A stretch of 64,000 nucleotides of DNA from Desulfofarcimen acetoxidans DSM 771. Its GTDB lineage: Bacteria > Bacillota > Desulfotomaculia > Desulfotomaculales > Desulfofarciminaceae. The translations under genes and the position numbers were made by a program. Positions 1 through 64,000 of this stretch are shown piece by piece (position 1 is the first letter of the stretch; every line of letters begins with the position of its first letter). The DNA lies in contig NC_013216.1 in the NCBI RefSeq assembly GCF_000024205.1, forward strand, positions 1,674,001 to 1,738,000, read 5' to 3'. The notes under the pieces are model-generated. The model saw only the letters and a list, made by a program, of their open reading frames with translations, was not told where the DNA came from and ran no database searches.

Positions 1-2
1 TC

Positions 3-377
3 AATGCAGCCATTGGCGGGGCTATCAGCAGCTGGTATGGTACTGAATTCCTATGTTACGTTACCCCTGCCGAGCATATTGGCAATCCCGATGTTTCACA
101 GGTGCGTCAGGGCGTCATTGCCGCCCGTATTGCCGCTCAGGCCGGAGACCTGGCCAAGGGCATGCCGGAAGCGATTCAGTGGGAGCTGGATATGTCCAAT
201 GCCCGCAGAGATTTAAAATGGACGGAACAGATCAGACTGGCCATCGATCCCGAATATGCCGAATATATCCGGAAGACCAGAAATGATGGCGAGATTTCTA
301 CCTGTGCCATGTGCGGTAAGTTCTGCGCTATGAAAATAATTGCCGAACACTTACATTTTGACAAGCACAGCTGTTGA
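3..377 (+). CDS. bzaA: ThiC paralogue, C-terminal part (probable BzaA-type 5-hydroxybenzimidazole synthase subunit), cut by window edge
   Basis: The reading frame is open from the left edge and ends at a TGA at 375-377. It matches the C-terminal barrel of ThiC-family radical SAM enzymes (the ..SSWYGTEFLCYVTPAEH.. block) and ends in a cluster motif CAMCGKFC. That motif is C-X2-C-X3-C, one residue shorter than the C-X2-C-X4-C I know from thiamine ThiC. A second ThiC paralogue follows 27 bp downstream. Tandem ThiC paralogues in anaerobes (bzaA-bzaB) convert aminoimidazole ribotide to 5-hydroxybenzimidazole, the lower ligand of some cobamides. The assignment rests on the tandem arrangement; thiamine ThiC is the alternative. 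Confidence 0.6.
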   Translation, partial: NAAIGGAISSWYGTEFLCYVTPAEHIGNPDVSQVRQGVIAARIAAQAGDLAKGMPEAIQWELDMSNARRDLKWTEQIRLAIDPEYAEYIRKTRNDGEISTCAMCGKFCAMKIIAEHLHFDKHSC

Positions 378-404
378 TGATTTGAAAGGGGGAAGGATGA
401 CATT

Positions 405-1685
405 ATGACACAGGTATTAAAGGCCCGGGCCGGAAAAATAACGGAAGAAATGGAAGCCGTTGCGCTGTATGAACAAGTCGATGTGGAATTTGTTAGAAAA
501 GGAGTGGCAGAGGGACGCGTTGTCATTCCCAGAAATATTAACCGTAAGCCCTTCAGATATTGCGGTATCGGGGAGGGTATGCGGGTTAAGGTCAATGCTC
601 TGATCGGCACCTCCAGCAACCGTGATGATATGGCCATGGAAGCCAGAAAATTGCAAGCAGCACAGGATGCCGGCTGCGACAGCTTCATGGACTTAAGTAC
701 CGGCTCCAACATTGATGACATGCGCAGGCAAACCTTGGACATGGCCAAGGTAGCCGTTGGCTGTACCACTATTTATCAAGCGGGACAGGAAGCCATTGAA
801 AAATATGGCAGCGTGGTAGAAATGCGTCCCAAGGATATTCTGGACAATATCGAAAAACAGGCAGCGGAAGGTATGGATTTTATGGCGATCCACTGTGCAT
901 TTAATAATTCTGTGTTGAAAGTAATGCAAAAAACAGGTCGTGTAACCTGGGTTGTCAGTCGCGGCGGTGCATTCATCACCGGCTGGATGCTGCACAACAA
1001 AAAGGAAAATCCCCTCTTTGAGCACTATGATCGTATTCTGGAGATATTAAAAGCCTATGACGTCACTCTGAGCTTGGGCGATGCCATTCGTCCCGGCGCA
1101 ACGGCAGACTCTCTGGATGGTGCTCAGATGCAGGGACTGCTGGTGCAGGGTGATCTGGCTAAACGCGCTCAGGCCGCCGGCGTTCAGGTTATGGTAGAAG
1201 GACCGGGGCATGTGCCCCTTAATCATGTAGAAGCTACCATGAAGCTCCAAAAAAGAATATGCAATAACGCGCCTTATTTTATCCTGGGTACATTGGCGAC
1301 GGATGTTGCCCCGGGCTACGACAACATTACCGGTGCCATCGGAGGTGCCTTTGCCGGTTCCTGCGGTGCAGATTTCCTCTGCTACCTGACTCCGGCAGAG
1401 CATTTGGGCCTGCCTTTGGAGGAAGATGTGCGTGTCGGCGTCATCACCACCAGAATAGCGGCACAGATTGCCGATGTAGCCAGAGGTCACAAACAGGCTA
1501 TTGCAAGAGAAAATGAAATGGCCAGTGCTCGTGTAGCCATGGATATTGACCGTCAGATCAAAGCGGCTCTGGCGCCGGATAAATTGATTGCCGCTAAGGA
1601 AAAGGGCTGCGGACAGCACTTGTGTGCAGCCTGCGGTAAAGACTGCGCTGTTCAGGAAGCCGCCCGTTATTTTGGTATCTCGTAG
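405..1685 (+). CDS. bzaB: ThiC paralogue, probable BzaB-type 5-hydroxybenzimidazole synthase subunit
   Basis: 426-residue ThiC-family radical SAM protein, full length, starting at an ATG behind a GGGGGAAGG Shine-Dalgarno. The substrate-binding core is recognisable (MDLSTGSNIDD near residue 84, MVEGPGHVPLN near 263). The C-terminal cluster motif is CAACGKDC, again C-X2-C-X3-C. Known BzaA/BzaB pairs rearrange aminoimidazole ribotide to 5-hydroxybenzimidazole, needing S-adenosylmethionine and a reduced [4Fe-4S] cluster. The gene directly follows the first ThiC paralogue and is followed by a terminator, so no bzaC-E methyltransferases are attached here. A thiamine role for one of the two copies is not excluded. 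Confidence 0.62.
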   Translation: MTQVLKARAGKITEEMEAVALYEQVDVEFVRKGVAEGRVVIPRNINRKPFRYCGIGEGMRVKVNALIGTSSNRDDMAMEARKLQAAQDAGCDSFMDLSTGSNIDDMRRQTLDMAKVAVGCTTIYQAGQEAIEKYGSVVEMRPKDILDNIEKQAAEGMDFMAIHCAFNNSVLKVMQKTGRVTWVVSRGGAFITGWMLHNKKENPLFEHYDRILEILKAYDVTLSLGDAIRPGATADSLDGAQMQGLLVQGDLAKRAQAAGVQVMVEGPGHVPLNHVEATMKLQKRICNNAPYFILGTLATDVAPGYDNITGAIGGAFAGSCGADFLCYLTPAEHLGLPLEEDVRVGVITTRIAAQIADVARGHKQAIARENEMASARVAMDIDRQIKAALAPDKLIAAKEKGCGQHLCAACGKDCAVQEAARYFGIS

Positions 1686-2317
1686 CCACTTGGCCGGAAC
1701 TTTTTTCAGTAATAAGAAATGTGCAGTGGATCACTATGATTGTCCATTAAAGCCAAGCTTCATTAATTATATATCTTAATGTTTTATAGATAATTAATTT
1801 TTTGCAAAAAACAGGGGTTATTCCTTGGAACACGGAGCATTTTGCATCTTTTAAGATATGCATATTAAATAAACAGATAAAACCGAAGGCTTATCTCACC
1901 TTCGGTTTTTCTTCTTCTTTGGCTGATCCCTCCGGCATAATATCCCAAAATCTAATCTGGGTAGGTACTTGTTTACCATTGATATTTACGGTTTGCTCCT
2001 TTTTGCTGGGGGCAATTGTATTAGGTTTAATTGATGGCTGGGATGTTTTACCTGCAGCTCAGCCAAATCTCGGCAATAAAGCACCGTGATTTATTGGCAT
2101 ATTGGTTTTGGGAGGCCGGAGTTTCTGCATTAAGTTTAGCATCTTATCTAAGTTATTAAGTGCTTCTGTTTAGAGTAACCTGTACCTGTGGGCATTAAGT
2201 TGCATACTATTTCCTGGTTGTTCTCTATGCGAATCACCTGGAAGGATATAATGCATTTTTGTCGAAAACTATATTATATTCTATAAATAACTACATGTAT
2301 CAAAAAAGGAGAACACT
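1686..2317. other. Gene-poor gap with terminator and a possible minus-strand gene remnant
   Basis: No complete gene is seen. Besides the terminator at 1879-1910, the minus strand from about 2063 down to 1890 reads as an open, protein-like C-terminal tail (…VNINGKQVPTQIRFWD…, ending KEEEKPKVR-stop). It has an upstream in-frame TGA and no start codon. It may be the decayed end of a lost gene. The rest is AT-rich. Confidence 0.35.
1879..1910. terminator. Rho-independent terminator, bidirectional
   Basis: An 11-bp stem (AAAACCGAAGG / CCTTCGGTTTT) around a 10-nt loop, followed by T-rich sequence. It lies about 195 bp after the second ThiC paralogue. Confidence 0.75.
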
Positions 2318-3574
2318 ATGAAAAAACTGCTGCTATTAACACTCTTGTTCATGTTTATCTTGAGAATAGGCTTAACACCTGCTTCTGCTCAAGAACAAAC
2401 AAAAAGTATTCCGGTACTGCTTGACGGGTTGCCAATTAAATTTGACGTTCAGCCTGTAATACAAAACGAGCGCACCCTGGTTCCTTTCCGTGCCATTGCA
2501 GAGGCCCTAAATGTAACAGTAGCCTGGGACGGCACCACCCAGTCCGTAATCGCTTCGAATGATACGGCCAATATCAAGCTTTATATTAACAATAAGACTG
2601 CTTATCGCAATGAGGTACCTATAAAACTGGATGTACCTCCGCTAATTATTAACGACAGAACTTTTATCCCACTCAGATTTTTTAGCGAAGCCTTTTCATG
2701 CAGTGTGTTATGGGATGACACTTATGGTGTAAAAATTACTTCCCCGCGTCAATCCATGAGCGTAATTGGGTTTTATGCTCTAGGTGATACAGAGACAAGC
2801 AGTTGGAAGAATCTATTCGGTAAGAATTACCCTGAGGCAGATAAAGGAAATACTGATTTGGTAAGCGAAATAGCAGCAGGGTGGTATAGCATGGACGGGC
2901 AAGGTAATCTCCTCACTAAAAGCAGAACAGGCTGGCAGAGGCCGGATGGTTGGAATGATGTAATTAAATCAGTTAAAGAATTCGGTCTAAAGACCGAGAT
3001 GGTAATACACGTAGCCGATGGTGACGGAACTATTGTTACACTGCTGACTAATGAGAATGCAGTTAACAAAGCAATTAGTGACATTGTAATAGAAGCAAAA
3101 AACTACAGTGGCGTGAACCTTGATTTTGAGGGTTTAGGTTTACAGTCTAACGGGAATCAATCTACGATAGAAAGAGACGCCTTTACTGATTTTGTCCGGT
3201 TGCTATCAGAACAATTAAAGGCCGCAAACCTGGGATTAACCTTAACACTCCACGCCCCCAACAGTGCTTATAAGGGTTACGACTACCATGCACTAGGACA
3301 GCTTGCCGACCGGATCATCATTATGGCTTATGACTATGGGGCTAAACCTGAACCGGTAAACCTGGTTACCCAGGCTGTTGAAATGGCTAAGGCAGTTGTC
3401 CCGTCCCAAAAATTAATCCTTGGCATCTCCATACCCAGTGAAAATCCTGAGAGCGTAATTACCAAGGCAGGCATTGCCAAACGATACAATCTGGGAGGCA
3501 TAGCCCTCTGGCGACTGGGTCTGGTTACTAATGAAACATGGGATGCTTTTAGAACAACCATCCAACCGAGATAA
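2318..3574 (+). CDS. Secreted protein: copper-amine-oxidase-N-like domains plus GH18-like catalytic domain
   Basis: 418 residues. A signal peptide covers residues 1-24 (KK, then a hydrophobic stretch, then PASA before QEQ). Residues about 30-142 hold a repeated copper-amine-oxidase N-terminal-like module (ERTLVPFRAIAEAL and DRTFIPLRFFSEAF), common in Firmicutes surface proteins. Residues about 147-415 resemble the GH18 barrel of spore-cortex and peptidoglycan glycosylases such as YaaH/YdhD, with the acid motif GVNLDFEG (D269, E271) and the later IIIMAYDYGAKPEP. The start follows AAAAAAGGAGA. It probably acts on cell-wall or cortex glycan outside the membrane; the substrate is not shown by sequence. 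Confidence 0.75.
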   Translation: MKKLLLLTLLFMFILRIGLTPASAQEQTKSIPVLLDGLPIKFDVQPVIQNERTLVPFRAIAEALNVTVAWDGTTQSVIASNDTANIKLYINNKTAYRNEVPIKLDVPPLIINDRTFIPLRFFSEAFSCSVLWDDTYGVKITSPRQSMSVIGFYALGDTETSSWKNLFGKNYPEADKGNTDLVSEIAAGWYSMDGQGNLLTKSRTGWQRPDGWNDVIKSVKEFGLKTEMVIHVADGDGTIVTLLTNENAVNKAISDIVIEAKNYSGVNLDFEGLGLQSNGNQSTIERDAFTDFVRLLSEQLKAANLGLTLTLHAPNSAYKGYDYHALGQLADRIIIMAYDYGAKPEPVNLVTQAVEMAKAVVPSQKLILGISIPSENPESVITKAGIAKRYNLGGIALWRLGLVTNETWDAFRTTIQPR

Positions 3575-3631
3575 GACAAGCTAGAACACATAAACATTTC
3601 TGTTAATTGGGATGGGAGTTGCAATATTTAC

Positions 3632-4852
3632 ATGAATGACAATGCTAATGATTTAAACATTTCTACACCTTTACTACCAAAATCACGGCGGTTGTGGATG
3701 GCTATTATATTGGGCTCACTGTCTGCTTTTGGACCACTGTCAATCGACATGTATTTGCCTTCTCTGCCCTCTTTGGCCAAGGAACTGTCATCGAGTACAT
3801 CAATAGCTCAACTTAGCCTGACAGCTTGCCTGCTCGGGCTTTCACTGGGCCAATTGCTTGCAGGCTCGCAAAGTGATATACAAGGTCGTCGTACCCCTCT
3901 TCTTGTTGGGTTGTTTATCTTTTTTATTTCATCGCTATTGTGTGCCGTTAGCTCCTCCATCTGGATTTTGATTTTTATGCGGTTTCTTCAGGGATTGGCC
4001 GGCTCCGCAGGGATAGTAATTTCTCGTGCTATTGTTAGGGATTTATACTCAGGAATTGAAATGATTAGATTTTTTGCTCTGTTAATGTTAGTTAATGGTG
4101 CTGCTCCAATCCTTGCGCCGATTTTAGGAGGACAACTATTGCAGTTTACCTCTTGGCGAGGTGTTTTTATTGTACTGAGTATATTCGGTTTTCTTATGCT
4201 GCTGGCAGTTCTATTTGGTTTGCCTGAAACATTGCCTGTGTGCCGTCGCTCAAAGTCCGGCATAATTAACACATTATCAAGCTTTCGTGACCTGATTTGT
4301 GACCCTATTTTTATGGGTTATGCTCTGCCTCAAGGTCTCGTGGTTGCCGCCATGTTTGCATATATATCAGGTTCCCCTTTTGTTATTCAAGATATCTTTG
4401 GCGCTACTCCGCAGTTGTTTAGCGTCTTTTTTGCAATTAATGGACTGGGCATTATTACAGCAGGTCAAATTACTGCTAGGTTGGCCGATCGAATAAGTGT
4501 CGACAAATTATTTGTCATTGGGCTTGGCATGGCTTCAATTGGTGGCATGAGTTTACTGATTATGATTCTCATGGGAGTAGGACTTTGGGGAATCCTTCCT
4601 TCCCTGTTTGTAGTTGTGTCCAGCGTAGGAATTGTGGGTACCAGTGGTTCATCGTTAGCTATGGAAAATTACGGACGATTAGCCGGCAGTGCTTCGGCAA
4701 TGCTTGGCTTGCTTTCGTTTATTTTCGGTGCGCTCTTGGCTCCGCTCGTTGGTCTTGGTGGCAATAGTACAGCCGTACCGATGGGAGTGGTTATAGCAAC
4801 TGCTGATGTTAGTTCGCTCCTCCTTTACGCGGTACTGAGGCGTCGCAGATAG
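3632..4852 (+). CDS. Bcr/CflA-family MFS drug exporter
   Basis: 406 residues with about 12 hydrophobic segments. The N-terminus carries the Bcr/CflA signature: SAFGPLSIDMYLPSLP in TM1, then the loop SDIQGRRTPLLVGL (MFS motif A) and RFLQGLAGSAGIVISRAI. The family exports drugs such as bicyclomycin or chloramphenicol by proton antiport at the inner membrane. The start is an ATG behind GGGAG at a long spacing. It stands alone between the GH18-like gene and the hcp1 promoter, with a hairpin after the stop. The substrate cannot be read from sequence. Confidence 0.8.
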   Translation: MNDNANDLNISTPLLPKSRRLWMAIILGSLSAFGPLSIDMYLPSLPSLAKELSSSTSIAQLSLTACLLGLSLGQLLAGSQSDIQGRRTPLLVGLFIFFISSLLCAVSSSIWILIFMRFLQGLAGSAGIVISRAIVRDLYSGIEMIRFFALLMLVNGAAPILAPILGGQLLQFTSWRGVFIVLSIFGFLMLLAVLFGLPETLPVCRRSKSGIINTLSSFRDLICDPIFMGYALPQGLVVAAMFAYISGSPFVIQDIFGATPQLFSVFFAINGLGIITAGQITARLADRISVDKLFVIGLGMASIGGMSLLIMILMGVGLWGILPSLFVVVSSVGIVGTSGSSLAMENYGRLAGSASAMLGLLSFIFGALLAPLVGLGGNSTAVPMGVVIATADVSSLLLYAVLRRRR

Positions 4853-4895
4853 TATAAAACCGGTGCAATAATTTAACATAAATTATACTTTCGTC

Positions 4896-4927
4896 TCCAG
4901 CAGGCTTTTAAGGTTTGCTGGATTTTT
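4896..4927 (+). terminator. Probable terminator of the Bcr/CflA gene
   Basis: TCCAGCA / TGCTGGA stem with a 13-nt interior that can pair further, followed by TTTTTATTT. Confidence 0.6.
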
Positions 4928-4989
4928 ATTTGGCTTTCTTAATGAATACTTATGAGTTTTTAAAAAGCTTTTATTAACATTAGAAATTG

Positions 4990-5005
4990 CGTGATCAATA
5001 TCACA
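4990..5005. promoter_or_regulatory. CRP/HcpR-type operator upstream of hcp1
   Basis: CGTGATCAATATCACA fits TGTGA-N6-TCACA with one mismatch. It is centred 51.5 bp upstream of a TATAAT at 5049-5054, so about -63 from the expected start, a class I activator position. The same core occurs upstream of rrf2-fdx-hcp2 and of the MetE-like gene. A second, wider inverted repeat (GTGAT-N9-ATCAC, 5008-5026) lies between this site and the -10. Confidence 0.75.
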
Positions 5006-5048
5006 ATGTGATGCGTTCCTGATCACTTCATACTGATGAAGTTTACTA

Positions 5049-5054
5049 TATAAT
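5049..5054 (+). promoter_or_regulatory. hcp1 promoter -10 box
   Basis: A perfect TATAAT with no convincing -35, as expected for an activator-dependent promoter. The spacing from the operator is identical to that at hcp2 (12777-12782). Confidence 0.65.
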
Positions 5055-5150
5055 CAAAAGCAGTTAAAGGAATTTTCATGGAGCAATAATATCTTAATTG
5101 ATAATTAATTAGCAAATTATATTAAATCAAAAATAAAGGGAGGAATTATA

Positions 5151-6779
5151 ATGTTTTGCAATCAATGCGAACAAACAGCTAAAGGAACAGGATGTACCGT
5201 TATAGGAGTTTGCGGGAAGAAGCCCGAAGTAGCGGCGCTGCAGGATTTACTGCTGCATGCGGTCAAAGGAATGTCTCTATATGCCACTGAAGGCCGCCGT
5301 GTAGGTGTAATAGACCAGGAAGCTAACACTTTTACCTGTGAAGCTGTATTCTCTACTTTGACCAATGTTAATTTTGACCCAAAGCGGTTGCAAGTACTCA
5401 TTAATACTTGTGCTGAACTTACTGCAAAGTTAAAAGAAAAAGTTGCCCGGGCCGGCGGAAACGTTAATTTTACGGATCCCGCGGCCAGCTTCATACCTGC
5501 TTCCGATTTGGAGGGTTTGGTTAAACAAGGTGAACAGGTTGGTTTGATTAGCGATCATGATGCGGATCCTGATATTCAATCCCTGCAGCAAATTATGGTT
5601 TATGGTATAAAGGGTGTGGCAGCCTACGCCGACCATGCTCATATCCTGGGTCAGGAGGACGATATAGTTTACGCCTTTATTCAGGAAGGCTTGGCAGCTC
5701 TGGCTAATAAGGATTTGAATTTAAATGATTGGATAGCCCTGGTATTGAAATGCGGTGAAATTAACTTAAGAGTTATGGAACTGCTGGATGCAGCCAATAC
5801 CGGCACCTACGGACACCCGGTACCTACAACAGTTCCTCTGGGACATAAAAAGGGTAAGTGCATTCTCATCTCCGGCCATGACCTTAAAGACCTGGAAGAG
5901 CTGCTCAAGCAGACTGAAGGAAAAGGCATTTATGTATACACACATGGTGAGATGCTGCCAACCCACGGTTATCCCCAATTGAAAAAATACGGGCATTTTT
6001 ACGGTCACTTCGGGACTGCCTGGCAAAATCAAAAGAAAGAATTTGCTGAGTTTCCCGGTGCCATCCTGATGACCACTAACTGTATACAGGAACCGCAGAA
6101 GTCCTATGCCGATAATATTTTTACCACCGGTTTAGTGGCCTGGCCCGGTGTACAGCATGTAAAAAACGGCAACTTTGGTCCGGTTATAGAAAAAGCTCTG
6201 GCCATGCCCGGTTTTGAGTCGGATGAAGATAAAGGCAGCGTAATGGTGGGATTTGCCCGCAATACAGTTTTAAGCGTAGCGGACAAAGTAATCGCGGGAG
6301 TGAAGAGTGGTGCTATTAAACACTTCTTCCTGGTTGGCGGATGTGACGGTGTCAAGTCAGGACGCAGCTACTATGCCGATTTCGTGGAAAAAGCACCTAA
6401 GGACACAGTAATCCTGACCTTAGCCTGCGGCAAGTTCCGTTTCTTCGACAAACAGCTGGGTGATATCGGAGGTATTCCGAGATTGCTTGATATAGGACAG
6501 TGCAATGATGCCTACTCGGCTATTCAGATCGCTGTGGCTCTGGCTAACGCCTTTGGATGTGGAGTTAATGACCTGCCGCTTTCACTTATAATTTCCTGGT
6601 ACGAGCAAAAAGCTGTGGCTATCCTGCTCACATTATTACACCTGGGAATTAAGAATATTCGCTTAGGCCCCAGCCTGCCGGCCTTTGTCAGCCCGAACGT
6701 GCTGGATGTACTGATTAAGAACTTTGATATCAAGACCATCACTACACCGGAAGAGGATCTGGCTGCCATCCTGAAGTAA
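5151..6779 (+). CDS. hcp: Hybrid cluster protein (hydroxylamine reductase / NO-stress protein), copy 1
   Basis: 542 residues, class I Hcp, with the N-terminal cluster cysteines at C3, C6, C15 and C21 (C-X2-C-X8-C-X5-C). Later conserved blocks that hold the hybrid Fe-S-O cluster include HGEMLPTHGYP, TTNCIQEP, GGCDG and CGKFRFFD. Family members reduce hydroxylamine in vitro and are thought to act on NO in vivo in the cytoplasm. It is about 96% identical to the copy at 13518, and its promoter, leader and terminator are copied too. The leader even keeps the last codons of the ferredoxin gene found before copy 2. The strong Shine-Dalgarno is GGGAGG. Confidence 0.95.
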   Translation: MFCNQCEQTAKGTGCTVIGVCGKKPEVAALQDLLLHAVKGMSLYATEGRRVGVIDQEANTFTCEAVFSTLTNVNFDPKRLQVLINTCAELTAKLKEKVARAGGNVNFTDPAASFIPASDLEGLVKQGEQVGLISDHDADPDIQSLQQIMVYGIKGVAAYADHAHILGQEDDIVYAFIQEGLAALANKDLNLNDWIALVLKCGEINLRVMELLDAANTGTYGHPVPTTVPLGHKKGKCILISGHDLKDLEELLKQTEGKGIYVYTHGEMLPTHGYPQLKKYGHFYGHFGTAWQNQKKEFAEFPGAILMTTNCIQEPQKSYADNIFTTGLVAWPGVQHVKNGNFGPVIEKALAMPGFESDEDKGSVMVGFARNTVLSVADKVIAGVKSGAIKHFFLVGGCDGVKSGRSYYADFVEKAPKDTVILTLACGKFRFFDKQLGDIGGIPRLLDIGQCNDAYSAIQIAVALANAFGCGVNDLPLSLIISWYEQKAVAILLTLLHLGIKNIRLGPSLPAFVSPNVLDVLIKNFDIKTITTPEEDLAAILK

Positions 6780-6805
6780 TTCAATTATAATAGTATTAAT
6801 TAAAG

Positions 6806-6851
6806 GAAGCTCAAAAAGAGATGTCATTAAAGGCTCTCTTTTTGAGCCTTC
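6806..6851 (+). terminator. hcp1 terminator
   Basis: Hairpin with arms around CTCAAAAAGAGA / TCTCTTTTTGAG. It is homologous to the terminator after hcp2. asrA starts 27 bp later, so asrABC may depend on readthrough. Confidence 0.75.
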
Positions 6852-6878
6852 TATTTAGCCTCTAAGGAGGGATTCAAA

Positions 6879-7892
6879 ATGGGATTTCAAATGGCAAAAG
6901 ATGAATTTAATTTATTATTAAAAAAACTGGGAAAAAGCAACCGAATTTTTGCACCCAAGCTATATAAGGGTGCTGGAAAGTTTTCCGACACCGACCTGGT
7001 AGCATATGGTGAAATTAATTATATTGATGATATCATTTTTGATACAAAAACATCATTTTCAGCTAAGGAGATTGTATTTCCCATTAACCAGACAATGTTT
7101 TACTTTACAGAAGAAGAATACCGTGAACCGGCAATTGATGAGCGGGGAATTATCATATTTCTTAGAGCCTGTGATATACATGCTTTTAAACGGCTAGACG
7201 CTATTTTCCTGGAGAACGGACCCTACAAGGATAATTATTATGAGAAATTAAGAAAAAAGGTTAAATTTTTCCTGATGGAATGTGCAGAGAGTTTTTCCAG
7301 CTGTTTTTGTGTGTCCATGAATACTAACCGTACGGAAGAATATTCTGTATTTGTTAGGAAGGAAAATGATACTGTATTCTGCCAGGTAAAAGATAATGAT
7401 TTCTTATCAGTATTTAATCATTATGGAATGACATGTAAAGACCCTGTGCCTGACTTTGTCAGTGATAACACTATACAGGTTAAAATACCGTCTGATATTA
7501 GTGAAAAGTTATATAACAGCAGCATGTGGGATGAATATAACCAAAGGTGTATAGCCTGTGGTCGCTGTAACATCTCTTGCCCTACCTGCAGCTGCTTTAC
7601 CGTACAGGACATTTTTTACCGGGACAATCCTGCCTCAGGGGAGAGACAAAGGGTTTGGGCCGGCTGCCTGATAGATGGATTTACGGAAATGGCTGGAGGA
7701 CATGGCTTTAGGCAATCGAAAGGTGATCGCATGAGATTTAAGGCAATGCATAAAATTTACGATTTCAGGCGGCGTTTCGGGTTTGATATGTGTGTTGGTT
7801 GTGGCAGGTGTGATGATGTATGCCCGGAGTATATTTCCTTTCCCGGCATTATTAATAAAGTATATGAGACATCAACTGAGGGGGGAGAATAA
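6879..7892 (+). CDS. asrA: Anaerobic sulfite reductase subunit A (Fe-S electron-transfer subunit)
   Basis: 337 residues. The C-terminal third has two ferredoxin-like cluster motifs (CIACGRCNISCPTCSC and CVGCGRCDDVCPE), as in AsrA and the related subunits of group 1 sulfhydrogenases. AsrA passes electrons from the flavin subunit AsrB to the siroheme subunit AsrC, which reduces sulfite to sulfide in the cytoplasm. The start ATG lies 8 bp after AAGGAGGG. Its stop overlaps the asrB start by one base, so the three asr genes are translationally coupled. It lies just after the hcp1 terminator. Confidence 0.92.
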   Translation: MGFQMAKDEFNLLLKKLGKSNRIFAPKLYKGAGKFSDTDLVAYGEINYIDDIIFDTKTSFSAKEIVFPINQTMFYFTEEEYREPAIDERGIIIFLRACDIHAFKRLDAIFLENGPYKDNYYEKLRKKVKFFLMECAESFSSCFCVSMNTNRTEEYSVFVRKENDTVFCQVKDNDFLSVFNHYGMTCKDPVPDFVSDNTIQVKIPSDISEKLYNSSMWDEYNQRCIACGRCNISCPTCSCFTVQDIFYRDNPASGERQRVWAGCLIDGFTEMAGGHGFRQSKGDRMRFKAMHKIYDFRRRFGFDMCVGCGRCDDVCPEYISFPGIINKVYETSTEGGE

Positions 7893-8686
7893 TGGCTGTA
7901 AATGTATACGCACCGCATCGGGCAAAAATACTTAACATAAATCGGCAAACGGAAATAGACTATACTTTTACCCTGGAGGCAGATGTAAAACCGCTTAACG
8001 GTCAGTTTTTGGAGGTATCAGTACCCAGGGTTGGTGAATGCCCGATTTCTGTCAGTGATTTCGGGGAGGGATATTTAGAACTAACCATCCGGAGAGTGGG
8101 CAAGGTAACGAATTTTATACACGACTTAAAAGTGGGAGATTCTCTTTTTATCAGAGGTCCCTATGGCAAAGGCTTCCCACTGGCCGCTTTTTTAGGTAAG
8201 CGCCTGATTATAGCAGCAGGTGGCACGGGCTTGGCCCCCGTAAAAAGTGTTATAAATAATTTTTGCCGTAATCCCGGTGATATTGATAAGCTGGACCTGT
8301 TGGCTGGTTTTAAAACCCCGGCAGATGTATTATTTAAAGCTGAATTGCAGGAATGGTCTAAAAAATTTAACGTTCAGGTCACAGTTGACAAAGGTGATAG
8401 CAGTTGGTCCGGTCGTGTAGGTTTGATTACTAATTTAGTTAAAGAATTAACCATAGAAAATACCGACAATACCCGTGTTATTATCGTAGGCCCGCCTCTG
8501 ATGATGAAATTCACTGCTCTGGAGTTTATCAATAAATCAATACCGGAGAAAAATATCTGGTTTTCCTTTGAAAGAAAAATGTGCTGTGGTATAGGAAAAT
8601 GCGGCCACTGTAAAATAGATAATACCTATGTGTGTCTGGAGGGACCGGTTATAAATTATGTTCAGGCAAAACGTTTAATTGACTGA
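7892..8686 (+). CDS. asrB: Anaerobic sulfite reductase subunit B (FAD/NAD(P)H and 2Fe-2S)
   Basis: 264 residues of the ferredoxin-NADP reductase-like fold. There is an N-terminal FAD-binding barrel, then a glycine-rich nucleotide site (IIAAGGTGLAPVKSVI near residue 110), then a C-terminal 2Fe-2S cysteine cluster (CCGIGKCGHCKID…VCLEGPV), as in AsrB and dihydroorotate dehydrogenase electron-transfer subunits. It takes electrons from a pyridine nucleotide and feeds AsrA. It sits between asrA (1-base overlap) and asrC. The Shine-Dalgarno GGGGGGAG lies inside the end of asrA. Confidence 0.92.
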   Translation: MAVNVYAPHRAKILNINRQTEIDYTFTLEADVKPLNGQFLEVSVPRVGECPISVSDFGEGYLELTIRRVGKVTNFIHDLKVGDSLFIRGPYGKGFPLAAFLGKRLIIAAGGTGLAPVKSVINNFCRNPGDIDKLDLLAGFKTPADVLFKAELQEWSKKFNVQVTVDKGDSSWSGRVGLITNLVKELTIENTDNTRVIIVGPPLMMKFTALEFINKSIPEKNIWFSFERKMCCGIGKCGHCKIDNTYVCLEGPVINYVQAKRLID

Positions 8687-8702
8687 GATAGGGGGGAGAA
8701 GG

Positions 8703-9686
8703 TTGTCTGTTAATACAAAAAAGCTCATCAAGAATGCCTACCGAATTACTAAGGAAAGGGGTATAACTGCATTGCGTATCAGGGTGCCCGGCGGCTGCCT
8801 GGACGTTAAATATTTCGACATAATAAAAAAAATAGCTGAAAAGTACGGTGACGGGACTGTGCATATAACTACACGACAGGGTTTTGAAGTCCCGGGGATA
8901 TCAATGAATGACATAGATGAAATAAACGAAATAATTTCCCCTATCCTGCAGGGTATGGAAAAGGAACTGGGTGTGGAAATTGATGATACAACTGCCGGTT
9001 ACCCGGCTGCCGGTACCAGAAATGTATCGGCTTGTATAGGCAATAAAGTCTGCCCTTTTGCTAATTATAATACTGCACAATTGGCTCAAAAAATAGAAAG
9101 TCTTATTTACCCCAATGATTATCATGTTAAAATAGCAGTATCGGGCTGCCCAAATGACTGTATAAAAGCCCATATGCAGGATGTCGGAATTATGGGTATG
9201 GTGGAGCCGGTTTACCGGAGGGAGCGTTGTATTGGTTGTAAGGCATGTGTGAGCAATTGCAGTAAAGTTTCCGCAGGTGCCTTAAGTTTTATCAATTACA
9301 AGGTAGAACGCGACGAAAAACGTTGTATCGGTTGTGGTGAGTGTATCTTAAAATGCCCGAGTTCAGCCTGGGTAAGGGGTGATAACTACTACCGTGTTGT
9401 TATCATGGGGCGTACCGGTAAAAAGAATCCCCGTATAGCTCGTCCTTTCCTGGAATGGGTGACGGAAGATGTTGTTCTAAGCGTAATCAAAAATATGTAC
9501 AGCTATATAGAAAGACATATTGATAAAAGTTTGCCTAAAGAGCATGTTGGTTATATTGTGGACAGGACAGGCTTTCAAGTATTTTCAAAAGAGGTTTTGG
9601 ATAATGTGGAACTCGGAGAAAAGGCCAAGTCAGTTAAATTTATCTCCTTTGGCGGTTATGAAAATGACAGCCCCAGCCGGCAATAG
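8703..9686 (+). CDS. asrC: Anaerobic sulfite reductase subunit C (siroheme subunit)
   Basis: About 327 residues. The siroheme/4Fe-4S ligands are CIGNKVC (C-X5-C) and GCPNDC (C-X3-C). An inserted two-cluster ferredoxin domain follows (CIGCKACVSNC, CIGCGECILKCP). It carries out the six-electron reduction of sulfite to sulfide with AsrAB. I chose the TTG at 8703 because GGGGGGAG sits just before it and because the protein then begins MSVNTKKL, like known AsrC. An ATG at 8679 inside asrB is the alternative, lacking a ribosome site. The IS607-like element lies ~95 bp downstream. Confidence 0.9.
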   Translation: MSVNTKKLIKNAYRITKERGITALRIRVPGGCLDVKYFDIIKKIAEKYGDGTVHITTRQGFEVPGISMNDIDEINEIISPILQGMEKELGVEIDDTTAGYPAAGTRNVSACIGNKVCPFANYNTAQLAQKIESLIYPNDYHVKIAVSGCPNDCIKAHMQDVGIMGMVEPVYRRERCIGCKACVSNCSKVSAGALSFINYKVERDEKRCIGCGECILKCPSSAWVRGDNYYRVVIMGRTGKKNPRIARPFLEWVTEDVVLSVIKNMYSYIERHIDKSLPKEHVGYIVDRTGFQVFSKEVLDNVELGEKAKSVKFISFGGYENDSPSRQ

Positions 9687-9859
9687 CGCTATTAAGTTTA
9701 CTTGCATTTCGTAAATAACTTATTGTCTTTTTATATGTTATTTTATATAATTTTATTTAATGGATTAATTATATAATGGAGGATGCAACTGTTACTAGAA
9801 AACTAAATTAATATCAAAAAACCTGCCATAATATGATATAATTTTGGTAGGTGATTAGG

Positions 9860-10295
9860 ATGGAAAACCGTATAAGTATTGGCAAAGCAGCTAAATATTT
9901 AGGGATTAGTATTAATACTTTACGTGTTTGGGAAAAGAAAAAGATATTAGTTCCAGAAAGAACTCCTACTGGCCATCGCCGCTATAAAATATCCCAAGTA
10001 GAATCCTTTGAGGGCAAAAAATATATCCGAATTCAAAATACCGTATTTCTCTACGCCAGGGTATCTACACAAAAACAGGTTGATGCCGGGAATCTTGATC
10101 GATAAACGGGAAGGTTTACTAGAATATGCATCAAATAACAAATATGCTATTCAGGCTGTTTTTCATGATATTGCCAGTGGTTTAAATGAAAAACGTGGCG
10201 GCAGAGTAGCAAAAAAGCTGTCAAAGGTCATTGAAAGCGAGGTGACTACCAGTGAAGACAACGGCGATGGGAATAATCCTGGAACTGACAGCTAA
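9860..10295 (+). pseudogene. tnpA: IS607-type serine recombinase TnpA, broken
   Basis: The N-terminus is a MerR-like helix-turn-helix (ISIGKAAKYLGISINTLRVW) followed by the start of the resolvase domain with the catalytic serine (YARVSTQKQ). Relative to copy 2, a CAA codon has become TAA after ..GNLDR and one base is inserted shortly after, so the frame is closed and shifted. Even the intact copy lacks the C-terminal half of the catalytic domain (the DRLTRFG region typical of TnpA). This copy cannot make an active recombinase. Confidence 0.82.
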
Positions 10296-11709
10296 ACAGA
10301 AAGAATACATTGATAACCTCATGGATCGTTACTGTACCGCAGTTCGTTGGGCATTTAAAAGACTGCTGGACGGATGGAAAGTACAGGACATTCGTATAAC
10401 TGTACAAGGAAAGTTCAGACTTAACTCCCGGCAGGCTAACGATGCAGTATATGATGCCCAGACCACAATCAAAAGCCAATATGAATTAGTGCAGATGCAC
10501 TATGAAAACGCCAAAGCAAAGGTTGAATTTACAGAAAAGCGTATCGCCAAGGCTAAATCACTGTCTAAGATTGCCAAACTGCAAAAACGGTTAGAAAAGG
10601 AACAGCGTAAACTGGCCTTCTGGCAAAAGCACCTGGATAACAATACTTTTCCGCCTGTTGTATTCGGAGGAAAGAAGCTCTTTCAAGAACGCTGCAAAGG
10701 CAATATTACCAGAGAAGAGTGGCAGGAAGTCAGAAGTAACCGTTATCTGTCACGGGGAGATAAAACCAAAGGCGGCAACCTAAATACCCGCATATACAAA
10801 GGCCAAGACCAAATCTATCTTGATATAGCTGCCGACCCGGTACAGAAAGGGAAATCCGTTCGGTATAACCGCATAACGGTGCCGATCTATTTATCTCAAA
10901 AGCCATCGAAAAAGGCCGGCAAGATTAACGGTATCAACTACCGGCAAATGGTTTTGGATTATCTTAAAACAGGCAGTGCCTATCAGGTAGAAATCCTCCG
11001 CAGAGACGGTAAATATTACGTCCATGTGAGTATTGAAGAAGAAGTTCCGATGCCATATAACCATAAGGGTGCGTTTGGTGTAGACACCAATCCGGACGGA
11101 TTAGGCGTAACCCAGGCAGACTGTCTGGGGCAATACCGGGGCAGTGAATGGCTTGTCCAAGGCGAATGGACTTATGCCAGAACAAACCGGAGAAATAACC
11201 AGACCTGCGAAATGGCTAAGAAAGTGATCCTCCGAGCTAAAGAAAAAGGTTACGCTCTGGCGGTAGAGGACTTGAAGTTTAAAAATGACAAGTCCGTAAC
11301 GGCCAAGTTTAACCGAATGAGTCACAGTTTTGTCTGGTCGAAGTTTCTAAAAGCAGTTGACCGGTGTGCTGCCCGTGAGGGAGTGCCGATATTAAAGGTA
11401 AAACCGGCTTTTACTTCGGTCATAGGCATCCTAAAATACCAGCACATGTACGGCATAGCTGTTCACGAAGCGGCAGGCTATGTCATAGCCCGGCGTGGCT
11501 TGGGCTTTTATCATGAGAAGATACCCAAGATGTTGCTTGATAAACTGGTTAAAAAGAAACCTGAATTTAAACAAATGGCAAATTGGAAACAATGGTCAGC
11601 AGTTAAAAAGTCTGTGCTGGCCAAGATTAAAAAAATCACGAAAAGGAAGAGGGTGAATAGCCTGGTTTCATGGCAGATTCACCGGAAAAATGTGTTAGGT
11701 ATAGGTTAA
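10252..11709 (+). CDS. tnpB: TnpB-family RuvC-like protein of IS607-like element, copy 1
   Basis: 485 residues, GTG start 7 bp after GAGGTG. RuvC motif I is GVDTNPDGLGV and motif II is ALAVEDLKF. The zinc finger (CxxC pairs) and the usual third acidic residue before NAA of TnpB are missing; the region reads YGIAVHEAAGYVIARRG, typical of a common zinc-ribbon-less TnpB-related group. Active TnpB are RNA-guided nucleases that favour retention of the element; whether this variant cuts is unclear. About 15 residues differ from copy 2. Confidence 0.85.
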   Translation: MKTTAMGIILELTAKQKEYIDNLMDRYCTAVRWAFKRLLDGWKVQDIRITVQGKFRLNSRQANDAVYDAQTTIKSQYELVQMHYENAKAKVEFTEKRIAKAKSLSKIAKLQKRLEKEQRKLAFWQKHLDNNTFPPVVFGGKKLFQERCKGNITREEWQEVRSNRYLSRGDKTKGGNLNTRIYKGQDQIYLDIAADPVQKGKSVRYNRITVPIYLSQKPSKKAGKINGINYRQMVLDYLKTGSAYQVEILRRDGKYYVHVSIEEEVPMPYNHKGAFGVDTNPDGLGVTQADCLGQYRGSEWLVQGEWTYARTNRRNNQTCEMAKKVILRAKEKGYALAVEDLKFKNDKSVTAKFNRMSHSFVWSKFLKAVDRCAAREGVPILKVKPAFTSVIGILKYQHMYGIAVHEAAGYVIARRGLGFYHEKIPKMLLDKLVKKKPEFKQMANWKQWSAVKKSVLAKIKKITKRKRVNSLVSWQIHRKNVLGIG

Positions 11710-11969
11710 TCCCTTTGCTATAAATTTTGCGGGCGGCACAGTACACGCAGCGAAAGGCTGTTGCCGCAAGTCGGAACACAGGCGGAGGTAACACCTTCTC
11801 CGGGTAGTACACTCGCTTTAAGCAGTGGCGGGGAAACTTTTTTAGAGGAGACCACCCGGAACATAGGCGAGAGCCTATGGCCTAGCAGTTGAATCCTGTG
11901 ACACTGCCACCCGTTTGTCGGACGGGTGAAAAAACTACTTGTAGTTTTTAGTAGGTTTTAGAAACCAGG
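11710..11969 (+). ncRNA. Candidate omega/right-end guide RNA scaffold, copy 1
   Basis: About 260 non-coding bases between the tnpB stop and the right end, almost identical in copy 2. Hairpins include CACCCGTTTGTCGGACGGGTG, CATAGGCGAGAGCCTATG and a terminal AAAAACTACTTGTAGTTTTT. In TnpB systems this region is the guide-RNA scaffold and the bases just past the element end are the guide. Here the guide would start TAGAAATAAATG. Assigned by position and structure only. Confidence 0.5.
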
Positions 11970-11978
11970 TAGAAATAA

Positions 11979-12635
11979 ATGACTACACCTAAAGGTTCAT
12001 TTATTCAGAGGGATAAGGAAACATATGCTATTGTTCCCAAAACGCCCCTTGGACTCATTACACCGGAATTAATGAAAACTATAGCTGATACCGCAATAAA
12101 GTATAATATTCCGATTATAAAAATTACATCCGGTCAAAGGATGGCTTTGGTGGGTATGAAGCCAGAAATTGTTGATAATGTGTGGAGTGACTTGGGTACT
12201 GAAATAGGACCGGCAGTTGAACCTTGTGTGCATTATGTCCAAGCATGTCCCGGTACCGCTGTATGTAAATTTGGTATACAAGACTCTTTGGGGCTTGGTA
12301 TGAGTCTCGAAAAGATGTTAGTTAATATTGAGCTTGAACTGCCGGCAAAAGCCAAGATTGGTATATCAGGTTGTCCCAACACATGCGGCGAATCTCGTGT
12401 CAGAGATATCGGTCTAATAGGTAAAAAAAGTGGTTGGACATTTATTTTTGGTGGGAATTCGGGTGCCCGTCCCCGTATCGGTGATGTAATCGCTGAGAAT
12501 CTGACTAATGAGGAAGCTATTGAACTTGCTAAGAAATGCTTAAATTATTATAAGGAAAATGCAAATAAGAAGGAAAGAACTGCAAGGTTTATCGAGAGAA
12601 TTGGAATTGAAGAATTCAAAAAAGCAATATTATAA
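11979..12635 (+). CDS. Small siroheme/4Fe-4S sulfite-reductase-like protein (assimilatory-type low-spin SiR family), paralogue 1
   Basis: 218 residues, one nitrite/sulfite reductase repeat. Cluster/siroheme ligands are C90-X5-C96 (CPGTAVC) and C132-X3-C136 (GCPNTC). Proteins of this size include the low-spin assimilatory-type sulfite reductase of Desulfovibrio. It follows asrABC, suggesting a sulfite or nitrite role. Its own Shine-Dalgarno (TGGAGG) has been separated from the ATG by the IS607-like element; only CCAGG, supplied by the element's right end, remains in place. A 58-nt palindrome overlaps its stop codon. Confidence 0.78.
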   Translation: MTTPKGSFIQRDKETYAIVPKTPLGLITPELMKTIADTAIKYNIPIIKITSGQRMALVGMKPEIVDNVWSDLGTEIGPAVEPCVHYVQACPGTAVCKFGIQDSLGLGMSLEKMLVNIELELPAKAKIGISGCPNTCGESRVRDIGLIGKKSGWTFIFGGNSGARPRIGDVIAENLTNEEAIELAKKCLNYYKENANKKERTARFIERIGIEEFKKAIL

Positions 12636-12681
12636 AAACAGAAGACCTTCCCAGGAAGGTCTTCTGTTTTTATAATATTGC
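12624..12681. terminator. Very long perfect palindrome / bidirectional terminator
   Basis: 28-bp perfectly complementary arms separated by 2 nt (CA), starting inside the last codons of the small sulfite reductase (GCAATATTATAAAAACAG…). The core GAAGACCTTCC / GGAAGGTCTTC is flanked by A- and T-runs, giving a terminator in both directions. Confidence 0.75.
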
Positions 12682-12717
12682 GAAACAGTTCATGCATTCA
12701 CTTATGATTGAGCGGAT

Positions 12718-12733
12718 TGTGATCAATATCACA
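12718..12733. promoter_or_regulatory. CRP/HcpR-type operator upstream of rrf2-fdx-hcp2
   Basis: TGTGATCAATATCACA is a perfect TGTGA-N6-TCACA palindrome. Its centre lies 51.5 bp upstream of the TATAAT at 12777, exactly as at hcp1. The surrounding 80 bp are clearly homologous to the hcp1 promoter. Confidence 0.78.
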
Positions 12734-12776
12734 GTGCGAGACGTTTCTAATCACTGTATCTTAATGAAGGGTGCTT

Positions 12777-12782
12777 TATAAT
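12777..12782 (+). promoter_or_regulatory. rrf2-fdx-hcp2 promoter -10 box
   Basis: TATAAT at the same spacing from the operator as at hcp1; no good -35 is seen. Confidence 0.65.
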
Positions 12783-12851
12783 TAGAAGCAGTTAAGGAAG
12801 TTTTGCAAGGGGACCAAAAATATCATATTAATCCTTTAGAGGTAAGACAGA

Positions 12852-13286
12852 ATGCAGATAACCAGACAAACGGAATATGCCATACATGCTGTTATAGAAC
12901 TTGCCCAAATACCCTTCGGTGATTTTGTTCTTATTAGACAAATAGCAAATAAACTCAATATCCCGGAAATGTTTCTTAAGAAGACTGTTCAGGCGTTAAA
13001 TAAAAGCGGGATAGTTGTTACCCAGAGGGGTACTAATGGCGGAGTAAGACTAAGTCGACCCAGTGACAAGCTAACAGTAGCTGATGTAATGGCTGCCATC
13101 GAAGGACCGTTAATGTTAAATGTTTGTCTGGGTGAAAATTACCAATGTAGTAATAAACCTTTCTGCAGTATCCATAAAATACTGCAGAGAACACAAAAAG
13201 CGGTTCTAAGGGAACTTTCCCGAGAAACATTTGCAGATATTATAAAAAATAAATTACGCCTGGAAAAGAGAGTAGAGGAGGTGTAA
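12852..13286 (+). CDS. Rrf2-family Fe-S transcriptional regulator (NsrR/IscR-like)
   Basis: 144 residues. An N-terminal winged helix-turn-helix (TEYAIHAVIELA … IRQIANKLNIPEMFLKKTVQALNKSGIV) with the RGTNGGVRLSRP wing is typical of Rrf2. Three cluster cysteines are C92, C99 and C105 (C-X6-C-X5-C). NsrR-type members sense nitric oxide through this cluster. First gene of an operon with a ferredoxin and hcp2, so it probably controls nitrosative or redox stress genes, perhaps its own operon together with the HcpR-like activator. The exact ligand (NO, Fe-S status, thiols) is not shown by sequence. Confidence 0.85.
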   Translation: MQITRQTEYAIHAVIELAQIPFGDFVLIRQIANKLNIPEMFLKKTVQALNKSGIVVTQRGTNGGVRLSRPSDKLTVADVMAAIEGPLMLNVCLGENYQCSNKPFCSIHKILQRTQKAVLRELSRETFADIIKNKLRLEKRVEEV

Positions 13287-13289
13287 AAT

Positions 13290-13475
13290 ATGTATCCCGT
13301 TGTGAATAGCGAAACCTGTGTTGCTTGTGCCACTTGCTTTGAAGTTTGCCCGGCTGAGCCCAAAGTTTTTGAAGTAACTGACTATTCTAAGGTAATAAAT
13401 CCCGAGGCTTGTCTTGAGTGTGGCGCTTGTGAGGAGAATTGTCCAACCGGCTCTATTAAACTAATTGATAATTAA
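13290..13475 (+). CDS. 2[4Fe-4S] ferredoxin, likely Hcp electron donor
   Basis: 61 residues with two cluster motifs: CVACATCFEVCP and CLECGACEENCP. The ATG lies after AGGAGGTG and 3 bp from the rrf2 stop. Ferredoxins (frdX) next to hcp are common in anaerobes and are expected to reduce Hcp. Its last codons (..LIDN-stop) are also found, out of context, upstream of hcp1, which shows that hcp1 derives from an rrf2-fdx-hcp arrangement. Confidence 0.9.
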   Translation: MYPVVNSETCVACATCFEVCPAEPKVFEVTDYSKVINPEACLECGACEENCPTGSIKLIDN

Positions 13476-13517
13476 TTAGCAAATTATATTAAATCAAAAA
13501 TAAAGGGAGGAATTATA

Positions 13518-15146
13518 ATGTTTTGCAATCAATGCGAGCAAACAGCTAAAGGAACAGGATGTACTGTTATAGGAGTTTGCGGGAAGAAGCCCGAAGTAGC
13601 GGCGCTGCAGGATTTACTGCTGCATGCGGTCAAAGGGATGTCTCTGTATGCTAATGAAGGTCGCCGTGTAGGTGTAATAGATCAGGAAGTAAACGCTTTA
13701 ACCTGTGAAGCTGTATTCTCTACCCTGACCAATGTTAATTTTGACCCAAAGCGGTTACAAGTACTCATTAATACTTGTGCTGAACTTACTGCAAAGTTAA
13801 AAGAAAAAGTTGCCCAGGCCGGCGGAAAAATTAATTTTACGGATCCCGCGGCCAACTTCGTACCTACTTCCGATTTGGAGAGTTTGGTTAAACAAGGTGA
13901 GTTAGTTGGTATAATTAATGATCATGATGCCGATCCTGACATCCAATCCCTGCAGCAAATTATGGTTTATGGTATAAAAGGTGTGGCAGCCTATGCCGAC
14001 CACGCTCATATCCTGGGCCAGGAGGATGATAAAGTTTATGCCTTTATCCATGAAGGCTTGGCAGCTCTGGCCAATAAGGAGTTAAACCTAAACGACTGGA
14101 TAGCCCTGGTATTGAAATGCGGTGAAATTAACTTAAGAGTTATGGAACTGCTGGATGCAGCCAATACCGGCACCTACGGACACCCGGTACCTACAACAGT
14201 TCCTCTGGGACATAAGAAGGGTAAGTGCATTCTCATCTCCGGCCATGACCTTAAAGACCTGGAAGAGCTGCTCAAGCAGACTGAAGGAAAAGGCATTTAT
14301 GTATACACCCATGGTGAGATGCTGCCAACCCACGGTTATCCCCAATTGAAAAAATACGGACATTTCTACGGTCACTTCGGGACTGCCTGGCAAAATCAAA
14401 AGAAAGAATTTGCTGAGTTTCCCGGTGCTATCCTGATGACCACTAACTGTATACAGGAACCGCAGAAGTCTTATGCCGATAATATTTTTACCACCGGTTT
14501 GGTGGCCTGGCCCGGTGTACAGCATGTAAAAAACGGCGACTTTGGTCCGGTTATAGAAAAAGCTCTGGCCATGCCCGGTTTTGAGTCGGATGAAGATAAA
14601 GGCAGCGTAATGGTGGGATTTGCCCGCAATACAGTTTTAAGCGTAGCGGACAAAGTAATCGCGGGAGTGAAGAGTGGCGCTATTAAACACTTCTTCCTGG
14701 TTGGCGGATGTGACGGTGCCAAGTCAGGACGCAGCTACTATGCCGATTTCGTGGAAAAAGCACCTAAGGACACAGTTATCCTGACCTTAGCCTGCGGCAA
14801 GTTCCGCTTCTTCGATAAACAGCTGGGTGATATCGGGGGTATTCCGAGATTGCTTGACATAGGACAGTGCAATGATGCCTACTCGGCTATTCAGATTGCT
14901 GTGGCTCTGGCTAACGCTTTTGGATGTGGGGTCAATGACCTGCCGCTTTCACTGATAATTTCCTGGTACGAGCAAAAAGCCGTAGCAATTCTGCTCACAT
15001 TGTTACACCTGGGAATTAAGAATATTCGCTTAGGCCCCAGCCTGCCGGCCTTTGTCAGCCCGAACGTGCTGGATGTACTGGTTAAGAACTTTGATATCAA
15101 GACCATCACTACACCGGAAGAGGATCTGGCTGCTATTCTGAAGTAA
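13518..15146 (+). CDS. hcp: Hybrid cluster protein (hydroxylamine reductase / NO-stress protein), copy 2
   Basis: 542 residues, with all cluster-ligand blocks described for copy 1 (C3, C6, C15, C21 and the C-terminal hybrid-cluster cysteines). About 20 residues differ from copy 1, mostly between residues 85 and 160. It is the third gene of rrf2-fdx-hcp, 42 bp after the ferredoxin, with an identical GGGAGG ribosome site and a homologous terminator. The intact three-gene order and the ferredoxin scar upstream of hcp1 suggest this is the ancestral copy. Expression should follow the CRP/HcpR-type site at 12718. Confidence 0.95.
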   Translation: MFCNQCEQTAKGTGCTVIGVCGKKPEVAALQDLLLHAVKGMSLYANEGRRVGVIDQEVNALTCEAVFSTLTNVNFDPKRLQVLINTCAELTAKLKEKVAQAGGKINFTDPAANFVPTSDLESLVKQGELVGIINDHDADPDIQSLQQIMVYGIKGVAAYADHAHILGQEDDKVYAFIHEGLAALANKELNLNDWIALVLKCGEINLRVMELLDAANTGTYGHPVPTTVPLGHKKGKCILISGHDLKDLEELLKQTEGKGIYVYTHGEMLPTHGYPQLKKYGHFYGHFGTAWQNQKKEFAEFPGAILMTTNCIQEPQKSYADNIFTTGLVAWPGVQHVKNGDFGPVIEKALAMPGFESDEDKGSVMVGFARNTVLSVADKVIAGVKSGAIKHFFLVGGCDGAKSGRSYYADFVEKAPKDTVILTLACGKFRFFDKQLGDIGGIPRLLDIGQCNDAYSAIQIAVALANAFGCGVNDLPLSLIISWYEQKAVAILLTLLHLGIKNIRLGPSLPAFVSPNVLDVLVKNFDIKTITTPEEDLAAILK

Positions 15147-15173
15147 TTTATTATAATAATATTAGATTAATAG

Positions 15174-15215
15174 GAGCTCAAAAAGAGAACCAAATAACGG
15201 ATCTCTTTTTGAGCC
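15174..15215 (+). terminator. hcp2 terminator
   Basis: GCTCAAAAAGAGA / TCTCTTTTTGAGC arms, homologous to the hcp1 terminator. Confidence 0.75.
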
Positions 15216-15250
15216 TTCTATTTTAAAGTAAGAATATTCATTATTATTAA

Positions 15251-15287
15251 AAAATTAAGGGACTGAAATCCTCAGTCCCTTAATTTT
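15251..15287. terminator. Bidirectional terminator between hcp2 and the MetE-like gene
   Basis: 16-bp arms (AAAATTAAGGGACTGA / TCAGTCCCTTAATTTT). It lies immediately after the stop of the minus-strand gene. Confidence 0.8.
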
Positions 15288-15290
15288 AGA

Positions 15291-16319
15291 TTAGTATAAC
15301 TTATATTTATCCCGCAGTCTAAGGGAAATCTCTTTTAGAACTTGAAATGCCCGCTCAACGCTTATCATTTTATCGGCATTAATTAAGCAGCATCGTGCCG
15401 GTGCCAGCCAGGCATTTTTAAAGATTAGTTCCTTATTTATGCCGTGATCGGATAGATAATTCCAGAATGTCTCAAGTTTATCTATCAATGAATTAATACT
15501 TTCCTGGGATATTTCTTCTGTTAGTGTTGGTACAATACCCCATGAAATTATACCGCCTCTTTCGAGAAAAGCTTTTACATCAGCAACATATCTGGTGAAA
15601 ATATGACCCCAACCGAAGGTATCAACAGAAAGTATGTCCAGTTCAAGTTCCTTAAGCAGAAAAGACCAGTCAGGGTTTCCACAGAGATGCACCCCCCGTG
15701 GACCCTTAATGCTTGCCAGAAATTGCGTATAGTCTTCTTTTGCTCTACTGCTGGGGTAACCGGTGAAAGAGCCAAAAATAAATTCAAGACCGGGTTCATC
15801 GACCCAAACAAAGGCGTTTTTATTTTTTTCCGTCAGTTGGCTGTATTGTGTATTTATTTTTCTGGCAATAAAGTCAAACAATAAGACTCGTACTTCATCG
15901 GTATAGATAATAGGTTTTAAATCCAGATCAAATATTTTTAATCCGTAACTTACGGGTCCGATTACTTGACCTCTGATAGTAGAGTAGCGGCTCAGATCCT
16001 GCTGTAAAAACTTATTTAGTGAAACAGAGTAATCGCTGCTCAGTTTAAAGTAATCTTCATTTTCACTATTTTCGATATAGGTAATAAGGTTTTCATAGAA
16101 TGCTTGTACATCTAACCGAATCTTTTCTTCTTTCTCGTCAAGTATAATTCCCGGAAAGTGTTCACTTATTTGAGCATACATATCTTCCTTAAAGCTAAAT
16201 TTGGGTAGCTGGGGCCAATAAGGAATATCCAGTGTTAAAGCAATTTCTATAGCCCTCTCTACATCGGTATGAGGCATGACACCCATTGCTGTTGTCATGC
16301 AATTGCCGGTTAAATTCAT
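15291..16319 (-). CDS. MetE C-terminal-like / UROD-superfamily methyltransferase-like protein
   Basis: 342 residues. Fold and motifs resemble the C-terminal domain of cobalamin-independent methionine synthase: N-terminal TAMGVMPHTD, VDEPGLEF near 173, GVHLCGNPDW with H211 and C213 (zinc ligands in MetE), DILSVDTFGWG, and a late RCC. The MetE N-terminal half is absent, so it probably moves a methyl group on another substrate or corrinoid. I chose the ATG at 16319, preceded by AGGAGAAGGTG, over one at 16361. A perfect CRP/HcpR palindrome upstream has hcp-like spacing to a GATAAT, so it should be co-regulated with hcp. Confidence 0.72.
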   Translation of the reverse strand: MNLTGNCMTTAMGVMPHTDVERAIEIALTLDIPYWPQLPKFSFKEDMYAQISEHFPGIILDEKEEKIRLDVQAFYENLITYIENSENEDYFKLSSDYSVSLNKFLQQDLSRYSTIRGQVIGPVSYGLKIFDLDLKPIIYTDEVRVLLFDFIARKINTQYSQLTEKNKNAFVWVDEPGLEFIFGSFTGYPSSRAKEDYTQFLASIKGPRGVHLCGNPDWSFLLKELELDILSVDTFGWGHIFTRYVADVKAFLERGGIISWGIVPTLTEEISQESINSLIDKLETFWNYLSDHGINKELIFKNAWLAPARCCLINADKMISVERAFQVLKEISLRLRDKYKLY

Positions 16320-16384
16320 TATATCACCTTCTCCTCTTAATCTTTTATTTAAATTCTCCATCCCATCTTCTATATTATTTCAAT

Positions 16385-16390
16385 ATTATC
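16385..16390 (-). promoter_or_regulatory. Putative -10 box of the MetE-like gene
   Basis: GATAAT on the minus strand, 50.5 bp from the centre of the operator at 16433; the two hcp promoters have 51.5 bp. Confidence 0.5.
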
Positions 16391-16432
16391 ATTTTGGAAA
16401 GGTGTTTCATGTGCTGTATGTCAATAGTTAGG

Positions 16433-16448
16433 TGTGATATTGATCACA
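16433..16448. promoter_or_regulatory. CRP/HcpR-type operator upstream of the MetE-like gene
   Basis: TGTGATATTGATCACA, a perfect TGTGA-N6-TCACA palindrome and the exact reverse complement of the hcp2 operator. Confidence 0.75.
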
Positions 16449-16729
16449 GTTGTTTAATGGAGATGTTTTTAGGTGCTGACGCAGGATTACTTTAGATAGG
16501 CAAGTTCAGTAGAGAGTTAACTTTTATTTTTCTTTTATAGAATAATAATCCAAATTTATATTGTTGTTAAATACTGATTTTAGTAAAATATAAGTATCCA
16601 AATATAGAGAGGCTTACTAAAATGTTTTTCATTGCTTTGTTTGGGAAACATATTAAAAAAGAGCAGCGATGTTAGGCGGACAGCCTGTACATTTTGCATA
16701 TCTTATTTTGCTGAATAAAGGAGAATACT
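16449..16729. other. Intergenic region before the radical SAM gene
   Basis: AT-rich. Apart from the Shine-Dalgarno AAAGGAG at its end I see no gene or strong hairpin. A plus-strand promoter cannot be placed with confidence. Confidence 0.4.
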
Positions 16730-17653
16730 ATGAAACTCACCGGATTGCATATACTCTTGACCTACCGATGCACCTTTGAGTGCGACCATTGCTTTGTTTG
16801 GGGCAGTCCCTGGCAGAGCGGCACACTGTCCCTGAAACAGCTGCGAGAAATTCTGCGGCAAGCTGAAGCGGTCGGGTCGCTTGAATGGATTTATTTCGAA
16901 GGTGGAGAGCCATTTCTTTTTTACCCGGTGTTGCTGGAGGCTGTGCGAGAAGCTTCAGCCGCGGGTTTTCGAGTTGGCATTGTCACGAACGGATATTGGG
17001 CAACCAGCTTTGAGGACGCCTTGGGGTGGTTGCGTCCTTTTGCCGGCCTGGTGAGCAGCCTATCCGTAAGCAGCGATCTGTACCATTACGACGAGGTGAT
17101 AAGCTTGCAAATGAAGAACGCCACTCAGGCCGCCGAAAGATTGGGTTTGCCCATCGAAATGATCAGCATCGCCCAGCCGGAGGCGCCACAGCAGAGCTGC
17201 TCTGCGGGCCAGCCAACAGCCGCTGCTGAAGCTGCTGAAAAAAGCGAGAGTGGGATTATGTATCGCGGTCGGGCGGCTGAGAATCTCGCCATGCGGGCTG
17301 CCTGGCGGTCTTGGACGGAATTTGGCGAATGTCCTTGCGAAGACCTGTGCGAGCCTGGTAGGATTCACCTGGATCCGTTTGGGTATCTTCATGTCTGCCA
17401 GGGCATCTCTATCGGCAACCTGTTTCACCGACCTTTAAAGGAAATTTGTGCCGACTATCGTCCGAATGAGCATCCAATCATTGGTCCCCTGCTGAACGGA
17501 GGTCCGGTTGAGCTGGTGAAGCGCTACTCATTGCCTCACTTTGATGAGTATGCCGACGCTTGCCATTTGTGCTACACCGCCCGTTTCGCCTTGCGAGAGC
17601 GTTTCCCGGAGACGTTGGTTCCCGACCAGATGTATGGAACCTCTAAGTTTTAG
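16730..17653 (+). CDS. Radical SAM protein with C-terminal cysteine clusters (SPASM-like), unknown substrate
   Basis: 307 residues. The radical SAM motif C14-X3-C18-X2-C21 (YRCTFECDHCF) sits at the N-terminus with GGEP near residue 63. C-terminal cysteines (CPCEDLC, HVCQG, ACHLC) suggest a second cluster domain as in SPASM enzymes. No precursor peptide or partner is next to it. Its codon use is clearly more GC-rich than its neighbours, suggesting recent transfer. Start after AAAGGAG. I do not recognise a characterised relative. Confidence 0.7.
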   Translation: MKLTGLHILLTYRCTFECDHCFVWGSPWQSGTLSLKQLREILRQAEAVGSLEWIYFEGGEPFLFYPVLLEAVREASAAGFRVGIVTNGYWATSFEDALGWLRPFAGLVSSLSVSSDLYHYDEVISLQMKNATQAAERLGLPIEMISIAQPEAPQQSCSAGQPTAAAEAAEKSESGIMYRGRAAENLAMRAAWRSWTEFGECPCEDLCEPGRIHLDPFGYLHVCQGISIGNLFHRPLKEICADYRPNEHPIIGPLLNGGPVELVKRYSLPHFDEYADACHLCYTARFALRERFPETLVPDQMYGTSKF

Positions 17654-17855
17654 TATGGAGAAAAAGCCAGACTAGCTGACAGGAATCTTCATTTTTATAG
17701 AATGAAAAAGCACTGATTTTTACAGGGCGGTTTTTGAAAAATTATCTAAAAAAGCTAATTTTCTGTTAACTAAAATTATATGTATTGTCCACGTTGCATT
17801 TTTCAAGGTTATATAATAAAATGAAAATTAACAATTAGAGATTGGAGATGGAAAG

Positions 17856-17876
17856 ATGCGTAATTTTTCTTGCTAA
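17856..17876 (+). CDS. Putative leader peptide MRNFSC
   Basis: A six-codon ORF, ATG to TAA, with a GGAG ribosome site 8 bp upstream. It lies before the alternative RNA folds that precede the ABC-F gene. Ribosome stalling here would change the folding of the leader. No homologue is claimed. Confidence 0.45.
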   Translation: MRNFSC

Positions 17877-18020
17877 TTATATAAAGCATAATGAAATTAC
17901 GGAAACGGCGGCGGAAACCGCTTGTTTTGTTGTGCTTATGCAAGAAAGTTACTATTTCTTTTCACTCAAATAATACATCCTTGCCATGCCCCTATATGGG
18001 TCTGGCTTTGCTGTGTAATT

Positions 18021-18054
18021 AAGAGCTGTAAGAATTAACTTTCTTGCAGCTCTT
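18021..18054 (+). terminator. Attenuator terminator hairpin upstream of the ABC-F gene
   Basis: 14-bp stem (AAGAGCTGTAAGAA / TTCTTGCAGCTCTT, one G-U pair) with loop TTAACT, followed by the weakly U-rich AATTATT, 24 bp before the start codon. Its 3' arm competes with the upstream GCAAGAAAGTTA. Confidence 0.6.
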
Positions 18055-18078
18055 AATTATTCGCAGGAGGATAAAATT

Positions 18079-19566
18079 ATGTCGTTAATAAATGTTGCAA
18101 ACCTGACGTTTGCCTATGATGGCAGCTATGAAAACATAATTGAAAACGTGAGTTTCCAAATAGATACCGATTGGAAATTAGGATTTACGGGAAGAAATGG
18201 CAGGGGTAAGACAACCTTTCTCAATTTGTTGCTTGGTAAATATGAATATAGCGGTAATATTGCTGCAAATGTCAGCTTTGAATATTTTCCTTTCAAAGTA
18301 GTAAACAAGGAAAACAATACCCTTGATGTAATCAGTGATATTTTTCCGGAATATCTTCATTGGAAATTGATGCGTGAATTTTCATTGCTGGAGGTTTCTG
18401 AGAATATTTTATATCGTCCCTTTGATTCATTGTCCTACGGAGAACAATCGAAAGTGTTGCTTGCCACTTTATTTCTTAAGGAAAATAATTTTCTTTTAAT
18501 TGATGAGCCGACCAATCACCTTGACATTACTGCGAGAAAACTTGTCAGTGATTATCTCAACACCAAAAAAGGTTTTATTCTGGTATCACATGACAGAGCA
18601 TTTCTTGATAACTGTATTGATCATATTCTTTCAATTAATAAAACCAATATAGAAATCCAAAAAGGCAATTTTTCCTGTTGGTGGGAAAATAAAAAAAGGC
18701 AGGATAATTTTGAGCTTGCGGAGCACGAAAAACTTAAAAAAGGCATTCAACGCTTGTCTGATTCTGCTAAACGGACGAGTAACTGGTCGCACGAAGTGGA
18801 AAAAACAAAAAAGGGAACAAAAAATTCAGGTTCCAAGGTGGATAAGGGTTATATTGGCCATAAGGCCGCTAAAATGATGAAACGCTCCAAGTCAATCGAA
18901 ACCAGACAGCAATCTGCTATTGAGGAAAAGTCTAAACTTCTCAAAAATATTGAAGACTCCGACAGCCTGAAGATTCCTCAACTTGTTTATCATAAAATGC
19001 GACTTGCCGAGCTTGAAAATGTGTCAATATTTTATAATGAAAAGATGGTTTGCAAAGATGTAGGTTTTATTATTGAGCAAGGTGATCGAATTGCGCTTAC
19101 TGGTAAAAACGGCTCAGGAAAGTCAAGTATTATCAAACTTATTTGTAATGAAAATATAAGCTTTACAGGCACTTTCAGGAAAGGAAGTCAGCTTAAAATA
19201 TCCTATGTTTCACAGAACACGTCGCATCTTCAGGGTAATTTAGCTGGTTATGCTGTGAATAACGGGATTGAGGAGAGTCTTTTAAAAGCTATTTTAAGAA
19301 AGCTTGGTTTTTCCAGGGTTCAATTTGAAAAGGATATGTCAACTTTCAGCGATGGCCAAAAGAAAAAAGTGCTGATTGCCAAAAGTCTATGTGAACAAGC
19401 GCATCTGTATATTTGGGATGAGCCACTCAACTATATTGATGTAATTTCCCGTATACAAATCGAAGATCTGTTGCTTGAACACCAACCGACTATTTTGTTT
19501 GTAGAGCATGATAGGACATTCTGTGGGAATATTGCGACAAAGTTTGTAAATATGCATGGGCTATAG
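18079..19566 (+). CDS. ABC-F ribosomal protection protein (Vga/Lsa-like antibiotic resistance type)
   Basis: 495 residues, two ABC domains without membrane segments. Domain 1: Walker A GRNGRGKTT (~38), signature LSYGEQSKVLLA, Walker B LLIDEPTNHLD. A charged, Lys-rich linker (~200-300) is the interdomain arm that reaches into the ribosome. Domain 2: GKNGSGKSS, FSDGQKKKVLIA, IWDEPLNYID. The SYGEQ signature and short size fit the Vga/Lsa/CplR group, which dislodges lincosamides, pleuromutilins and streptogramin A. The attenuator-like leader supports drug-induced expression. Start follows GCAGGAGG. Which drugs are affected cannot be told. Confidence 0.85.
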   Translation: MSLINVANLTFAYDGSYENIIENVSFQIDTDWKLGFTGRNGRGKTTFLNLLLGKYEYSGNIAANVSFEYFPFKVVNKENNTLDVISDIFPEYLHWKLMREFSLLEVSENILYRPFDSLSYGEQSKVLLATLFLKENNFLLIDEPTNHLDITARKLVSDYLNTKKGFILVSHDRAFLDNCIDHILSINKTNIEIQKGNFSCWWENKKRQDNFELAEHEKLKKGIQRLSDSAKRTSNWSHEVEKTKKGTKNSGSKVDKGYIGHKAAKMMKRSKSIETRQQSAIEEKSKLLKNIEDSDSLKIPQLVYHKMRLAELENVSIFYNEKMVCKDVGFIIEQGDRIALTGKNGSGKSSIIKLICNENISFTGTFRKGSQLKISYVSQNTSHLQGNLAGYAVNNGIEESLLKAILRKLGFSRVQFEKDMSTFSDGQKKKVLIAKSLCEQAHLYIWDEPLNYIDVISRIQIEDLLLEHQPTILFVEHDRTFCGNIATKFVNMHGL

Positions 19567-19825
19567 TGAGATTTAGAAAATATTTACTGAACATGAGGAG
19601 TTGATTTTTTTGTAATACGGATCAACAAAAAAGTTTTTACACTGTATAACGCTGGCTGGCTTGAATTTGGATAAGAAGCAAATGTTAATCAGCTTTATGC
19701 AGGCTTAGAATATGTTGTGGGAAGCCGGTTATTTTGATAGAACAAATTATGGGAATTCAGATAATGACCAGAGATAGCCTCTTGCCTCTTTGAAAAGATA
19801 TGCTTTAATTCGATTGCTATTCTTT

Positions 19826-21082
19826 TCAATCTTCCAACTGATCCCTTTTCAATCCGATAAGGCTTATGATCATAATAAACAGAACCAGTATGCCCGTAAC
19901 TGCGCCGCACATCAAAAAACCAATTCCCGGCCCGTATTTCTCTGTGATACTTCCGGCGAAAAGATTGCCTAAGGGAGTTGTTCCGGCAAAAGCCAGTGTG
20001 TAAACGCTCATGATTCGACCCCGGTAGCGGTTGTTTGTGTTTAGCTGGATAGTAGAGTTAACTGTCATCATGAAAATAATACTGGAAAAACCTAATACTG
20101 CGCTAATAATTAGTGTCAATATATAGAAGTGGATGAAGTTTATTGTTATGAGTAAAAGTGATAGTATAAGAGAACTAATAAATAAGTATTTTATACTGGG
20201 TCCCATTTTAGATCTAGCTGCCATCCAAAATGAGCCTGCAAGTGAGCCTAAACCGTTGGCAGATAAAAGAAAACCATATCCGTGCACCCCTTTATGCAGG
20301 GCCTTATCAGCAAAAACGGGAAAGATAACTTCCATATTCATGGCAAAGGTGCCTACTGCCAGCATGACCGCAACTGCGATTAATAATATCGGCTTAGATA
20401 AAATGTATTTAAGACCCTCAATGATACTGGCAAACACATTCTCTTGTTTTTTAGGAATACTATTACTGTCGTTTGTTATTGGCTTTGCCAGATTCAGACC
20501 TATTATTGCAGGTATAAAACTGACGGCATTAAATAAAAAGCAGAAGCTGGCGCCAAAATTAGCCATTAATAATGCGGCTATTGTCGGACCGGTTATTCTG
20601 GCTAGGTTAACTATAGCAGAATTTAAAGCAATAGCGTTAGTTAGGTCCTTTTTTCCCACAAGATCGATAAAGAATGACTGTCTGGCCGGCATATCCAGCG
20701 TGTTGGCCAATCCCATTATTGTGGCCAGAAATAAAACTTGCCAGTACCTGACATGCCCTGTCCATACCAATAAAGCCAATAAAAAAGATTGCAGCATTAG
20801 GGCTGTTTGTGTGATTAGAATAATTTTTTTCTTGGGGTACCTGTCGACAAACACACCGGCAAAGAGTGAAAATAATAGAATAGGTGAAAATTGTGCTACA
20901 CCCAAAACTCCCAGTAATAAGGCTGATTTTGTTATTGTATATACTAACCACTGTTGAGCCGCCCGCTGCATCCATGTACCCAGAAACGAAATACACTGGC
21001 CGAGCCAGAAATAGCGGAAATTTTCATTGGCCAGGGCAGGGAAGGTGTTTTTAAAATTTACTGCAATACCTTCTTTGATCAT
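19826..21082 (-). CDS. MFS exporter (MFS_3 / EntS-like family)
   Basis: 418 residues, about 12 hydrophobic segments. The N-terminal NFRYFWLGQCISFLGTWMQRAAQQWLVY and the motif A loop (VDRYPKKKIILITQ) are typical of the MFS_3 (EntS/enterobactin exporter-like) family. The substrate is unknown and no siderophore genes are nearby. The C-terminus is rich in isoleucine. Start at ATG 21082 with only a weak ribosome site. It is convergent with the ABC-F gene; the 260 bp between them hold nothing recognisable. Confidence 0.8.
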   Translation of the reverse strand: MIKEGIAVNFKNTFPALANENFRYFWLGQCISFLGTWMQRAAQQWLVYTITKSALLLGVLGVAQFSPILLFSLFAGVFVDRYPKKKIILITQTALMLQSFLLALLVWTGHVRYWQVLFLATIMGLANTLDMPARQSFFIDLVGKKDLTNAIALNSAIVNLARITGPTIAALLMANFGASFCFLFNAVSFIPAIIGLNLAKPITNDSNSIPKKQENVFASIIEGLKYILSKPILLIAVAVMLAVGTFAMNMEVIFPVFADKALHKGVHGYGFLLSANGLGSLAGSFWMAARSKMGPSIKYLFISSLILSLLLITINFIHFYILTLIISAVLGFSSIIFMMTVNSTIQLNTNNRYRGRIMSVYTLAFAGTTPLGNLFAGSITEKYGPGIGFLMCGAVTGILVLFIMIISLIGLKRDQLED

Positions 21083-21427
21083 TTTAATCGCCGCTTTCGT
21101 TTATCTTTCAGGGATGACTCGTAAATATAAAACATGTTGAGCAAAGAGATTTTGTAATTAAATCTAAAACATAATGTTTACCTTGTAAAGAAAAATTTAT
21201 GCAACTTATCTTATATCAACAGGGGTAATCTTATGCTTTTTTATTTGTGACAATTTTATGGATTGTATGCGTTGCTTGGTAAACATTAAGAATTGTTATT
21301 TCCTGTTGACACGAATTGATTATGTGTATATACTCTCATTAATTATATTGACTGAAGCTTTGATTTAATTTAATATGTGCATATGCACTTATGTCCGATG
21401 AATATAACATTAATAAGGAGTGATCTT
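21083..21427. other. Intergenic region between divergent genes
   Basis: AT-rich divergent promoter region. TTGACA at 21304 may serve the plus-strand DUF3786 gene. No gene or strong hairpin is seen. Confidence 0.4.
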
Positions 21428-22081
21428 GTGTTTCCATACATGATTGGAAAGGAAGAAGCCGGTCCCTACCGGTCGGCTACCGAGCACTGCCTAAAAAAGC
21501 TTATCTTAAAAGATTTTGAGGGAATAGCGAAAAACAGCGGCGCAGTATTTGAAACAGAACATTCAACTATTACTCTGAACAGTTTGGGACAGTCAGTAAG
21601 TGTAAAACTTCCTGAAGGAAAAATAGTTTTCAATGGGACAGACTATTGTCCGGTTTTGGGTTGGCGCATTATAATACTTAACTACTTGTTCCGGGCTGAT
21701 AATGCTCACTTGACCGGTCAATTAGTTTCATATCGTGAATTGGAAAATGGACATGTATTTTATCCTGCCTTTTTACGGGAAAGCGTTAATTTGTTAATAC
21801 AAAAGTTTTCTTCAGAGCCTGCTGAACAAATCAAAAATGTTTGCCGGGTATTTGGTGCCAGGCTTGAGGATAAAGCGGATATTTGTGCTGTGTTCGAATT
21901 TTTTCCCAGGTTCCCGGTGACAGTTAAGCTCTGGCTAAAAGATGAGGAAATAGGAGGTTCAGCAAACATCCTTTTTGACGCCAATGCCAATCATTATCTT
22001 GATGCGGAGGCAATAGCAGTAACGTGTATGCTCATCTCGCAGTTTTTGATTAAACAGTATGATATGATGTATAAGAAATAG
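21428..22081 (+). CDS. DUF3786 family protein
   Basis: 217 residues, soluble. Resembles the DUF3786 family of strict anaerobes (opening FPYMIGKEEAGPYRSATEHCLKKL; YREL…FYPAF; late LWLKDEEIGGSANILFDANANHYLDAEA). The function is not established; members often sit near corrinoid or Fe-S enzyme genes. I chose the GTG at 21428, eight bases after AAGGAG, over an ATG at 21377 without a ribosome site. Probably co-transcribed with the DUF2115-like gene (52 bp) and the Fsr-like exporter. Confidence 0.6.
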   Translation: MFPYMIGKEEAGPYRSATEHCLKKLILKDFEGIAKNSGAVFETEHSTITLNSLGQSVSVKLPEGKIVFNGTDYCPVLGWRIIILNYLFRADNAHLTGQLVSYRELENGHVFYPAFLRESVNLLIQKFSSEPAEQIKNVCRVFGARLEDKADICAVFEFFPRFPVTVKLWLKDEEIGGSANILFDANANHYLDAEAIAVTCMLISQFLIKQYDMMYKK

Positions 22082-22132
22082 TTGATTGTTACTGTTATTA
22101 AGAAGTTATACAGAACGGGATGGGAGGCAGGT

Positions 22133-22630
22133 ATGAATAACCGCAAATTGCTTGATTTGATAAAAAAGAAAGCCGAGTATTTCTCCACAGAGGAAATTAT
22201 TCAAAGAAGCGCGCCTGGTGAGCAGGAGCCACAGCATACTGACAGGTTAAAATATGTCTCGCGTTTGGTTGCCAGGTACAATCTTGAGACTTTTCTGGAA
22301 ATAAAGAGCAGGGATAGAATTGACATCTTAGAGGATATTGATAGTGATACACTCAATGATTTTACCTTCCGAATAGAAAAGTATATGGATGAAAATGCGC
22401 CTGGTCTGGCTGACTTAAAGACATATATACTAATTGTATCTACATATTTAGCTTTCATTGTCAAGAAACCCCTGCATCCTCCGGGTATGCTCTTTGTTGG
22501 AGGTCAGAAAATAGTAGAAAAAGATAACAAATTTTATTGTCCCATGAAAAACAAGCAGTTGCGCACTGCTTTTTCACTATGCAAATATTGTGCAAGCAGG
22601 GATATCAGTGAGATTTATGAAGATTTATAA
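22133..22630 (+). CDS. DUF2115/UPF0305-like protein
   Basis: 165 residues. The C-terminal signature (AFIVKKPLHPPGMLF … FYCPMKNKQ … LCKYCASRD) is the one I associate with DUF2115/UPF0305, a family best known from methanogens. CP and CKYC cysteines may bind metal. Start ATG 22133 follows GGGAGGCAGGT; a TTG at 22082 is less likely. It lies between the DUF3786 gene and an exporter. Function unknown; family assignment is from memory of motifs. Confidence 0.5.
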   Translation: MNNRKLLDLIKKKAEYFSTEEIIQRSAPGEQEPQHTDRLKYVSRLVARYNLETFLEIKSRDRIDILEDIDSDTLNDFTFRIEKYMDENAPGLADLKTYILIVSTYLAFIVKKPLHPPGMLFVGGQKIVEKDNKFYCPMKNKQLRTAFSLCKYCASRDISEIYEDL

Positions 22631-22714
22631 ATATATTGTGATAACAGATATTACTGATATGTCTGTTGCATTAAAAAACGTTTACCTATTAAATAGAGAG
22701 AAGGTTGCTCGTAA

Positions 22715-23905
22715 ATGAAAATGAATAAAAAGGCACTGGCCTTGTTAGGTACCGGGCATGCTGTAACGGATATCACTCAAGGAGCTCTGCCGATTATTCT
22801 GGCCTTCCTGCAGCCGGTTTTCGCACTTAGCCAAATGCAGGTTGGAATGATTATGCTGGCTTCAAATGTCAGTTCTTCTGTAGTGCAGCCGGTTTTTGGC
22901 ATCCTCAGTGACCGTTTCCGGGCTGTCTGGCTGATACCACTGGGCTGCCTGCTGGCCGGGATGGGTGTGTCCTATACAGGTTATAGCACTAGTTACGCGG
23001 CTTTATTTCTGGCAGCACTGGCCAGTGGTCTGGGTGTAGCCGCCTATCACCCGGAGGCCTCAAAATTTACTCGCTATGCCAGTGGTTCCAGTAAGGCTCT
23101 GGGCATGTCCTGGTTCTCTGTGGGTGGTAATTTTGGTTTTGCCGCGGGTCCTCTGCTGGCCAGTTTGTTTATTAGTTTGGCGGGACTAAAGGGAACGCTG
23201 TCTTTTTTATTGCTTAACGGCTTTATGGCCATGCTGCTCTGGGCCAATCTCTCTGCTATTACTGAAAAACAGGTTTCAACCCGGGTGGTTCACGAAAATA
23301 AGAAAACCCATGTTTCCGGTGGCGGTGTCTTCCGGTATGATAAAAATGTGATTGTATCTGTGGTTTTGCTTGTTCTGGTGGTAATAATGCGTTCATGGGT
23401 TCATCTGGGACTGGTTACCTTTTTGCCTCAGTACTATGTGCAATACCTGCATCAAAGTGAGGCTTATGCGGCTACGCTCACTTCGATATTTCTTTTTGCT
23501 GGGGCATTAGGTACTCTGGCAGGTGGGCCTGCTGCCGACCGGTGGGGTTTTAAAAATATAATCATTGGGTCTATGGCTTTAATCATAGTCCTGTTGTTTC
23601 TTTTCCTGTATTCAAGCGGTTTTTGGGTGCCCGTACTGGTATTTTTAATCGGGTTTGCGGTAATTTCAACTTTTGGGCTGACAGTTGTGTTCGGACAAGA
23701 ATTGTTGTCCCAAAATGTGGGATTGGCCTCGGGTCTGATGCTGGGTTTTGCTATTGGTATGGGTGGAGTAGGCACTACCTTTTTAGGGTGGGTGGCCGAT
23801 CACTGGGGACTGCCAATGGTATTTCACGTAATGATTATTTTTCCGTTAATAGGATTGCTAATGTCCTTTTTTTTGCCGGGCAGGGAAAGGATGCTCGCTG
23901 ATTAA
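22715..23905 (+). CDS. Fosmidomycin-resistance-like MFS exporter (Fsr family)
   Basis: 396 residues, about 12 hydrophobic segments. The N-terminal GTGHAVTDITQGALPIILAFLQP, the motif A loop GILSDRFRAVW and the AAYHPEASKFTRYASGSSKALGMSWFSVGGNFGFAAGPLL block are characteristic of Fsr (fosmidomycin resistance) proteins. Exports an unknown compound by proton antiport at the membrane. Start behind AGAAGG. It is the last of three co-directional genes. Confidence 0.82.
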   Translation: MKMNKKALALLGTGHAVTDITQGALPIILAFLQPVFALSQMQVGMIMLASNVSSSVVQPVFGILSDRFRAVWLIPLGCLLAGMGVSYTGYSTSYAALFLAALASGLGVAAYHPEASKFTRYASGSSKALGMSWFSVGGNFGFAAGPLLASLFISLAGLKGTLSFLLLNGFMAMLLWANLSAITEKQVSTRVVHENKKTHVSGGGVFRYDKNVIVSVVLLVLVVIMRSWVHLGLVTFLPQYYVQYLHQSEAYAATLTSIFLFAGALGTLAGGPAADRWGFKNIIIGSMALIIVLLFLFLYSSGFWVPVLVFLIGFAVISTFGLTVVFGQELLSQNVGLASGLMLGFAIGMGGVGTTFLGWVADHWGLPMVFHVMIIFPLIGLLMSFFLPGRERMLAD

Positions 23906-24208
23906 GAAGCCGTCAGCTTTGGGTTGAATCAAAGGAATTGCAACAAACGTTAACCTAAACTTTATATTGATTTTTATTGCGAATTGAAGGCCCTTACCGA
24001 GGATTTTAGTTCCTGCAAAATAAACAGACCTCGCCGGCGATTAGTAAAATGTTAAAATATTTCTGCGAAGGATAAAAAATTAATTTCAAAAAGAATATTT
24101 GCTATTCCGTTATTTTGACGAAATTATTTACTTTTTGGGCGTGCTTGTAATTATAAGAATGAGTGATAAAATATAATTATAGAATATTTCATCCTGGGAG
24201 GTCTTAGC
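23906..24208. other. Intergenic region upstream of the flavodoxin-ferredoxin gene
   Basis: AT-rich. A TAAAAT near 24166 is a likely -10 for the downstream gene, and GGGAGG at 24197 is its ribosome site. Nothing else is seen. Confidence 0.4.
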
Positions 24209-25027
24209 TTGAATAAGAAAATAAGTGCAATGTATTTTAGTCCTACGGGTACAACGAAAAAAGTAGTATCCGGAATAGCACAGAAAATATCAGAAAATAT
24301 TAATGGGGAAGTAACTATAAATAATATTGATTTTACGTTGCCGGAAGTTAGAAAAGAATCAGTAGCTTTTACAGGAAAAGATGTTGTTGTAATAGGAACT
24401 CCGGTTATTGCAGGAAGAGTTCCTAATGTATTGCTGAAATATTTAAATTCTATTTCGGGAAATGGTGCGTTAGCGATTTCTATAGTTGTCTATGGGAACA
24501 GAAATTATGACGATGCCGCCATAGAATTAAAAGATATTCTTGAATCAAACGGTTTTAAAGTTATTGCGGCAGGGGCATTTATAGGGGAACATTCATTTTC
24601 TAAAACTCTTGCCCAAAACAGGCCTGATGAAAAAGATATGGCTATAGTAAGTGATTTTGCCCATAAAATATATGCTAAAATAACCAGTGAAGATGATATT
24701 CAAACTGTAGTTGTCAAAGGAAATAAACCTTATGGAAAATACTATACGCCCAAAAATGAAAACGGTGTGCCTGTAGACATCAGAAAGGTAACTCCAAAAA
24801 CAAATAGTAATTGTACTGATTGTAAAGTCTGTGCCAGTGTTTGTCCTATGGGATCAATTGATTACGAGGATGTATCAAAATTGAATGGAATTTGTATTAA
24901 ATGTTGTGCTTGCATCAAAAGCTGTCCGACTGAAGCAAAGTATTTTGATGATAAAGACTATTTAAGACATAAGTACGAATTAGAAGTTGAGTTTGCTAGT
25001 CGAAGAGAACCGGAATTATTTTTATAA
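24209..25027 (+). CDS. EFR1-type flavodoxin-ferredoxin fusion
   Basis: 272 residues. Residues 1-~170 form a flavodoxin-like domain with the phosphate-binding loop SPTGTTKKV near residue 11. Residues ~195-245 carry two 4Fe-4S motifs (CTDCKVCASVCP and CIKCCACIKSCP). Such EFR1-family fusions are thought to move electrons between flavin and ferredoxin partners in anaerobes; no specific reaction is known. TTG start 8 bp after GGGAGG. It stands alone and ends before a terminator. Confidence 0.85.
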   Translation: MNKKISAMYFSPTGTTKKVVSGIAQKISENINGEVTINNIDFTLPEVRKESVAFTGKDVVVIGTPVIAGRVPNVLLKYLNSISGNGALAISIVVYGNRNYDDAAIELKDILESNGFKVIAAGAFIGEHSFSKTLAQNRPDEKDMAIVSDFAHKIYAKITSEDDIQTVVVKGNKPYGKYYTPKNENGVPVDIRKVTPKTNSNCTDCKVCASVCPMGSIDYEDVSKLNGICIKCCACIKSCPTEAKYFDDKDYLRHKYELEVEFASRREPELFL

Positions 25028-25129
25028 TATAGCCTAATCAATGAACTGACAGCCCAGACAGCAGAAATAAGATGCTGATAGAAAATAATGTGCGCCATTC
25101 ACTCGGCTAAGATTATTATATGATACTAA

Positions 25130-25171
25130 AATAGCCTAACTACCTCGATAAGAAGGTATGATTAGGCTATT
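25130..25171. terminator. Bidirectional terminator between convergent genes
   Basis: AATAGCCTAA / TTAGGCTATT outer stem with an inner TACCT / AGGTA stem, flanked by A- and T-rich sequence. Confidence 0.75.
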
Positions 25172-25212
25172 ATTAATTCTCTATACCGTAGAAATGATTA
25201 AATATTGTGGTT

Positions 25213-26640
25213 TTAAGAGGGATTATCTTCCTGGTATTTTGGCTTTTCCTGAATTATATTATCACTGCGTATCAAAGAGGTCATAGCACCGCTGGCAGCT
25301 AACAATGCGCTAACCCAATAGGCAGTCTTTAGACCGACCATGAAATTAGCAATGTTTGCGGAAGCATTACCGGAAGTATGAATAGTCACTATGGCACTGC
25401 TGACGGCAATTCCCATCACCATTCCGACATTTCGTACAGTAGCCAGTACCCCGGAGCCTATTCCCAACCTGTGTCTGGGAACGCTGCCCATTACAGCGCT
25501 GTTATTGGGAGATTGAAAAATGCCAATGCCAAGTCCGAAAAGAAACAGCCGCCAAACAATATCAATTGTATGTGAGTTTGCTGTTAATCCAGACATTAAA
25601 AAGAGGGCTGCGCAAACAATCGATTGTCCTGTAAAAGCCAGCCAGCGAGTACCTAGCCGGTCAGATAAAGTACCGCTGATTCTTGCTAATAATAAGACCG
25701 TCAAGGGGGAAACGGTTAAAATTAAACCAATATATTCGGAGTTAAAATGCAGAACTTGCTGCATATAAAACGGCAGCAAAAAAATCATAGCTGATTGGGA
25801 TACAAAGTTCATTAGTGCGGCAAAATTGGCAGCAGAGAAAACTTTATTTTGGAATAAAGATAAATCTAGCATTGGCTGTTCAACCCGAAGCTCAAGTCTA
25901 ATAAATGCCCAGCCGCTCACAGAAAAAACTATAAATGATAGTATTGTTAATTTCGATGCCCAACCCCACTCCTCGCCGTAACTGGCAAAAAGCAAAAATA
26001 CCCCAAGTGATATAAATCCCAGGATTGCCCCTGCTATATCAAATTTTTGCGGTTTTAAATCTCTGTAGGGCGGTATTACCTTAAGACAAAAAATATAGCT
26101 AAGAATACCTATCGGGATATTTATGGCAAAAATGGATGGCCAGCCAAACCGGTTTAACAAGAAACCACCCAAAGTGGGACCCAGAGCCAGACCGATTGCC
26201 ACAATCATGCCGTTGGTCCCCAGGGCCCTACCCCTTTCATGAGGGGGAAAAACTGAAGTAATAATGGCGGGTCCTATTGCCATAAACATGCCCGCGCCAA
26301 CTGCCTGGACAGCCCGAAAAGCTATAAGGGTCCAGATATTTGGGGCTAAGGCGCAGACAGCTGATGATAATGTAAAAATAAGTATACCTGTTAAAAAGAT
26401 TTTTCGGTAACCATACATATCACCTAAACGACCGTAAGTTAAAATTAAACTTCCTAAAACCAGAAGATATGACATGGAAATCCAGCCAACTGTGTGCAGG
26501 CCGGCGTTGAATGCTTTTGCAAAAGTCGGCAAAGCAACATTTACGACACTGCCATCAATAGGTCCCATAACGCTGCCGGTCATGACAGCAAAGAGGATGA
26601 GCCAGCGTTTAGGGTTAGGAGTGGAATCACTATGATGCAA
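25213..26640 (-). CDS. DHA2/EmrB-family MFS drug exporter
   Basis: 475 residues, up to 14 hydrophobic segments. The DHA2 hallmark GPIDGSVVNVALPTFAKAF lies in TM1 and the motif A loop is YGRLGDMYGYRKIFL. RAVQAVGAGMFMAIGPAIITSVFPPHERGRALGTNGM matches the 14-TM family motif C region. Exports drugs or cationic compounds by proton antiport. I chose TTG 26640, which follows GGGAGGG at proper spacing, over a TTG at 26661 upstream of that site. No regulator is adjacent. Confidence 0.82.
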   Translation of the reverse strand: MHHSDSTPNPKRWLILFAVMTGSVMGPIDGSVVNVALPTFAKAFNAGLHTVGWISMSYLLVLGSLILTYGRLGDMYGYRKIFLTGILIFTLSSAVCALAPNIWTLIAFRAVQAVGAGMFMAIGPAIITSVFPPHERGRALGTNGMIVAIGLALGPTLGGFLLNRFGWPSIFAINIPIGILSYIFCLKVIPPYRDLKPQKFDIAGAILGFISLGVFLLFASYGEEWGWASKLTILSFIVFSVSGWAFIRLELRVEQPMLDLSLFQNKVFSAANFAALMNFVSQSAMIFLLPFYMQQVLHFNSEYIGLILTVSPLTVLLLARISGTLSDRLGTRWLAFTGQSIVCAALFLMSGLTANSHTIDIVWRLFLFGLGIGIFQSPNNSAVMGSVPRHRLGIGSGVLATVRNVGMVMGIAVSSAIVTIHTSGNASANIANFMVGLKTAYWVSALLAASGAMTSLIRSDNIIQEKPKYQEDNPS

Positions 26641-26859
26641 GGAAAAGACCCTCCCTGTCAATTGTACAATAGATATAAATAGAATAACACAAATGTAGTA
26701 TGCTTACAATTATTCAGTGCAATCAGGAAGTTACTGCAGCAATAATTGATGATTTCAATATGATGAAAAGTTATTTGCAATATGAATTAAGGTTATGTTA
26801 TAATGCAATATATTGATAGAAGATCTTCATGCTGAACAGGGAAAATAATGAATTTACGT

Positions 26860-26935
26860 TGGGGCGTCGCCAAGCGGTAAGGCACCGGACTCTGACTCCG
26901 GCATTTCGTTGGTTCGAATCCAGCTGCCCCAGCCA
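26860..26935 (+). tRNA. tRNA-Gln (CTG)
   Basis: 76 nt with encoded CCA. Acceptor TGGGGCG / TGCCCCA, anticodon loop CTCTGAC (anticodon CTG, reads CAG), T-loop GGTTCGAATCC. Cloverleaf complete. Confidence 0.93.
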
Positions 26936-26963
26936 ATTTTTTAATACATTTTATGTGATTTTG

Positions 26964-27039
26964 GGGTCATTAGCTCAACTGGTAGAGCAGGCGACTCTTA
27001 ATCGTCAGGTTGGGGGTTCGATTCCCTCATGGCCCACCA
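26964..27039 (+). tRNA. tRNA-Lys (CTT)
   Basis: 76 nt with encoded CCA. Acceptor GGGTCAT / ATGGCCC, anticodon loop CTCTTAA (anticodon CTT, reads AAG), T-loop GGTTCGATTCC. It lies 28 bp after tRNA-Gln, so the two are probably one transcript. Confidence 0.94.
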
Positions 27040-27094
27040 AAGAGATTTTTTATGCATCACTGTTTATAGTGTTTCTGCAAACATAATAAACTCA

Positions 27095-27126
27095 GAAATC
27101 CGTATCATTTTTTTGATACGGATTTC
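27095..27126. terminator. Terminator after the tRNA pair
   Basis: GAAATCCGTATCA / TGATACGGATTTC 13-bp arms around six T's, then CTTGTTTTG. It probably also serves yedF on the minus strand. Confidence 0.8.
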
Positions 27127-27162
27127 TTGTTTTGATGAAGTATGAGTAATCATCAGCGGCAG

Positions 27163-27378
27163 TTATTTAGACAACTCCAAAACATACTCATCGTTTCCAT
27201 TATCGGATATATTTACAGACCAGCCGCTGTTTTTAGCTAAGCGGCTGATATTTTCTTTGGCCGGGTTATTATCTACAATTACTGTAAATATACCATTTTT
27301 TATCCTGTCTATTTCTTTTTTTGTTCGTAAAACCGGTTCCGGACAGAGCAGGCCGCGGGCGTCAATTTGTTGAGCCAA
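27163..27378 (-). CDS. yedF: TusA/YedF-like sulfur carrier protein
   Basis: 71 residues, TusA/SirA fold. The N-terminal DARGLLCPEPVLRTKKEI carries the single conserved cysteine in CPEP, which holds a persulfide (or selenium equivalent) in this family. It overlaps the 3' end of the YeeE/YedE gene by 17 bp, so the two are translationally coupled. YedE-YedF pairs often occur with selenium-utilising genomes, and selA/selB lie 24 kb away. A thiosulfate/sulfur role is the alternative. Confidence 0.85.
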   Translation of the reverse strand: MAQQIDARGLLCPEPVLRTKKEIDRIKNGIFTVIVDNNPAKENISRLAKNSGWSVNISDNGNDEYVLELSK

Positions 27379-28444
27379 CTTTTACACCTCCTGTGAGAGC
27401 CTGGGTACAGGTAAAGAAACTGATTCCAAAAACCGTTGCCAGCCCGATAATTGTAGCGTATTGTCCGGCAAGAGGAACACCTTGAGGACTGGCAGCCAAG
27501 CCGAAGTTGTGGGCTATGGCAGCCCCAAGTATAAGACCCACTATAGTAATGGCACAATCTGTGTTGCCTTCGCTTGCGGCAATTAACTGGCGCAGCGGGC
27601 ATCCTCCCAGGAGCACTGAAGACCAACCGGCCAGCATCATACCAAGAAAATTCCACAAGCCGTCGCTATGGGCAATAGGCTGATTGGCAAAACCGAATTT
27701 TACACTGCCTAAGACCATATTACCGATAAAAGCTACTATTAATAAAGATAAGAAACCATAAAGCAGGTGGGTATCTCTGAATAAGATGAAGTCACGAATA
27801 CCGCCAATCATGCAAAACCTGGAGCGCTGGGACAAAACTCCCACAATTAGACCGGCAATAGTTGAAAGAAGCAAAGGTGCGTGCATACTGCCAGGTCCTT
27901 TTGTGCTGTAAAAAAGAAAATTTGCTCCTGCAAAGACTAAAACTAACATAGCTGCGGCAGTAAGAGGATAAATATACCCGTTTGCTTTATTGATAGGGAG
28001 GCTTCTGCCTAAAGTGAAGCCGTTCTTTAAAAATTGAATTCCAACTGCCACTCCGGCAATCAGACCAAGTATGCCGATTGCTGCGTTTAAATCTCCGCCT
28101 GCTAATCTGAGTACTGCGCGTACAGGACATCCCAAAAATACCAGCATGCCTATCATGCCCGTAAAAGCTAAGGTAAACCTGATGATTGGGCTGGAACCAC
28201 CTGTGGCCTTAAATTCCTTAGTAAGTAGAGCTGTGATAAATGCGCCCAAGATAAGTCCGAATATTTCAGGTCTAAAATATTGGACGGTATCAGCACGGTG
28301 TAAACCTAAGCCGCCGCTGATATCTCTTAGAAAGCATGCGATACAGTAACCCATATTGGGTGGGTTGCCGTATTTAACCAGTACTACTGCCAGTAAACCC
28401 AGTACTCCACCGGTAAGGATAACCATTAATCTTTTGTTGTTCAA
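27362..28444 (-). CDS. yedE: YeeE/YedE-family membrane transporter (thiosulfate or selenium uptake)
   Basis: 360 residues, ~9-10 hydrophobic segments in two homologous halves. Conserved membrane cysteines are in IACFLRD, FLGCPVRA, FCMIGGIRD and LGGCPLRQ, as in the YeeE/TsuA thiosulfate channel family; the YedE subgroup is proposed to import selenium. Start TTG 28444 (AACAACAAA follows). Its original Shine-Dalgarno GGAGG is now 2.2 kb away because IS607-like copy 2 inserted exactly between it and the start; the element end leaves CCAGGG in its place. The downstream partner is yedF. Confidence 0.82.
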   Translation of the reverse strand: MNNKRLMVILTGGVLGLLAVVLVKYGNPPNMGYCIACFLRDISGGLGLHRADTVQYFRPEIFGLILGAFITALLTKEFKATGGSSPIIRFTLAFTGMIGMLVFLGCPVRAVLRLAGGDLNAAIGILGLIAGVAVGIQFLKNGFTLGRSLPINKANGYIYPLTAAAMLVLVFAGANFLFYSTKGPGSMHAPLLLSTIAGLIVGVLSQRSRFCMIGGIRDFILFRDTHLLYGFLSLLIVAFIGNMVLGSVKFGFANQPIAHSDGLWNFLGMMLAGWSSVLLGGCPLRQLIAASEGNTDCAITIVGLILGAAIAHNFGLAASPQGVPLAGQYATIIGLATVFGISFFTCTQALTGGVKVGSTN

Positions 28445-28451
28445 GTTTTCA

Positions 28452-28712
28452 CCCTGGTTTCTAAAACCTACTAAAAACTACAAGTAGTTTTTTCACCCGT
28501 CCGACAAACGGGTGGCAGTGTCACGGGATTCAACTGCTAGGCCATAGGCTCTCGCCTATGTTCCGGGTGGTCTCCTCTAAAAGAGTTTCCGCGCCACTGC
28601 TTAAAGCGAGTGTACTACCCGGAGAAGGTGTTACCTCCGCCTGGGTTCCGACTTGCGGCAACAGCCTTTCGCTGCGTGTACTGTGCCGCCTGCAAAATTT
28701 ATAGCAAAGGGA
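28452..28712 (-). ncRNA. Candidate omega/right-end guide RNA scaffold, copy 2
   Basis: Same conserved hairpin-rich 260 bp as in copy 1, between the tnpB stop and the right end. The bases beyond the end (candidate guide) start GTGAAAACTTG. Position-based assignment. Confidence 0.5.
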
Positions 28713-30170
28713 TTAACCTATACCTAACACATTTTTCCGGTGAATCTGCCATGAAACCAGGCTATTCACCTTCTTCCTTTTCGTGATTTTTTTAATCTTG
28801 GCCAGCACAGACTTTTTAACTGCCGACCATTGTTTCCAATTTGCCATTTGTTTAAATTCAGGTTTCTTTTTAACCAGTTTATCAAGCAACATCTTGGGTA
28901 TCTTCTCATGATCAAAGCCCAAGCCACGCCGGGCTATGACATAGCCTGCCGCTTCGTGAACAGCTATGCCGTACATGTGCTGGTATTTTAGGATGCCTAT
29001 GACCGAAGTAAAAGCCGGTTTTACCTTTAATATCGGCACTCCCTCACGGGCAGCACACCGGTCAACTGCTTTTAGAAACTTCGACCAGACAAAACTGTGA
29101 CTCATTCGGTTAAACTTGGCCGTTACGGACTTGTCATTTTTAAACTTCAAGTCCTCTACCGCCAGGGCGTAACCTTTTTCTTTAGCCCGGAGGATCACTT
29201 TCTTAGCCACTTCGCAGGTCTGGTTATTTCTCCGGTTTGTTCTGGCATAAGTCCATTCGCCTTGGACAAGCCATTCACTGCCCCGGTATTGCCCCAGACA
29301 GTCTACCTGGGTTACGCCTAATCCGTCCGGATTGGTGTCTATGCCAAATGCACCCTTATGGTTATATGGCATCGGAACTTCTTCTTCAATACTCACATGG
29401 ACGTAATATTTCCCGTCTCTGCGGAGGATTTCTACCTGATAGGCACTGCCTGTTTTAAGATAATCCAAAACCATTTGCCGGTAGTTGATACCGTTAATCT
29501 TGCCGGTCTTTTTCGATGGCTTTTGAGCTAAATAAATCGGCACCGTTATGCGGTTATAGCGAACGGATTTCCCTTTCTGTACCGGGTCGGCAGCTATATC
29601 AAGATGGATTTGGTCTTGGTCTTCGTATATGCGGGTATTTAGGTTGCCGCCTTTGGTTTTATCTCCCCGTGATAGATAACGGTTACTTCTGACTTCCTGC
29701 CACTCTTCTCTGGTAATATTACCTTTGCAGCGTTCTTGAAAGAGCTTCTTTCCTCCGAATACAACAGGCGGAAAAGTATTGTTATCCAGGTGATTTTGCC
29801 AGAAGGCCAGTTTACGCTGTTCCTTTTCTAACCGTTTTTGCAGTTTAGCAATCTTAGCCAGCGATTTAGCCTTGGCGATACGCTTTTCTGTAAATTCAAC
29901 CTTTGCTTTGGCGTTTTCATAGTGCATCTGCACTAATTTATATTGGCTTTTGATTGTGGTCTGGGCATCATATACTGCATCGTTAGCCTGCCGGGAGTTA
30001 AGTCTGAACTTTCCTTGTACAGTTATACGAATGTCTTGTACTTTCCATCCATCCAGCAGTCTTTTAAATGCCCAACGAACTGCGGCACAGTAATTATCCA
30101 TGAGGTTATCAATGTATTCTTTCTGTTTAGCTGTCAGTTCCAGGATTATTCCCATCGCCGTTGTCTTCAC
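28713..30170 (-). CDS. tnpB: TnpB-family RuvC-like protein of IS607-like element, copy 2
   Basis: 485 residues, GTG start. It shares all features of copy 1: motif I GIDTNPDGLGV, motif II LAVEDLKF, no zinc finger, HEAAGYVIARRG in place of the usual acidic third motif. Scattered substitutions relative to copy 1 (for example N versus R at residue 24 and D for Y in GFDHEK) show the copies have diverged for some time. It overlaps the end of tnpA, as is usual in IS607. Confidence 0.85.
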   Translation of the reverse strand: MKTTAMGIILELTAKQKEYIDNLMDNYCAAVRWAFKRLLDGWKVQDIRITVQGKFRLNSRQANDAVYDAQTTIKSQYKLVQMHYENAKAKVEFTEKRIAKAKSLAKIAKLQKRLEKEQRKLAFWQNHLDNNTFPPVVFGGKKLFQERCKGNITREEWQEVRSNRYLSRGDKTKGGNLNTRIYEDQDQIHLDIAADPVQKGKSVRYNRITVPIYLAQKPSKKTGKINGINYRQMVLDYLKTGSAYQVEILRRDGKYYVHVSIEEEVPMPYNHKGAFGIDTNPDGLGVTQVDCLGQYRGSEWLVQGEWTYARTNRRNNQTCEVAKKVILRAKEKGYALAVEDLKFKNDKSVTAKFNRMSHSFVWSKFLKAVDRCAAREGVPILKVKPAFTSVIGILKYQHMYGIAVHEAAGYVIARRGLGFDHEKIPKMLLDKLVKKKPEFKQMANWKQWSAVKKSVLAKIKKITKRKKVNSLVSWQIHRKNVLGIG

Positions 30171-30561
30171 TGGTAGTCACCTCGCTTTCAATGACCTTTG
30201 ACAGCTTTTTTGCTACTCTGCCGCCACGGTTTTCATTTAAACCACTGGCAATATCACGAAAAACAGCCTGAATAGCATATTTGTTATTTGATGCATATTC
30301 AGTAAGCCTTCCTATTTGTCGATCAAGATTCCCGGCATCAGCCTGTTTTTGCGTAGATACCCTGGCGTAGAGAAATACGGTATTTTGAATTCGGCTATAT
30401 TTTTTGCCCTCAAAGGATTCTACTTGGGACATTTTATAGCGGCGATGGCCAGTAGGAGTTCTTTCTGGAACTAATATCTTTTTCTTTTCCCAAACACGTA
30501 AAGTATTAATACTAACCCCTAAATATTTAGCTGCTTTGCCAATACTTATATAGTTTTCCAT
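30127..30561 (-). CDS. tnpA: IS607-type serine recombinase TnpA, C-terminally truncated
   Basis: 144 residues, frame intact. A MerR-like helix-turn-helix (1-~60) is followed by the resolvase start with catalytic serine (LYARVSTQKQ) and DIASGLNENRGGR. The usual remainder (the DRLTRFG arginine region and the C-terminal half, bringing typical TnpA to about 200 residues) is missing, and the frame runs into the tnpB start region. Probably inactive unless helped by a full-length TnpA elsewhere. Start ATG 30561 follows AGGTGATTAGG. Confidence 0.75.
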   Translation of the reverse strand: MENYISIGKAAKYLGVSINTLRVWEKKKILVPERTPTGHRRYKMSQVESFEGKKYSRIQNTVFLYARVSTQKQADAGNLDRQIGRLTEYASNNKYAIQAVFRDIASGLNENRGGRVAKKLSKVIESEVTTSEDNGDGNNPGTDS

Positions 30562-31294
30562 CCTAATCACCTGCCAAAATTATATCATATTATAGCAGGT
30601 TTTTTAATATTAATTTAGTTTTCTAGTAACAGTTATATACCTCCTTTTTAGTAATATTTGATATAGTCACATTAGTTAGACAAATAATTTGAAATTCCTT
30701 TCATAATATATATGAAAAATAGTTATATAATATAATATTTGCAAAAGATAACATTAAAAAAATCTAGTGCTATATGGTTGTAGTACTAATTTTAACTAAC
30801 CCAAGTTTCGGTGCGGCCGGGCAAGGTCGTGTATTTTAACGGGTGGAAATCCCGTCTGGTAAGACTCTAGCCAAGTCACCAGTAGCGAGTCTTGGACTTG
30901 ATGGAGTAATTCATAGAGTTAAGCGTAGACAGGTAGGTAGTAGGCCTGAATGTGATTGAGCCCCGTAATGGGCAAACGGGAAGGTTGACGGTTTCGAAAC
31001 TCCGGAAAACTATATCTTGGTACGCGATATGGCGAGTGTATTGAGACTTCCTCGGGGTCTAAGAGCCAGGCATGCTATACAATGATAACACGGAAACCCG
31101 GGAGACCCTATGTGTTCTTCTGCTTAGGAGTATGACCTACAAGCGATATAAAGTGAGGAAGTCAAATGGCGCGTAGGGAGTCGGATCACTGCATATTGTA
31201 CCGATGACACAGGGTAATGCCTATCGAGGGAAGGCAGTGACATGATATTGGCTTTGACAAGGACACACTTGTCACACACAGAGGTGAAAAACAG

Positions 31295-32938
31295 GTGATA
31301 ACAAAATTGGCAAAGATAGCTGACGTTGCTAAAGCTAAGCCAAAAGAACAATTCACGTCTTTGGCGCATCTTATTAATGAGGAATTGCTGGAGATTTGCC
31401 ATCATGAGATGGATCCAAACAAGGCATCTGGTATTGACCGAGTTATGAAGGAGAAATATGGAGAGAGTTTATCAAATAAACTTCAAGACTTGGTAGTACA
31501 AATGAAGCAACATTCGTATCATCCACAGCCAGTAAAGCGAGTCTATATACCTAAAACTGGAACAAAGGAGCTGAGGCCTCTAGGGATACCCGCTTATGAA
31601 GACAAATTAGTACAAGCTGCACTTAGCAAAATACTTAATGCTATATACGAAGCGGATTTTATGGAGTGCTCCTTTGGATTTCGACCAAATCGTGGATGTC
31701 ACGATGCATTAAAAGTACTCAATCACATAATTGAAAAGAGCAAGATTAACTATATTGTAGATGCGGATATTAAAGGATTCTTTAATCACGTGGATCACCA
31801 GTGTTTATTGAAGTTCATAGGACATCGCATTAAAGATCCCAATATACACCATCTAATTATACGACTTCTAAAATCGGGAGTTATGTATAAAGGAGAATTC
31901 TCTGATACAACGGAAGGAACTCCACAAGGTGGATTATGCAAAGCTTAGCATAAACCTCCTTATGCAAAGTAGCGCGTTATGCTAAGTAAACGTCTTGAAA
32001 GCGCATTTTTAGGGCATTAGTTCCTGATTTACTTTGCATAATAATCTCGACTGACGGTCGACATTACACTTAGAATGCGGGTAAAGTACTCTATTCAGTG
32101 CGATTAAGGGCAATTCGTTATATTTTCTCTATTAATTTGGTTATGAAGCCACATATATTATGCAAAGTAAATTTGGGCCAGTATCTACTTGTGACAGGCT
32201 TTTCGTCGTTTACTTTGCATAATAACTTTCTTTGCATAAGGTGGAGTGGTGTCCCCAATATTGGCAAATATCTACTTGCATTATACGCTTGATTTGTGGT
32301 TTGAGAGAGTTGTACGTAAATATTGCCGCAGAGAAGCATATATAGTGAGGTACTGTGATGACTTTGTTTGTTGCTTCCAATACAAGATAGATGCGGAAAG
32401 ATTTTATCTGGCATTAATTCAACGACTCAAGAAGTTCAACCTTGAGATTGCAGAAGAAAGGACAAAAATCATAGAATTTGGTCGATTTGCCTGCACGCAG
32501 TGCAAGAAATATGGCAAAACTAAACCCGAGACATTTGACTTTCTGGGTTTTACGCATTATTGCAGTCAAGGCAGAAACGGGCAATTTCGAGTAAAACGTA
32601 AAACGAGTCGGAAGAAATTTAAAGCAAGCCTCTTACGTATCAAAGAATGGATCAAGATTCGTAGAAACTGGCTAATTAAATATTTGATGGATGAATTGAA
32701 AGTAAAGCTAAATGGATATTATAGGTACTATGGCATTACGGATAACTCGTCAATGATTGATGCGTTTTATTATAAGACAAATCTAATCTTATTTAAATGG
32801 TTAAATCGAAGAAGTCATAGGAAAAGCTTTGGATGGGATAAATTTAATCTATTTCTTCAAAGACATCCAATTCCAAAACCGAAAATATACATAAATATAT
32901 ACCATAAGAAAGCGGGCTTTGGTTATGTAGGTAAATAA
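31295..32938 (+). pseudogene. ltrA: Group II intron reverse transcriptase/maturase, interrupted
   Basis: The N-terminal part (31295-31933, GTG start after GAGGTG) has RT blocks up to GTPQGG; the C-terminal part (32246-32938) continues with VSPILANIYLHY and the catalytic YCDD, then a maturase X domain. Joined, they give about 443 residues. A 306-bp element plus a duplicated GGTGGA splits the gene exactly between GG and VVSP and introduces stops. No HNH endonuclease domain follows. The intron can only move or splice with help in trans. Confidence 0.85.
31934..32239. mobile_element. 306-bp MITE-like element with TTATGCAAAG termini
   Basis: The ends are perfect 10-bp inverted repeats (TTATGCAAAG … CTTTGCATAA), flanked by a 6-bp duplication GGTGGA (31928-31933 and 32240-32245) that restores the reverse transcriptase frame if removed. 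Inside, the TTATGCAAAGTA motif recurs in both orientations (31960, 32029-32043, 32158, 32210-32223), along with the palindrome TTATGCAAAGCTTAGCATAA at the left end. It encodes no protein, so it must be moved by an enzyme in trans. Confidence 0.78.
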
Positions 32939-33260
32939 TATCATGAGGAGCCGTATGCCTTAATTGGGCACGTACGGATCTGCGAGGGTTGCGTGGTCAA
33001 TTGGATTATGGAGCAAATATTGTGACACTCTCAAAGGAAACAGGGAGAAACAGGGAAAATAAACCGCCTCCTAAGGTCCAAAAGGCCCGCATCTACTCTA
33101 CGCTAATTTGATGCTAAATCCCCCCCCAAATGGCCTTTTCGACTCGGCAAACCCTTGATTTTGCTAGGTCGCTGAGCCGAATTTTCAAAATAGTGACCTA
33201 AAAATAATTTAGCTCAAAGAGCTATTTTAATTATTTCTGTGGTTAGTGTATAATTAAGTC

Positions 33261-35150
33261 ATGTACATACGTGAATATATTACCACCAATAAAAAAACCG
33301 GAACTAAATATACAACTCATCGCCTAGTCGAATCTTACCAGACAGAGAAAGGTCCCCGTCAGCGCATTGTTATGCATTTAGGCACTCTTTCTTTGCCCAA
33401 ATCTGAATGGCGCAAGCTCGCTTCAGTTCTTGAAGCCAGACTGGCAGGTCAAACTTCTTTATTTCCGAATGATGATGAAATAGAGAAAGTTGCTGATTCG
33501 GCAATGGAACATTATGAGTTTAATAAAATTAAGAAAGAAGACAAGCTTACAAGATTGCATAATCGCGAACTGATAACTGTTGATCTTCAAAGCGTGGCTA
33601 CTACGGAGTCACGTTCACTTGGACCTGAGTTAGTTGCCCATGCTATATGGGAACAATTAGGCATTAATGCCATATTAATCTCTTGTGGTTTTACTCCGCA
33701 TCAACTGGCACTGGCTAAAGCTGTAGTCATTGCTCGCTTAATTGCGCCCTCCAGCGATATTGAAAGCTGGAGATGGTTAAGGAATATAACCGCCCTTTGG
33801 GAACTATTACAGGAGGATCTCGGTGATATTGGGAAAGATGCTATATATGAAATAGCGGATAAACTCCTGTTACATAAAGATACTATCGAAAATTCTCTCA
33901 GAGAACGTGAAGCCTTTTTATTTCCCAGTGAAACAACCGTTTTTCTTTATGACTTAACCAATACATATTTTGAGGGGCGTTGTCTCAATAATAATTTGGC
34001 TCACAAAGGCAAATCAAAAGAGCACCGCTCTGATTGCCAGCTTGTTACTTTAGCTCTGGTGGTTGACGCTCATGGTTTTCCTATTCATAGTCAAATTTAC
34101 AGTGGAAATCAGTCTGAACCACAGACACTACAAGATATCCTTGGTGAACTCTACGATCAGGAGCAAAACTTGTTTTCCCACTTGCGTCCAACAATTGTAA
34201 TGGATCGCGGTATTGCTACAAAAGATAATATTCAAATACTAAAGGACAAGGAATATCCCTATATTGTAATTGAACGCAGGGCTACGGAAAAGGACTATAT
34301 TAAAGAATTTGAGCAGGCTAAAGAATCATTTGCTAAGATTGACGGCTGCACTGACAGTGACTGGTTAAAAATATCCTCAAAAGGTAGTTTGTCTGAATCT
34401 GTCTATGTTAAGAAGATTGATACAGAAGAAAACTGCAGAGTTCTATGTATTAGCGAGGGCCGCGAGAATAAAGAGATTAGTATTGATAGCCTTAAAGAGG
34501 AACGTTTTAATCAAGACATTAGCCGGCTGCAAGGTTCAGTAACAAAAAAAACTATTAGATTAGCAGAAAAAGTTTCCGAAAGAATTGGCCGTCTAAAAGA
34601 ACGTTATCCATCTATAGCTCCACATTACAATATTGTTTTGGAATACGACAACGAACAAAAAAATGTTGTAAACTTAACATTTAAAAAAAAGCCAACCAGG
34701 ACTGAGCGTTCTATATTAACCGGATGTTATGTTATTGAGACCAGCCATAGAGAACTGTCAGCCGAGGAAATCTGGCAGTTATATATGACACTTGATCGAG
34801 TAGAAGAGTCCTTCCGGGCTTTAAAAACAGACTTGGGATTTAGACCGGTCCATCATCAGCTTGCTAAACGTACCGAGGCACATTTATTTATTTCTGTGTT
34901 AGCCTACCATTTACTAATCTGTATTGAGCGTAAATTAAGAATTAACGGTGATAAAAGGCGCTGGTCTACCATTCGTAAAGATCTCTCTACTCATCAGCGT
35001 ACAACAGTTATCTTAATTGATGAAAATGATACTATTCATCATATACGTGTGTCTGGTATGCCAGAAAAAACACACAAAGATATTTACAGTCTCCTGAACG
35101 TGAAGGATCCACTTAAGAGGCAACATCATATAGTAGGATTGAGGTTGTAG
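33261..35150 (+). CDS. IS1634-family DDE transposase
   Basis: 629 residues. N-terminal region YIREYITTNKKTGTKYTTHRLVESYQTEKGPRQRIV and a DDE core: VFLYDLTNTYFEG, then IVMDRGIATKDNI, then LDRVEESFRALKTDLGFRPVHH, as in IS1634/IS4-superfamily transposases. The frame is intact and ends just before the right terminal repeat. ATG 33261 has no strong ribosome site, usual for transposases. It is the transposase of the element spanning 30800-35216. Confidence 0.85.
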   Translation: MYIREYITTNKKTGTKYTTHRLVESYQTEKGPRQRIVMHLGTLSLPKSEWRKLASVLEARLAGQTSLFPNDDEIEKVADSAMEHYEFNKIKKEDKLTRLHNRELITVDLQSVATTESRSLGPELVAHAIWEQLGINAILISCGFTPHQLALAKAVVIARLIAPSSDIESWRWLRNITALWELLQEDLGDIGKDAIYEIADKLLLHKDTIENSLREREAFLFPSETTVFLYDLTNTYFEGRCLNNNLAHKGKSKEHRSDCQLVTLALVVDAHGFPIHSQIYSGNQSEPQTLQDILGELYDQEQNLFSHLRPTIVMDRGIATKDNIQILKDKEYPYIVIERRATEKDYIKEFEQAKESFAKIDGCTDSDWLKISSKGSLSESVYVKKIDTEENCRVLCISEGRENKEISIDSLKEERFNQDISRLQGSVTKKTIRLAEKVSERIGRLKERYPSIAPHYNIVLEYDNEQKNVVNLTFKKKPTRTERSILTGCYVIETSHRELSAEEIWQLYMTLDRVEESFRALKTDLGFRPVHHQLAKRTEAHLFISVLAYHLLICIERKLRINGDKRRWSTIRKDLSTHQRTTVILIDENDTIHHIRVSGMPEKTHKDIYSLLNVKDPLKRQHHIVGLRL

Positions 35151-35242
35151 TGACCAGATAAAAATAAGATATCAGCAGAATCAAGGGCTAAACCTTGGTT
35201 TAGCCGAAACTTGGGCTAAGATTGTTTTTCCTCTCAAATGAG

Positions 35243-35275
35243 AATAATCCGGGAAGAAGAACCTCCCGGATTATT
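35243..35275. terminator. Terminator between the IS and asnB
   Basis: AATAATCCGGGA / TCCCGGATTATT 12-bp arms, followed by TTTTTC on the plus strand; A-rich on the other side, so it can serve both directions. Confidence 0.75.
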
Positions 35276-35335
35276 TTTTCATGCTCTAGGAAATTTAAAG
35301 TGACTTTCTTGATGTCTTTTGGGTTATTGCAGAAA

Positions 35336-37183
35336 TTACATAGCCAGAATAATCACTTTATAGTCTTTAAGCCAGAAATTGAGCTGAATTATACGTTCCA
35401 GGGGATTTACATTGAATGCATGTGTCATTGCAGGCAGTTTGTTCTCAACCATGTCTTTAATAAACGGGACATTGATAAATGGTCTGATTGGTGCGTTAAC
35501 ATCATTTAGAATTTGTAATACTGCTTCTCGTACTCCCCGCACATATGAGGGATGCTGGGAAGTGGGATAGCCGCTTTTGCGCCTGTTTCTCGCATCTTCC
35601 GGCAGAATGCCGGCGAAGGCCCGGCGTAAAATGCCTTTTTCAATGCTATCGACAGTTTTCATTTCCCACGGCACATTCCAGACATACTCCACCAGACGAT
35701 AATCACAAAACGGTACCCGAACTTCAAAGCCAACGGCCATACTCATTCTATCTTTACGGTCCAGCATGATGGGTAGAAAACGTGTCAGATTTAAGTAAAA
35801 TGCCTCGCGTCGCTTTGCCGCCAGGGTATCCTCGCCCTCAAGCCGCGGTACTTCTGTCAGAGCCTCCCGGTATAATTTGGCAATATACTCTCTTGGTTTG
35901 GTTGCTTCCAGAACCTCAGGCGCGAGCCAGGAGGATATTTCACCGGCCGCTCTGGTTTTTGCAAATTGCGCAATCCAGGGGAAGATAGGCACATTGAGTA
36001 AATCCTCATTGTTATACCATTGATACCCGCCGAAAACCTCATCAGCTGATTCACCGGATAAAGCAACGGTGGCGTCCTGCTTCATAGCCTTAAACAGCAG
36101 ATACATGGAAGTCTCTATCTGTCCGTATGCCGGGTGATCATGAGCATACATAGGCACCAGCAGATTGTCTAATAGCTCCGGTGTATCAAGGGTTATAGTA
36201 TGATGCTTGGACCCGACATATTCGGAAACATGTTTGACCCAGGGGGTGTCCAGGCTTTCATGTATTGCGCTGGTTACAAAATACCGCTCGCTTTCCTTAA
36301 AATCCACAGAATAAGTATGAAGCTGTTTTCCTTCCTTGTGAAATTCCCCAGCAGCCAGGGCAGTAAGTCCGCTGGAGTCAAGACCCCCTGACAACAGGGT
36401 GACAACAGGAACATCTGCTATCAGTTGACGACCAACCGTATCTTTTAACAGGTCTTGAATTCGCTGGGCGGTTGTTTCCAGATCATCTGTATGAGGTGCG
36501 CTGAGCAGAGACCAGTACTGGCTAATGTGTTCACCCTTATGATTACAAACCAAACGGTGACCCGGACGCAGCTCGTAAACATTATGAAAAACACCATGAC
36601 CCGGAGTGTGCAGCGGGAAGGCATTTAAAACTTCCACTAAGCCTTCTGCATCCAGCTCCGGTTTAATCAATGGGTGGGCCAGCAGCGCTTTTAGTTCTGA
36701 ACCAAAAAGTAAGGCACTGCCCCGTTTTGCATAGAACAGTGGCTTTACACCCAGGTGATCCCTTGCCAGAAACAATTGCTGCCTGTATTCATCCCAAAGG
36801 CCAAAGGCAAAAATACCGTTTAGATGACAAACACAATTCTCTCCCCATTCTAAGTAAGAACGAAGTACTACTTCGGTGTCTGATTGGGAGCAGAATTTAT
36901 GTCCCCGATCCTCAAGTTCCTTTCGCAACTCCCGGAAGTTATAAATCTCTCCATTATAGTTCAGGGCGTAAGTATGCTCGCCTGAAGTATAAACCATCGG
37001 CTGTAAACCGCCCTCCGGATCGATTACAATTAGACGTCTATGACCTAATGCAGCCCTGGAGGATAGCCAGATGCCTTTTGCATCCGGACCTCGGTGTTGT
37101 AATGTGTTAGTCATGGATTCGATTAAAGCACTCTGATTCCTCAGATCCTTTTCCCAGTCAACCCATCCCGTAATCCCACACAT
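35336..37183 (-). CDS. asnB: Asparagine synthase (glutamine-hydrolysing)
   Basis: 615 residues. C2 is the glutaminase nucleophile (MCGITGWVDW), with the class II amidotransferase domain over ~1-200 (RGPDAKG, LNYNGEIYNFRELR). The synthetase domain has the PP-loop LLSGGLDSSGLTAL near residue 257 and SGESADEVFGGYQWY. It converts aspartate, glutamine and ATP to asparagine and glutamate in the cytoplasm. Monocistronic, with ~120 bp of upstream sequence. Length matches AsnB enzymes of Bacillus type. Confidence 0.93.
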   Translation of the reverse strand: MCGITGWVDWEKDLRNQSALIESMTNTLQHRGPDAKGIWLSSRAALGHRRLIVIDPEGGLQPMVYTSGEHTYALNYNGEIYNFRELRKELEDRGHKFCSQSDTEVVLRSYLEWGENCVCHLNGIFAFGLWDEYRQQLFLARDHLGVKPLFYAKRGSALLFGSELKALLAHPLIKPELDAEGLVEVLNAFPLHTPGHGVFHNVYELRPGHRLVCNHKGEHISQYWSLLSAPHTDDLETTAQRIQDLLKDTVGRQLIADVPVVTLLSGGLDSSGLTALAAGEFHKEGKQLHTYSVDFKESERYFVTSAIHESLDTPWVKHVSEYVGSKHHTITLDTPELLDNLLVPMYAHDHPAYGQIETSMYLLFKAMKQDATVALSGESADEVFGGYQWYNNEDLLNVPIFPWIAQFAKTRAAGEISSWLAPEVLEATKPREYIAKLYREALTEVPRLEGEDTLAAKRREAFYLNLTRFLPIMLDRKDRMSMAVGFEVRVPFCDYRLVEYVWNVPWEMKTVDSIEKGILRRAFAGILPEDARNRRKSGYPTSQHPSYVRGVREAVLQILNDVNAPIRPFINVPFIKDMVENKLPAMTHAFNVNPLERIIQLNFWLKDYKVIILAM

Positions 37184-37306
37184 GTTTTCTCCTCCTAATT
37201 GTTCGGATTAGCAGTTTGATTTGTAGTTTTGTAATCTTCTTTAATACATAATTCATATGATACAGTGATTTTATTTTGCATTTTACCCAGATGCTCCGTA
37301 AAATAT

Positions 37307-38008
37307 CTAAAGCAAATGCTGTTTCATCCAGTCAATTAAACTCTGTCCCTGTTGACTGCGGATATCATCAATCTCAGATATATTACGTATCTGGCCGTTT
37401 TTTACAGCTACTGCCGTATCCAACAGGGGTTCAACTTCCGCTACTTCATGTGTAGTCATAATCAGTGTTTGCTGTTTTAAGTCAAGATAAGAAATCAGAG
37501 ATTGAATAATGGAATCACGCACCAGTGGATCCAGCCCCGACAGCGGTTCATCCATTAATATCAATGGTGCTCTTCTGGCCAGTGACAAAATGATTTTTAG
37601 TCTTCCCCTGTTTCCTTTGGATAAATTTTTTACTTTCATATTCGGATCCAACTGCATAAAGGAAACCATTTCCTGCGCTTTATTAATATCAAAATCGGCG
37701 AATTGGCCTGCATTAAAGCTTATTGTTTCAGCTACCGTATAAAAGCTGTAAAGAACATCCAGTTCCGAAAGATAAGATACTTCTGAAGCAATCCTTCGAT
37801 TAGCTTCTCTGCCATTTACTTTTACAGAACCGCTGCTGGGATGAACCAGACCCGCGATTAGTTTTAATATAGTAGACTTGCCGCTGCCGTTAGGTCCAAC
37901 CAGCCCAATTATTTTGCCCCGGGGCAGAGTGAGATTTATATTGCTTAAGGCCGGCTGCCTGCCATATTTTTTGGAAACGTTATTAAACTCTATTATTTTT
38001 TCAGGCAT
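37307..38008 (-). CDS. ABC transporter ATP-binding protein (GntR-linked, YtrB-like)
   Basis: 233 residues: Walker A GLVGPNGSGKSTILKL, signature LSKGNRGRLKIIL, Walker B LILMDEPLSGLDP, then the H-loop MTTHEVAEVE. Third gene of the order permease, GntR regulator, ATPase, the layout of ytrA-type operons linked to cell-envelope stress. It energises the permease at 38394-39176. The substrate is unknown. Confidence 0.85.
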   Translation of the reverse strand: MPEKIIEFNNVSKKYGRQPALSNINLTLPRGKIIGLVGPNGSGKSTILKLIAGLVHPSSGSVKVNGREANRRIASEVSYLSELDVLYSFYTVAETISFNAGQFADFDINKAQEMVSFMQLDPNMKVKNLSKGNRGRLKIILSLARRAPLILMDEPLSGLDPLVRDSIIQSLISYLDLKQQTLIMTTHEVAEVEPLLDTAVAVKNGQIRNISEIDDIRSQQGQSLIDWMKQHLL

Positions 38009-38023
38009 AAAAATGCACCTCTT

Positions 38024-38389
38024 TCACACTTTATTTAGGTTTTCACGTACGCCTTCTACAATTTCAGAATCCATATAACCCATTTCCTGCATATCAGCAA
38101 TAAAATTACTAATTAATTCTTTTTTGAGTTCTTCTCTAAGCTGTTTAAGTCTGCTCTCATTCTCAGTTATGAAGGTTCCTAAACCTCGCCTTGTTTCGGC
38201 GACCTGAAGGCGTTCCATTTCTGCATAGACACGCTGTGCGGTGTTGGGATTAACACCCATTTGCACTGCCAGATCACGTACTGAGGGCAGCTTATCTCCG
38301 CTTCCTAATTCACCGCGAATAACCTGGCGGCAAAGCCGTTGGATTATTTGCAGATAAATAGGTTGAGTGGTATTAAAAGACTGGCTCAT
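38024..38389 (-). CDS. GntR-family (YtrA subfamily) transcriptional regulator
   Basis: 121 residues. Winged helix (PIYLQIIQRLCRQVIRGELGSGDKLPSVRDLAVQMGVNPNTAQRVYAEMER) with a short C-terminal dimerisation tail, as in the YtrA subgroup lacking a large effector domain. I chose the ATG at 38389, which follows GAGGTG inside the end of the permease gene; an ATG at 38404 lacks this. It sits inside the ABC operon and probably represses it through the palindrome at 39214. Confidence 0.85.
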   Translation of the reverse strand: MSQSFNTTQPIYLQIIQRLCRQVIRGELGSGDKLPSVRDLAVQMGVNPNTAQRVYAEMERLQVAETRRGLGTFITENESRLKQLREELKKELISNFIADMQEMGYMDSEIVEGVRENLNKV

Positions 38390-38393
38390 GAGC

Positions 38394-39176
38394 TCACACC
38401 TCAACTTTTTTATCGATTAACCAGGAAGATAGTGCAAACAGTGCCAGAGTTGCTATAACTATAATGAGAATCTGACCGGTATAAATCTGTATACCCCCAA
38501 AAGGAAAACCGTGTTGATTGTTAACAAATTGTATTTTATTAGCGCTTATTAGGTTAATTCTAAAGGCTCCCCACTGAGTTAACCGTTCAAACAACCAGGT
38601 TTGTTGCAATTTACCGACCCCCCATGTTCCTAAATAGAAGGCAGCAAATCCTGCTAACCATTTGTAGCGGCCTAGAATTTTACGGGCACTGGCAGTTACT
38701 ACTATGATCAGAGTACTCCATGAGGCCATATATATGCTAAATCCCACAATAGCAGAAAGCAAATAAAAGCCGGAGTCTCTTAATAACAAGGTCAGATTTG
38801 CAGAGCTAAAGCCTGTTTGCTGCAGGTCGGATATTGACATATAAATAAATACTGCATCAAGCAATAATATAGCGAGCATAACTGCCAAACCTACAACTAA
38901 TTTGGCAGACAGCAGCATCCACGCCGGTTGGGGAGAGTGCAGCCATAGATGGGGTGCTTGCTTGAATTCTTTATTAATGTATTTAAACATAAAAATAGCG
39001 GGGTAAAAGGCGGCAAATACGATAAGCAAAAAGGCAGGAGCCAGAATAGCGCCAGGGGGGATCCAATTGCTATTCAGCCCCCATAGACCGAGAAAAAGCA
39101 ATATTCCCAGCTTGATAAAAGTAGTTGTTCTGGTCATCCGGTATTCTTTCTTAAATAAATTCCACCATTCGTTCAT
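38394..39176 (-). CDS. ABC transporter permease protein, GntR-linked operon
   Basis: 260 residues, six or seven hydrophobic segments, starting MNEWWNLFKKEYRM. No sequence signature beyond the ABC-2-type arrangement. First gene of an operon with the regulator and ATPase; a strong AGGAGG lies 9 bp before the chosen ATG at 39176. Substrate unknown; similar operons respond to cell-wall antibiotics. Confidence 0.72.
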   Translation of the reverse strand: MNEWWNLFKKEYRMTRTTTFIKLGILLFLGLWGLNSNWIPPGAILAPAFLLIVFAAFYPAIFMFKYINKEFKQAPHLWLHSPQPAWMLLSAKLVVGLAVMLAILLLDAVFIYMSISDLQQTGFSSANLTLLLRDSGFYLLSAIVGFSIYMASWSTLIIVVTASARKILGRYKWLAGFAAFYLGTWGVGKLQQTWLFERLTQWGAFRINLISANKIQFVNNQHGFPFGGIQIYTGQILIIVIATLALFALSSWLIDKKVEV

Positions 39177-39213
39177 TTCAGAATTCCTCCTCAATGTATT
39201 AATGAACTAGTGA

Positions 39214-39243
39214 CATAGTACACTATGATAATACTGCTGTCAA
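39214..39243 (-). promoter_or_regulatory. Promoter and operator of the GntR-ABC operon
   Basis: On the minus strand, TTGACA (39238-39243), 17 bp, then TACTAT (39215-39220). The -10 lies inside the palindrome CATAGT-AC-ACTATG (39214-39227), ideal for repression by the GntR protein of the operon. Confidence 0.7.
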
Positions 39244-39677
39244 GTGATTTTTTCAAGTTTTTAACTATTAAAAAGATGTGGGGCCACTGCATTATAATGT
39301 GCAATTTCTAGAATCAGTACCACCGTCTCGAAGTTTGCTATAAGGAATATCATTTCTGATATCCAAAATCTTGAGAGAGATGGTAAATGTAATGACTTCA
39401 GTACAGAGTATAATAGTCTTATTAAAACTGGTTATGGAGATATTGTCAGGTAAGTAAATTGACAGTGGCGGACACCCTGTAAGAGTATCTGCCACCATAG
39501 AAAGCCAGTATGAGAAACGCTCGGGGGTCCTGAGACAAATAGAAGAAATCTTTGTACTGATCGTCAGTGCGGCGGTAAGCAGCTGAGTTTTGACAAGGTT
39601 TTCTGCAAATATGAATGTTATAACGTTGTCGAAGCAGAGCCCTGTATTTAAAAAGAATATGGATGGGCATCACTTAT
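39228..39677. other. Intergenic region with possible gene remnants
   Basis: Apart from the promoter above, no complete gene is seen. A plus-strand frame ending at a TAA near 39453 reads protein-like (..NLERDGKCNDFSTEYNSL..GDIVR) without a start, suggesting a decayed coding sequence. Its family is not recognised. Confidence 0.3.
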
Positions 39678-40160
39678 TTAATCTGAAACTTTTCCAAAAC
39701 CACGTCCTATGGATACGGACTGATGTTGGTTCATTATATTTTCGATTTGCTTTGCCTCATCTTTATTGGAACATTGTACAATTATAATAATTTCATTATC
39801 TATAGAACTTTTATTGGTTTTAAATTTCCTACAAATATTTGTTGACTTATCTAATAAAAAACCTAATAGACTACCACCAATCATTCCTATTAATCCTGTT
39901 GCGATGGAACCAATGTAGATTACTGATCCATATATTACCCCTAATAACATACAAATCGATGCGGAAATAGCAATGCCATCCATAACACTCATCCCGTCTG
40001 TACTGTACATGGAATCAAATATTTTTTGTTTTTGGGGTTTAGTTTTGTCCAGTGTTATTATTGATAGTGTATCTTTAGGAAACCCATTTTCTTTGAGAGC
40101 ATTTAAGCATAACTCCACGGCAAGGGAAGGTTTAAACAGACCAAAGATGGATATAGTCAT
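39678..40160 (-). CDS. Hypothetical protein with central glycine-rich membrane segments
   Basis: 160 residues. An N-terminal soluble part (TISIFGLFKPSLAVELCLNAL) resembles the start of general-stress/YflT-type domains. Two hydrophobic, glycine-rich segments (~60-105; GVIYGSVIYIGSIATGLIGM) are flanked by a soluble C-terminus with IIIIVQCSNKDEAKQIENIM. It looks like an ACT-like alpha/beta domain split by a membrane hairpin. No function is assigned. Divergent from the next gene. Confidence 0.55.
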   Translation of the reverse strand: MTISIFGLFKPSLAVELCLNALKENGFPKDTLSIITLDKTKPQKQKIFDSMYSTDGMSVMDGIAISASICMLLGVIYGSVIYIGSIATGLIGMIGGSLLGFLLDKSTNICRKFKTNKSSIDNEIIIIVQCSNKDEAKQIENIMNQHQSVSIGRGFGKVSD

Positions 40161-40243
40161 TTAGTCACCTTTTTTAGATAGTATTAATCAACTATAACCA
40201 GTTTATACTAAATAGACACGGTTATATATATGGAGGTTTTGAT

Positions 40244-40987
40244 GTGGGACAGTATAAGAATGTTCGAATTCCAAGGATGGCTATTTCTGAGTGGAATATA
40301 GCCATATTACACAACAAAAGCCCGTGGATGCCTATGTGGTGGTCTCTTGCTTTGCCAGGTCTTGGACACCTTTGCATGGGAGCTTATTTTCAAGGAATAA
40401 TTCTAATGGCATGGGAGATTATTATCAATTTCAAAGCCCATCTTAACCTGGCAATATTATATACATTCACCGGGCAGTTTGAAAAAGCACAAAACGTATT
40501 AGACACTGGTTGGCTGCTTTTTTATGGTGTGGTTATTTGTTTTTCTGTATTTGACAGCTATCGTAGGAGTGTCGAATATAACAAGTTAGCTCGTTTAGAA
40601 CGAAAACAGCACTATCGCAAGTATATTTTCATGAAGATGTCGTCTATTGGTGTAAGCTATATTGATAGAAGTAATCCTTGGGTTGCAACCTTCTGGTCAG
40701 CTATGCTGCCAGGTTTTGGACATATATATAATAATAAGGCTATAAAAGGTGTTATTATACTCGGATGGACCGTATTGATTATAGCTTTTGCTAACATGAA
40801 TGATGCTATTATTGCTACTTTTACCGGAAATTTTGAAAAAGCCAGTATAGGTATTAATTACCAATGGATAATGTTTTTTCCTTCAATATATTGTTTTGCC
40901 ATATGGGATAGCTATAATGATTCTGTTGAAATAAATAAATTGTTTATTGAAGAACAAAGAAACTATCTGAGCAAGCAGTACACATAA
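40244..40987 (+). CDS. Hypothetical membrane protein with internal duplication
   Basis: 247 residues in two homologous halves. Each has a PW…W(S)…LPG(L/F)GH motif, a hydrophobic hairpin, TFTGQFEKA or TFTGNFEKA, a second hydrophobic segment and DSY(R/N)…VE(Y/I)NKL. The PGxGHxY type motif recalls small TM2/DUF5683-like membrane proteins. GTG start after GGAGGTTTTGAT. Function unknown. Confidence 0.65.
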   Translation: MGQYKNVRIPRMAISEWNIAILHNKSPWMPMWWSLALPGLGHLCMGAYFQGIILMAWEIIINFKAHLNLAILYTFTGQFEKAQNVLDTGWLLFYGVVICFSVFDSYRRSVEYNKLARLERKQHYRKYIFMKMSSIGVSYIDRSNPWVATFWSAMLPGFGHIYNNKAIKGVIILGWTVLIIAFANMNDAIIATFTGNFEKASIGINYQWIMFFPSIYCFAIWDSYNDSVEINKLFIEEQRNYLSKQYT

Positions 40988-41096
40988 TGCAGCAGGTATC
41001 TTCTGTAGATGAGCTTGCTGGGATTGCCAATCACAGAATGTTTGATAAGTACTTAATTATCCTATATTCAAAATTTTCACGAAATATCTTGGACAG

Positions 41097-41777
41097 TTAC
41101 AACAACTCCCGAAGCTTTTCTTTCTTATAGAGGATTATCTGCTGGCGGTCAATTTCCATAGTACCGCTGCGTTTAAAACTGTTAATGATTCTGCTGACAG
41201 TCTCCCTTGATGTACCGATTAAATTAGCCAGCTCTTGATTAGTTAATTGTACGGGAATTATAGTACCGGAAGCATTCTGAATCCCCCGTTCTTCTGCCAA
41301 ACCCAGGATTACCAGGGCTAAACGTCTGGCTGTGTCATTTAGGGCCAGATTCATAACTTTTTCCTGAGCATCCCTTAACCTGCGGGCCATGATTTTTAAC
41401 ATGGCTACTGCTGTATCAGAATAAGCGGAAATCACGGCAAACATGTCTTCATTGCGAATAAAGCCTACTGACGCATCCTCAATAACTTCTGCAGTAGCGG
41501 GATAACTTCCGCTGTCGAATATTACTACCTCAGCAAAGACATCTCCCGGGTGTACCAGGTGTAGAATATGTTCCCTACCGTCGATGGTTTGTTTTGAAAG
41601 CTTAATCAGGCCGTCTTTAAGAAAATATATTGCTTCTCCCGGTTCACCTTCCATAAAGATGATTCGCCCTTTTTTATATTCCCGCTCAATAACCCGGCAA
41701 TTCATGGCTTTAAGCTGTTCGTTATTTAGGGCGTTAAATAATGGGATGTTTTTTAAATAATATAAATTGTCCGACAT
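41097..41777 (-). CDS. Crp/Fnr-family transcriptional activator, HcpR candidate
   Basis: 226 residues. Cyclic-nucleotide-binding-like domain (~10-120), dimer helix, then a helix-turn-helix at ~179-204 with recognition helix RETVSR (191-196). The Arg-Glu…Arg pattern matches that of CRP, which reads TGTGA. The only cysteine is C27, so it is not an FNR-type Fe-S sensor. Three TGTGA-N6-TCACA sites in this window lie before hcp1, hcp2 and the MetE-like gene. HcpR-type regulators control hcp in clostridia and sulfate reducers. Next to a small sulfite reductase gene. The link is inferred. Confidence 0.72.
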   Translation of the reverse strand: MSDNLYYLKNIPLFNALNNEQLKAMNCRVIEREYKKGRIIFMEGEPGEAIYFLKDGLIKLSKQTIDGREHILHLVHPGDVFAEVVIFDSGSYPATAEVIEDASVGFIRNEDMFAVISAYSDTAVAMLKIMARRLRDAQEKVMNLALNDTARRLALVILGLAEERGIQNASGTIIPVQLTNQELANLIGTSRETVSRIINSFKRSGTMEIDRQQIILYKKEKLRELL

Positions 41778-41850
41778 TATCTTCTTGCACCTCTCTCCAA
41801 GGTATCTGTCAATTCTTATCTGTATATTCTATATAAATGTGTTGAAAAGT

Positions 41851-41887
41851 ACAACAAGAAAGTCGCTTTAAGCGACTTTCTTGTTGT
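41851..41887. terminator. 37-nt perfect palindrome between sulfite-reductase-like gene and regulator
   Basis: 16-bp arms ACAACAAGAAAGTCGC / GCGACTTTCTTGTTGT around TTTAA. Terminates the gene on the minus strand. The core AAGAAAGTCGCTTTAAGCGA is also the 5' hairpin of the dispersed repeats at 45 and 57-58 kb. Confidence 0.7.
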
Positions 41888-41904
41888 CATAGTGATATAT
41901 ATGT

Positions 41905-42633
41905 TTAATGCAGCAGGGGAACAACCTCTGTCTGAAACTTGTCAAAGCCAATCCGGTCAATCATATTGCCGACTCGCTCGTAAGTTTGAGCTTCCTTCTT
42001 GTAGTAATCAACAACTCTGTCTAAAATTTCTATAACCTTTTCCGGAGGCTGGTTTTCTGCAAGCTTGTCGGCAAAACGGGGGCGTGCTCCTCCGTTTCCT
42101 CCAACGTATACAGTAAAACCTTTAGCAGTACCCATCGCCCCAAAATCAATGATTGTAGAATCCATGCATTTATTAGGACACCCGCTTATGCCTATTTTGA
42201 ATTTGTTGGGCAAATTCATACCGTGATATTTTTTATCTATTTCCATACCCAGGCCAATTGCGTCCTGTTGACCTCGCCTGCAAAAAGTACTGCCGGGACA
42301 AAATTTTACTACTCTAACACATAAACCGATAGCTGCGCCCGGTTTCATTTTTAAATCATGCCAAACTGCATCTACATCATCCTTTTTAATGCCGACCAGT
42401 GCCAGGCGTTGGGAAGAAGTTGCTTTAACAGCCGGAATGTTGTATTTCTTCATAACATTGCTGATTCTAATCAGCAAATCAGGATCCATGATTAACCCGC
42501 CGGCTAAATGAGGTGCTATGGCATAGGTACCGTCTTTTTGCAATATAGCACCTTTTTCCAGCATATCCAGGTTAGCATCTATGTGGTGATAGCGCTGATC
42601 CATTTGATTGGGCATTTCCTGTTTTGTCTTCAC
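41905..42633 (-). CDS. Small siroheme/4Fe-4S sulfite-reductase-like protein, paralogue 2
   Basis: 242 residues. One sulfite reductase repeat with C112-X5-C118 (CPGSTFC) and C152-X3-C156 (GCPNKC), then the GGNGGARPRFADKL ending typical of the family. Somewhat longer at the N-terminus than paralogue 1. I chose the GTG at 42633, placed 9 bp after AGGAGG; the upstream ATG at 42651 lies before that site. Followed by the Crp/Fnr gene. Expected to bind siroheme and reduce sulfite or nitrite in the cytoplasm; the electron donor is unknown. Confidence 0.78.
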   Translation of the reverse strand: MKTKQEMPNQMDQRYHHIDANLDMLEKGAILQKDGTYAIAPHLAGGLIMDPDLLIRISNVMKKYNIPAVKATSSQRLALVGIKKDDVDAVWHDLKMKPGAAIGLCVRVVKFCPGSTFCRRGQQDAIGLGMEIDKKYHGMNLPNKFKIGISGCPNKCMDSTIIDFGAMGTAKGFTVYVGGNGGARPRFADKLAENQPPEKVIEILDRVVDYYKKEAQTYERVGNMIDRIGFDKFQTEVVPLLH

Positions 42634-42739
42634 CGGGAAATTCCTCCTCATAAAAAATGCAATTTATATTTCAAGGCTATTGTTTTATGAAAGAGGAATA
42701 AATATACGCTAAGGCTGCAAAGTTAAAAGGAACTACCTT

Positions 42740-42955
42740 TTAAACCAAACCTTTGTCAAAATGCACACGAACCTTTGACCAGGGCAGGTTGACCAGATCT
42801 CCTGTCTTAAAGCCATTGGGATCTTTAATGTGTACATATGTGAGTTCCACGGTTAGTCCGGAGCCGGATAATTTTCTTACTATACCGTGTTTAGGGTAGG
42901 TGTCGCCTGGCCAAAGCAGTATTTGGGAGCCAATTTTTATACGCTGTTCATTCAT
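42740..42955 (-). CDS. Small hypothetical beta-rich protein
   Basis: 71 residues, starting MNEQRIKIGSQILLWPGD and ending WSKVRVHFDKGLV; beta-rich and reminiscent of small SH3-like barrels. Its ATG overlaps the stop of the upstream zinc-ribbon gene, so it is translationally coupled. No function or family is recognised. Confidence 0.6.
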   Translation of the reverse strand: MNEQRIKIGSQILLWPGDTYPKHGIVRKLSGSGLTVELTYVHIKDPNGFKTGDLVNLPWSKVRVHFDKGLV

Positions 42956-43349
42956 CAAAGCCATCAACCGGAGTTTTTGTGCTGTTGCCGCAGGATGAGC
43001 AGAAATTAGCTCCGGCAGTTATGTTTTGACCACAATACCGGCACACTTGGTTTTGAAATCTGTTTCCTTCAATCTCTGTTTTATAAGCCATTATATCCTT
43101 TTCTAAATCTCGAATAGAAGAACATAGCCTGGTAATTTCCTCCTCTGAATCCGGGATTTCCTGGCCTAAAAATTTCTTGTAGACCAGGCTGCCAATAGCC
43201 TGAAAATTATTGTCGATTTCTTTCTCCAGCTTCAATATCTCTAACCTTGTTTTGGTTGTTTCTAAAATTTCTCCTGACTTTTTACCTATGAGTTTGGCTC
43301 CCTCGGTAATATTCTTGGCTCCTTCGGAAAATTTATCAAATATGCTCAC
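42948..43349 (-). CDS. Zinc-ribbon protein with coiled-coil N-terminus
   Basis: 133 residues. Helical, Glu/Lys-rich region (~30-100) then a C-terminal zinc ribbon CRYCGQ…CSSCG. Opening SIFDKFSEGAKNITEGAKLIGKKSGEILETTK. Similar small zinc-ribbon proteins are common in clostridia and unassigned. First gene of a two-gene unit with the small beta-rich protein. Confidence 0.65.
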   Translation of the reverse strand: MSIFDKFSEGAKNITEGAKLIGKKSGEILETTKTRLEILKLEKEIDNNFQAIGSLVYKKFLGQEIPDSEEEITRLCSSIRDLEKDIMAYKTEIEGNRFQNQVCRYCGQNITAGANFCSSCGNSTKTPVDGFDE

Positions 43350-43510
43350 TTAAATCACCTTTTTCTATTAAATTATTTCCATTATATATTATATTCTAAC
43401 ATATTTCTATTATAAACTGAGAAATTATTGAAAACAATGGATTTTAAAGCATAATTTTTAAAATCTCAGCCAAACTATAGAAGCTTAAATATATGAGGGG
43501 GTGTAAAAAA

Positions 43511-43699
43511 ATGAAAGTGTCAGTAGATCAAGATTTATGCATCAGTTGTGGTGCCTGTATCGACATCTGTCCTGAAACATTTGAGTGGAACGAAGATGAT
43601 AAAGCACACGCTAAGGTAAATGAGGTGCCGGGAGACGTTGAAGAGCAGGCCAAAGAAGCTGTTGAAAGCTGTCCTACCAGTGCCATTAAAGAACTGTAA
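43511..43699 (+). CDS. Single-cluster [4Fe-4S] ferredoxin
   Basis: 62 residues, starting MKVSVDQDLCISCGACIDICPETFEWNED: one C-X2-C-X2-C…C motif plus a fourth cysteine near residue 54 (ESCPTSAI). This is the monocluster type of Desulfovibrio and Thermotoga. Start ATG 43511 follows GAGGGGG. It stands alone before a terminator, so the redox partner is unknown. Confidence 0.9.
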   Translation: MKVSVDQDLCISCGACIDICPETFEWNEDDKAHAKVNEVPGDVEEQAKEAVESCPTSAIKEL

Positions 43700-43750
43700 T
43701 ATGCTTTTCCTTAATTATCGGAGCAGAGGGTAAAAAATAATAATGCTTAC

Positions 43751-43791
43751 GACACGATAACTGTCTCAAGAGATGAGAGAGCTATCGTGTC
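43751..43791 (+). terminator. Ferredoxin terminator
   Basis: GACACGATA / TATCGTGTC arms with extra inner pairing (CTCTC / GAGAG type), followed by TTTATTTTA. Confidence 0.7.
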
Positions 43792-43881
43792 TTTATTTTA
43801 ATGAAGTAAAGAAGGAAATTTTCTTCATGGTTAGAATATAATACTTGTTTAATCCATTCGGCTAGGAAGAAGGTATTTATA

Positions 43882-45018
43882 TTGGTAAAACCAAGAATAC
43901 TACATGTGCTAAGACCAGCAGAAGGAGGTATGAAAAATCACCTGTTCTCCCTGTTAAAACACTTGGATAAGGATCAATTGGAAAATATTGTAGCTTGTCC
44001 TGGGGGAGAACTGGCCGGCGTATTTTCTAAAATTGCCGCTGAAGTCATAGATATACCTTTAAAAGGAAATTTGTCACCAATAACAGATTCTAAATGTATA
44101 ATGAGGTTAAAGGATATACTGAAAAGTAGAAATATTTGCATTATGCATGCTCACGGTTCCAAAGCGGCATTAGTCGGAAGGATTGCAGCCAGATTGGCCA
44201 AAACCCCGTTAATTTTTTATACTGTACATAATTCTATATTTTACTCTGACTGGCATAATTTAAAATTAGCTGCTATGGCCCGGGTAGAAAAAAAGCTGGC
44301 TCAATATACAGACAGAATTATTTCTGTATCCGATGCTTTGCGTCAGGAAATTATCGATCGAACAGGATTATCACCTCAGTTGCCTGTGACCGTATATAAT
44401 GGGATTGAAACCGGGCAATTTTACTTTGTCCAGAATAAAAAACAATTGCGGCGGGAATTGGGACTGCCGCCGGAGGGCAAGCTTGTCGGTACGGTAGCCA
44501 GATTGTCGGCGCAGAAAGGTGTCAGTTACCTGATTAAGGCCATACCTCATATTTCAGAAAAAGGGGTTCGGTTTGTTATCACAGGCGACGGCCCGTTGCG
44601 TGAAGAGCTGGAGTCACTGGCCAAACAGCTTAACTTGCAGGAAGCAGTTATATTCACCGGGGCTAGAAATGATATACCCAATTTGCTGGCAGCGCTTGAT
44701 GTATTTGTTATGCCTTCTGTTACCGAGGGGCTATCCATAGCCATTTTGGAAGCTATGGCTTCCAGCCTGCCTGTTGTGGCATCCCGTGTCGGGGGTATCC
44801 CGGAGATAGTTAGGGAGGGAGTGACAGGTATACTTGTTCCTTCGCGGGATGAGAAGGCTTTGGCCAAGGCAGTTTCCGAACTGCTCAACAACGAAGAAAA
44901 GGCCAGTTCAATGGGTATGGCCGCTCGCCAACAGGTGGAGCTAAATTATTCTGCCTCAGCCATGGGCAGCCGGGTGGCAGAGCTATACAGAGAAGCGCTG
45001 GCTGGAAAATCGTTTTAA
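43882..45018 (+). CDS. GT4-family glycosyltransferase
   Basis: 378 residues, GT-B fold. N-terminal HVLRPAEGGMKNHLFSLL (acceptor-side domain), HAHGSKAALVGRIAAR, then the GT4 donor domain VGTVARLSAQKGVSYLIKAI and the E-x7-E motif EGLSIAILEAMASSLPVVASRVGGIPEIV. It transfers sugar from a nucleotide donor to a lipid or envelope acceptor. TTG start. Its TAA stop is part of a dispersed repeat copy, so the last residues may derive from the insertion. No polysaccharide cluster surrounds it. Confidence 0.82.
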   Translation: MVKPRILHVLRPAEGGMKNHLFSLLKHLDKDQLENIVACPGGELAGVFSKIAAEVIDIPLKGNLSPITDSKCIMRLKDILKSRNICIMHAHGSKAALVGRIAARLAKTPLIFYTVHNSIFYSDWHNLKLAAMARVEKKLAQYTDRIISVSDALRQEIIDRTGLSPQLPVTVYNGIETGQFYFVQNKKQLRRELGLPPEGKLVGTVARLSAQKGVSYLIKAIPHISEKGVRFVITGDGPLREELESLAKQLNLQEAVIFTGARNDIPNLLAALDVFVMPSVTEGLSIAILEAMASSLPVVASRVGGIPEIVREGVTGILVPSRDEKALAKAVSELLNNEEKASSMGMAARQQVELNYSASAMGSRVAELYREALAGKSF

Positions 45019-45119
45019 GCGACTTTCCAGCAGCCACAGGCAATTATACCCGTTGGGAATTATGGGGGGTACTGACTTTAAACTTATCCGCAAATCCATC
45101 GTAAGCATAATTTCCTGAA
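45001..45119 (+). repeat. Dispersed structured intergenic repeat, copy A
   Basis: CTGGAAAATCGTTTTAAGCG opens a hairpin paired with CGACTTTCCAG; then AGCAGCCACAGG; then an outer stem GGGAATTATG / CATAATTTCC around a 35-45-nt core containing CTTATCC. Relative to the other copies, the first hairpin has paired changes on both arms. Overlaps the glycosyltransferase stop. Confidence 0.65.
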
Positions 45120-45156
45120 GTATAAGAAAAATACATTAATAAATGGAGGAATGAAA

Positions 45157-45912
45157 ATGTTGCTGGGGCGCTTTTGGAACGGAAGGGAGTTCGTGGGAAT
45201 AGTTCAAGGAGACGTTGTATATCCTATTCACGGCACTATTTTTCAAGCGGAGTTTTGCAGCCCGGACCAATATGGTTTTAATTTATCAGAGCTAAAAGTC
45301 CTGGCTCCCTGTCAACCGGGTAAAATCATCTGCGCCGGGTTAAATTACCGTGATCACGCCGATGAGATGGGTTTTACTTATCCAGAGGAACCTGTTCTCT
45401 TCATGAAGCCCCCTTCTTCTGTCATCGGTCCATGTGAAAATATAATTTATCCTTCCATGTCAAAACAGGTGGACTACGAAGCAGAACTGGCCGTGGTTAT
45501 GAAAAAAACTGCTCGCAGGTTGAAGCCGCAACAGGTTTTTGAACATATATTAGGATATACCTGTGCCAACGATGTAACTGCCAGGGATTTGCAAAAAAGG
45601 GACGGGCAGTGGACCAGGGCTAAATCCTTTGATACTTTTGCTCCCATTGGTCCTTATGTTAATACGGAACTGGATCCGGCTAATCTGGATATAAAATTGT
45701 ATTTAAACGGCCAGCTAAAGCAGAATTCAAATACCGGGCATTTTATTTTTGGCATAGATAAACTGGTTAGTTTTATTACTCAGGTAATGACTTTAAATCC
45801 GGGTGACATCATTATGACCGGAACACCCTCAGGTATCGGAGCTATGCTGCCAGGAGATTCTGTACGGATAGAAATTCAAGGAATAGGAACACTGGAAAAC
45901 CAGGTTGTATAA
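45157..45912 (+). CDS. Fumarylacetoacetate-hydrolase-family protein
   Basis: 251 residues. FAH fold with metal ligands in VDYEAELAVVM and in ANDVTARDLQ, plus KPPSSVIGP and the C-terminal GDIIMTGTPSGIG. The family hydrolyses or isomerises 2-oxo acids such as acylpyruvates or oxaloacetate. I chose the ATG at 45157, 7 bp after GGAGG. Flanked by repeat copy A upstream and speD downstream, with no pathway context. Confidence 0.85.
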   Translation: MLLGRFWNGREFVGIVQGDVVYPIHGTIFQAEFCSPDQYGFNLSELKVLAPCQPGKIICAGLNYRDHADEMGFTYPEEPVLFMKPPSSVIGPCENIIYPSMSKQVDYEAELAVVMKKTARRLKPQQVFEHILGYTCANDVTARDLQKRDGQWTRAKSFDTFAPIGPYVNTELDPANLDIKLYLNGQLKQNSNTGHFIFGIDKLVSFITQVMTLNPGDIIMTGTPSGIGAMLPGDSVRIEIQGIGTLENQVV

Positions 45913-45978
45913 AAAAATGCCTTAAACGCAGCATTACCTATATAAACAGTACATTCCGCAAATATCCTAAAAATATTG

Positions 45979-46006
45979 TTGACAATCTAATTTTATATGC
46001 TAAAAT
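45979..46006 (+). promoter_or_regulatory. speD promoter
   Basis: TTGACA (45979-45984), 16 bp, TAAAAT (46001-46006). Confidence 0.6.
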
Positions 46007-46087
46007 TTAATTTGATTGTAATCCGGGCTTAACATTTTTAAGGGATCAATTGCTCTTTTTATGAACCCAAAGGAGGAGATAACGTAG

Positions 46088-46468
46088 ATGAAACCATTAG
46101 GCCGCCACGTACTGGCTGAGATTTACGGTTGTGATTTCGAAATCCTGAATGATATTAAAAAGGTGGAAGAAATTATGGTTAATGCTGCATTAGAAGCGGG
46201 TGCTGAGGTTCGCGAATGCGTTTTTCATAAATTCAGTCCACAAGGTGTCAGCGGGGTAGTTGTGATTTCGGAGTCGCATTTAGCAATTCATACTTGGCCG
46301 GAGTTAGGCTACGCAGCGGTTGACGTTTTTACTTGTGGTGAAAAAGTAGACCCATGGGATGCCTGCAACTACCTGACAACAAATTTCAGTGCCAAACAAA
46401 TGACTGCCAAGGAAACAAAACGCGGCATTCATCCAGTAACACCTCACAGGGTTGCTGTTAATATGTAG
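46088..46468 (+). CDS. speD: S-adenosylmethionine decarboxylase proenzyme
   Basis: 126 residues, class 1B bacterial/archaeal type. The self-cleavage site is S61-E62-S63 ([13 protein letters not shown]); cleavage before S63 gives the pyruvoyl group. H68 and the later C83 (FTCG) are the usual catalytic residues. It makes decarboxylated AdoMet for spermidine. Monocistronic with a good promoter and terminator; no speE spermidine synthase follows in this window. Start after GGAGGAG. Confidence 0.93.
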
Positions 46469-46516
46469 GAGGGATTTTTATTAGTACCCACCGACGAAGA
46501 AAACAGAAAGGTTAGT

Positions 46517-46552
46517 GTAAGCCTTGCATGATCCGACAGGTGTGCAAGGCTT
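46517..46552 (+). terminator. speD terminator
   Basis: TAAGCCTTGCA / TGCAAGGCTTA 11-bp arms, then TAATTTTTT. Confidence 0.8.
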
Positions 46553-46820
46553 ATAATTTTTTACGGCATATTTTTTACAATCTTAATTTTAATGCTGAAT
46601 TTGTGTATAAGCTGCCGTCCGGTAATATTAACTAAGACTTGTTTTTAATAATGAAATTTGTTAATATGATTTTCGGCGAGAGATGTCTGCTTGGCAAATC
46701 AATAAGGGTTGAAAGTATCTTCTCCTCTAATAAGCAAATATTTATGACCAGGAAGGAAATTAGAGAGGCGTAACGAATATATACATGATTAAGGACAAGG
46801 GATTGACAAGGGGGAACAAC
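46553..46820. other. Intergenic region before the menaquinone cluster
   Basis: AT-rich, no gene seen. The GGGGGA ribosome site of the next gene lies at its end. Confidence 0.4.
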
Positions 46821-47603
46821 ATGGTCAATCAAGTATTTAGTTCAATAAAGAAAGAATTGGAAAATGTTTATCAAAAGATCGAACGGGAACTGGTTATCAA
46901 GGCGGGTCATATCAGTTCTTTTGCTCACCTAAAACATTCAGTTATAGATTATGCAATTCGCCCGGCCCTGGTTATTTTCTCGGGGCGCATGTTCGGAAGA
47001 TTAAGTGAAAAAACTTTGGCTTTAGCAGCTGTTTGTCAATTTATTCATATGGCTGCTCAGGTACATGTTGATGTTAATGAACAAAGCACCGCTCAAATAC
47101 CGGGCCAGGAGCATGATCCCAGAGATGGCAGCCAGTTCCCGGTATTGGTGGGCGATTATTTATATGGTAAATTTTTTACTACTCTTTGCGATTATGGTAT
47201 CGTAAATTTCTTAAAACCTCTTTCAGAGATTATCTGTCAGATTAATGAAGGCGGATTGTTGCGTCAAAAAGAAATAAACTCAAAGGTGAAATCCCAGGTT
47301 GTAGCCAGGGATGTAGTTCGCAGAGAAACAGCGGAGCTTTTTGCCGGTTGCTGTAGTCTGGCTGCTGAATCGGCCGAGGCTGGTTCCAGTGAATGTTTAG
47401 CGCTTTACAAGTTCGGGAAAAATTTTGGTATGGCCTATGGGCTATTGGAAAATGGGATGCCTTTTGACCAGGTAGTGCATTATTTAAACCTGGCACTGGG
47501 AGAATTGAGCTTGTTTAATAAATGTCAGGCCCGCGAATCCTTAGAGGAACTGGTTAATTTATTTTTGGTACAAAAAATTGCGGTTCAGCGCATGGTCGTT
47601 TAA
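46821..47603 (+). CDS. Degenerate polyprenyl-diphosphate-synthase-like protein in menaquinone cluster
   Basis: 260 residues with the trans-prenyltransferase all-helical pattern (YAIRPALVIFSGRMFG; PVLVGDYLYGKFFTTL). The first aspartate-rich motif, normally DDxxD, reads VHVDVNE (81-87), and the second is absent (GMAYGLLENG). The family joins isoprenyl units to make the menaquinone side chain, but this member lacks the Mg-binding aspartates. It may be a non-catalytic partner subunit or have another role. Start ATG 46821 after GGGGGA. First gene of the cluster with ubiA-mqnE-mqnA-mqnC. Confidence 0.65.
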   Translation: MVNQVFSSIKKELENVYQKIERELVIKAGHISSFAHLKHSVIDYAIRPALVIFSGRMFGRLSEKTLALAAVCQFIHMAAQVHVDVNEQSTAQIPGQEHDPRDGSQFPVLVGDYLYGKFFTTLCDYGIVNFLKPLSEIICQINEGGLLRQKEINSKVKSQVVARDVVRRETAELFAGCCSLAAESAEAGSSECLALYKFGKNFGMAYGLLENGMPFDQVVHYLNLALGELSLFNKCQARESLEELVNLFLVQKIAVQRMVV

Positions 47604-47637
47604 TGTTTTTTATTATAAACCGGGAAGTGACAGAAAA

Positions 47638-48504
47638 ATGGTATTAAATAAATTTAAAATATTTTTGGAAATGATTAAATTTGAACATACCATATTTGCC
47701 TTACCCTTTGCCTATGTAGGAGCTATATTGGTGAACAAGAGCTTTCCCAGTTGGCATAATTTTATCTGGATAACTCTGGCCATGGTCGGTGCCCGCACTG
47801 CGGCTATGTCCTTAAACAGAGTTATAGATCGCCATATTGATGCTGTAAACCCGCGTACGGCTGTACGTGCTCTGCCCAAAGGCTTATTGTCAGCCGCAGA
47901 AGTGTGGCTGTATGCGTTACTGTCTTTCGGTTTGCTGTTAGTTGCTGCCTATCAGTTAAGTCCTTTGGCTTTAAAGCTGTTCCCGGTAGCAGTTTTCTTT
48001 TTGTCAATATACTCCTATGTTAAACGCTTTTCCTGGACCTGTCATATTTTCCTTGGCATAGCTTTGGGTCTGGCACCACTGGGCAGCTGGATTGCGATTA
48101 GCAACAGCTTAAGTCTGGCACCGGTACTCTTAGGTCTGGGGGTAATGTTTTGGGTAGCAGGCTTTGATATAATTTACGCCTGTGATGATTATAATTTTGA
48201 TCTTAAGGCAGGTATTTATTCAATCCCTGCCCGGTTTGGCATTAAAAAGGCTTTGCAGATTTCTTCAATTTTTCACGTATTGGCCTCGCTGCTTTTCTTG
48301 AGCGTGGCATTAATAATGAACCTGGGTGTGTTTTATTTACTGGGAGGGCTAATTGCAGTTGTAATTCTTTTTTATGAACATTCACTGGTTAAGCCGCATG
48401 ACTTGTCCAGAGCAGGTGTGGCTTTTATGAATTTAAACGGAACATTGAGTATGGTTATGTTCAGCTTTACCTTACTGGATATTATGTTCCCTTACCCTTT
48501 GTAG
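47638..48504 (+). CDS. mqnP: UbiA-family prenyltransferase (MqnP-like)
   Basis: 288 residues, ~8-9 hydrophobic segments. The two aspartate motifs are NRVIDRHID (first, near residue 61) and DIIYACDDYNFD (second, near 175). In this context it probably prenylates the 1,4-dihydroxy-6-naphthoate ring in the membrane, the role named MqnP in futalosine-route organisms. Start ATG 47638 after GGGAAG. Followed 33 bp later by mqnE. Confidence 0.85.
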   Translation: MVLNKFKIFLEMIKFEHTIFALPFAYVGAILVNKSFPSWHNFIWITLAMVGARTAAMSLNRVIDRHIDAVNPRTAVRALPKGLLSAAEVWLYALLSFGLLLVAAYQLSPLALKLFPVAVFFLSIYSYVKRFSWTCHIFLGIALGLAPLGSWIAISNSLSLAPVLLGLGVMFWVAGFDIIYACDDYNFDLKAGIYSIPARFGIKKALQISSIFHVLASLLFLSVALIMNLGVFYLLGGLIAVVILFYEHSLVKPHDLSRAGVAFMNLNGTLSMVMFSFTLLDIMFPYPL

Positions 48505-48537
48505 ATAAAGCAGCACCGGTTCGAGGGGAGACGCCGG

Positions 48538-49641
48538 ATGGAAGGGCTATTTCTTAAATCGGGTTTAGAGGATATTGCAGAAAGAGTATTGACAGGTAAA
48601 AGGCTTTCTTTTAATGATGGGGTGAGGCTTTTAAAGTCACCGGATATATTAACCATAGGCTATCTGGCCAGTCATATCTGCCGTCAAAAGAATGGTGACA
48701 GGGTGCATTTCATTGTTAACCGCCATATTAATCATACTAATATATGTGCCAATAGGTGTAAGTTTTGCGCTTTTGGCAGGGATGCCGGGGATAAAGGTGC
48801 CTATGTCTTGTCACTGGATGAAATAGAAGCCAAGGCGCTGGCTTCCCGGAATGAAAATATTTCTGAGATCCATATCGTCGGCGGTTTGAACCCTGACTTA
48901 AAACTGGATTATTATGTGGAAGCATTAAAGAGAGTAAAGCGAGTATTGCCGGGGGTTATTATTCAATCTTTTACTGCTGTTGAGGTTGCCTATCTGGCCG
49001 AGCAGCATAATATGTCCCTGCAGGAAGTCTTGATTACACTAAAAGAGGCGGGGTTGGATTCACTTCCGGGCGGGGGGGCAGAAGTATTTGCTCCGAGAGT
49101 TCGAGACCTCGTGTGTGAGAAAAAAATTAGCGGGGAGCACTGGCTGGCAGTCCACGAAGCAGCGCACGGCATAGGCATGAGAACCAACGCCACTATGTTG
49201 TACGGTCATGTTGAGACTATTGAGGAAAGAGTGGATCATTTAATCAAACTTCGCGATTTACAAGACAGTACAGGAGGTTTTTTAACCTTTATACCACTTG
49301 CTTTTCATCCTAAGAACACTCCTATGGAAGCCATGGGTTTAGCCAGGTCAACAGGATACGATGATTTAAAGGTATTAGCAGTCTCCAGATTATTACTGGA
49401 TAACTTCGACCATATTAAAGCATACTGGCTGATGATCGGGCCTAAACTGGCTCAAGTTTCACTGGCCTTTGGGGTAGATGATTTAGATGGTACAGTGGTT
49501 GAGGAACAAATAGCTCATGACGCCGGAGCAGACACGGAACAATATATGTCCAAAAAAAATTTGATTAATATGATAAAGGCGGCCGGGAGAATTCCGGTAG
49601 AGCGGGACACCCTGTACAACACCATTAGGGAGGGTTTCTAG
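48538..49641 (+). CDS. mqnE: Aminofutalosine synthase
   Basis: 367 residues. Radical SAM cysteines C70-X3-C74-X2-C77 (CANRCKFC), EIHIVGGLNPDL, and SLPGGGAEVFAPRVRD, as in the MqnE/MqnC/CofH family. It joins the mqnA product (3-enolpyruvylbenzoate) to adenosyl from AdoMet to make 6-amino-6-deoxyfutalosine. I call it MqnE rather than MqnC by its NICANRCKFCAFGRD block and its place before mqnA. Start after GAGGGGAG. Its stop overlaps the mqnA start. Confidence 0.87.
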   Translation: MEGLFLKSGLEDIAERVLTGKRLSFNDGVRLLKSPDILTIGYLASHICRQKNGDRVHFIVNRHINHTNICANRCKFCAFGRDAGDKGAYVLSLDEIEAKALASRNENISEIHIVGGLNPDLKLDYYVEALKRVKRVLPGVIIQSFTAVEVAYLAEQHNMSLQEVLITLKEAGLDSLPGGGAEVFAPRVRDLVCEKKISGEHWLAVHEAAHGIGMRTNATMLYGHVETIEERVDHLIKLRDLQDSTGGFLTFIPLAFHPKNTPMEAMGLARSTGYDDLKVLAVSRLLLDNFDHIKAYWLMIGPKLAQVSLAFGVDDLDGTVVEEQIAHDAGADTEQYMSKKNLINMIKAAGRIPVERDTLYNTIREGF

Positions 49642-50492
49642 TGTCTAAGCTTCACTTAGGGCAAGTTGACTATCTGAATTGTTTGCCGGTCTACTATGCC
49701 CTGGAAGAGGGCCTGTCCCCTTTAGATGTTAAATTAATCAAAGGCCCGCCGACCCAATTAAATCGCCTGTTTTTATCAGGTGAACTAGATATTACGCCCA
49801 TATCTTCCATTGAATACGCCAGGAATAAAGAGAAATGTATAATATTGCCGCATATGTCCATAAGTTCGGACGGTCGAGTGGAAAGTATACTGTTATTCAG
49901 CAGACTGCCGGTTACCGAATTGGATGGAAAAAAAGTTTGCGTAACTTCTTCATCAGCAACTTCCGTAGTCTTGTTAAAAGTGCTGTTCGAGCATTATTAC
50001 CATGTGGATGTGGAATTTATTACAACAGAGCCGGATTTAGATGAAATGTTGACTAGGGCTGATGCAGCACTGTTAATAGGTGATGACGCTATGCTGGCCC
50101 ATCACCGTGTGTTGCAGGAGAAACTGCCTCTGACAGTCAGTGATTTAGGTGAGGCGTGGAAATTGTTAACAGGCGAGAGAATGGTTTACGCCCTCTGGGT
50201 TATCAGGCGTGAATTTGCCGCGGCTTACCCGGAAGAGGTTTCACGTATTGCCAAGCTTTTATATGCTTCTAAGTTAATTGGTTTGGACAGTATGCCGGCT
50301 ATTATCGGCAAAGCCAAACGGCGTTGCCCGTTGCCCATAGCAGTTTTAGAGGATTATTTCCTTAATGTAATCAAACACGAGTTCAGTGATGAATACCAGC
50401 ATGCCCTTTTAACATTCTATAATTATGCTTATAAGAGCGGGGTTATTGAGGATCGCGTACAACTGGAGATATGGAGTGAAGATCTTGAGTAA
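49641..50492 (+). CDS. mqnA: Chorismate dehydratase
   Basis: 283 residues, periplasmic-binding-protein-like fold. N-terminal HLGQVDYLNCLPVYYALEEG and SGELDITPISSIEYARN, both family marks; SSATSVVLLKVLFEHYY in the middle. It converts chorismate to 3-enolpyruvylbenzoate, the first futalosine step. GTG start overlaps the mqnE stop by one base, and its own end overlaps the mqnC start, so the three are coupled. Confidence 0.9.
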   Translation: MSKLHLGQVDYLNCLPVYYALEEGLSPLDVKLIKGPPTQLNRLFLSGELDITPISSIEYARNKEKCIILPHMSISSDGRVESILLFSRLPVTELDGKKVCVTSSSATSVVLLKVLFEHYYHVDVEFITTEPDLDEMLTRADAALLIGDDAMLAHHRVLQEKLPLTVSDLGEAWKLLTGERMVYALWVIRREFAAAYPEEVSRIAKLLYASKLIGLDSMPAIIGKAKRRCPLPIAVLEDYFLNVIKHEFSDEYQHALLTFYNYAYKSGVIEDRVQLEIWSEDLE

Positions 50493-51552
50493 TATTTTTC
50501 CGCTGCTAAAAAAAGCAATAGCCGGTGGCAGGCTTAGCTTAGAGGAGGGTACTGCCCTCATGGAAACAAATGACCTGCTTGCTTTGGGTCAGGCTGCGGA
50601 TATTATTCGGCAGCGCTTGCACCCGGAACGGCAGGTAACTTTTGTAATAGACAGAAATATTAATTATACCAATGTTTGCCTGTCACGCTGCAGGTTTTGT
50701 GCTTTTTATCGAGATCAAAATGCACCGGATGCTTACATAATCGGCTGGCAAGAATTATATGAAAAAATTGCGGAGACAGTGGACGCAGGTGGCACCGAAC
50801 TTTTAATACAAGGTGGTTTGCACCCTGATTTAACACTTGATTATTATCTGGATATGCTGCGTTATATCAAGAGCAATTTTGATATTCATATACATTCCTT
50901 TTCTCCTCCGGAAGTTATGCACATGGTAAAAGGCTCCGGACTGTCAATTAAGGAAGTGCTGGAAAAACTCCGGGCCGCAGGTTTGGACTCTCTGCCCGGC
51001 GGCGGAGCCGAAATACTGGTTGACCGAGTGCGCGGCCAAATCAGCCCGGAAAAGATTGGCTGGCAGGACTGGATGAAGGTTATGTTGACCGCTCACAGTA
51101 TCGGCATGAAAACTACCGCTACGATGATGTTCGGCCATGTGGAAACGAACGAAGAAAGAGTACTGCACATGATCAGGGTGAGAGAAGCTCAGGATCAGAC
51201 TGGGGGCTTTACTGCTTTCATACCCTGGAGTTTTCAACCCAAAAATACACAGTTAAGCATGCCGGCAGCCAGTGGGGTGGAGTATCTGAAAACGCTGGCT
51301 GTAGCCCGCCTGGTTATTGATAACGTTCCTAATATCCAGGCTTCCTGGGTCACTCAGGGCGCCAAAATAGCTCAGGTTGCTTTAAGCTTTGGAGCTAATG
51401 ATTTCGGCAGCACCATGCTGGAGGAAAATGTTGTGCGGGCGGCCGGTGTAACTTACCGTATAGCCTTGCGGGAGATTATTCACTGCATAAAAAATGCCGG
51501 CTTCACGCCTGCGCAGCGCACAACTGACTATAGGGTGCTTAGGATGTTTTAG
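50485..51552 (+). CDS. mqnC: Cyclic dehypoxanthinyl futalosine synthase
   Basis: 355 residues. Radical SAM cysteines C65-X3-C69-X2-C72 (CLSRCRFC), the paralogue of MqnE, with LIQGGLHPDLTLDYYLDML and SLPGGGAEILVDRVRG. It cyclises dehypoxanthine futalosine. I chose the TTG at 50485, which follows GGAGTGAAGATC inside the end of mqnA; an ATG at 50425 has no ribosome site. Last gene of the cluster; mqnB/mqnD are not in this window. Confidence 0.87.
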   Translation: MSNIFPLLKKAIAGGRLSLEEGTALMETNDLLALGQAADIIRQRLHPERQVTFVIDRNINYTNVCLSRCRFCAFYRDQNAPDAYIIGWQELYEKIAETVDAGGTELLIQGGLHPDLTLDYYLDMLRYIKSNFDIHIHSFSPPEVMHMVKGSGLSIKEVLEKLRAAGLDSLPGGGAEILVDRVRGQISPEKIGWQDWMKVMLTAHSIGMKTTATMMFGHVETNEERVLHMIRVREAQDQTGGFTAFIPWSFQPKNTQLSMPAASGVEYLKTLAVARLVIDNVPNIQASWVTQGAKIAQVALSFGANDFGSTMLEENVVRAAGVTYRIALREIIHCIKNAGFTPAQRTTDYRVLRMF

Positions 51553-51618
51553 AAGCTTTGTTTAGTCATGTTAAGCACTGCAAGTTCTTTATTAACAGGT
51601 GCTATAGTATGCTTTGAC

Positions 51619-51648
51619 AAACCCCCGTCTGATGGCTGACAGGGGTTT
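51619..51648 (+). terminator. Menaquinone cluster terminator
   Basis: AAACCCC-c-GTC / GAC-a-GGGGTTT, then ATTTTTAG. Confidence 0.7.
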
Positions 51649-51832
51649 ATTTTTAGTAAAAATCTTAGTATTCAGGCAATGTGAACCACTGCCATAGACT
51701 ATGTCTTTAATATTTTAGGCTTACTGGAGTTTTGATTGAGTATTACAGATCTTTATTTGAGTTCTGGCTTGCCATGTGGCTAAATCTGCCATATAATGTT
51801 GTATTGATGTAGATAACAGGATGTGAAGCATA

Positions 51833-53248
51833 ATGAATAACCAGGCACTGATAGAAAAATTTCGCCTGCTGCCATCAGTGGATGAAGTGTTAAAAGTGTT
51901 GGACGACAGGCAAGTTAAAATACCACATAATCTAATTGTTGAAGTGGTAAGAAGAACGGTGGAGAGTTATCGCGAAAGAATAATAAAAGGCCTGCCCTGT
52001 GAAGACAGCAAAGAAACAGTCTTACGGGAAATAGTTGAAATGTCTGAGGTCAATCTTGAGGTGGCTTGCCGGTATAATTTAAGGCCGGTAATAAACGCTA
52101 CCGGTGTGGTACTGCACACAAATCTGGGGCGGGCTATATTGAGTGAAAACGCCAGGCGCGCAGTGCAAACCATAGCCAATGGCTATGCTAATCTTGAATT
52201 GGATTTGACTACAGGCAAGCGTGGTTCACGCTATTCCGCCGTTGAGGGTATTTTAACCGGACTAACAGGAGCGGAGGCTGCACTGGTGGTGAACAATAAC
52301 GCCTCTGCTGTACTGCTGGCACTGGGTACCCTTGCACGCAATAAAGAAGTTATCGTTTCCCGAGGTCAGTTGGTGGAGATAGGAGGTTCCTTTCGAATCC
52401 CGGATGTGATGGCGCAAAGCGGTGCCATTTTGGTAGAAGTAGGCACTACCAATAAAACCTATCCTGAAGATTATCGCCGGGCAGTGAGTGAAAACACGGG
52501 ATTGCTGCTTCAGGTACATACAAGCAATTACCGTATATTGGGTTTTACTAGAGAGACTACTATAGAAGAAATGGTGGAGGTCGGTCGGGATTATGATCTT
52601 CCGGTTATGTCTGATCTGGGCAGTGGCTTTTTGGTGGATTTAAGCCGTTTTGGACTGCCGCCGGAGCCAACGGTGCAGGAGGTAGTCCGTGGGGGAGCGG
52701 ATGTAGTGACTTTCAGCGGAGACAAGCTATTGGGAGGACCGCAGGCCGGAATCATAGTAGGCAAGAAAAAATATATTGATCTGATGAAAAAGAACCCATT
52801 AACCAGAGCGGTGAGAATTGATAAATTTACAGTAGCATCACTGGAAGCTACTTTGAGGGATTACCTGGATCCTAAGGCAGCCCTGCAAAAAATTCCGACA
52901 TTGCGTATGCTGACCGCCCTGCCCGGAGAGTTGGAATACAAAGCGGATGTATTAGTCGAAAAAATTACTCCTTTGGTTGGAGAACTTGCCAGGGTAACTG
53001 TTGAAAAAGATTTTTCCCGGGTAGGCGGCGGTGCTATGCCTATTACTGAGTTGCCCACAACAATTGTCTCCATATCGCCGCGGCATATATCCCTGGATGA
53101 GTTTACGTCCAGATTGCGGCGTTATACCCCGGCAGTAATCGGCCGGGTGCAGGATAACAGGCTGCTGCTTGATCCTCGTACCGTTTTGGACGGGGAAGAA
53201 GAGCTGCTGGTTGAAGCGGTTGTAAAATGTCTGCAGGCAAGCAGTTAG
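51833..53248 (+). CDS. selA: L-seryl-tRNA(Sec) selenium transferase
   Basis: 471 residues, PLP enzyme. The PLP lysine is K298 in [24 protein letters not shown] and [10 protein letters not shown] are family blocks. Converts seryl-tRNA(Sec) to selenocysteyl-tRNA with selenophosphate. Followed 22 bp later by selB. No selC or selD is seen in this window. No strong Shine-Dalgarno before the ATG (AGGATGTGAAGCATA). Confidence 0.93.
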
Positions 53249-53270
53249 GCTATGAGGGGAGGGGTAAGCC

Positions 53271-55205
53271 TTGAAGCACCTTATTATCGGCACGGCCGGC
53301 CACGTGGACCATGGCAAGACAATGCTGGTCAAGGCACTGACCGGGATTGATACGGACAGGCTGAAAGAAGAAAAAGAAAGAGGCATCTCCATTGAACTCG
53401 GCTTTGCCTCTCTGACTTTACCCGGTGGGCGCCACGCTGCCATTGTTGATGTGCCGGGGCATGAGAGATTTATTAAAACCATGCTGGCAGGTGCCAGTGG
53501 CATAGATATTGTACTGTTAATAATTGCCGCTGACGAAGGAGTAATGCCGCAAACCCGGGAACACCTGGACATTATTCGCCTCCTGCATATCAACCAAGGC
53601 ATAGTTGTTATCACCAAGACAGATTTGGTTGAAGAAGACTGGTTGGAACTTGTCCAGGAAGAGATTAAGGATTTTATAAGTGACACTGTGTTAAAGGATG
53701 TACCAATAGTTAAAGTGTCGGCTGCTACCGGATATAATATTCAGGAATTACTGGAGCAAATTAATATTTTGGCTGAAGTAGCTAAAGAAAAGTCAACTGC
53801 CGGTCAGCCAAGGTTACCCATCGATCGGATATTTTCCATAACAGGTTTTGGTACAGTTGTTACCGGAACAATGGTTTCAGGCCAACTGAAAGTTGGCGAC
53901 GAGATTGAAGTATTTCCGGAAGAATTAAAAGCCAGAGTGAGGTCCCTGCAGGTGCACGGTAAAAGTGTGGATTTGGCCAGGGCGGGCCAGAGGGTGGCGG
54001 TTAATTTAAGTGGTCTGGAAGTTGAGCAAATCAGTCGGGGCAATGTTCTGGCCCTGTCCGAAACCCTTACAGCCTCCTTCCGGTTAGATGTGCGATTTAT
54101 GTTACTAAAGGACGCAGGCAAAGAACTGAAACACAGGTCGAGGATTAGATTATATACCGGTACTATTGAAGTACTTGGCCGGATTATCTACTTTGACCGT
54201 GAAGAATTAAAACCAGGTGAATGGGCTTATGGACAAATACAGTTGGAAGAAGCTGTAGCCACAGCCAAGGGCGACCGCTTTGTAGTCAGATCCTATTCGC
54301 CCATGCATACTATAGGCGGTGGAACGATTATAGATGCAACGGCATCCAAACACAAGCGCTACCGTCAAGAAATAATCGACAGGATGGTGATTCTGGAGAG
54401 AGGCACTCCAGATGAAATAATTGAACAGTATCTGGCCGGAATATTTATTCCTGCGCATATAAATGAATTAGTCAAAGCTACGGGTTTGAGTGAAATACAG
54501 GTTAAAGAAGCACTTACGGAGTTAAAGAATAAACAAAGAGTAAAATTTATCGATGAAAAAAGCGGTTATGTTGTCTCTGTTTATAGATATCAAAGCTGGA
54601 CTCTAGATATACAAAAACTATTGAGCCAGTTTCACCGTGAATTTCCATTAAGGGAAGGCTACCCGAAAGAAGAGCTGCGTTCCCGCAAGTTCAAAAATCT
54701 AAATCCCAAAATATTTCAACTAATATTAACTGAGTTAAAAAATGATCAGATTATTAAAATACAGCCGCAAACCGTTGCTACTTTTGCTTATGAAATACAG
54801 CCTGATGCTGAGCAGCAAAAAATGTTGGAACTGATTGAAAAGACCTTCATTCAGGCACAATTTCAACCACCCGGTTGGGAGCAACTGGCCACAGAACTCA
54901 AAATTATAAATGAATTGAAGCAGGAGTTACTCCAGTATTTATTGCGTCAGGGCAGCCTGATTAAAATAGCTGATGATATGTATTTTCATCGAGATATTTT
55001 GAATAAGGGCAGGCAGATGTTGTCAGATTACTTCAAAAATAAAGAGGAAATATCTATCGGTGAAATAAGGGATTTGTTGACTACATCCAGAAAATATGCC
55101 ATGCCCTTGCTCGAATATTTTGATCGCCATAGGTTTACCAGACGAATCGGGGACCTGCGGGTTATAGGGAAAGAGCTTGATTCAGGAATAAAACCTGAAA
55201 ATTAA
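53271..55205 (+). CDS. selB: Selenocysteine-specific elongation factor
   Basis: 644 residues. EF-Tu-like GTPase domain: [11 protein letters not shown] (G1), DVPGHERF (G3), TKTD (G4); then beta-barrel domains (~175-350) and a long C-terminal winged-helix part (~380-644) that binds the SECIS hairpin. Delivers Sec-tRNA at UGA codons. TTG start after GAGGGGAGGGG. Its presence means some UGA codons in this genome encode selenocysteine; none is evident here. Confidence 0.94.
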
Positions 55206-55236
55206 TAAGGGCATGCTTAAGTTCTCATGCCCTTAT
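55205..55236. terminator. Bidirectional terminator after selB
   Basis: AAGGGCATG / CATGCCCTT extended by A/T pairs. Confidence 0.7.
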
Positions 55237-55257
55237 CTACAATAACTTTTTCACGCT

Positions 55258-55467
55258 TTATTGTTTTACCTTGTATTGCGGTTCTTGTTGTTCAATGTAA
55301 TTGACCCTGCCTTTGAGACCCTGGGTAATGCTTTCCAGCTGGGTTGCATAGTCATTAAATTGTTTCTGGGCATTTTTATCCTGAGTTTCCAAGGCAAAGG
55401 TTTCCAGTGTTGCTTTGGCACTTTCCAAGCTGGCCAGTGTCAGGTGCATTTTTTCACCGACAGTCAT
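55258..55467 (-). CDS. DUF1657 small protein
   Basis: 69 residues: MTVGEKMHLTLASLESAKAT…LETFALETQDKNAQKQF…EEPQYK-like end. DUF1657 proteins are small helical proteins of endospore formers. I chose the ATG at 55467, which follows AAAGGGG, over one at 55485. It supports a spore-forming host. Function unknown. Confidence 0.8.
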   Translation of the reverse strand: MTVGEKMHLTLASLESAKATLETFALETQDKNAQKQFNDYATQLESITQGLKGRVNYIEQQEPQYKVKQ

Positions 55468-55568
55468 TTGAATAACCCCTTTCAAAATATTTTTTTGTTT
55501 GATTCTATTTTTTCTCTGGCTTGAGTTTTTTATTTGAACTAAATTATGGATAAAACAGGAGGCTGATT

Positions 55569-56729
55569 ATGACAGGTGCTGCATCCCTTACAGGAATTAT
55601 TAAATCTTTTATTGAACTGGAAGGCCCGGTAACCTTTGCTCGCTTTATGGAGATGGCCTTATATTATCCTGAACTGGGTTATTATGCTTCAGTCAGAGAA
55701 AAAATCGGGCGAAAAGGTGATTACTATACAAGTTCCGATGTGCATGCCCTGTTTGCCGGGATGATTGCCCGCCAGGCGGCGCAGATGTGGGCGATTCTGG
55801 GTCATCCTCCGGTCTGGCAGTTTATCGAGTATGGTGCGGGAAAGGGAAAACTGGCGTATGATTTTCTAAATCAACTGCAACAGCAATATCCAGACTGCTA
55901 TGCTGCCCTAACCTATTGGATAATTGATGTCAGCCCTGACTTCAGAGAAAAACAGCAGGCAATTTTGTCCGGGTTGAACCTGCCACCCGGTAAGGTTAGC
56001 TGGGCAGACAGTCCTGCTCAAATACTGGAACTTCAGGGAAATAGAATAACAGGCTGCATATTTTCCAATGAATTGATTGATGCTTTTCCTGTGCACAGGG
56101 TGAGAATGCGTGAGGACGGTTTAAAAGAAATATATGTAGATTATCGGGATAACCGATTTGTTGAAGTTGAGGGTTTGCTCTCAGAAAAGTTGCTGCAGGA
56201 TTATTTCGCCAAACAGCGGGTGGCTTTGAAAACCGGTCAGACGGCTGAAGTAAATCTGGCTGCTATTAAGTGGTTGAAAAATCAGGCGGAGTGCCTGGAG
56301 AAAGGTTATATAATTACTATTGATTACGGCTTAACCTCGGACAATTTATATAACAGGGCCCGTTTTGACGGAACGTTAAGATGTTTTCGGCGGCATACCT
56401 TAAACGATGATCCTTACCAGTATATTGGTGAGCAGGATATTACCGCTAATGTAAACTTTTCTGCTTTGGAAATTTGGGGTAAGGAGGCGGGTCTTAATAT
56501 GGCCGGTCTGGTTACCCAGTCGGACTTTTTGCTCAATGCCGGTATTTTAGATATTCTTAAAACTTCTGACGATTACAGTTTCAATGAAAAAAAGCTGCAT
56601 ACTACTTTAGCCATTAAGCAGCTTATTATGCCGGAAGGGATGGGACGTTATTTCAAGGTTTTAATCCAGCATAAGGGTTTGCCGGCAGAACCGGAGTTAA
56701 TAGGGCTAAGGAAACTTTCGATAAGATGA
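55569..56729 (+). CDS. MidA/NDUFAF7-family SAM-dependent methyltransferase
   Basis: 386 residues. GPVTFARFMEMALYYPELGYYAS, GRKGDYYTSSDVHALFAGMIA, IEYGAGKGKLAYDF (AdoMet-binding) and FSNELIDAFPVHRV are hallmarks of the family (DUF185). Mitochondrial NDUFAF7 dimethylates an arginine in complex I; the bacterial targets are unknown. Start after AGGAGG. Followed by the LpdD-like gene after 18 bp. Confidence 0.88.
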   Translation: MTGAASLTGIIKSFIELEGPVTFARFMEMALYYPELGYYASVREKIGRKGDYYTSSDVHALFAGMIARQAAQMWAILGHPPVWQFIEYGAGKGKLAYDFLNQLQQQYPDCYAALTYWIIDVSPDFREKQQAILSGLNLPPGKVSWADSPAQILELQGNRITGCIFSNELIDAFPVHRVRMREDGLKEIYVDYRDNRFVEVEGLLSEKLLQDYFAKQRVALKTGQTAEVNLAAIKWLKNQAECLEKGYIITIDYGLTSDNLYNRARFDGTLRCFRRHTLNDDPYQYIGEQDITANVNFSALEIWGKEAGLNMAGLVTQSDFLLNAGILDILKTSDDYSFNEKKLHTTLAIKQLIMPEGMGRYFKVLIQHKGLPAEPELIGLRKLSIR

Positions 56730-56747
56730 TATACAGAAGGTGAAAAA

Positions 56748-57125
56748 TTGTTTAAACAAATTGAAGTTAAAGCCGGTAATGGAAAACACACAGTTTGCCT
56801 GCTTGCTACAGTAACGGCTGACGGTTTGATTATACAACTGCTGGGGGGAGAAAAACCCCATGTCGGGGCAGTTGTCCTGTCAGTTATCCGACCGGACTCT
56901 CTTAATCAAGAAAAGGCTAAATGCAACAGTACGGTTGTACCCAGGCTAGGCCACCGGGAGGACGAGATAGCCAGGCCCATAGCCGAAGAAATTGCCGGGG
57001 CTTTGCGGCAAACAGTAGCCCTGGTAGCCGGTATACATATTGACAATGCCACTCAGGCAGATATAAAAATCTTAGTGGACAACTGCTACCAGGCAGCCAG
57101 GCTATTTATCAGGCAAGTCTCTTAA
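56748..57125 (+). CDS. LpdD-like protein (prenylated-flavin-chaperone-like / PAC4-like fold)
   Basis: 125 residues. I recognise the pattern of LpdD-like domains (HVGAVVLS-P-S; GHREDEIARPIAEEIA; VALVAGIHIDNAT). Named for a helper of UbiD-type decarboxylases, but no ubiD/ubiX is nearby. TTG start after AGAAGGTG. The TAA stop lies in the 5' part of dispersed repeat copy B, so the C-terminal QVS may come from the repeat. Confidence 0.55.
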   Translation: MFKQIEVKAGNGKHTVCLLATVTADGLIIQLLGGEKPHVGAVVLSVIRPDSLNQEKAKCNSTVVPRLGHREDEIARPIAEEIAGALRQTVALVAGIHIDNATQADIKILVDNCYQAARLFIRQVS

Positions 57126-57255
57126 GCGAATTTCGAGCAGCCGCAGTACCATTTTCATTCTCCGCAGTGCTGCACCGCAGCATGGGAATTTCGTTAGAAA
57201 TTATGCGCTACTGGACTTATCTTATCCATGTCTCCATCATGAGCATAATTTCCAA
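57112..57255 (+). repeat. Dispersed structured intergenic repeat, copy B
   Basis: Shares TTAAGCGAATTTCGAGCAGC and CGCAG, then the outer stem GAAATTATGC / GCATAATTTC around a core with CTTATCC and CATCAT. About 35 bp longer than the others because of extra sequence in the second hairpin. Confidence 0.7.
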
Positions 57256-57389
57256 CGAGTATGGCGAAATTAATTAACAATATTTCAAAATATTTAGCAA
57301 ATATTTAGCAGGAATTTGTGATTGTTTATTGAAGTCTTATTCATTAGTATATTAGTTCGTTAAATAAAGGAAAGGAGTTATGTGATTTA

Positions 57390-58028
57390 ATGAAACAAAA
57401 TAATAATTTATTTGCTGTAGATGTTGCTTTTCCCTGCGGTCAGATCACACCCGAACAGTTGGTAGCTCTGGGGGAGTTGGTTAAAGAAACCGGTGTTTAT
57501 ACCACCAAGATTACTACCAGGCAAACTATGCTGGTTGTAATGGAAGAGGCCAAAGCACCACTTTTTAGAGAAAAGTTAAAAGATATAGGTTTTAAGGATG
57601 GTGCCGGTCCGGTTATTAAAAATATAAAAGTTTGTGCGGGAAATGATGACTTGTGCACAACTACTGTGAACAATGTTTTCAAATTGGGTATGCCCTTATA
57701 TGAAAAATATGTTGCAATGCCCACTCCCAAGCATTTTAAGATTGCTATTGCCGGTTGTCCAAAAGGCTGTACGGATCCTTACTGTGCTGATTTAGGTATA
57801 ATTGCTACTGGTAAAGGCAGCTATGACTTATTTGTCGGCGGTAAAGGCGGTACAATAAAACCGCAGCATGCAAAAAAAGTTGCAGCCGGTGTGCCGGAAG
57901 ATAAAGTTGAGGCCGCTATAAGCTTTATTTTTGAAGCTTATAAAAAAGAGGCTGAACCAAAAGAAAAGTTTTGCAATACTATTGAGCGAGTTGGTTTGGA
58001 AAAATTTATTCCGCCACAAGATTTATAG
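57390..58028 (+). CDS. Small siroheme/4Fe-4S sulfite-reductase-like protein, paralogue 3 (divergent)
   Basis: 212 residues. The second ligand pair is normal (C123-X3-C127, GCPKGC), but the first is C82-X6-C89 (CAGNDDLC) instead of CPGxxxC with X5. N-terminus NNLFAVDVAFPCGQITPEQL and C-terminus GGKGGTIKPQHAKKVAAG still fit the family. May bind the cofactor differently or have a different substrate. Monocistronic, with AAAGGAG 12 bp before the ATG. Confidence 0.7.
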   Translation: MKQNNNLFAVDVAFPCGQITPEQLVALGELVKETGVYTTKITTRQTMLVVMEEAKAPLFREKLKDIGFKDGAGPVIKNIKVCAGNDDLCTTTVNNVFKLGMPLYEKYVAMPTPKHFKIAIAGCPKGCTDPYCADLGIIATGKGSYDLFVGGKGGTIKPQHAKKVAAGVPEDKVEAAISFIFEAYKKEAEPKEKFCNTIERVGLEKFIPPQDL

Positions 58029-58263
58029 AAACAAAAGCATTTAGTGCTGTTGAGAAACTATATTTTACTTCTGAAAGGTGACTGGTAAACCCTTGAAACA
58101 TTGGGTTAGCAGTCGCTTTTTACTTTAATATGGATTTTAAAAAGAGATTTTTCGACGCTCTCATTTTACTGCCGGTTTTTAATAAAAATTTGTTCATAAC
58201 CAGGATTATTTGTGCTGGACAGGGCAATAATAATTGATGATCAGACAACCGGGAGGTGAAACT

Positions 58264-58434
58264 ATGGGTTTTAATTTCTTCGCCAAAAAAGGTTGCGGTA
58301 TGAAGGAAGATAGTTTGGACAAAGAAAAGAAGATGGACGGGATCTCTGATAGCTCAGAGAATTCTGAAAGCAGTTTGGAAAACTCTTCATCAAGTTCCTC
58401 GTCAAGTTCTTCTTCAAACAGCAGCCAAAGCTAA
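58264..58434 (+). CDS. Ser-rich microprotein
   Basis: 56 residues: MGFNFFAKKGCGMKEDSLDK at the N-terminus, then an acidic stretch and a tail that is almost entirely serine. One cysteine near residue 11. Strong ribosome site GGGAGGTG before ATG 58264. No homologue is known to me. The tail is probably disordered. It lies just before tandem repeats C and D. Confidence 0.5.
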   Translation: MGFNFFAKKGCGMKEDSLDKEKKMDGISDSSENSESSLENSSSSSSSSSSSNSSQS

Positions 58435-58440
58435 TATTAA

Positions 58441-58558
58441 CAAGAAAGTCGCTTTAAGCGAATTTCGAGCAGCCGCAGGCACTCGTGCTCGACGGAAATT
58501 ATGCGGTGCTAGCATTAACTTATTCGGGGGATCATCATAAGCATAATTTTCCAGAGTG
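58441..58558 (+). repeat. Dispersed structured intergenic repeat, copy C
   Basis: 118 bp: hairpin GAAAGTCGC-TTTAA-GCGAATTTC, hairpin TCGAGCA / TGCTCGA, outer stem GGAAATTATGC / GCATAATTTTCC around a core with CTTATTCG and CATCAT. Tandem with copy D. Confidence 0.75.
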
Positions 58559-58676
58559 CAAGAAAGTCGCTTTAAGCGAATTTCGAGCAGCCGCAGGCAC
58601 TCGTGCTCGACGGAAATTATGCGGTATTAAGCTTAGCTTATCCAGAGATTCATCATAAGCATAATTTCCGTGAGTA
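58559..58676 (+). repeat. Dispersed structured intergenic repeat, copy D
   Basis: Direct repeat of copy C with a 118-bp period. The first 60 bp and the outer stem are almost identical; the core between the arms differs. Confidence 0.75.
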
Positions 58677-58680
58677 AAGC

Positions 58681-58720
58681 AAAAATTTAAACAGAACCCT
58701 CGGGTTCTGTTTAAATTTTT
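58681..58720. terminator. Strong bidirectional terminator
   Basis: 19-bp perfect arms (AAAAATTTAAACAGAACCC and its complement) around TC. Confidence 0.85.
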
Positions 58721-58766
58721 GCAGTTATCATTGATTAATGGAAATACTTATTGACATAAAAACTTA

Positions 58767-58795
58767 TTGACATAAAAAACCCCTTGATTTATAAT
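58767..58795 (+). promoter_or_regulatory. Promoter of first Feo operon
   Basis: Consensus sigma-A promoter: TTGACA (58767-58772), 17 bp, TATAAT (58790-58795). Confidence 0.88.
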
Positions 58796-58808
58796 AATAC
58801 CAACGTAC

Positions 58809-58823
58809 TGATAATCATTATCA
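58809..58823. promoter_or_regulatory. Fur box of first Feo operon
   Basis: TGATAATCATTATCA, a perfect 7-1-7 Fur palindrome at the expected transcription start. A weaker GATAATGAATG lies at 58856. Confidence 0.88.
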
Positions 58824-58889
58824 TTAAAAATAACTATTTTTTTTGTTGGCATACTGATAATGAATGTCGTTAACAAGGAGTTGACGAGT

Positions 58890-59108
58890 ATGAAATTAGA
58901 TAAAATTAAAAAGGGTCAGACCTGTAGGATAGTATCTATTCCCAGTCAGGATATTCGCACTCAAGTCATTCGCTTCGGTATTGCTGAAGGAGAGTTGGTA
59001 TGTTGCGCTGAGATTGTTCCGGCCGGTCCGGTAATTATACGCAAGAACAGGCAGGAAATAGCCTTTGGCAGGTCCTTAGCCAAACAAATTGATGTGGTTC
59101 TAAATTAG
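58890..59108 (+). CDS. feoA: FeoA ferrous-iron transport accessory protein, operon 1
   Basis: 72 residues, SH3-like: IKKGQTCRIVSIPSQDIRTQVIRFGIAEGELVCCAEIVPAGPVIIRKNRQEIAFGRSLAKQI. Binds and modulates FeoB at the membrane. Start ATG 58890 after AAGGAG; an upstream ATG at 58860 overlaps the regulatory region. First gene after the Fur box; feoB follows 14 bp later. Confidence 0.88.
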   Translation: MKLDKIKKGQTCRIVSIPSQDIRTQVIRFGIAEGELVCCAEIVPAGPVIIRKNRQEIAFGRSLAKQIDVVLN

Positions 59109-59122
59109 ACGGGAGGGGTATT

Positions 59123-61102
59123 GTGTCCGGTTGTCATGACGCTAATACTATGGAAGATTTACCCCCATGTTCGAAGAAAATTGTCCTGGCCGGAAATCCT
59201 AATGCAGGCAAATCAGTTGTTTTTAATTTTCTAACCGGCATGTATGTGGATGTATCCAATTATCCGGGCACAACCCTTGATATTTCCTCCGGCAGGTTGG
59301 GCGGAGATGTGGTAATAGACACACCGGGTGTGTACGGAATTTCTTCTTTCAACGATGAAGAGCGAATTGCCAGGGACATTATCTTGACAGCAGATATAGT
59401 AATTAATGTTGTAAATGCGGTCTATCTGGAAAGGGATTTATTTTTGACCCAGCAGATTATTGACACAGGGGTTCCGGTCATAGTAGCCTTAAATATGATA
59501 GATGAAGTAGAAAAACAAGGTTTGAGAATAGATGTACAAAAGTTAGAAGAAATTATGGGTGTTATTGTCATACCTACAGTGGCTGTATTGAAAAAGGGTT
59601 TGGTTGAATTAAAAAATGCGATACCCTCTGCCCACAGTGGAAATATTACGCCCAATTTGCCTTGCAAGCTAAAAGAAATCTCAATGGCTACCGGCAGTCA
59701 GGCCGAAGCTTTGTTAATTATTGAAGGAGATCAGGCAGTAGCCTGCCGCAACTGTTTGCAGACGGAATCTTTCAGGGAGGAAGTATATCTCTTACGCCGT
59801 AAGCATGTTAACGAAATAATTAATCAGACAGTTTTTGAAACAGGTAAAGGTTCTACTTTCAGTACTACGCTTGGCCGTATGATGATAAAGCCTTTAACCG
59901 GAATTCCGATATTGGCTGTTATTCTCTGGGTTTTATATGAAGTTATTGGTATAGTAATCGCAGGGAATGTTGTGGGTTTTACCGAAGGAACTGTTATGCA
60001 GGGTATATATGAGCCGGCAGTCAGAATGGCAGTTGGCTATGTTGTTCCTCTGGACTCCTGGCTGGGTATTATACTTACCGGAGAGTTTGGCGTTCTGACC
60101 ATGACATTCAGTTATGTACTTGGGTTGTTGCTGCCGCTGGTGGCTGGTTTTTATTTGTTTCTGTCGCTTTTTGAAGATTCCGGTTACCTGCCGCGCATAG
60201 CAACACTGGTTGACAGGTTGCTGGTAGGCATAGGTTTAAACGGCAGAGCGATAATACCTATGATACTGGGTTTTGGCTGTGTTACTATGGCCAGTATCAC
60301 CACCAGGTTATTATCTACGGAAAGAGAAAAGCGAATTGCTATTTTTCTGCTGGGCCTGGTTATACCATGTTCGGCGCAGTTAGCCGTTATTGCGGCAATT
60401 ATAGGATCTATCGGTATTTCTTATGCGGCCCTTTACGGGCTGGTCATTTTCTGTGTGCTGGTTATCGTAGGGACTTTGCTTAATATTCTTCTGCCAGGTA
60501 ACCCTACTGACCTTTTAATTGACTTGCCGCCTCTTCGCCTGCCGAGAATAGGCAATGTTCTGCATAAAACTTTCACTAAGTCTTATGCCTTTACCAAAGA
60601 AGCTGTACCGCTGTTTGCCGTAGGGGCTTTAATAATCAGCGTTTTTCAGCTTACAGGTATTCTGCTTTTCTTGCAGAAGATGATGGCGCCTCTGACTGTA
60701 GGCTGTTTAAATCTCCCCAGAGAAACCGCCACCGCCTTTATTATGGGAATAGTCAGGCGTGATTTTGGCGTAGCGGGTCTGAACGGCATGCACTTGAGTC
60801 CAGTGGATGGATTGGTTTCTATAATCACCATAACCTTGTTTGTACCATGCATAGCCTCTATCCTGGTTATTTTTAAGGAGCGGGGCAAGAAAGAGGCAAC
60901 TATCATGTGGGGAGGTACCTGGGTTATTGCATTTACTGTTGGAGGAATTGTAGCCCAAGTTTTTAGTGCAGCTAAAAATATAAGCCATGGTAAGATTATG
61001 GTAGCTTTGGTCTTTATAGGTATGTCCATAATAACTATTATATTTAGTACTGTTTTCCACAGGTTAAAAGCAGTAAAATGCCTGAGGCGGGTAGAGTCTT
61101 AA
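59123..61102 (+). CDS. feoB: FeoB ferrous-iron transporter, divergent type, operon 1
   Basis: 659 residues. GTPase domain: G1 GNPNAGKS (24-31), NYPGTTLD (switch I), DTPGVYGISSFNDEERIARD, NMID. Membrane domain with ~10 segments. Signature blocks differ from classical FeoB: GFGCVTMASITTR replaces GFGCxVPAI, and PCSAQLAV replaces CGARLPVY. GTG start. Iron import is probable but the selectivity may differ from the second FeoB. Under the Fur box at 58809. Confidence 0.88.
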   Translation: MSGCHDANTMEDLPPCSKKIVLAGNPNAGKSVVFNFLTGMYVDVSNYPGTTLDISSGRLGGDVVIDTPGVYGISSFNDEERIARDIILTADIVINVVNAVYLERDLFLTQQIIDTGVPVIVALNMIDEVEKQGLRIDVQKLEEIMGVIVIPTVAVLKKGLVELKNAIPSAHSGNITPNLPCKLKEISMATGSQAEALLIIEGDQAVACRNCLQTESFREEVYLLRRKHVNEIINQTVFETGKGSTFSTTLGRMMIKPLTGIPILAVILWVLYEVIGIVIAGNVVGFTEGTVMQGIYEPAVRMAVGYVVPLDSWLGIILTGEFGVLTMTFSYVLGLLLPLVAGFYLFLSLFEDSGYLPRIATLVDRLLVGIGLNGRAIIPMILGFGCVTMASITTRLLSTEREKRIAIFLLGLVIPCSAQLAVIAAIIGSIGISYAALYGLVIFCVLVIVGTLLNILLPGNPTDLLIDLPPLRLPRIGNVLHKTFTKSYAFTKEAVPLFAVGALIISVFQLTGILLFLQKMMAPLTVGCLNLPRETATAFIMGIVRRDFGVAGLNGMHLSPVDGLVSIITITLFVPCIASILVIFKERGKKEATIMWGGTWVIAFTVGGIVAQVFSAAKNISHGKIMVALVFIGMSIITIIFSTVFHRLKAVKCLRRVES

Positions 61103-61139
61103 GTATTAATTGCAGTTATACTTGAAAAGAGGTGCCTGC

Positions 61140-61304
61140 ATGAAGACAATTGATAAACCCGAGAAAATAAAAAACATTTGTCCTACTTGCGGTTATCAGA
61201 TTAATAAGGGTTTAGTTTTTCGCTGCCCCAGATGCTTTACCCCAATTCAGCCAGCCTGCTGCAGCGGTAATTGCAGCAAGTGCCGGTTAGAGAAAAATTG
61301 TTAG
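61140..61304 (+). CDS. Small Cys-rich zinc-ribbon protein of the Feo operon
   Basis: 54 residues, 11 cysteines: CPTCGY, CPRCF, then CCSGNCSKC…C. Start ATG 61140 after AGAGGTG. It directly follows the divergent feoB, like the small Cys-rich proteins often found behind feoB. Metal binding is likely; role unknown. Confidence 0.6.
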   Translation: MKTIDKPEKIKNICPTCGYQINKGLVFRCPRCFTPIQPACCSGNCSKCRLEKNC

Positions 61305-61414
61305 TATCGTTTTAAAATGAAGTTTTGGGAAGCAATAGCAGGTTTTATAGTATGCTATTGTTTCCCTGAAATATTAATTTTAAGAACCAAAGGATATTTT
61401 TTTTGCAACTATAT

Positions 61415-61429
61415 TGATAATGATTATCG
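61415..61429. promoter_or_regulatory. Fur box of second Feo operon
   Basis: TGATAATGATTATCG, 7-1-7 palindrome with one mismatch, 55 bp before the first Shine-Dalgarno. Confidence 0.8.
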
Positions 61430-61483
61430 TTATTGTTGATGTTGCTGTAATTCATTTTTAATTTATTGGAGGCGGAGATTAAT

Positions 61484-61708
61484 ATGATTGTGAAACCATT
61501 AAGTTGCGCTAAAAAAGGTACAACTGTTCACATCCAAAGTATTAAAAATTGCTGTAATTGTAAGCTTCATCTGGAGGAAATGGGCTTTATCCCCGGTACT
61601 CCCATCAGGATTTGCTATTGCTGTAAAAAAGGCTCCCTGGTGGTGACTGTTCGTGGAGGTAAGGTTATGCTCGGGGAAGAAATGGCCAAGCAAATTATGG
61701 TTGTGTAG
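61484..61708 (+). CDS. feoA: Cys-rich FeoA-like protein, operon 2
   Basis: 74 residues, FeoA SH3-like fold (LHLEEMGFIPGTPIRICYCCKKGSLVV…GGKVMLGEEMAKQIMVV). Unusual cysteines: C-NCCNC-K in the first loop and CYCC in the middle (seven in all), absent from ordinary FeoA. They may bind iron or sense redox. Start ATG 61484 after GGAGGCGGAG. First gene of operon 2. Confidence 0.8.
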   Translation: MIVKPLSCAKKGTTVHIQSIKNCCNCKLHLEEMGFIPGTPIRICYCCKKGSLVVTVRGGKVMLGEEMAKQIMVV

Positions 61709-61728
61709 CAGCCGGAAGGAGGGAAGAA

Positions 61729-61956
61729 ATGATTACTCTAAAAGATATAAAACCAGGCCAGACAGTATTAGTGGATAATGTTAAAATAACGGGCCAGGCA
61801 AGGGGGCGTTTTATGGCTATGGGGATAATGAAAGGAGCCAGGTTAAAGGTTATAAAAGTTGCACCCCTTGGCGACCCGATTGAGGTGCTGGTCAAGTCAT
61901 ACAACCTATCTTTTCGCAAGGCTGAGGCAGAGCAGATATTCGTAAGCTTAGTATAA
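61729..61956 (+). CDS. feoA: FeoA ferrous-iron transport accessory protein, operon 2
   Basis: 75 residues: ITLKDIKPGQTVLVDNVKIT…GRFMAMGIMKGARLKVIKVAPLGDPIEVLVKSYNLSFRKAEAEQIFV. A typical FeoA with the MGI-kGa motif and no cysteines. Start after GGAAGGAGGG. Lies between the Cys-rich FeoA and the classical feoB. Confidence 0.9.
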   Translation: MITLKDIKPGQTVLVDNVKITGQARGRFMAMGIMKGARLKVIKVAPLGDPIEVLVKSYNLSFRKAEAEQIFVSLV

Positions 61957-61971
61957 GGGGGGATTAGAGAG

Positions 61972-63867
61972 ATGTCAGTTTTAAACATAGCTTTAGCAGG
62001 TAACCCTAACACCGGTAAGTCGACTATTTTTAACGCGCTTACCGGAGCCAGGCAGCATATAGGCAACTGGCCGGGGGTTACTGTTGATAAAAAAATGGGG
62101 CAATTAACCAGGGGCAAGAAAAAAATAAATATTATTGATTTGCCTGGTACATATAGTCTCAGTGCTTATTCGCTGGAGGAAAAAATTGTTAAAGAATATC
62201 TTTTAGGTGAAAAGCCTGATCTTGTTGTTAATGTGGTGGATGCTTCCAATATAGAGCGTAATCTATACCTGACGGTTCAACTGTTGGAAATGGGTATACC
62301 TACAATTGTGAATTTAAATATGATGGATGAAGCAAAAAGCAAAGGCTATGAAATCAATTTGGATGTTTTAGGCAAATATTTGGGGGCTAAGGTTATTTCT
62401 TCAGTAGCCACCAGTAAAAATGGATTGCAGCAATTGATCAATTCGTTAGATTCTCCTAATATGGCGATGCCTGAGGTGGCCGGAAGTTCACTGCTGGATG
62501 AGTACCTGAAACAAATAGCAAATATCAGAAAATCAGAAAAAGATAGCGAGTTGATGGAAGAAGAAATCATTTCAGCACGTTATGACTTTATTAACAGGGT
62601 TTTGGAAAAGTCCTTGATTATTAATGAAGCTGTAGTATCATGGCACGATAGACTGGATAATATTTTTACAAATCGTATATTAGGTATTCCTATTTTTATA
62701 GCTATTATGTATATGATGTTTGAGTTGACTTTTACCTGGGTTGGCCAACCGATATCTGATTTATTGGATGGATTTATCAGCGGAACATTAACAGATTGGG
62801 TTAACGGAACTATGGCGGCATTAGGAACTGCCGGGTGGTTGCAGTCCCTGGTGACAGACGGTATTATTGGTGGTGTCGGAAGTGTCGTAGTATTTGTGCC
62901 ATTGATTTTTACCTTATTTTTCTTTATTAGTTTCCTTGATGGAACAGGTTATATGGCCAGAGTGGCATTTATAATGGATCGTGCTATGCGTAAGATCGGT
63001 TTGTCCGGTAAATCTATTCTACCCATGCTGATTGGTTTTGGTTGCACTGTACCGGCTATCATGGGAGCCAGGGCACTTGATACTGAAAGAGATCGCAAGA
63101 TTGCTGTTTTAATATCACCCTTTATGTCTTGCGGTGCCAGGCTTCCTGTGTACGCTCTATTTGCTGCATTGTTTTTCCCTGGAAAGGAAAGCATCATTGT
63201 TCTTTCTCTTTACCTGCTCGGGATATTAGTAGCCATTGTAATGGGATTAATCTTTAAGTCCACCTATTTCAAAGGGGATGCGGAACCCTTTTTGATGGAA
63301 CTGCCGCCTTTCCGTGTTCCTACCATTAAGACTGTTCTCCTGCAAACCTGGGAGAAGGGAAAAGGTTTTCTGGTTAAAGCAGGAACTATTATATTCAGTA
63401 TGTCTGTGGCGATTTGGTTCCTTAGCAGCTATAATTTTTCCGGTCCCTCGGATATTAAAGACAGTTTATTGGCAGCTATAGGAGGACTGATTGCTCCGAT
63501 TTTTGCTTTGCATGGTTTTGGTTCATGGCAAACAGGAGTTGCTGTACTGACCGGCATATTGGCCAAAGAAGCAGTGGTTTCAACTTTAGGTGTAATTTAT
63601 GGTATAAGTGAGCTGGCTGATGACACAGCGAAGATAGTTACACAGCTTCAAGGTACACTGGGTGCAACATTTAACAGTCTTTCCGCCTACGCATTTATGG
63701 TATTTACTCTGCTATATACACCATGCATGGCTGCTCTGGGCACAATTAAAAAGGAAATGGGCTCATGGAAATGGGCGTTGTTTGCTGCCGGGTACACCTT
63801 TGTATTGGCCTGGGTTGCTTCTCTTCTGATTTACCGGATTGGTTTGTTGTTGGGCTTGGGAGGTTAG
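61972..63867 (+). CDS. feoB: FeoB ferrous-iron transporter, classical type, operon 2
   Basis: 631 residues. G1 GNPNTGKST (9-17), switch GNWPGVTVDKK, DLPGTYSLSAYSLEEKIVKE, NMMD; membrane domain with Gate motifs GFGCTVPAIMGARALDTERDRK and SPFMSCGARLPVYALF. GTP-driven Fe(II) import at the inner membrane. Start after AAGGGGGGATT. Followed 30 bp later by a small membrane protein. Confidence 0.93.
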   Translation: MSVLNIALAGNPNTGKSTIFNALTGARQHIGNWPGVTVDKKMGQLTRGKKKINIIDLPGTYSLSAYSLEEKIVKEYLLGEKPDLVVNVVDASNIERNLYLTVQLLEMGIPTIVNLNMMDEAKSKGYEINLDVLGKYLGAKVISSVATSKNGLQQLINSLDSPNMAMPEVAGSSLLDEYLKQIANIRKSEKDSELMEEEIISARYDFINRVLEKSLIINEAVVSWHDRLDNIFTNRILGIPIFIAIMYMMFELTFTWVGQPISDLLDGFISGTLTDWVNGTMAALGTAGWLQSLVTDGIIGGVGSVVVFVPLIFTLFFFISFLDGTGYMARVAFIMDRAMRKIGLSGKSILPMLIGFGCTVPAIMGARALDTERDRKIAVLISPFMSCGARLPVYALFAALFFPGKESIIVLSLYLLGILVAIVMGLIFKSTYFKGDAEPFLMELPPFRVPTIKTVLLQTWEKGKGFLVKAGTIIFSMSVAIWFLSSYNFSGPSDIKDSLLAAIGGLIAPIFALHGFGSWQTGVAVLTGILAKEAVVSTLGVIYGISELADDTAKIVTQLQGTLGATFNSLSAYAFMVFTLLYTPCMAALGTIKKEMGSWKWALFAAGYTFVLAWVASLLIYRIGLLLGLGG

Positions 63868-63897
63868 TTCTATACATCAGGCAGGAGGGCTGCTATT

Positions 63898-64000
63898 ATG
63901 ACCGAAAGCTTTACGGGACTGCTTTCTACTTTAACTCTGGCGGCAGGCATCGGATTTTTGACTGTCAAAGGATTTTACCGGGAAGCAGTTAATCTGAAAA
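63898..64000 (+). CDS. Small membrane protein after feoB, cut by window edge
   Basis: Open frame of 34 residues to the edge: MTESFTGLLSTLTLAAGIGF… with one hydrophobic segment. Ribosome site CAGGAGGG. Probably the FeoB-associated small membrane protein common at this position; the end is not visible. Confidence 0.5.
   Translation, partial: MTESFTGLLSTLTLAAGIGFLTVKGFYREAVNLK

Follow-up and report, generated by a model that had tools for sequence, protein, structure and literature searches.

What governs the expression of the sole Lsa-type resistance gene of Desulfofarcimen acetoxidans DSM 771, and to which signal does it respond? The gene lies at 18079-19566 on the forward strand of the 64,000 nt stretch of DNA analysed here (the window), and encodes a 495 aa ribosomal protection protein of the ABC-F type (ribo_prot_ABC_F, 467.4 bits; cut-off 380). 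In an NCBIfam scan, ABCF_Lsa_all was by far the best family for this protein, matching over the full length with 749.6 bits against a curated cut-off of 750; of the relatives with a solved structure, the best is Lsa(A) (PDB 7nhk), and the next best match within the 4.55 Mb genome is 26% identical. Lsa-type proteins counter lincosamides, pleuromutilins and streptogramin A. A leader RNA occupies the gap between lsa and the preceding gene on the same strand (16730-17653), which encodes a radical-SAM protein partially similar to peptide epimerases of the YydG type and is more GC-rich than lsa in its middle part. Just 3' of lsa is a convergent MFS transporter gene (19826-21082, reverse strand), weakly Mef-like in NCBIfam, and at 30846-31067 on the forward strand of the window Rfam RF02005 recognises domains of a group II intron (157.8 bits).

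A preliminary description of the gap proposed a leader-peptide attenuator extending from 17656 to 18078. A leader is present, but 17656-17793 does not form part of the regulated RNA: a likely sigma-A-type promoter (TTGCAT, 17 nt spacer, TAAAAT), recognised by comparison with relatives, lies on the forward strand at 17794-17822, as do all the leader elements that follow it, and the transcript would start at around 17829. The window's own promoter match is modest, and a promoter scorer chose another pair there; most of 61 relatives have a sigma-A-type promoter with a 17 nt spacer, ending approximately 18-20 nt 5' of the Shine-Dalgarno (SD) site of the upstream open reading frame (uORF), which is above the level in shuffled sequences. 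The six-codon ORF MRNFSC and its ribosome site were found as first described: the uORF (ATG CGT AAT TTT TCT TGC TAA), the proposed antibiotic sensor, extends from 17856 to 17876, and is preceded at a spacing of 8 nt by a GGAG sequence (17844-17847) that is near-invariant in 59 leaders. A 41-codon ORF starting at 17848 was rejected as a candidate, since GGAG abuts its ATG and the frame is not kept in relatives.

The SD site and uORF codons make up segment 1 (17845-17873), the 5' strand of an anti-antiterminator, which in the minimum-energy fold pairs with 17940-17968, within segment 2 (17939-17968; GCAAGAAAGTTAC...CTTTTCACTC). There follow a conserved intervening hairpin (17971-18015) and an intrinsic terminator hairpin (18016-18059), the arms of which (18016-18034 and 18041-18059) form 19 bp rather than the 14 bp originally reported, comprising 18 Watson-Crick pairs and one G.U around a 6 nt loop. 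The first 13 nt of segment 2 (TGCAAGAAAGTTA, 17939-17951) are complementary at 13 of 13 positions to TAACTTTCTTGCA in the terminator's loop and 3' arm (18036-18048), bearing out the perfect match noted earlier; no complement of 13 arose in 5,000 dinucleotide shuffles of the upstream stretch, the longest per shuffle being 11 at most and 6.1 on average. Segment 2 would be partnered by segment 1 in the off state and, through these 13 nt, by the terminator in the on state. The preliminary description had recognised the antiterminator and terminator pairings (2:4 and 3:4), which exclude one another as it held and both of which keep pairing across relatives, and had overlooked that between the uORF and segment 2 (1:2). 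Segment 1 mimics the terminator strand, making this a classical attenuator design, and the sequence supports a requirement of the off state for the hairpin of uORF and segment 2, an anti-antiterminator that would couple the position of the ribosome to termination. By analogy with SL-2 of vmlR (PMC9226507), the intervening hairpin is likely to be a pause hairpin and the apex of the antiterminator.

A protein search of 84,980 species genomes identified at least 80 Lsa relatives. Among the matches listed, about 69 of 80 homologues have the leader ahead of them, and about 10 of 80 close homologues were without it in the stretch read. In Bacillota the majority of the lsa homologues detected have it, among them those of clostridia, Paenibacillales, Brevibacillus and others, and it also occurs on lsa(E) plasmids. 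In an alignment of 59 dereplicated leaders, 91.6% of the off-state pairs are formed, versus 40-54% when slid, with helices 1-4, between segments 1 and 2, being 92-94% paired. Terminator helix 9 is 99.4% paired, with a compensatory exchange between G-C and A-U at one pair in 26 of the 59, and the antiterminator is 96.7% paired, compared to 38-57% when slid. A covariance model built on the leader (R1), the structure of which does not include the antiterminator, matched 13 of the 113 genomes searched in the order, 24 of 398 from Bacillota as a whole and 168 of 296 from Paenibacillales. The order and Bacillota searches gave 34 forward matches, including the window, and 31 of these lie before an intact or nearly intact lsa-family gene; the exceptions are two decayed lsa stubs and one gene with a nucleotidyltransferase domain. 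Weak matches on the reverse strand (E of about 1e-4 to 1e-3) were attributed to the palindromic nature of the hairpins and left out.

Covariation was assessed in 37 leaders from the R1 searches, mostly outside the set used for the model. The alignment was fitted to the off-state structure, and kinship alone can lift sequences above shuffles in the absence of structure, so that most weight falls on the slid control. Both partners vary at 39 of 57 pairs, versus 24.3 in shuffles (0 of 500 as high) and no more than 26 when slid. The covariation value is 0.304, compared to about 0.10 or less when slid, and helices 5-6, in the intervening hairpin, covary at every pair. The antiterminator is 95.2% paired in these divergent leaders, with compensatory exchanges, for instance GCAGGAAAG with CTTTCCTGC. 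At the level of sequence, the observation is thus confirmed: a complete predicted ribosome-mediated transcription attenuator lies ahead of the Lsa-family ABC-F gene of the window. An ordinary terminator belonging to the upstream radical-SAM gene, accompanied by an accidental uORF and exerting no regulation, would fit the position between two same-strand genes, but can be given almost no credence when the leader has its own conserved promoter, is conserved across genera and shows covariation in mutually exclusive helices. The strongly conserved structure, which includes a stretch 3' of segment 2 in the 59 leaders, is also in keeping with a riboswitch or T-box-like element, where a small molecule or tRNA would switch the fold without any ribosome. 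This is very unlikely, as the window leader has no Rfam match at the gathering threshold, with only chance-like matches below it, and as all 101 leaders compared keep a uORF start, only ever ATG or GTG, and its SD site at an almost fixed distance from segment 1. No Rfam family reached its gathering score either in the window leader or in the L216, L242, L080 and L127 loci when scanned whole.

The whole leader folds with -89.7 kcal/mol (z -8.5), a value that none of 200 shuffles equalled, the minimum-energy structure consisting of segment 1 paired with segment 2, then the small hairpin, then the 19 bp terminator. Growing transcripts were folded at equilibrium, ignoring the polymerase footprint. 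Without a ribosome, the probability of pairing between segments 1 and 2 is 0.98-1.0 until 18044, 0.61 at 18048 and 1.0 again from 18052, and the terminator wins. When a ribosome on the uORF start codon was simulated by blocking 17842-17873, the probability of the antiterminator was 0.97 at 18042 and 1.0 at 18044-18048, where no terminator formed; the terminator equals the antiterminator at 18052 and beats it from 18056. Because the full terminator prevails at equilibrium even with the ribosome in place, a kinetic effect or polymerase pausing would be needed, and the antiterminator, which forms before the terminator, would have to act while the polymerase passes the T-tract.

Termination is predicted at about 18060-18066, downstream of the premature 3' end at about 18055 that was at first expected. 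The T-tract of the window is mediocre (TTAATTATT) and its terminator is absent from the list produced by a consensus terminator scan, such that termination may be lower in this copy; the T-tracts of relatives are better. This weakness would suit a predominance of translation attenuation, with frequent readthrough and control at the SD site of lsa (AGGAGG, 18065-18070, forward strand), perhaps by pairing of ATCCTT with the GAGGAT of that site. The ATCCTT motif, which lies 3' of segment 2, is common in relatives, and cplR and vmlR combine both layers of control (PMC10201436, PMC9226507). However, a strong terminator and T-tract stand directly before the gene in most relatives, and lsa(E) begins about 150 nt past the terminator, too far for simple SD masking, leaving a dominant role for translation attenuation unlikely. 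In the window, the SD site of lsa is located outside the terminator hairpin.

What, then, would a ribosome on the uORF sense? The uORF start occupies the matching place in each of the 101 leaders (ATG in 96, GTG in five), with its first base placed 15-21 nt ahead of the point where segment 1 ends, and modes at 16 and 18. This distance approximates the +16 toeprint of the 30S initiation complex on vmlR (PMC9226507), and a ribosome frozen at initiation would hence cover segment 1 to about its end. The uORF is a start codon followed at once by a stop codon ('start-stop') in 47 of 98 leaders, thus encoding only Met; the remainder have 2-8 codons with little in common, a few of which read segment 1 in a different frame. 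Most Bacillales relatives have the start-stop form, as do about 57 of 70 further Paenibacillales leaders (a few of them counted despite an earlier in-frame ATG caught by the pattern). On the Lsa tree, the start-stop uORFs cluster in a single large group of Bacillales, within which short peptides have reappeared several times; parsimony gives 10 changes on this quick tree, in which many branches are weak and the starred branches force only one.

Were the drug instead to stall the ribosome inside the uORF, on specific codons of MRNFSC, in the way that macrolides act on erm and msrD leaders, the peptide would itself be the sensor. MRNFSC and close variants recur in clostridia, and the MRK variant of the Bacillus subtilis vmlR uORF induces less than other tripeptides (PMC9226507), but such peptide-specific arrest is improbable given the number of leaders with Met alone or with dissimilar residues, and the SC shared by longer uORFs is accounted for by the constraint that pairing places on TTTCTTGC. 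Of the leader-peptide attenuator first proposed, the attenuator logic is upheld by the comparative evidence, whereas the MRNFSC peptide, in whose place many leaders have no more than a start-stop, is unlikely to be what the switch responds to. Conservation of the stop is not independent proof of translation, as the codon after ATG pairs with segment 2 (GUAA with UUAC, tolerating G.U); variation between TAA, TGA and TAG was likewise set aside as such proof, since all three fit this pairing. Lincosamides, pleuromutilins and streptogramin A hit initiating ribosomes, and the stalling of ribosomes at start codons by retapamulin has been documented (PMC9226507, PMC9841429). Together, the start geometry, the variability of the peptide and the action of these drugs at initiation make initiation arrest, rather than peptide-specific arrest, the best-supported candidate for the signal.

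The favoured reading, considered very probable, is that lsa is controlled by a ribosome-mediated transcription attenuator sensing the arrest of translation initiation. With no drug present, ribosomes would complete the uORF and depart, segment 1 would pair with segment 2, and the terminator would form, ending transcription just 5' of lsa. A lincosamide, pleuromutilin or streptogramin A would freeze the initiating ribosome on the uORF start codon, where its footprint would mask segment 1; segment 2, left free, would then capture the emerging loop and 3' arm of the terminator, permitting readthrough into lsa.

The same switch is found elsewhere. On the Enterococcus faecium plasmid pJEG050 it lies, unannotated, about 150 nt 5' of lsa(E) (L127:218-456, 83.9 bits) with the uORF MYNFSC, and related DNA is present in 108 plasmid records. 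Among 40 further Paenibacillales copies examined, 12 are followed by cfr rather than lsa, four scanned genes being identified as Cfr with 612-629 bits (Cfr equivalog cut-off 550). All 12 of these switches have a start-stop uORF, and remnants of lsa between switch and cfr at two of the 12 loci point to capture of the switch after decay of lsa. A second leader lies between the switch and cfr (L206, L210, L213, L215, L216, L219, L221, L223, L226, L236, L237 and L242), encoding a conserved peptide of approximately 36 residues (MFEVVNVHVN...SIDRCT; MFEVVNVHVNRSLSVGTVHDQTKRMPEHYPSIDRCT) in 11 of the 12 and apparently frameshifted in the twelfth, and ending at a hairpin able to mask the cfr SD site (TTTTCTCC with GGAGAAAA). 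The 36-residue peptide had no match in the plasmid collection. This leader is possibly a second sensor, for other drug classes.

Other loci depart from these arrangements. In the Paenibacillus lautus group (L080, L081 and L082), lsa is found without the start-stop switch, and is preceded by a leader peptide (MTELEVVDVYVN...) that resembles the second cfr leader and has a terminator-like hairpin of its own on its 3' side. In L125, a diverged version of the switch (39.6 bits), at 1501-1743 on the minus strand, precedes a gene (393-1436, minus strand) for a 347 aa nucleotidyltransferase-domain protein, perhaps another resistance gene. In L172 and L173 an intact switch stands before a truncated lsa stub, indicating that a leader can persist once its gene has decayed and can then be taken over by a neighbouring gene. 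On balance, the pattern of sequences favours a widespread attenuator family in which initiation arrest would be sensed by a peptide-free start-stop, and in which Paenibacillales would have moved the switch from lsa to cfr, adding a tandem peptide-coding leader.

If so, lsa and cfr, the resistance spectra of which overlap, would share one sensor. The presence of an unannotated switch before plasmid-borne lsa(E), and of the switch before cfr in Paenibacillales, bears on inducible resistance that is missed by uninduced susceptibility tests. Whether the sequence of the uORF matters when the inducer is an initiation inhibitor is an open question for ABC-F genes (PMC10201436), to which these leaders bring a natural experiment, half of those compared having no uORF sequence beyond the start codon. 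The default minimum of a uORF finder is three codons (PMC10219788), meaning start-stop uORFs are missed, and such sensors may go unnoticed elsewhere.

Antibiotic riboregulators have been the subject of earlier Term-seq work. The same attenuator logic has been experimentally proven for both vmlR and cplR (PMC9226507, PMC10201436). The vmlR leader of B. subtilis, like that of the window, has a short uORF within an anti-antiterminator, a pause hairpin, a terminator and an antiterminator, the last forming when ribosomes stall at uORF initiation under lincomycin or retapamulin, and it controls an ABC-F conferring PLSA resistance (PMC9226507). It differs in encoding a tripeptide, MIN (variants MDN, MDK and MRK), where lsa leaders often have a start-stop, and in possessing an extra SD-sequestering hairpin (PMC9226507); the likeness drawn here is one of architecture. 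Similarly, the cplR leader of Clostridioides difficile sequesters a short uORF (the three-codon MRI) in a 5' hairpin, and retapamulin or lincomycin relieves premature termination, through both transcription and translation attenuation; however, cplR belongs to the ARE1 subfamily of ABC-F, and its terminator sequesters the main SD site, which in the window lies outside (PMC10201436). For LsaA, of the same protein family as the window gene, a uORF encoding MAGN was predicted, although this covered close relatives only (80% identity cut-off), concerned a different uORF and included no RNA model (PMC10201436). Control of the pSCFS1 cfr gene through uORF stalling and an occluded ribosome-binding site has been proposed, resembling the second Paenibacillales cfr leader; the passage on this control describes no start-stop transcription attenuator (PMC8752094). 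Ribosome profiling has also yielded putative start codons with a stop directly or almost directly behind them (PMC11955535 and E. coli studies cited there), but those listed in PMC11955535 are internal, out-of-frame sites and not, as in lsa leaders, sensors in a conserved attenuator. In the open-licence literature, no prior description was found of start-stop attenuators or of lsa(E)/cfr regulation in Paenibacillus. The kind of attenuator is therefore already known, in the form of the vmlR architecture; what appears, from the sequences compared, to be new is the dispensability of the uORF peptide, the start-stop sensor and the sharing of the switch with cfr.
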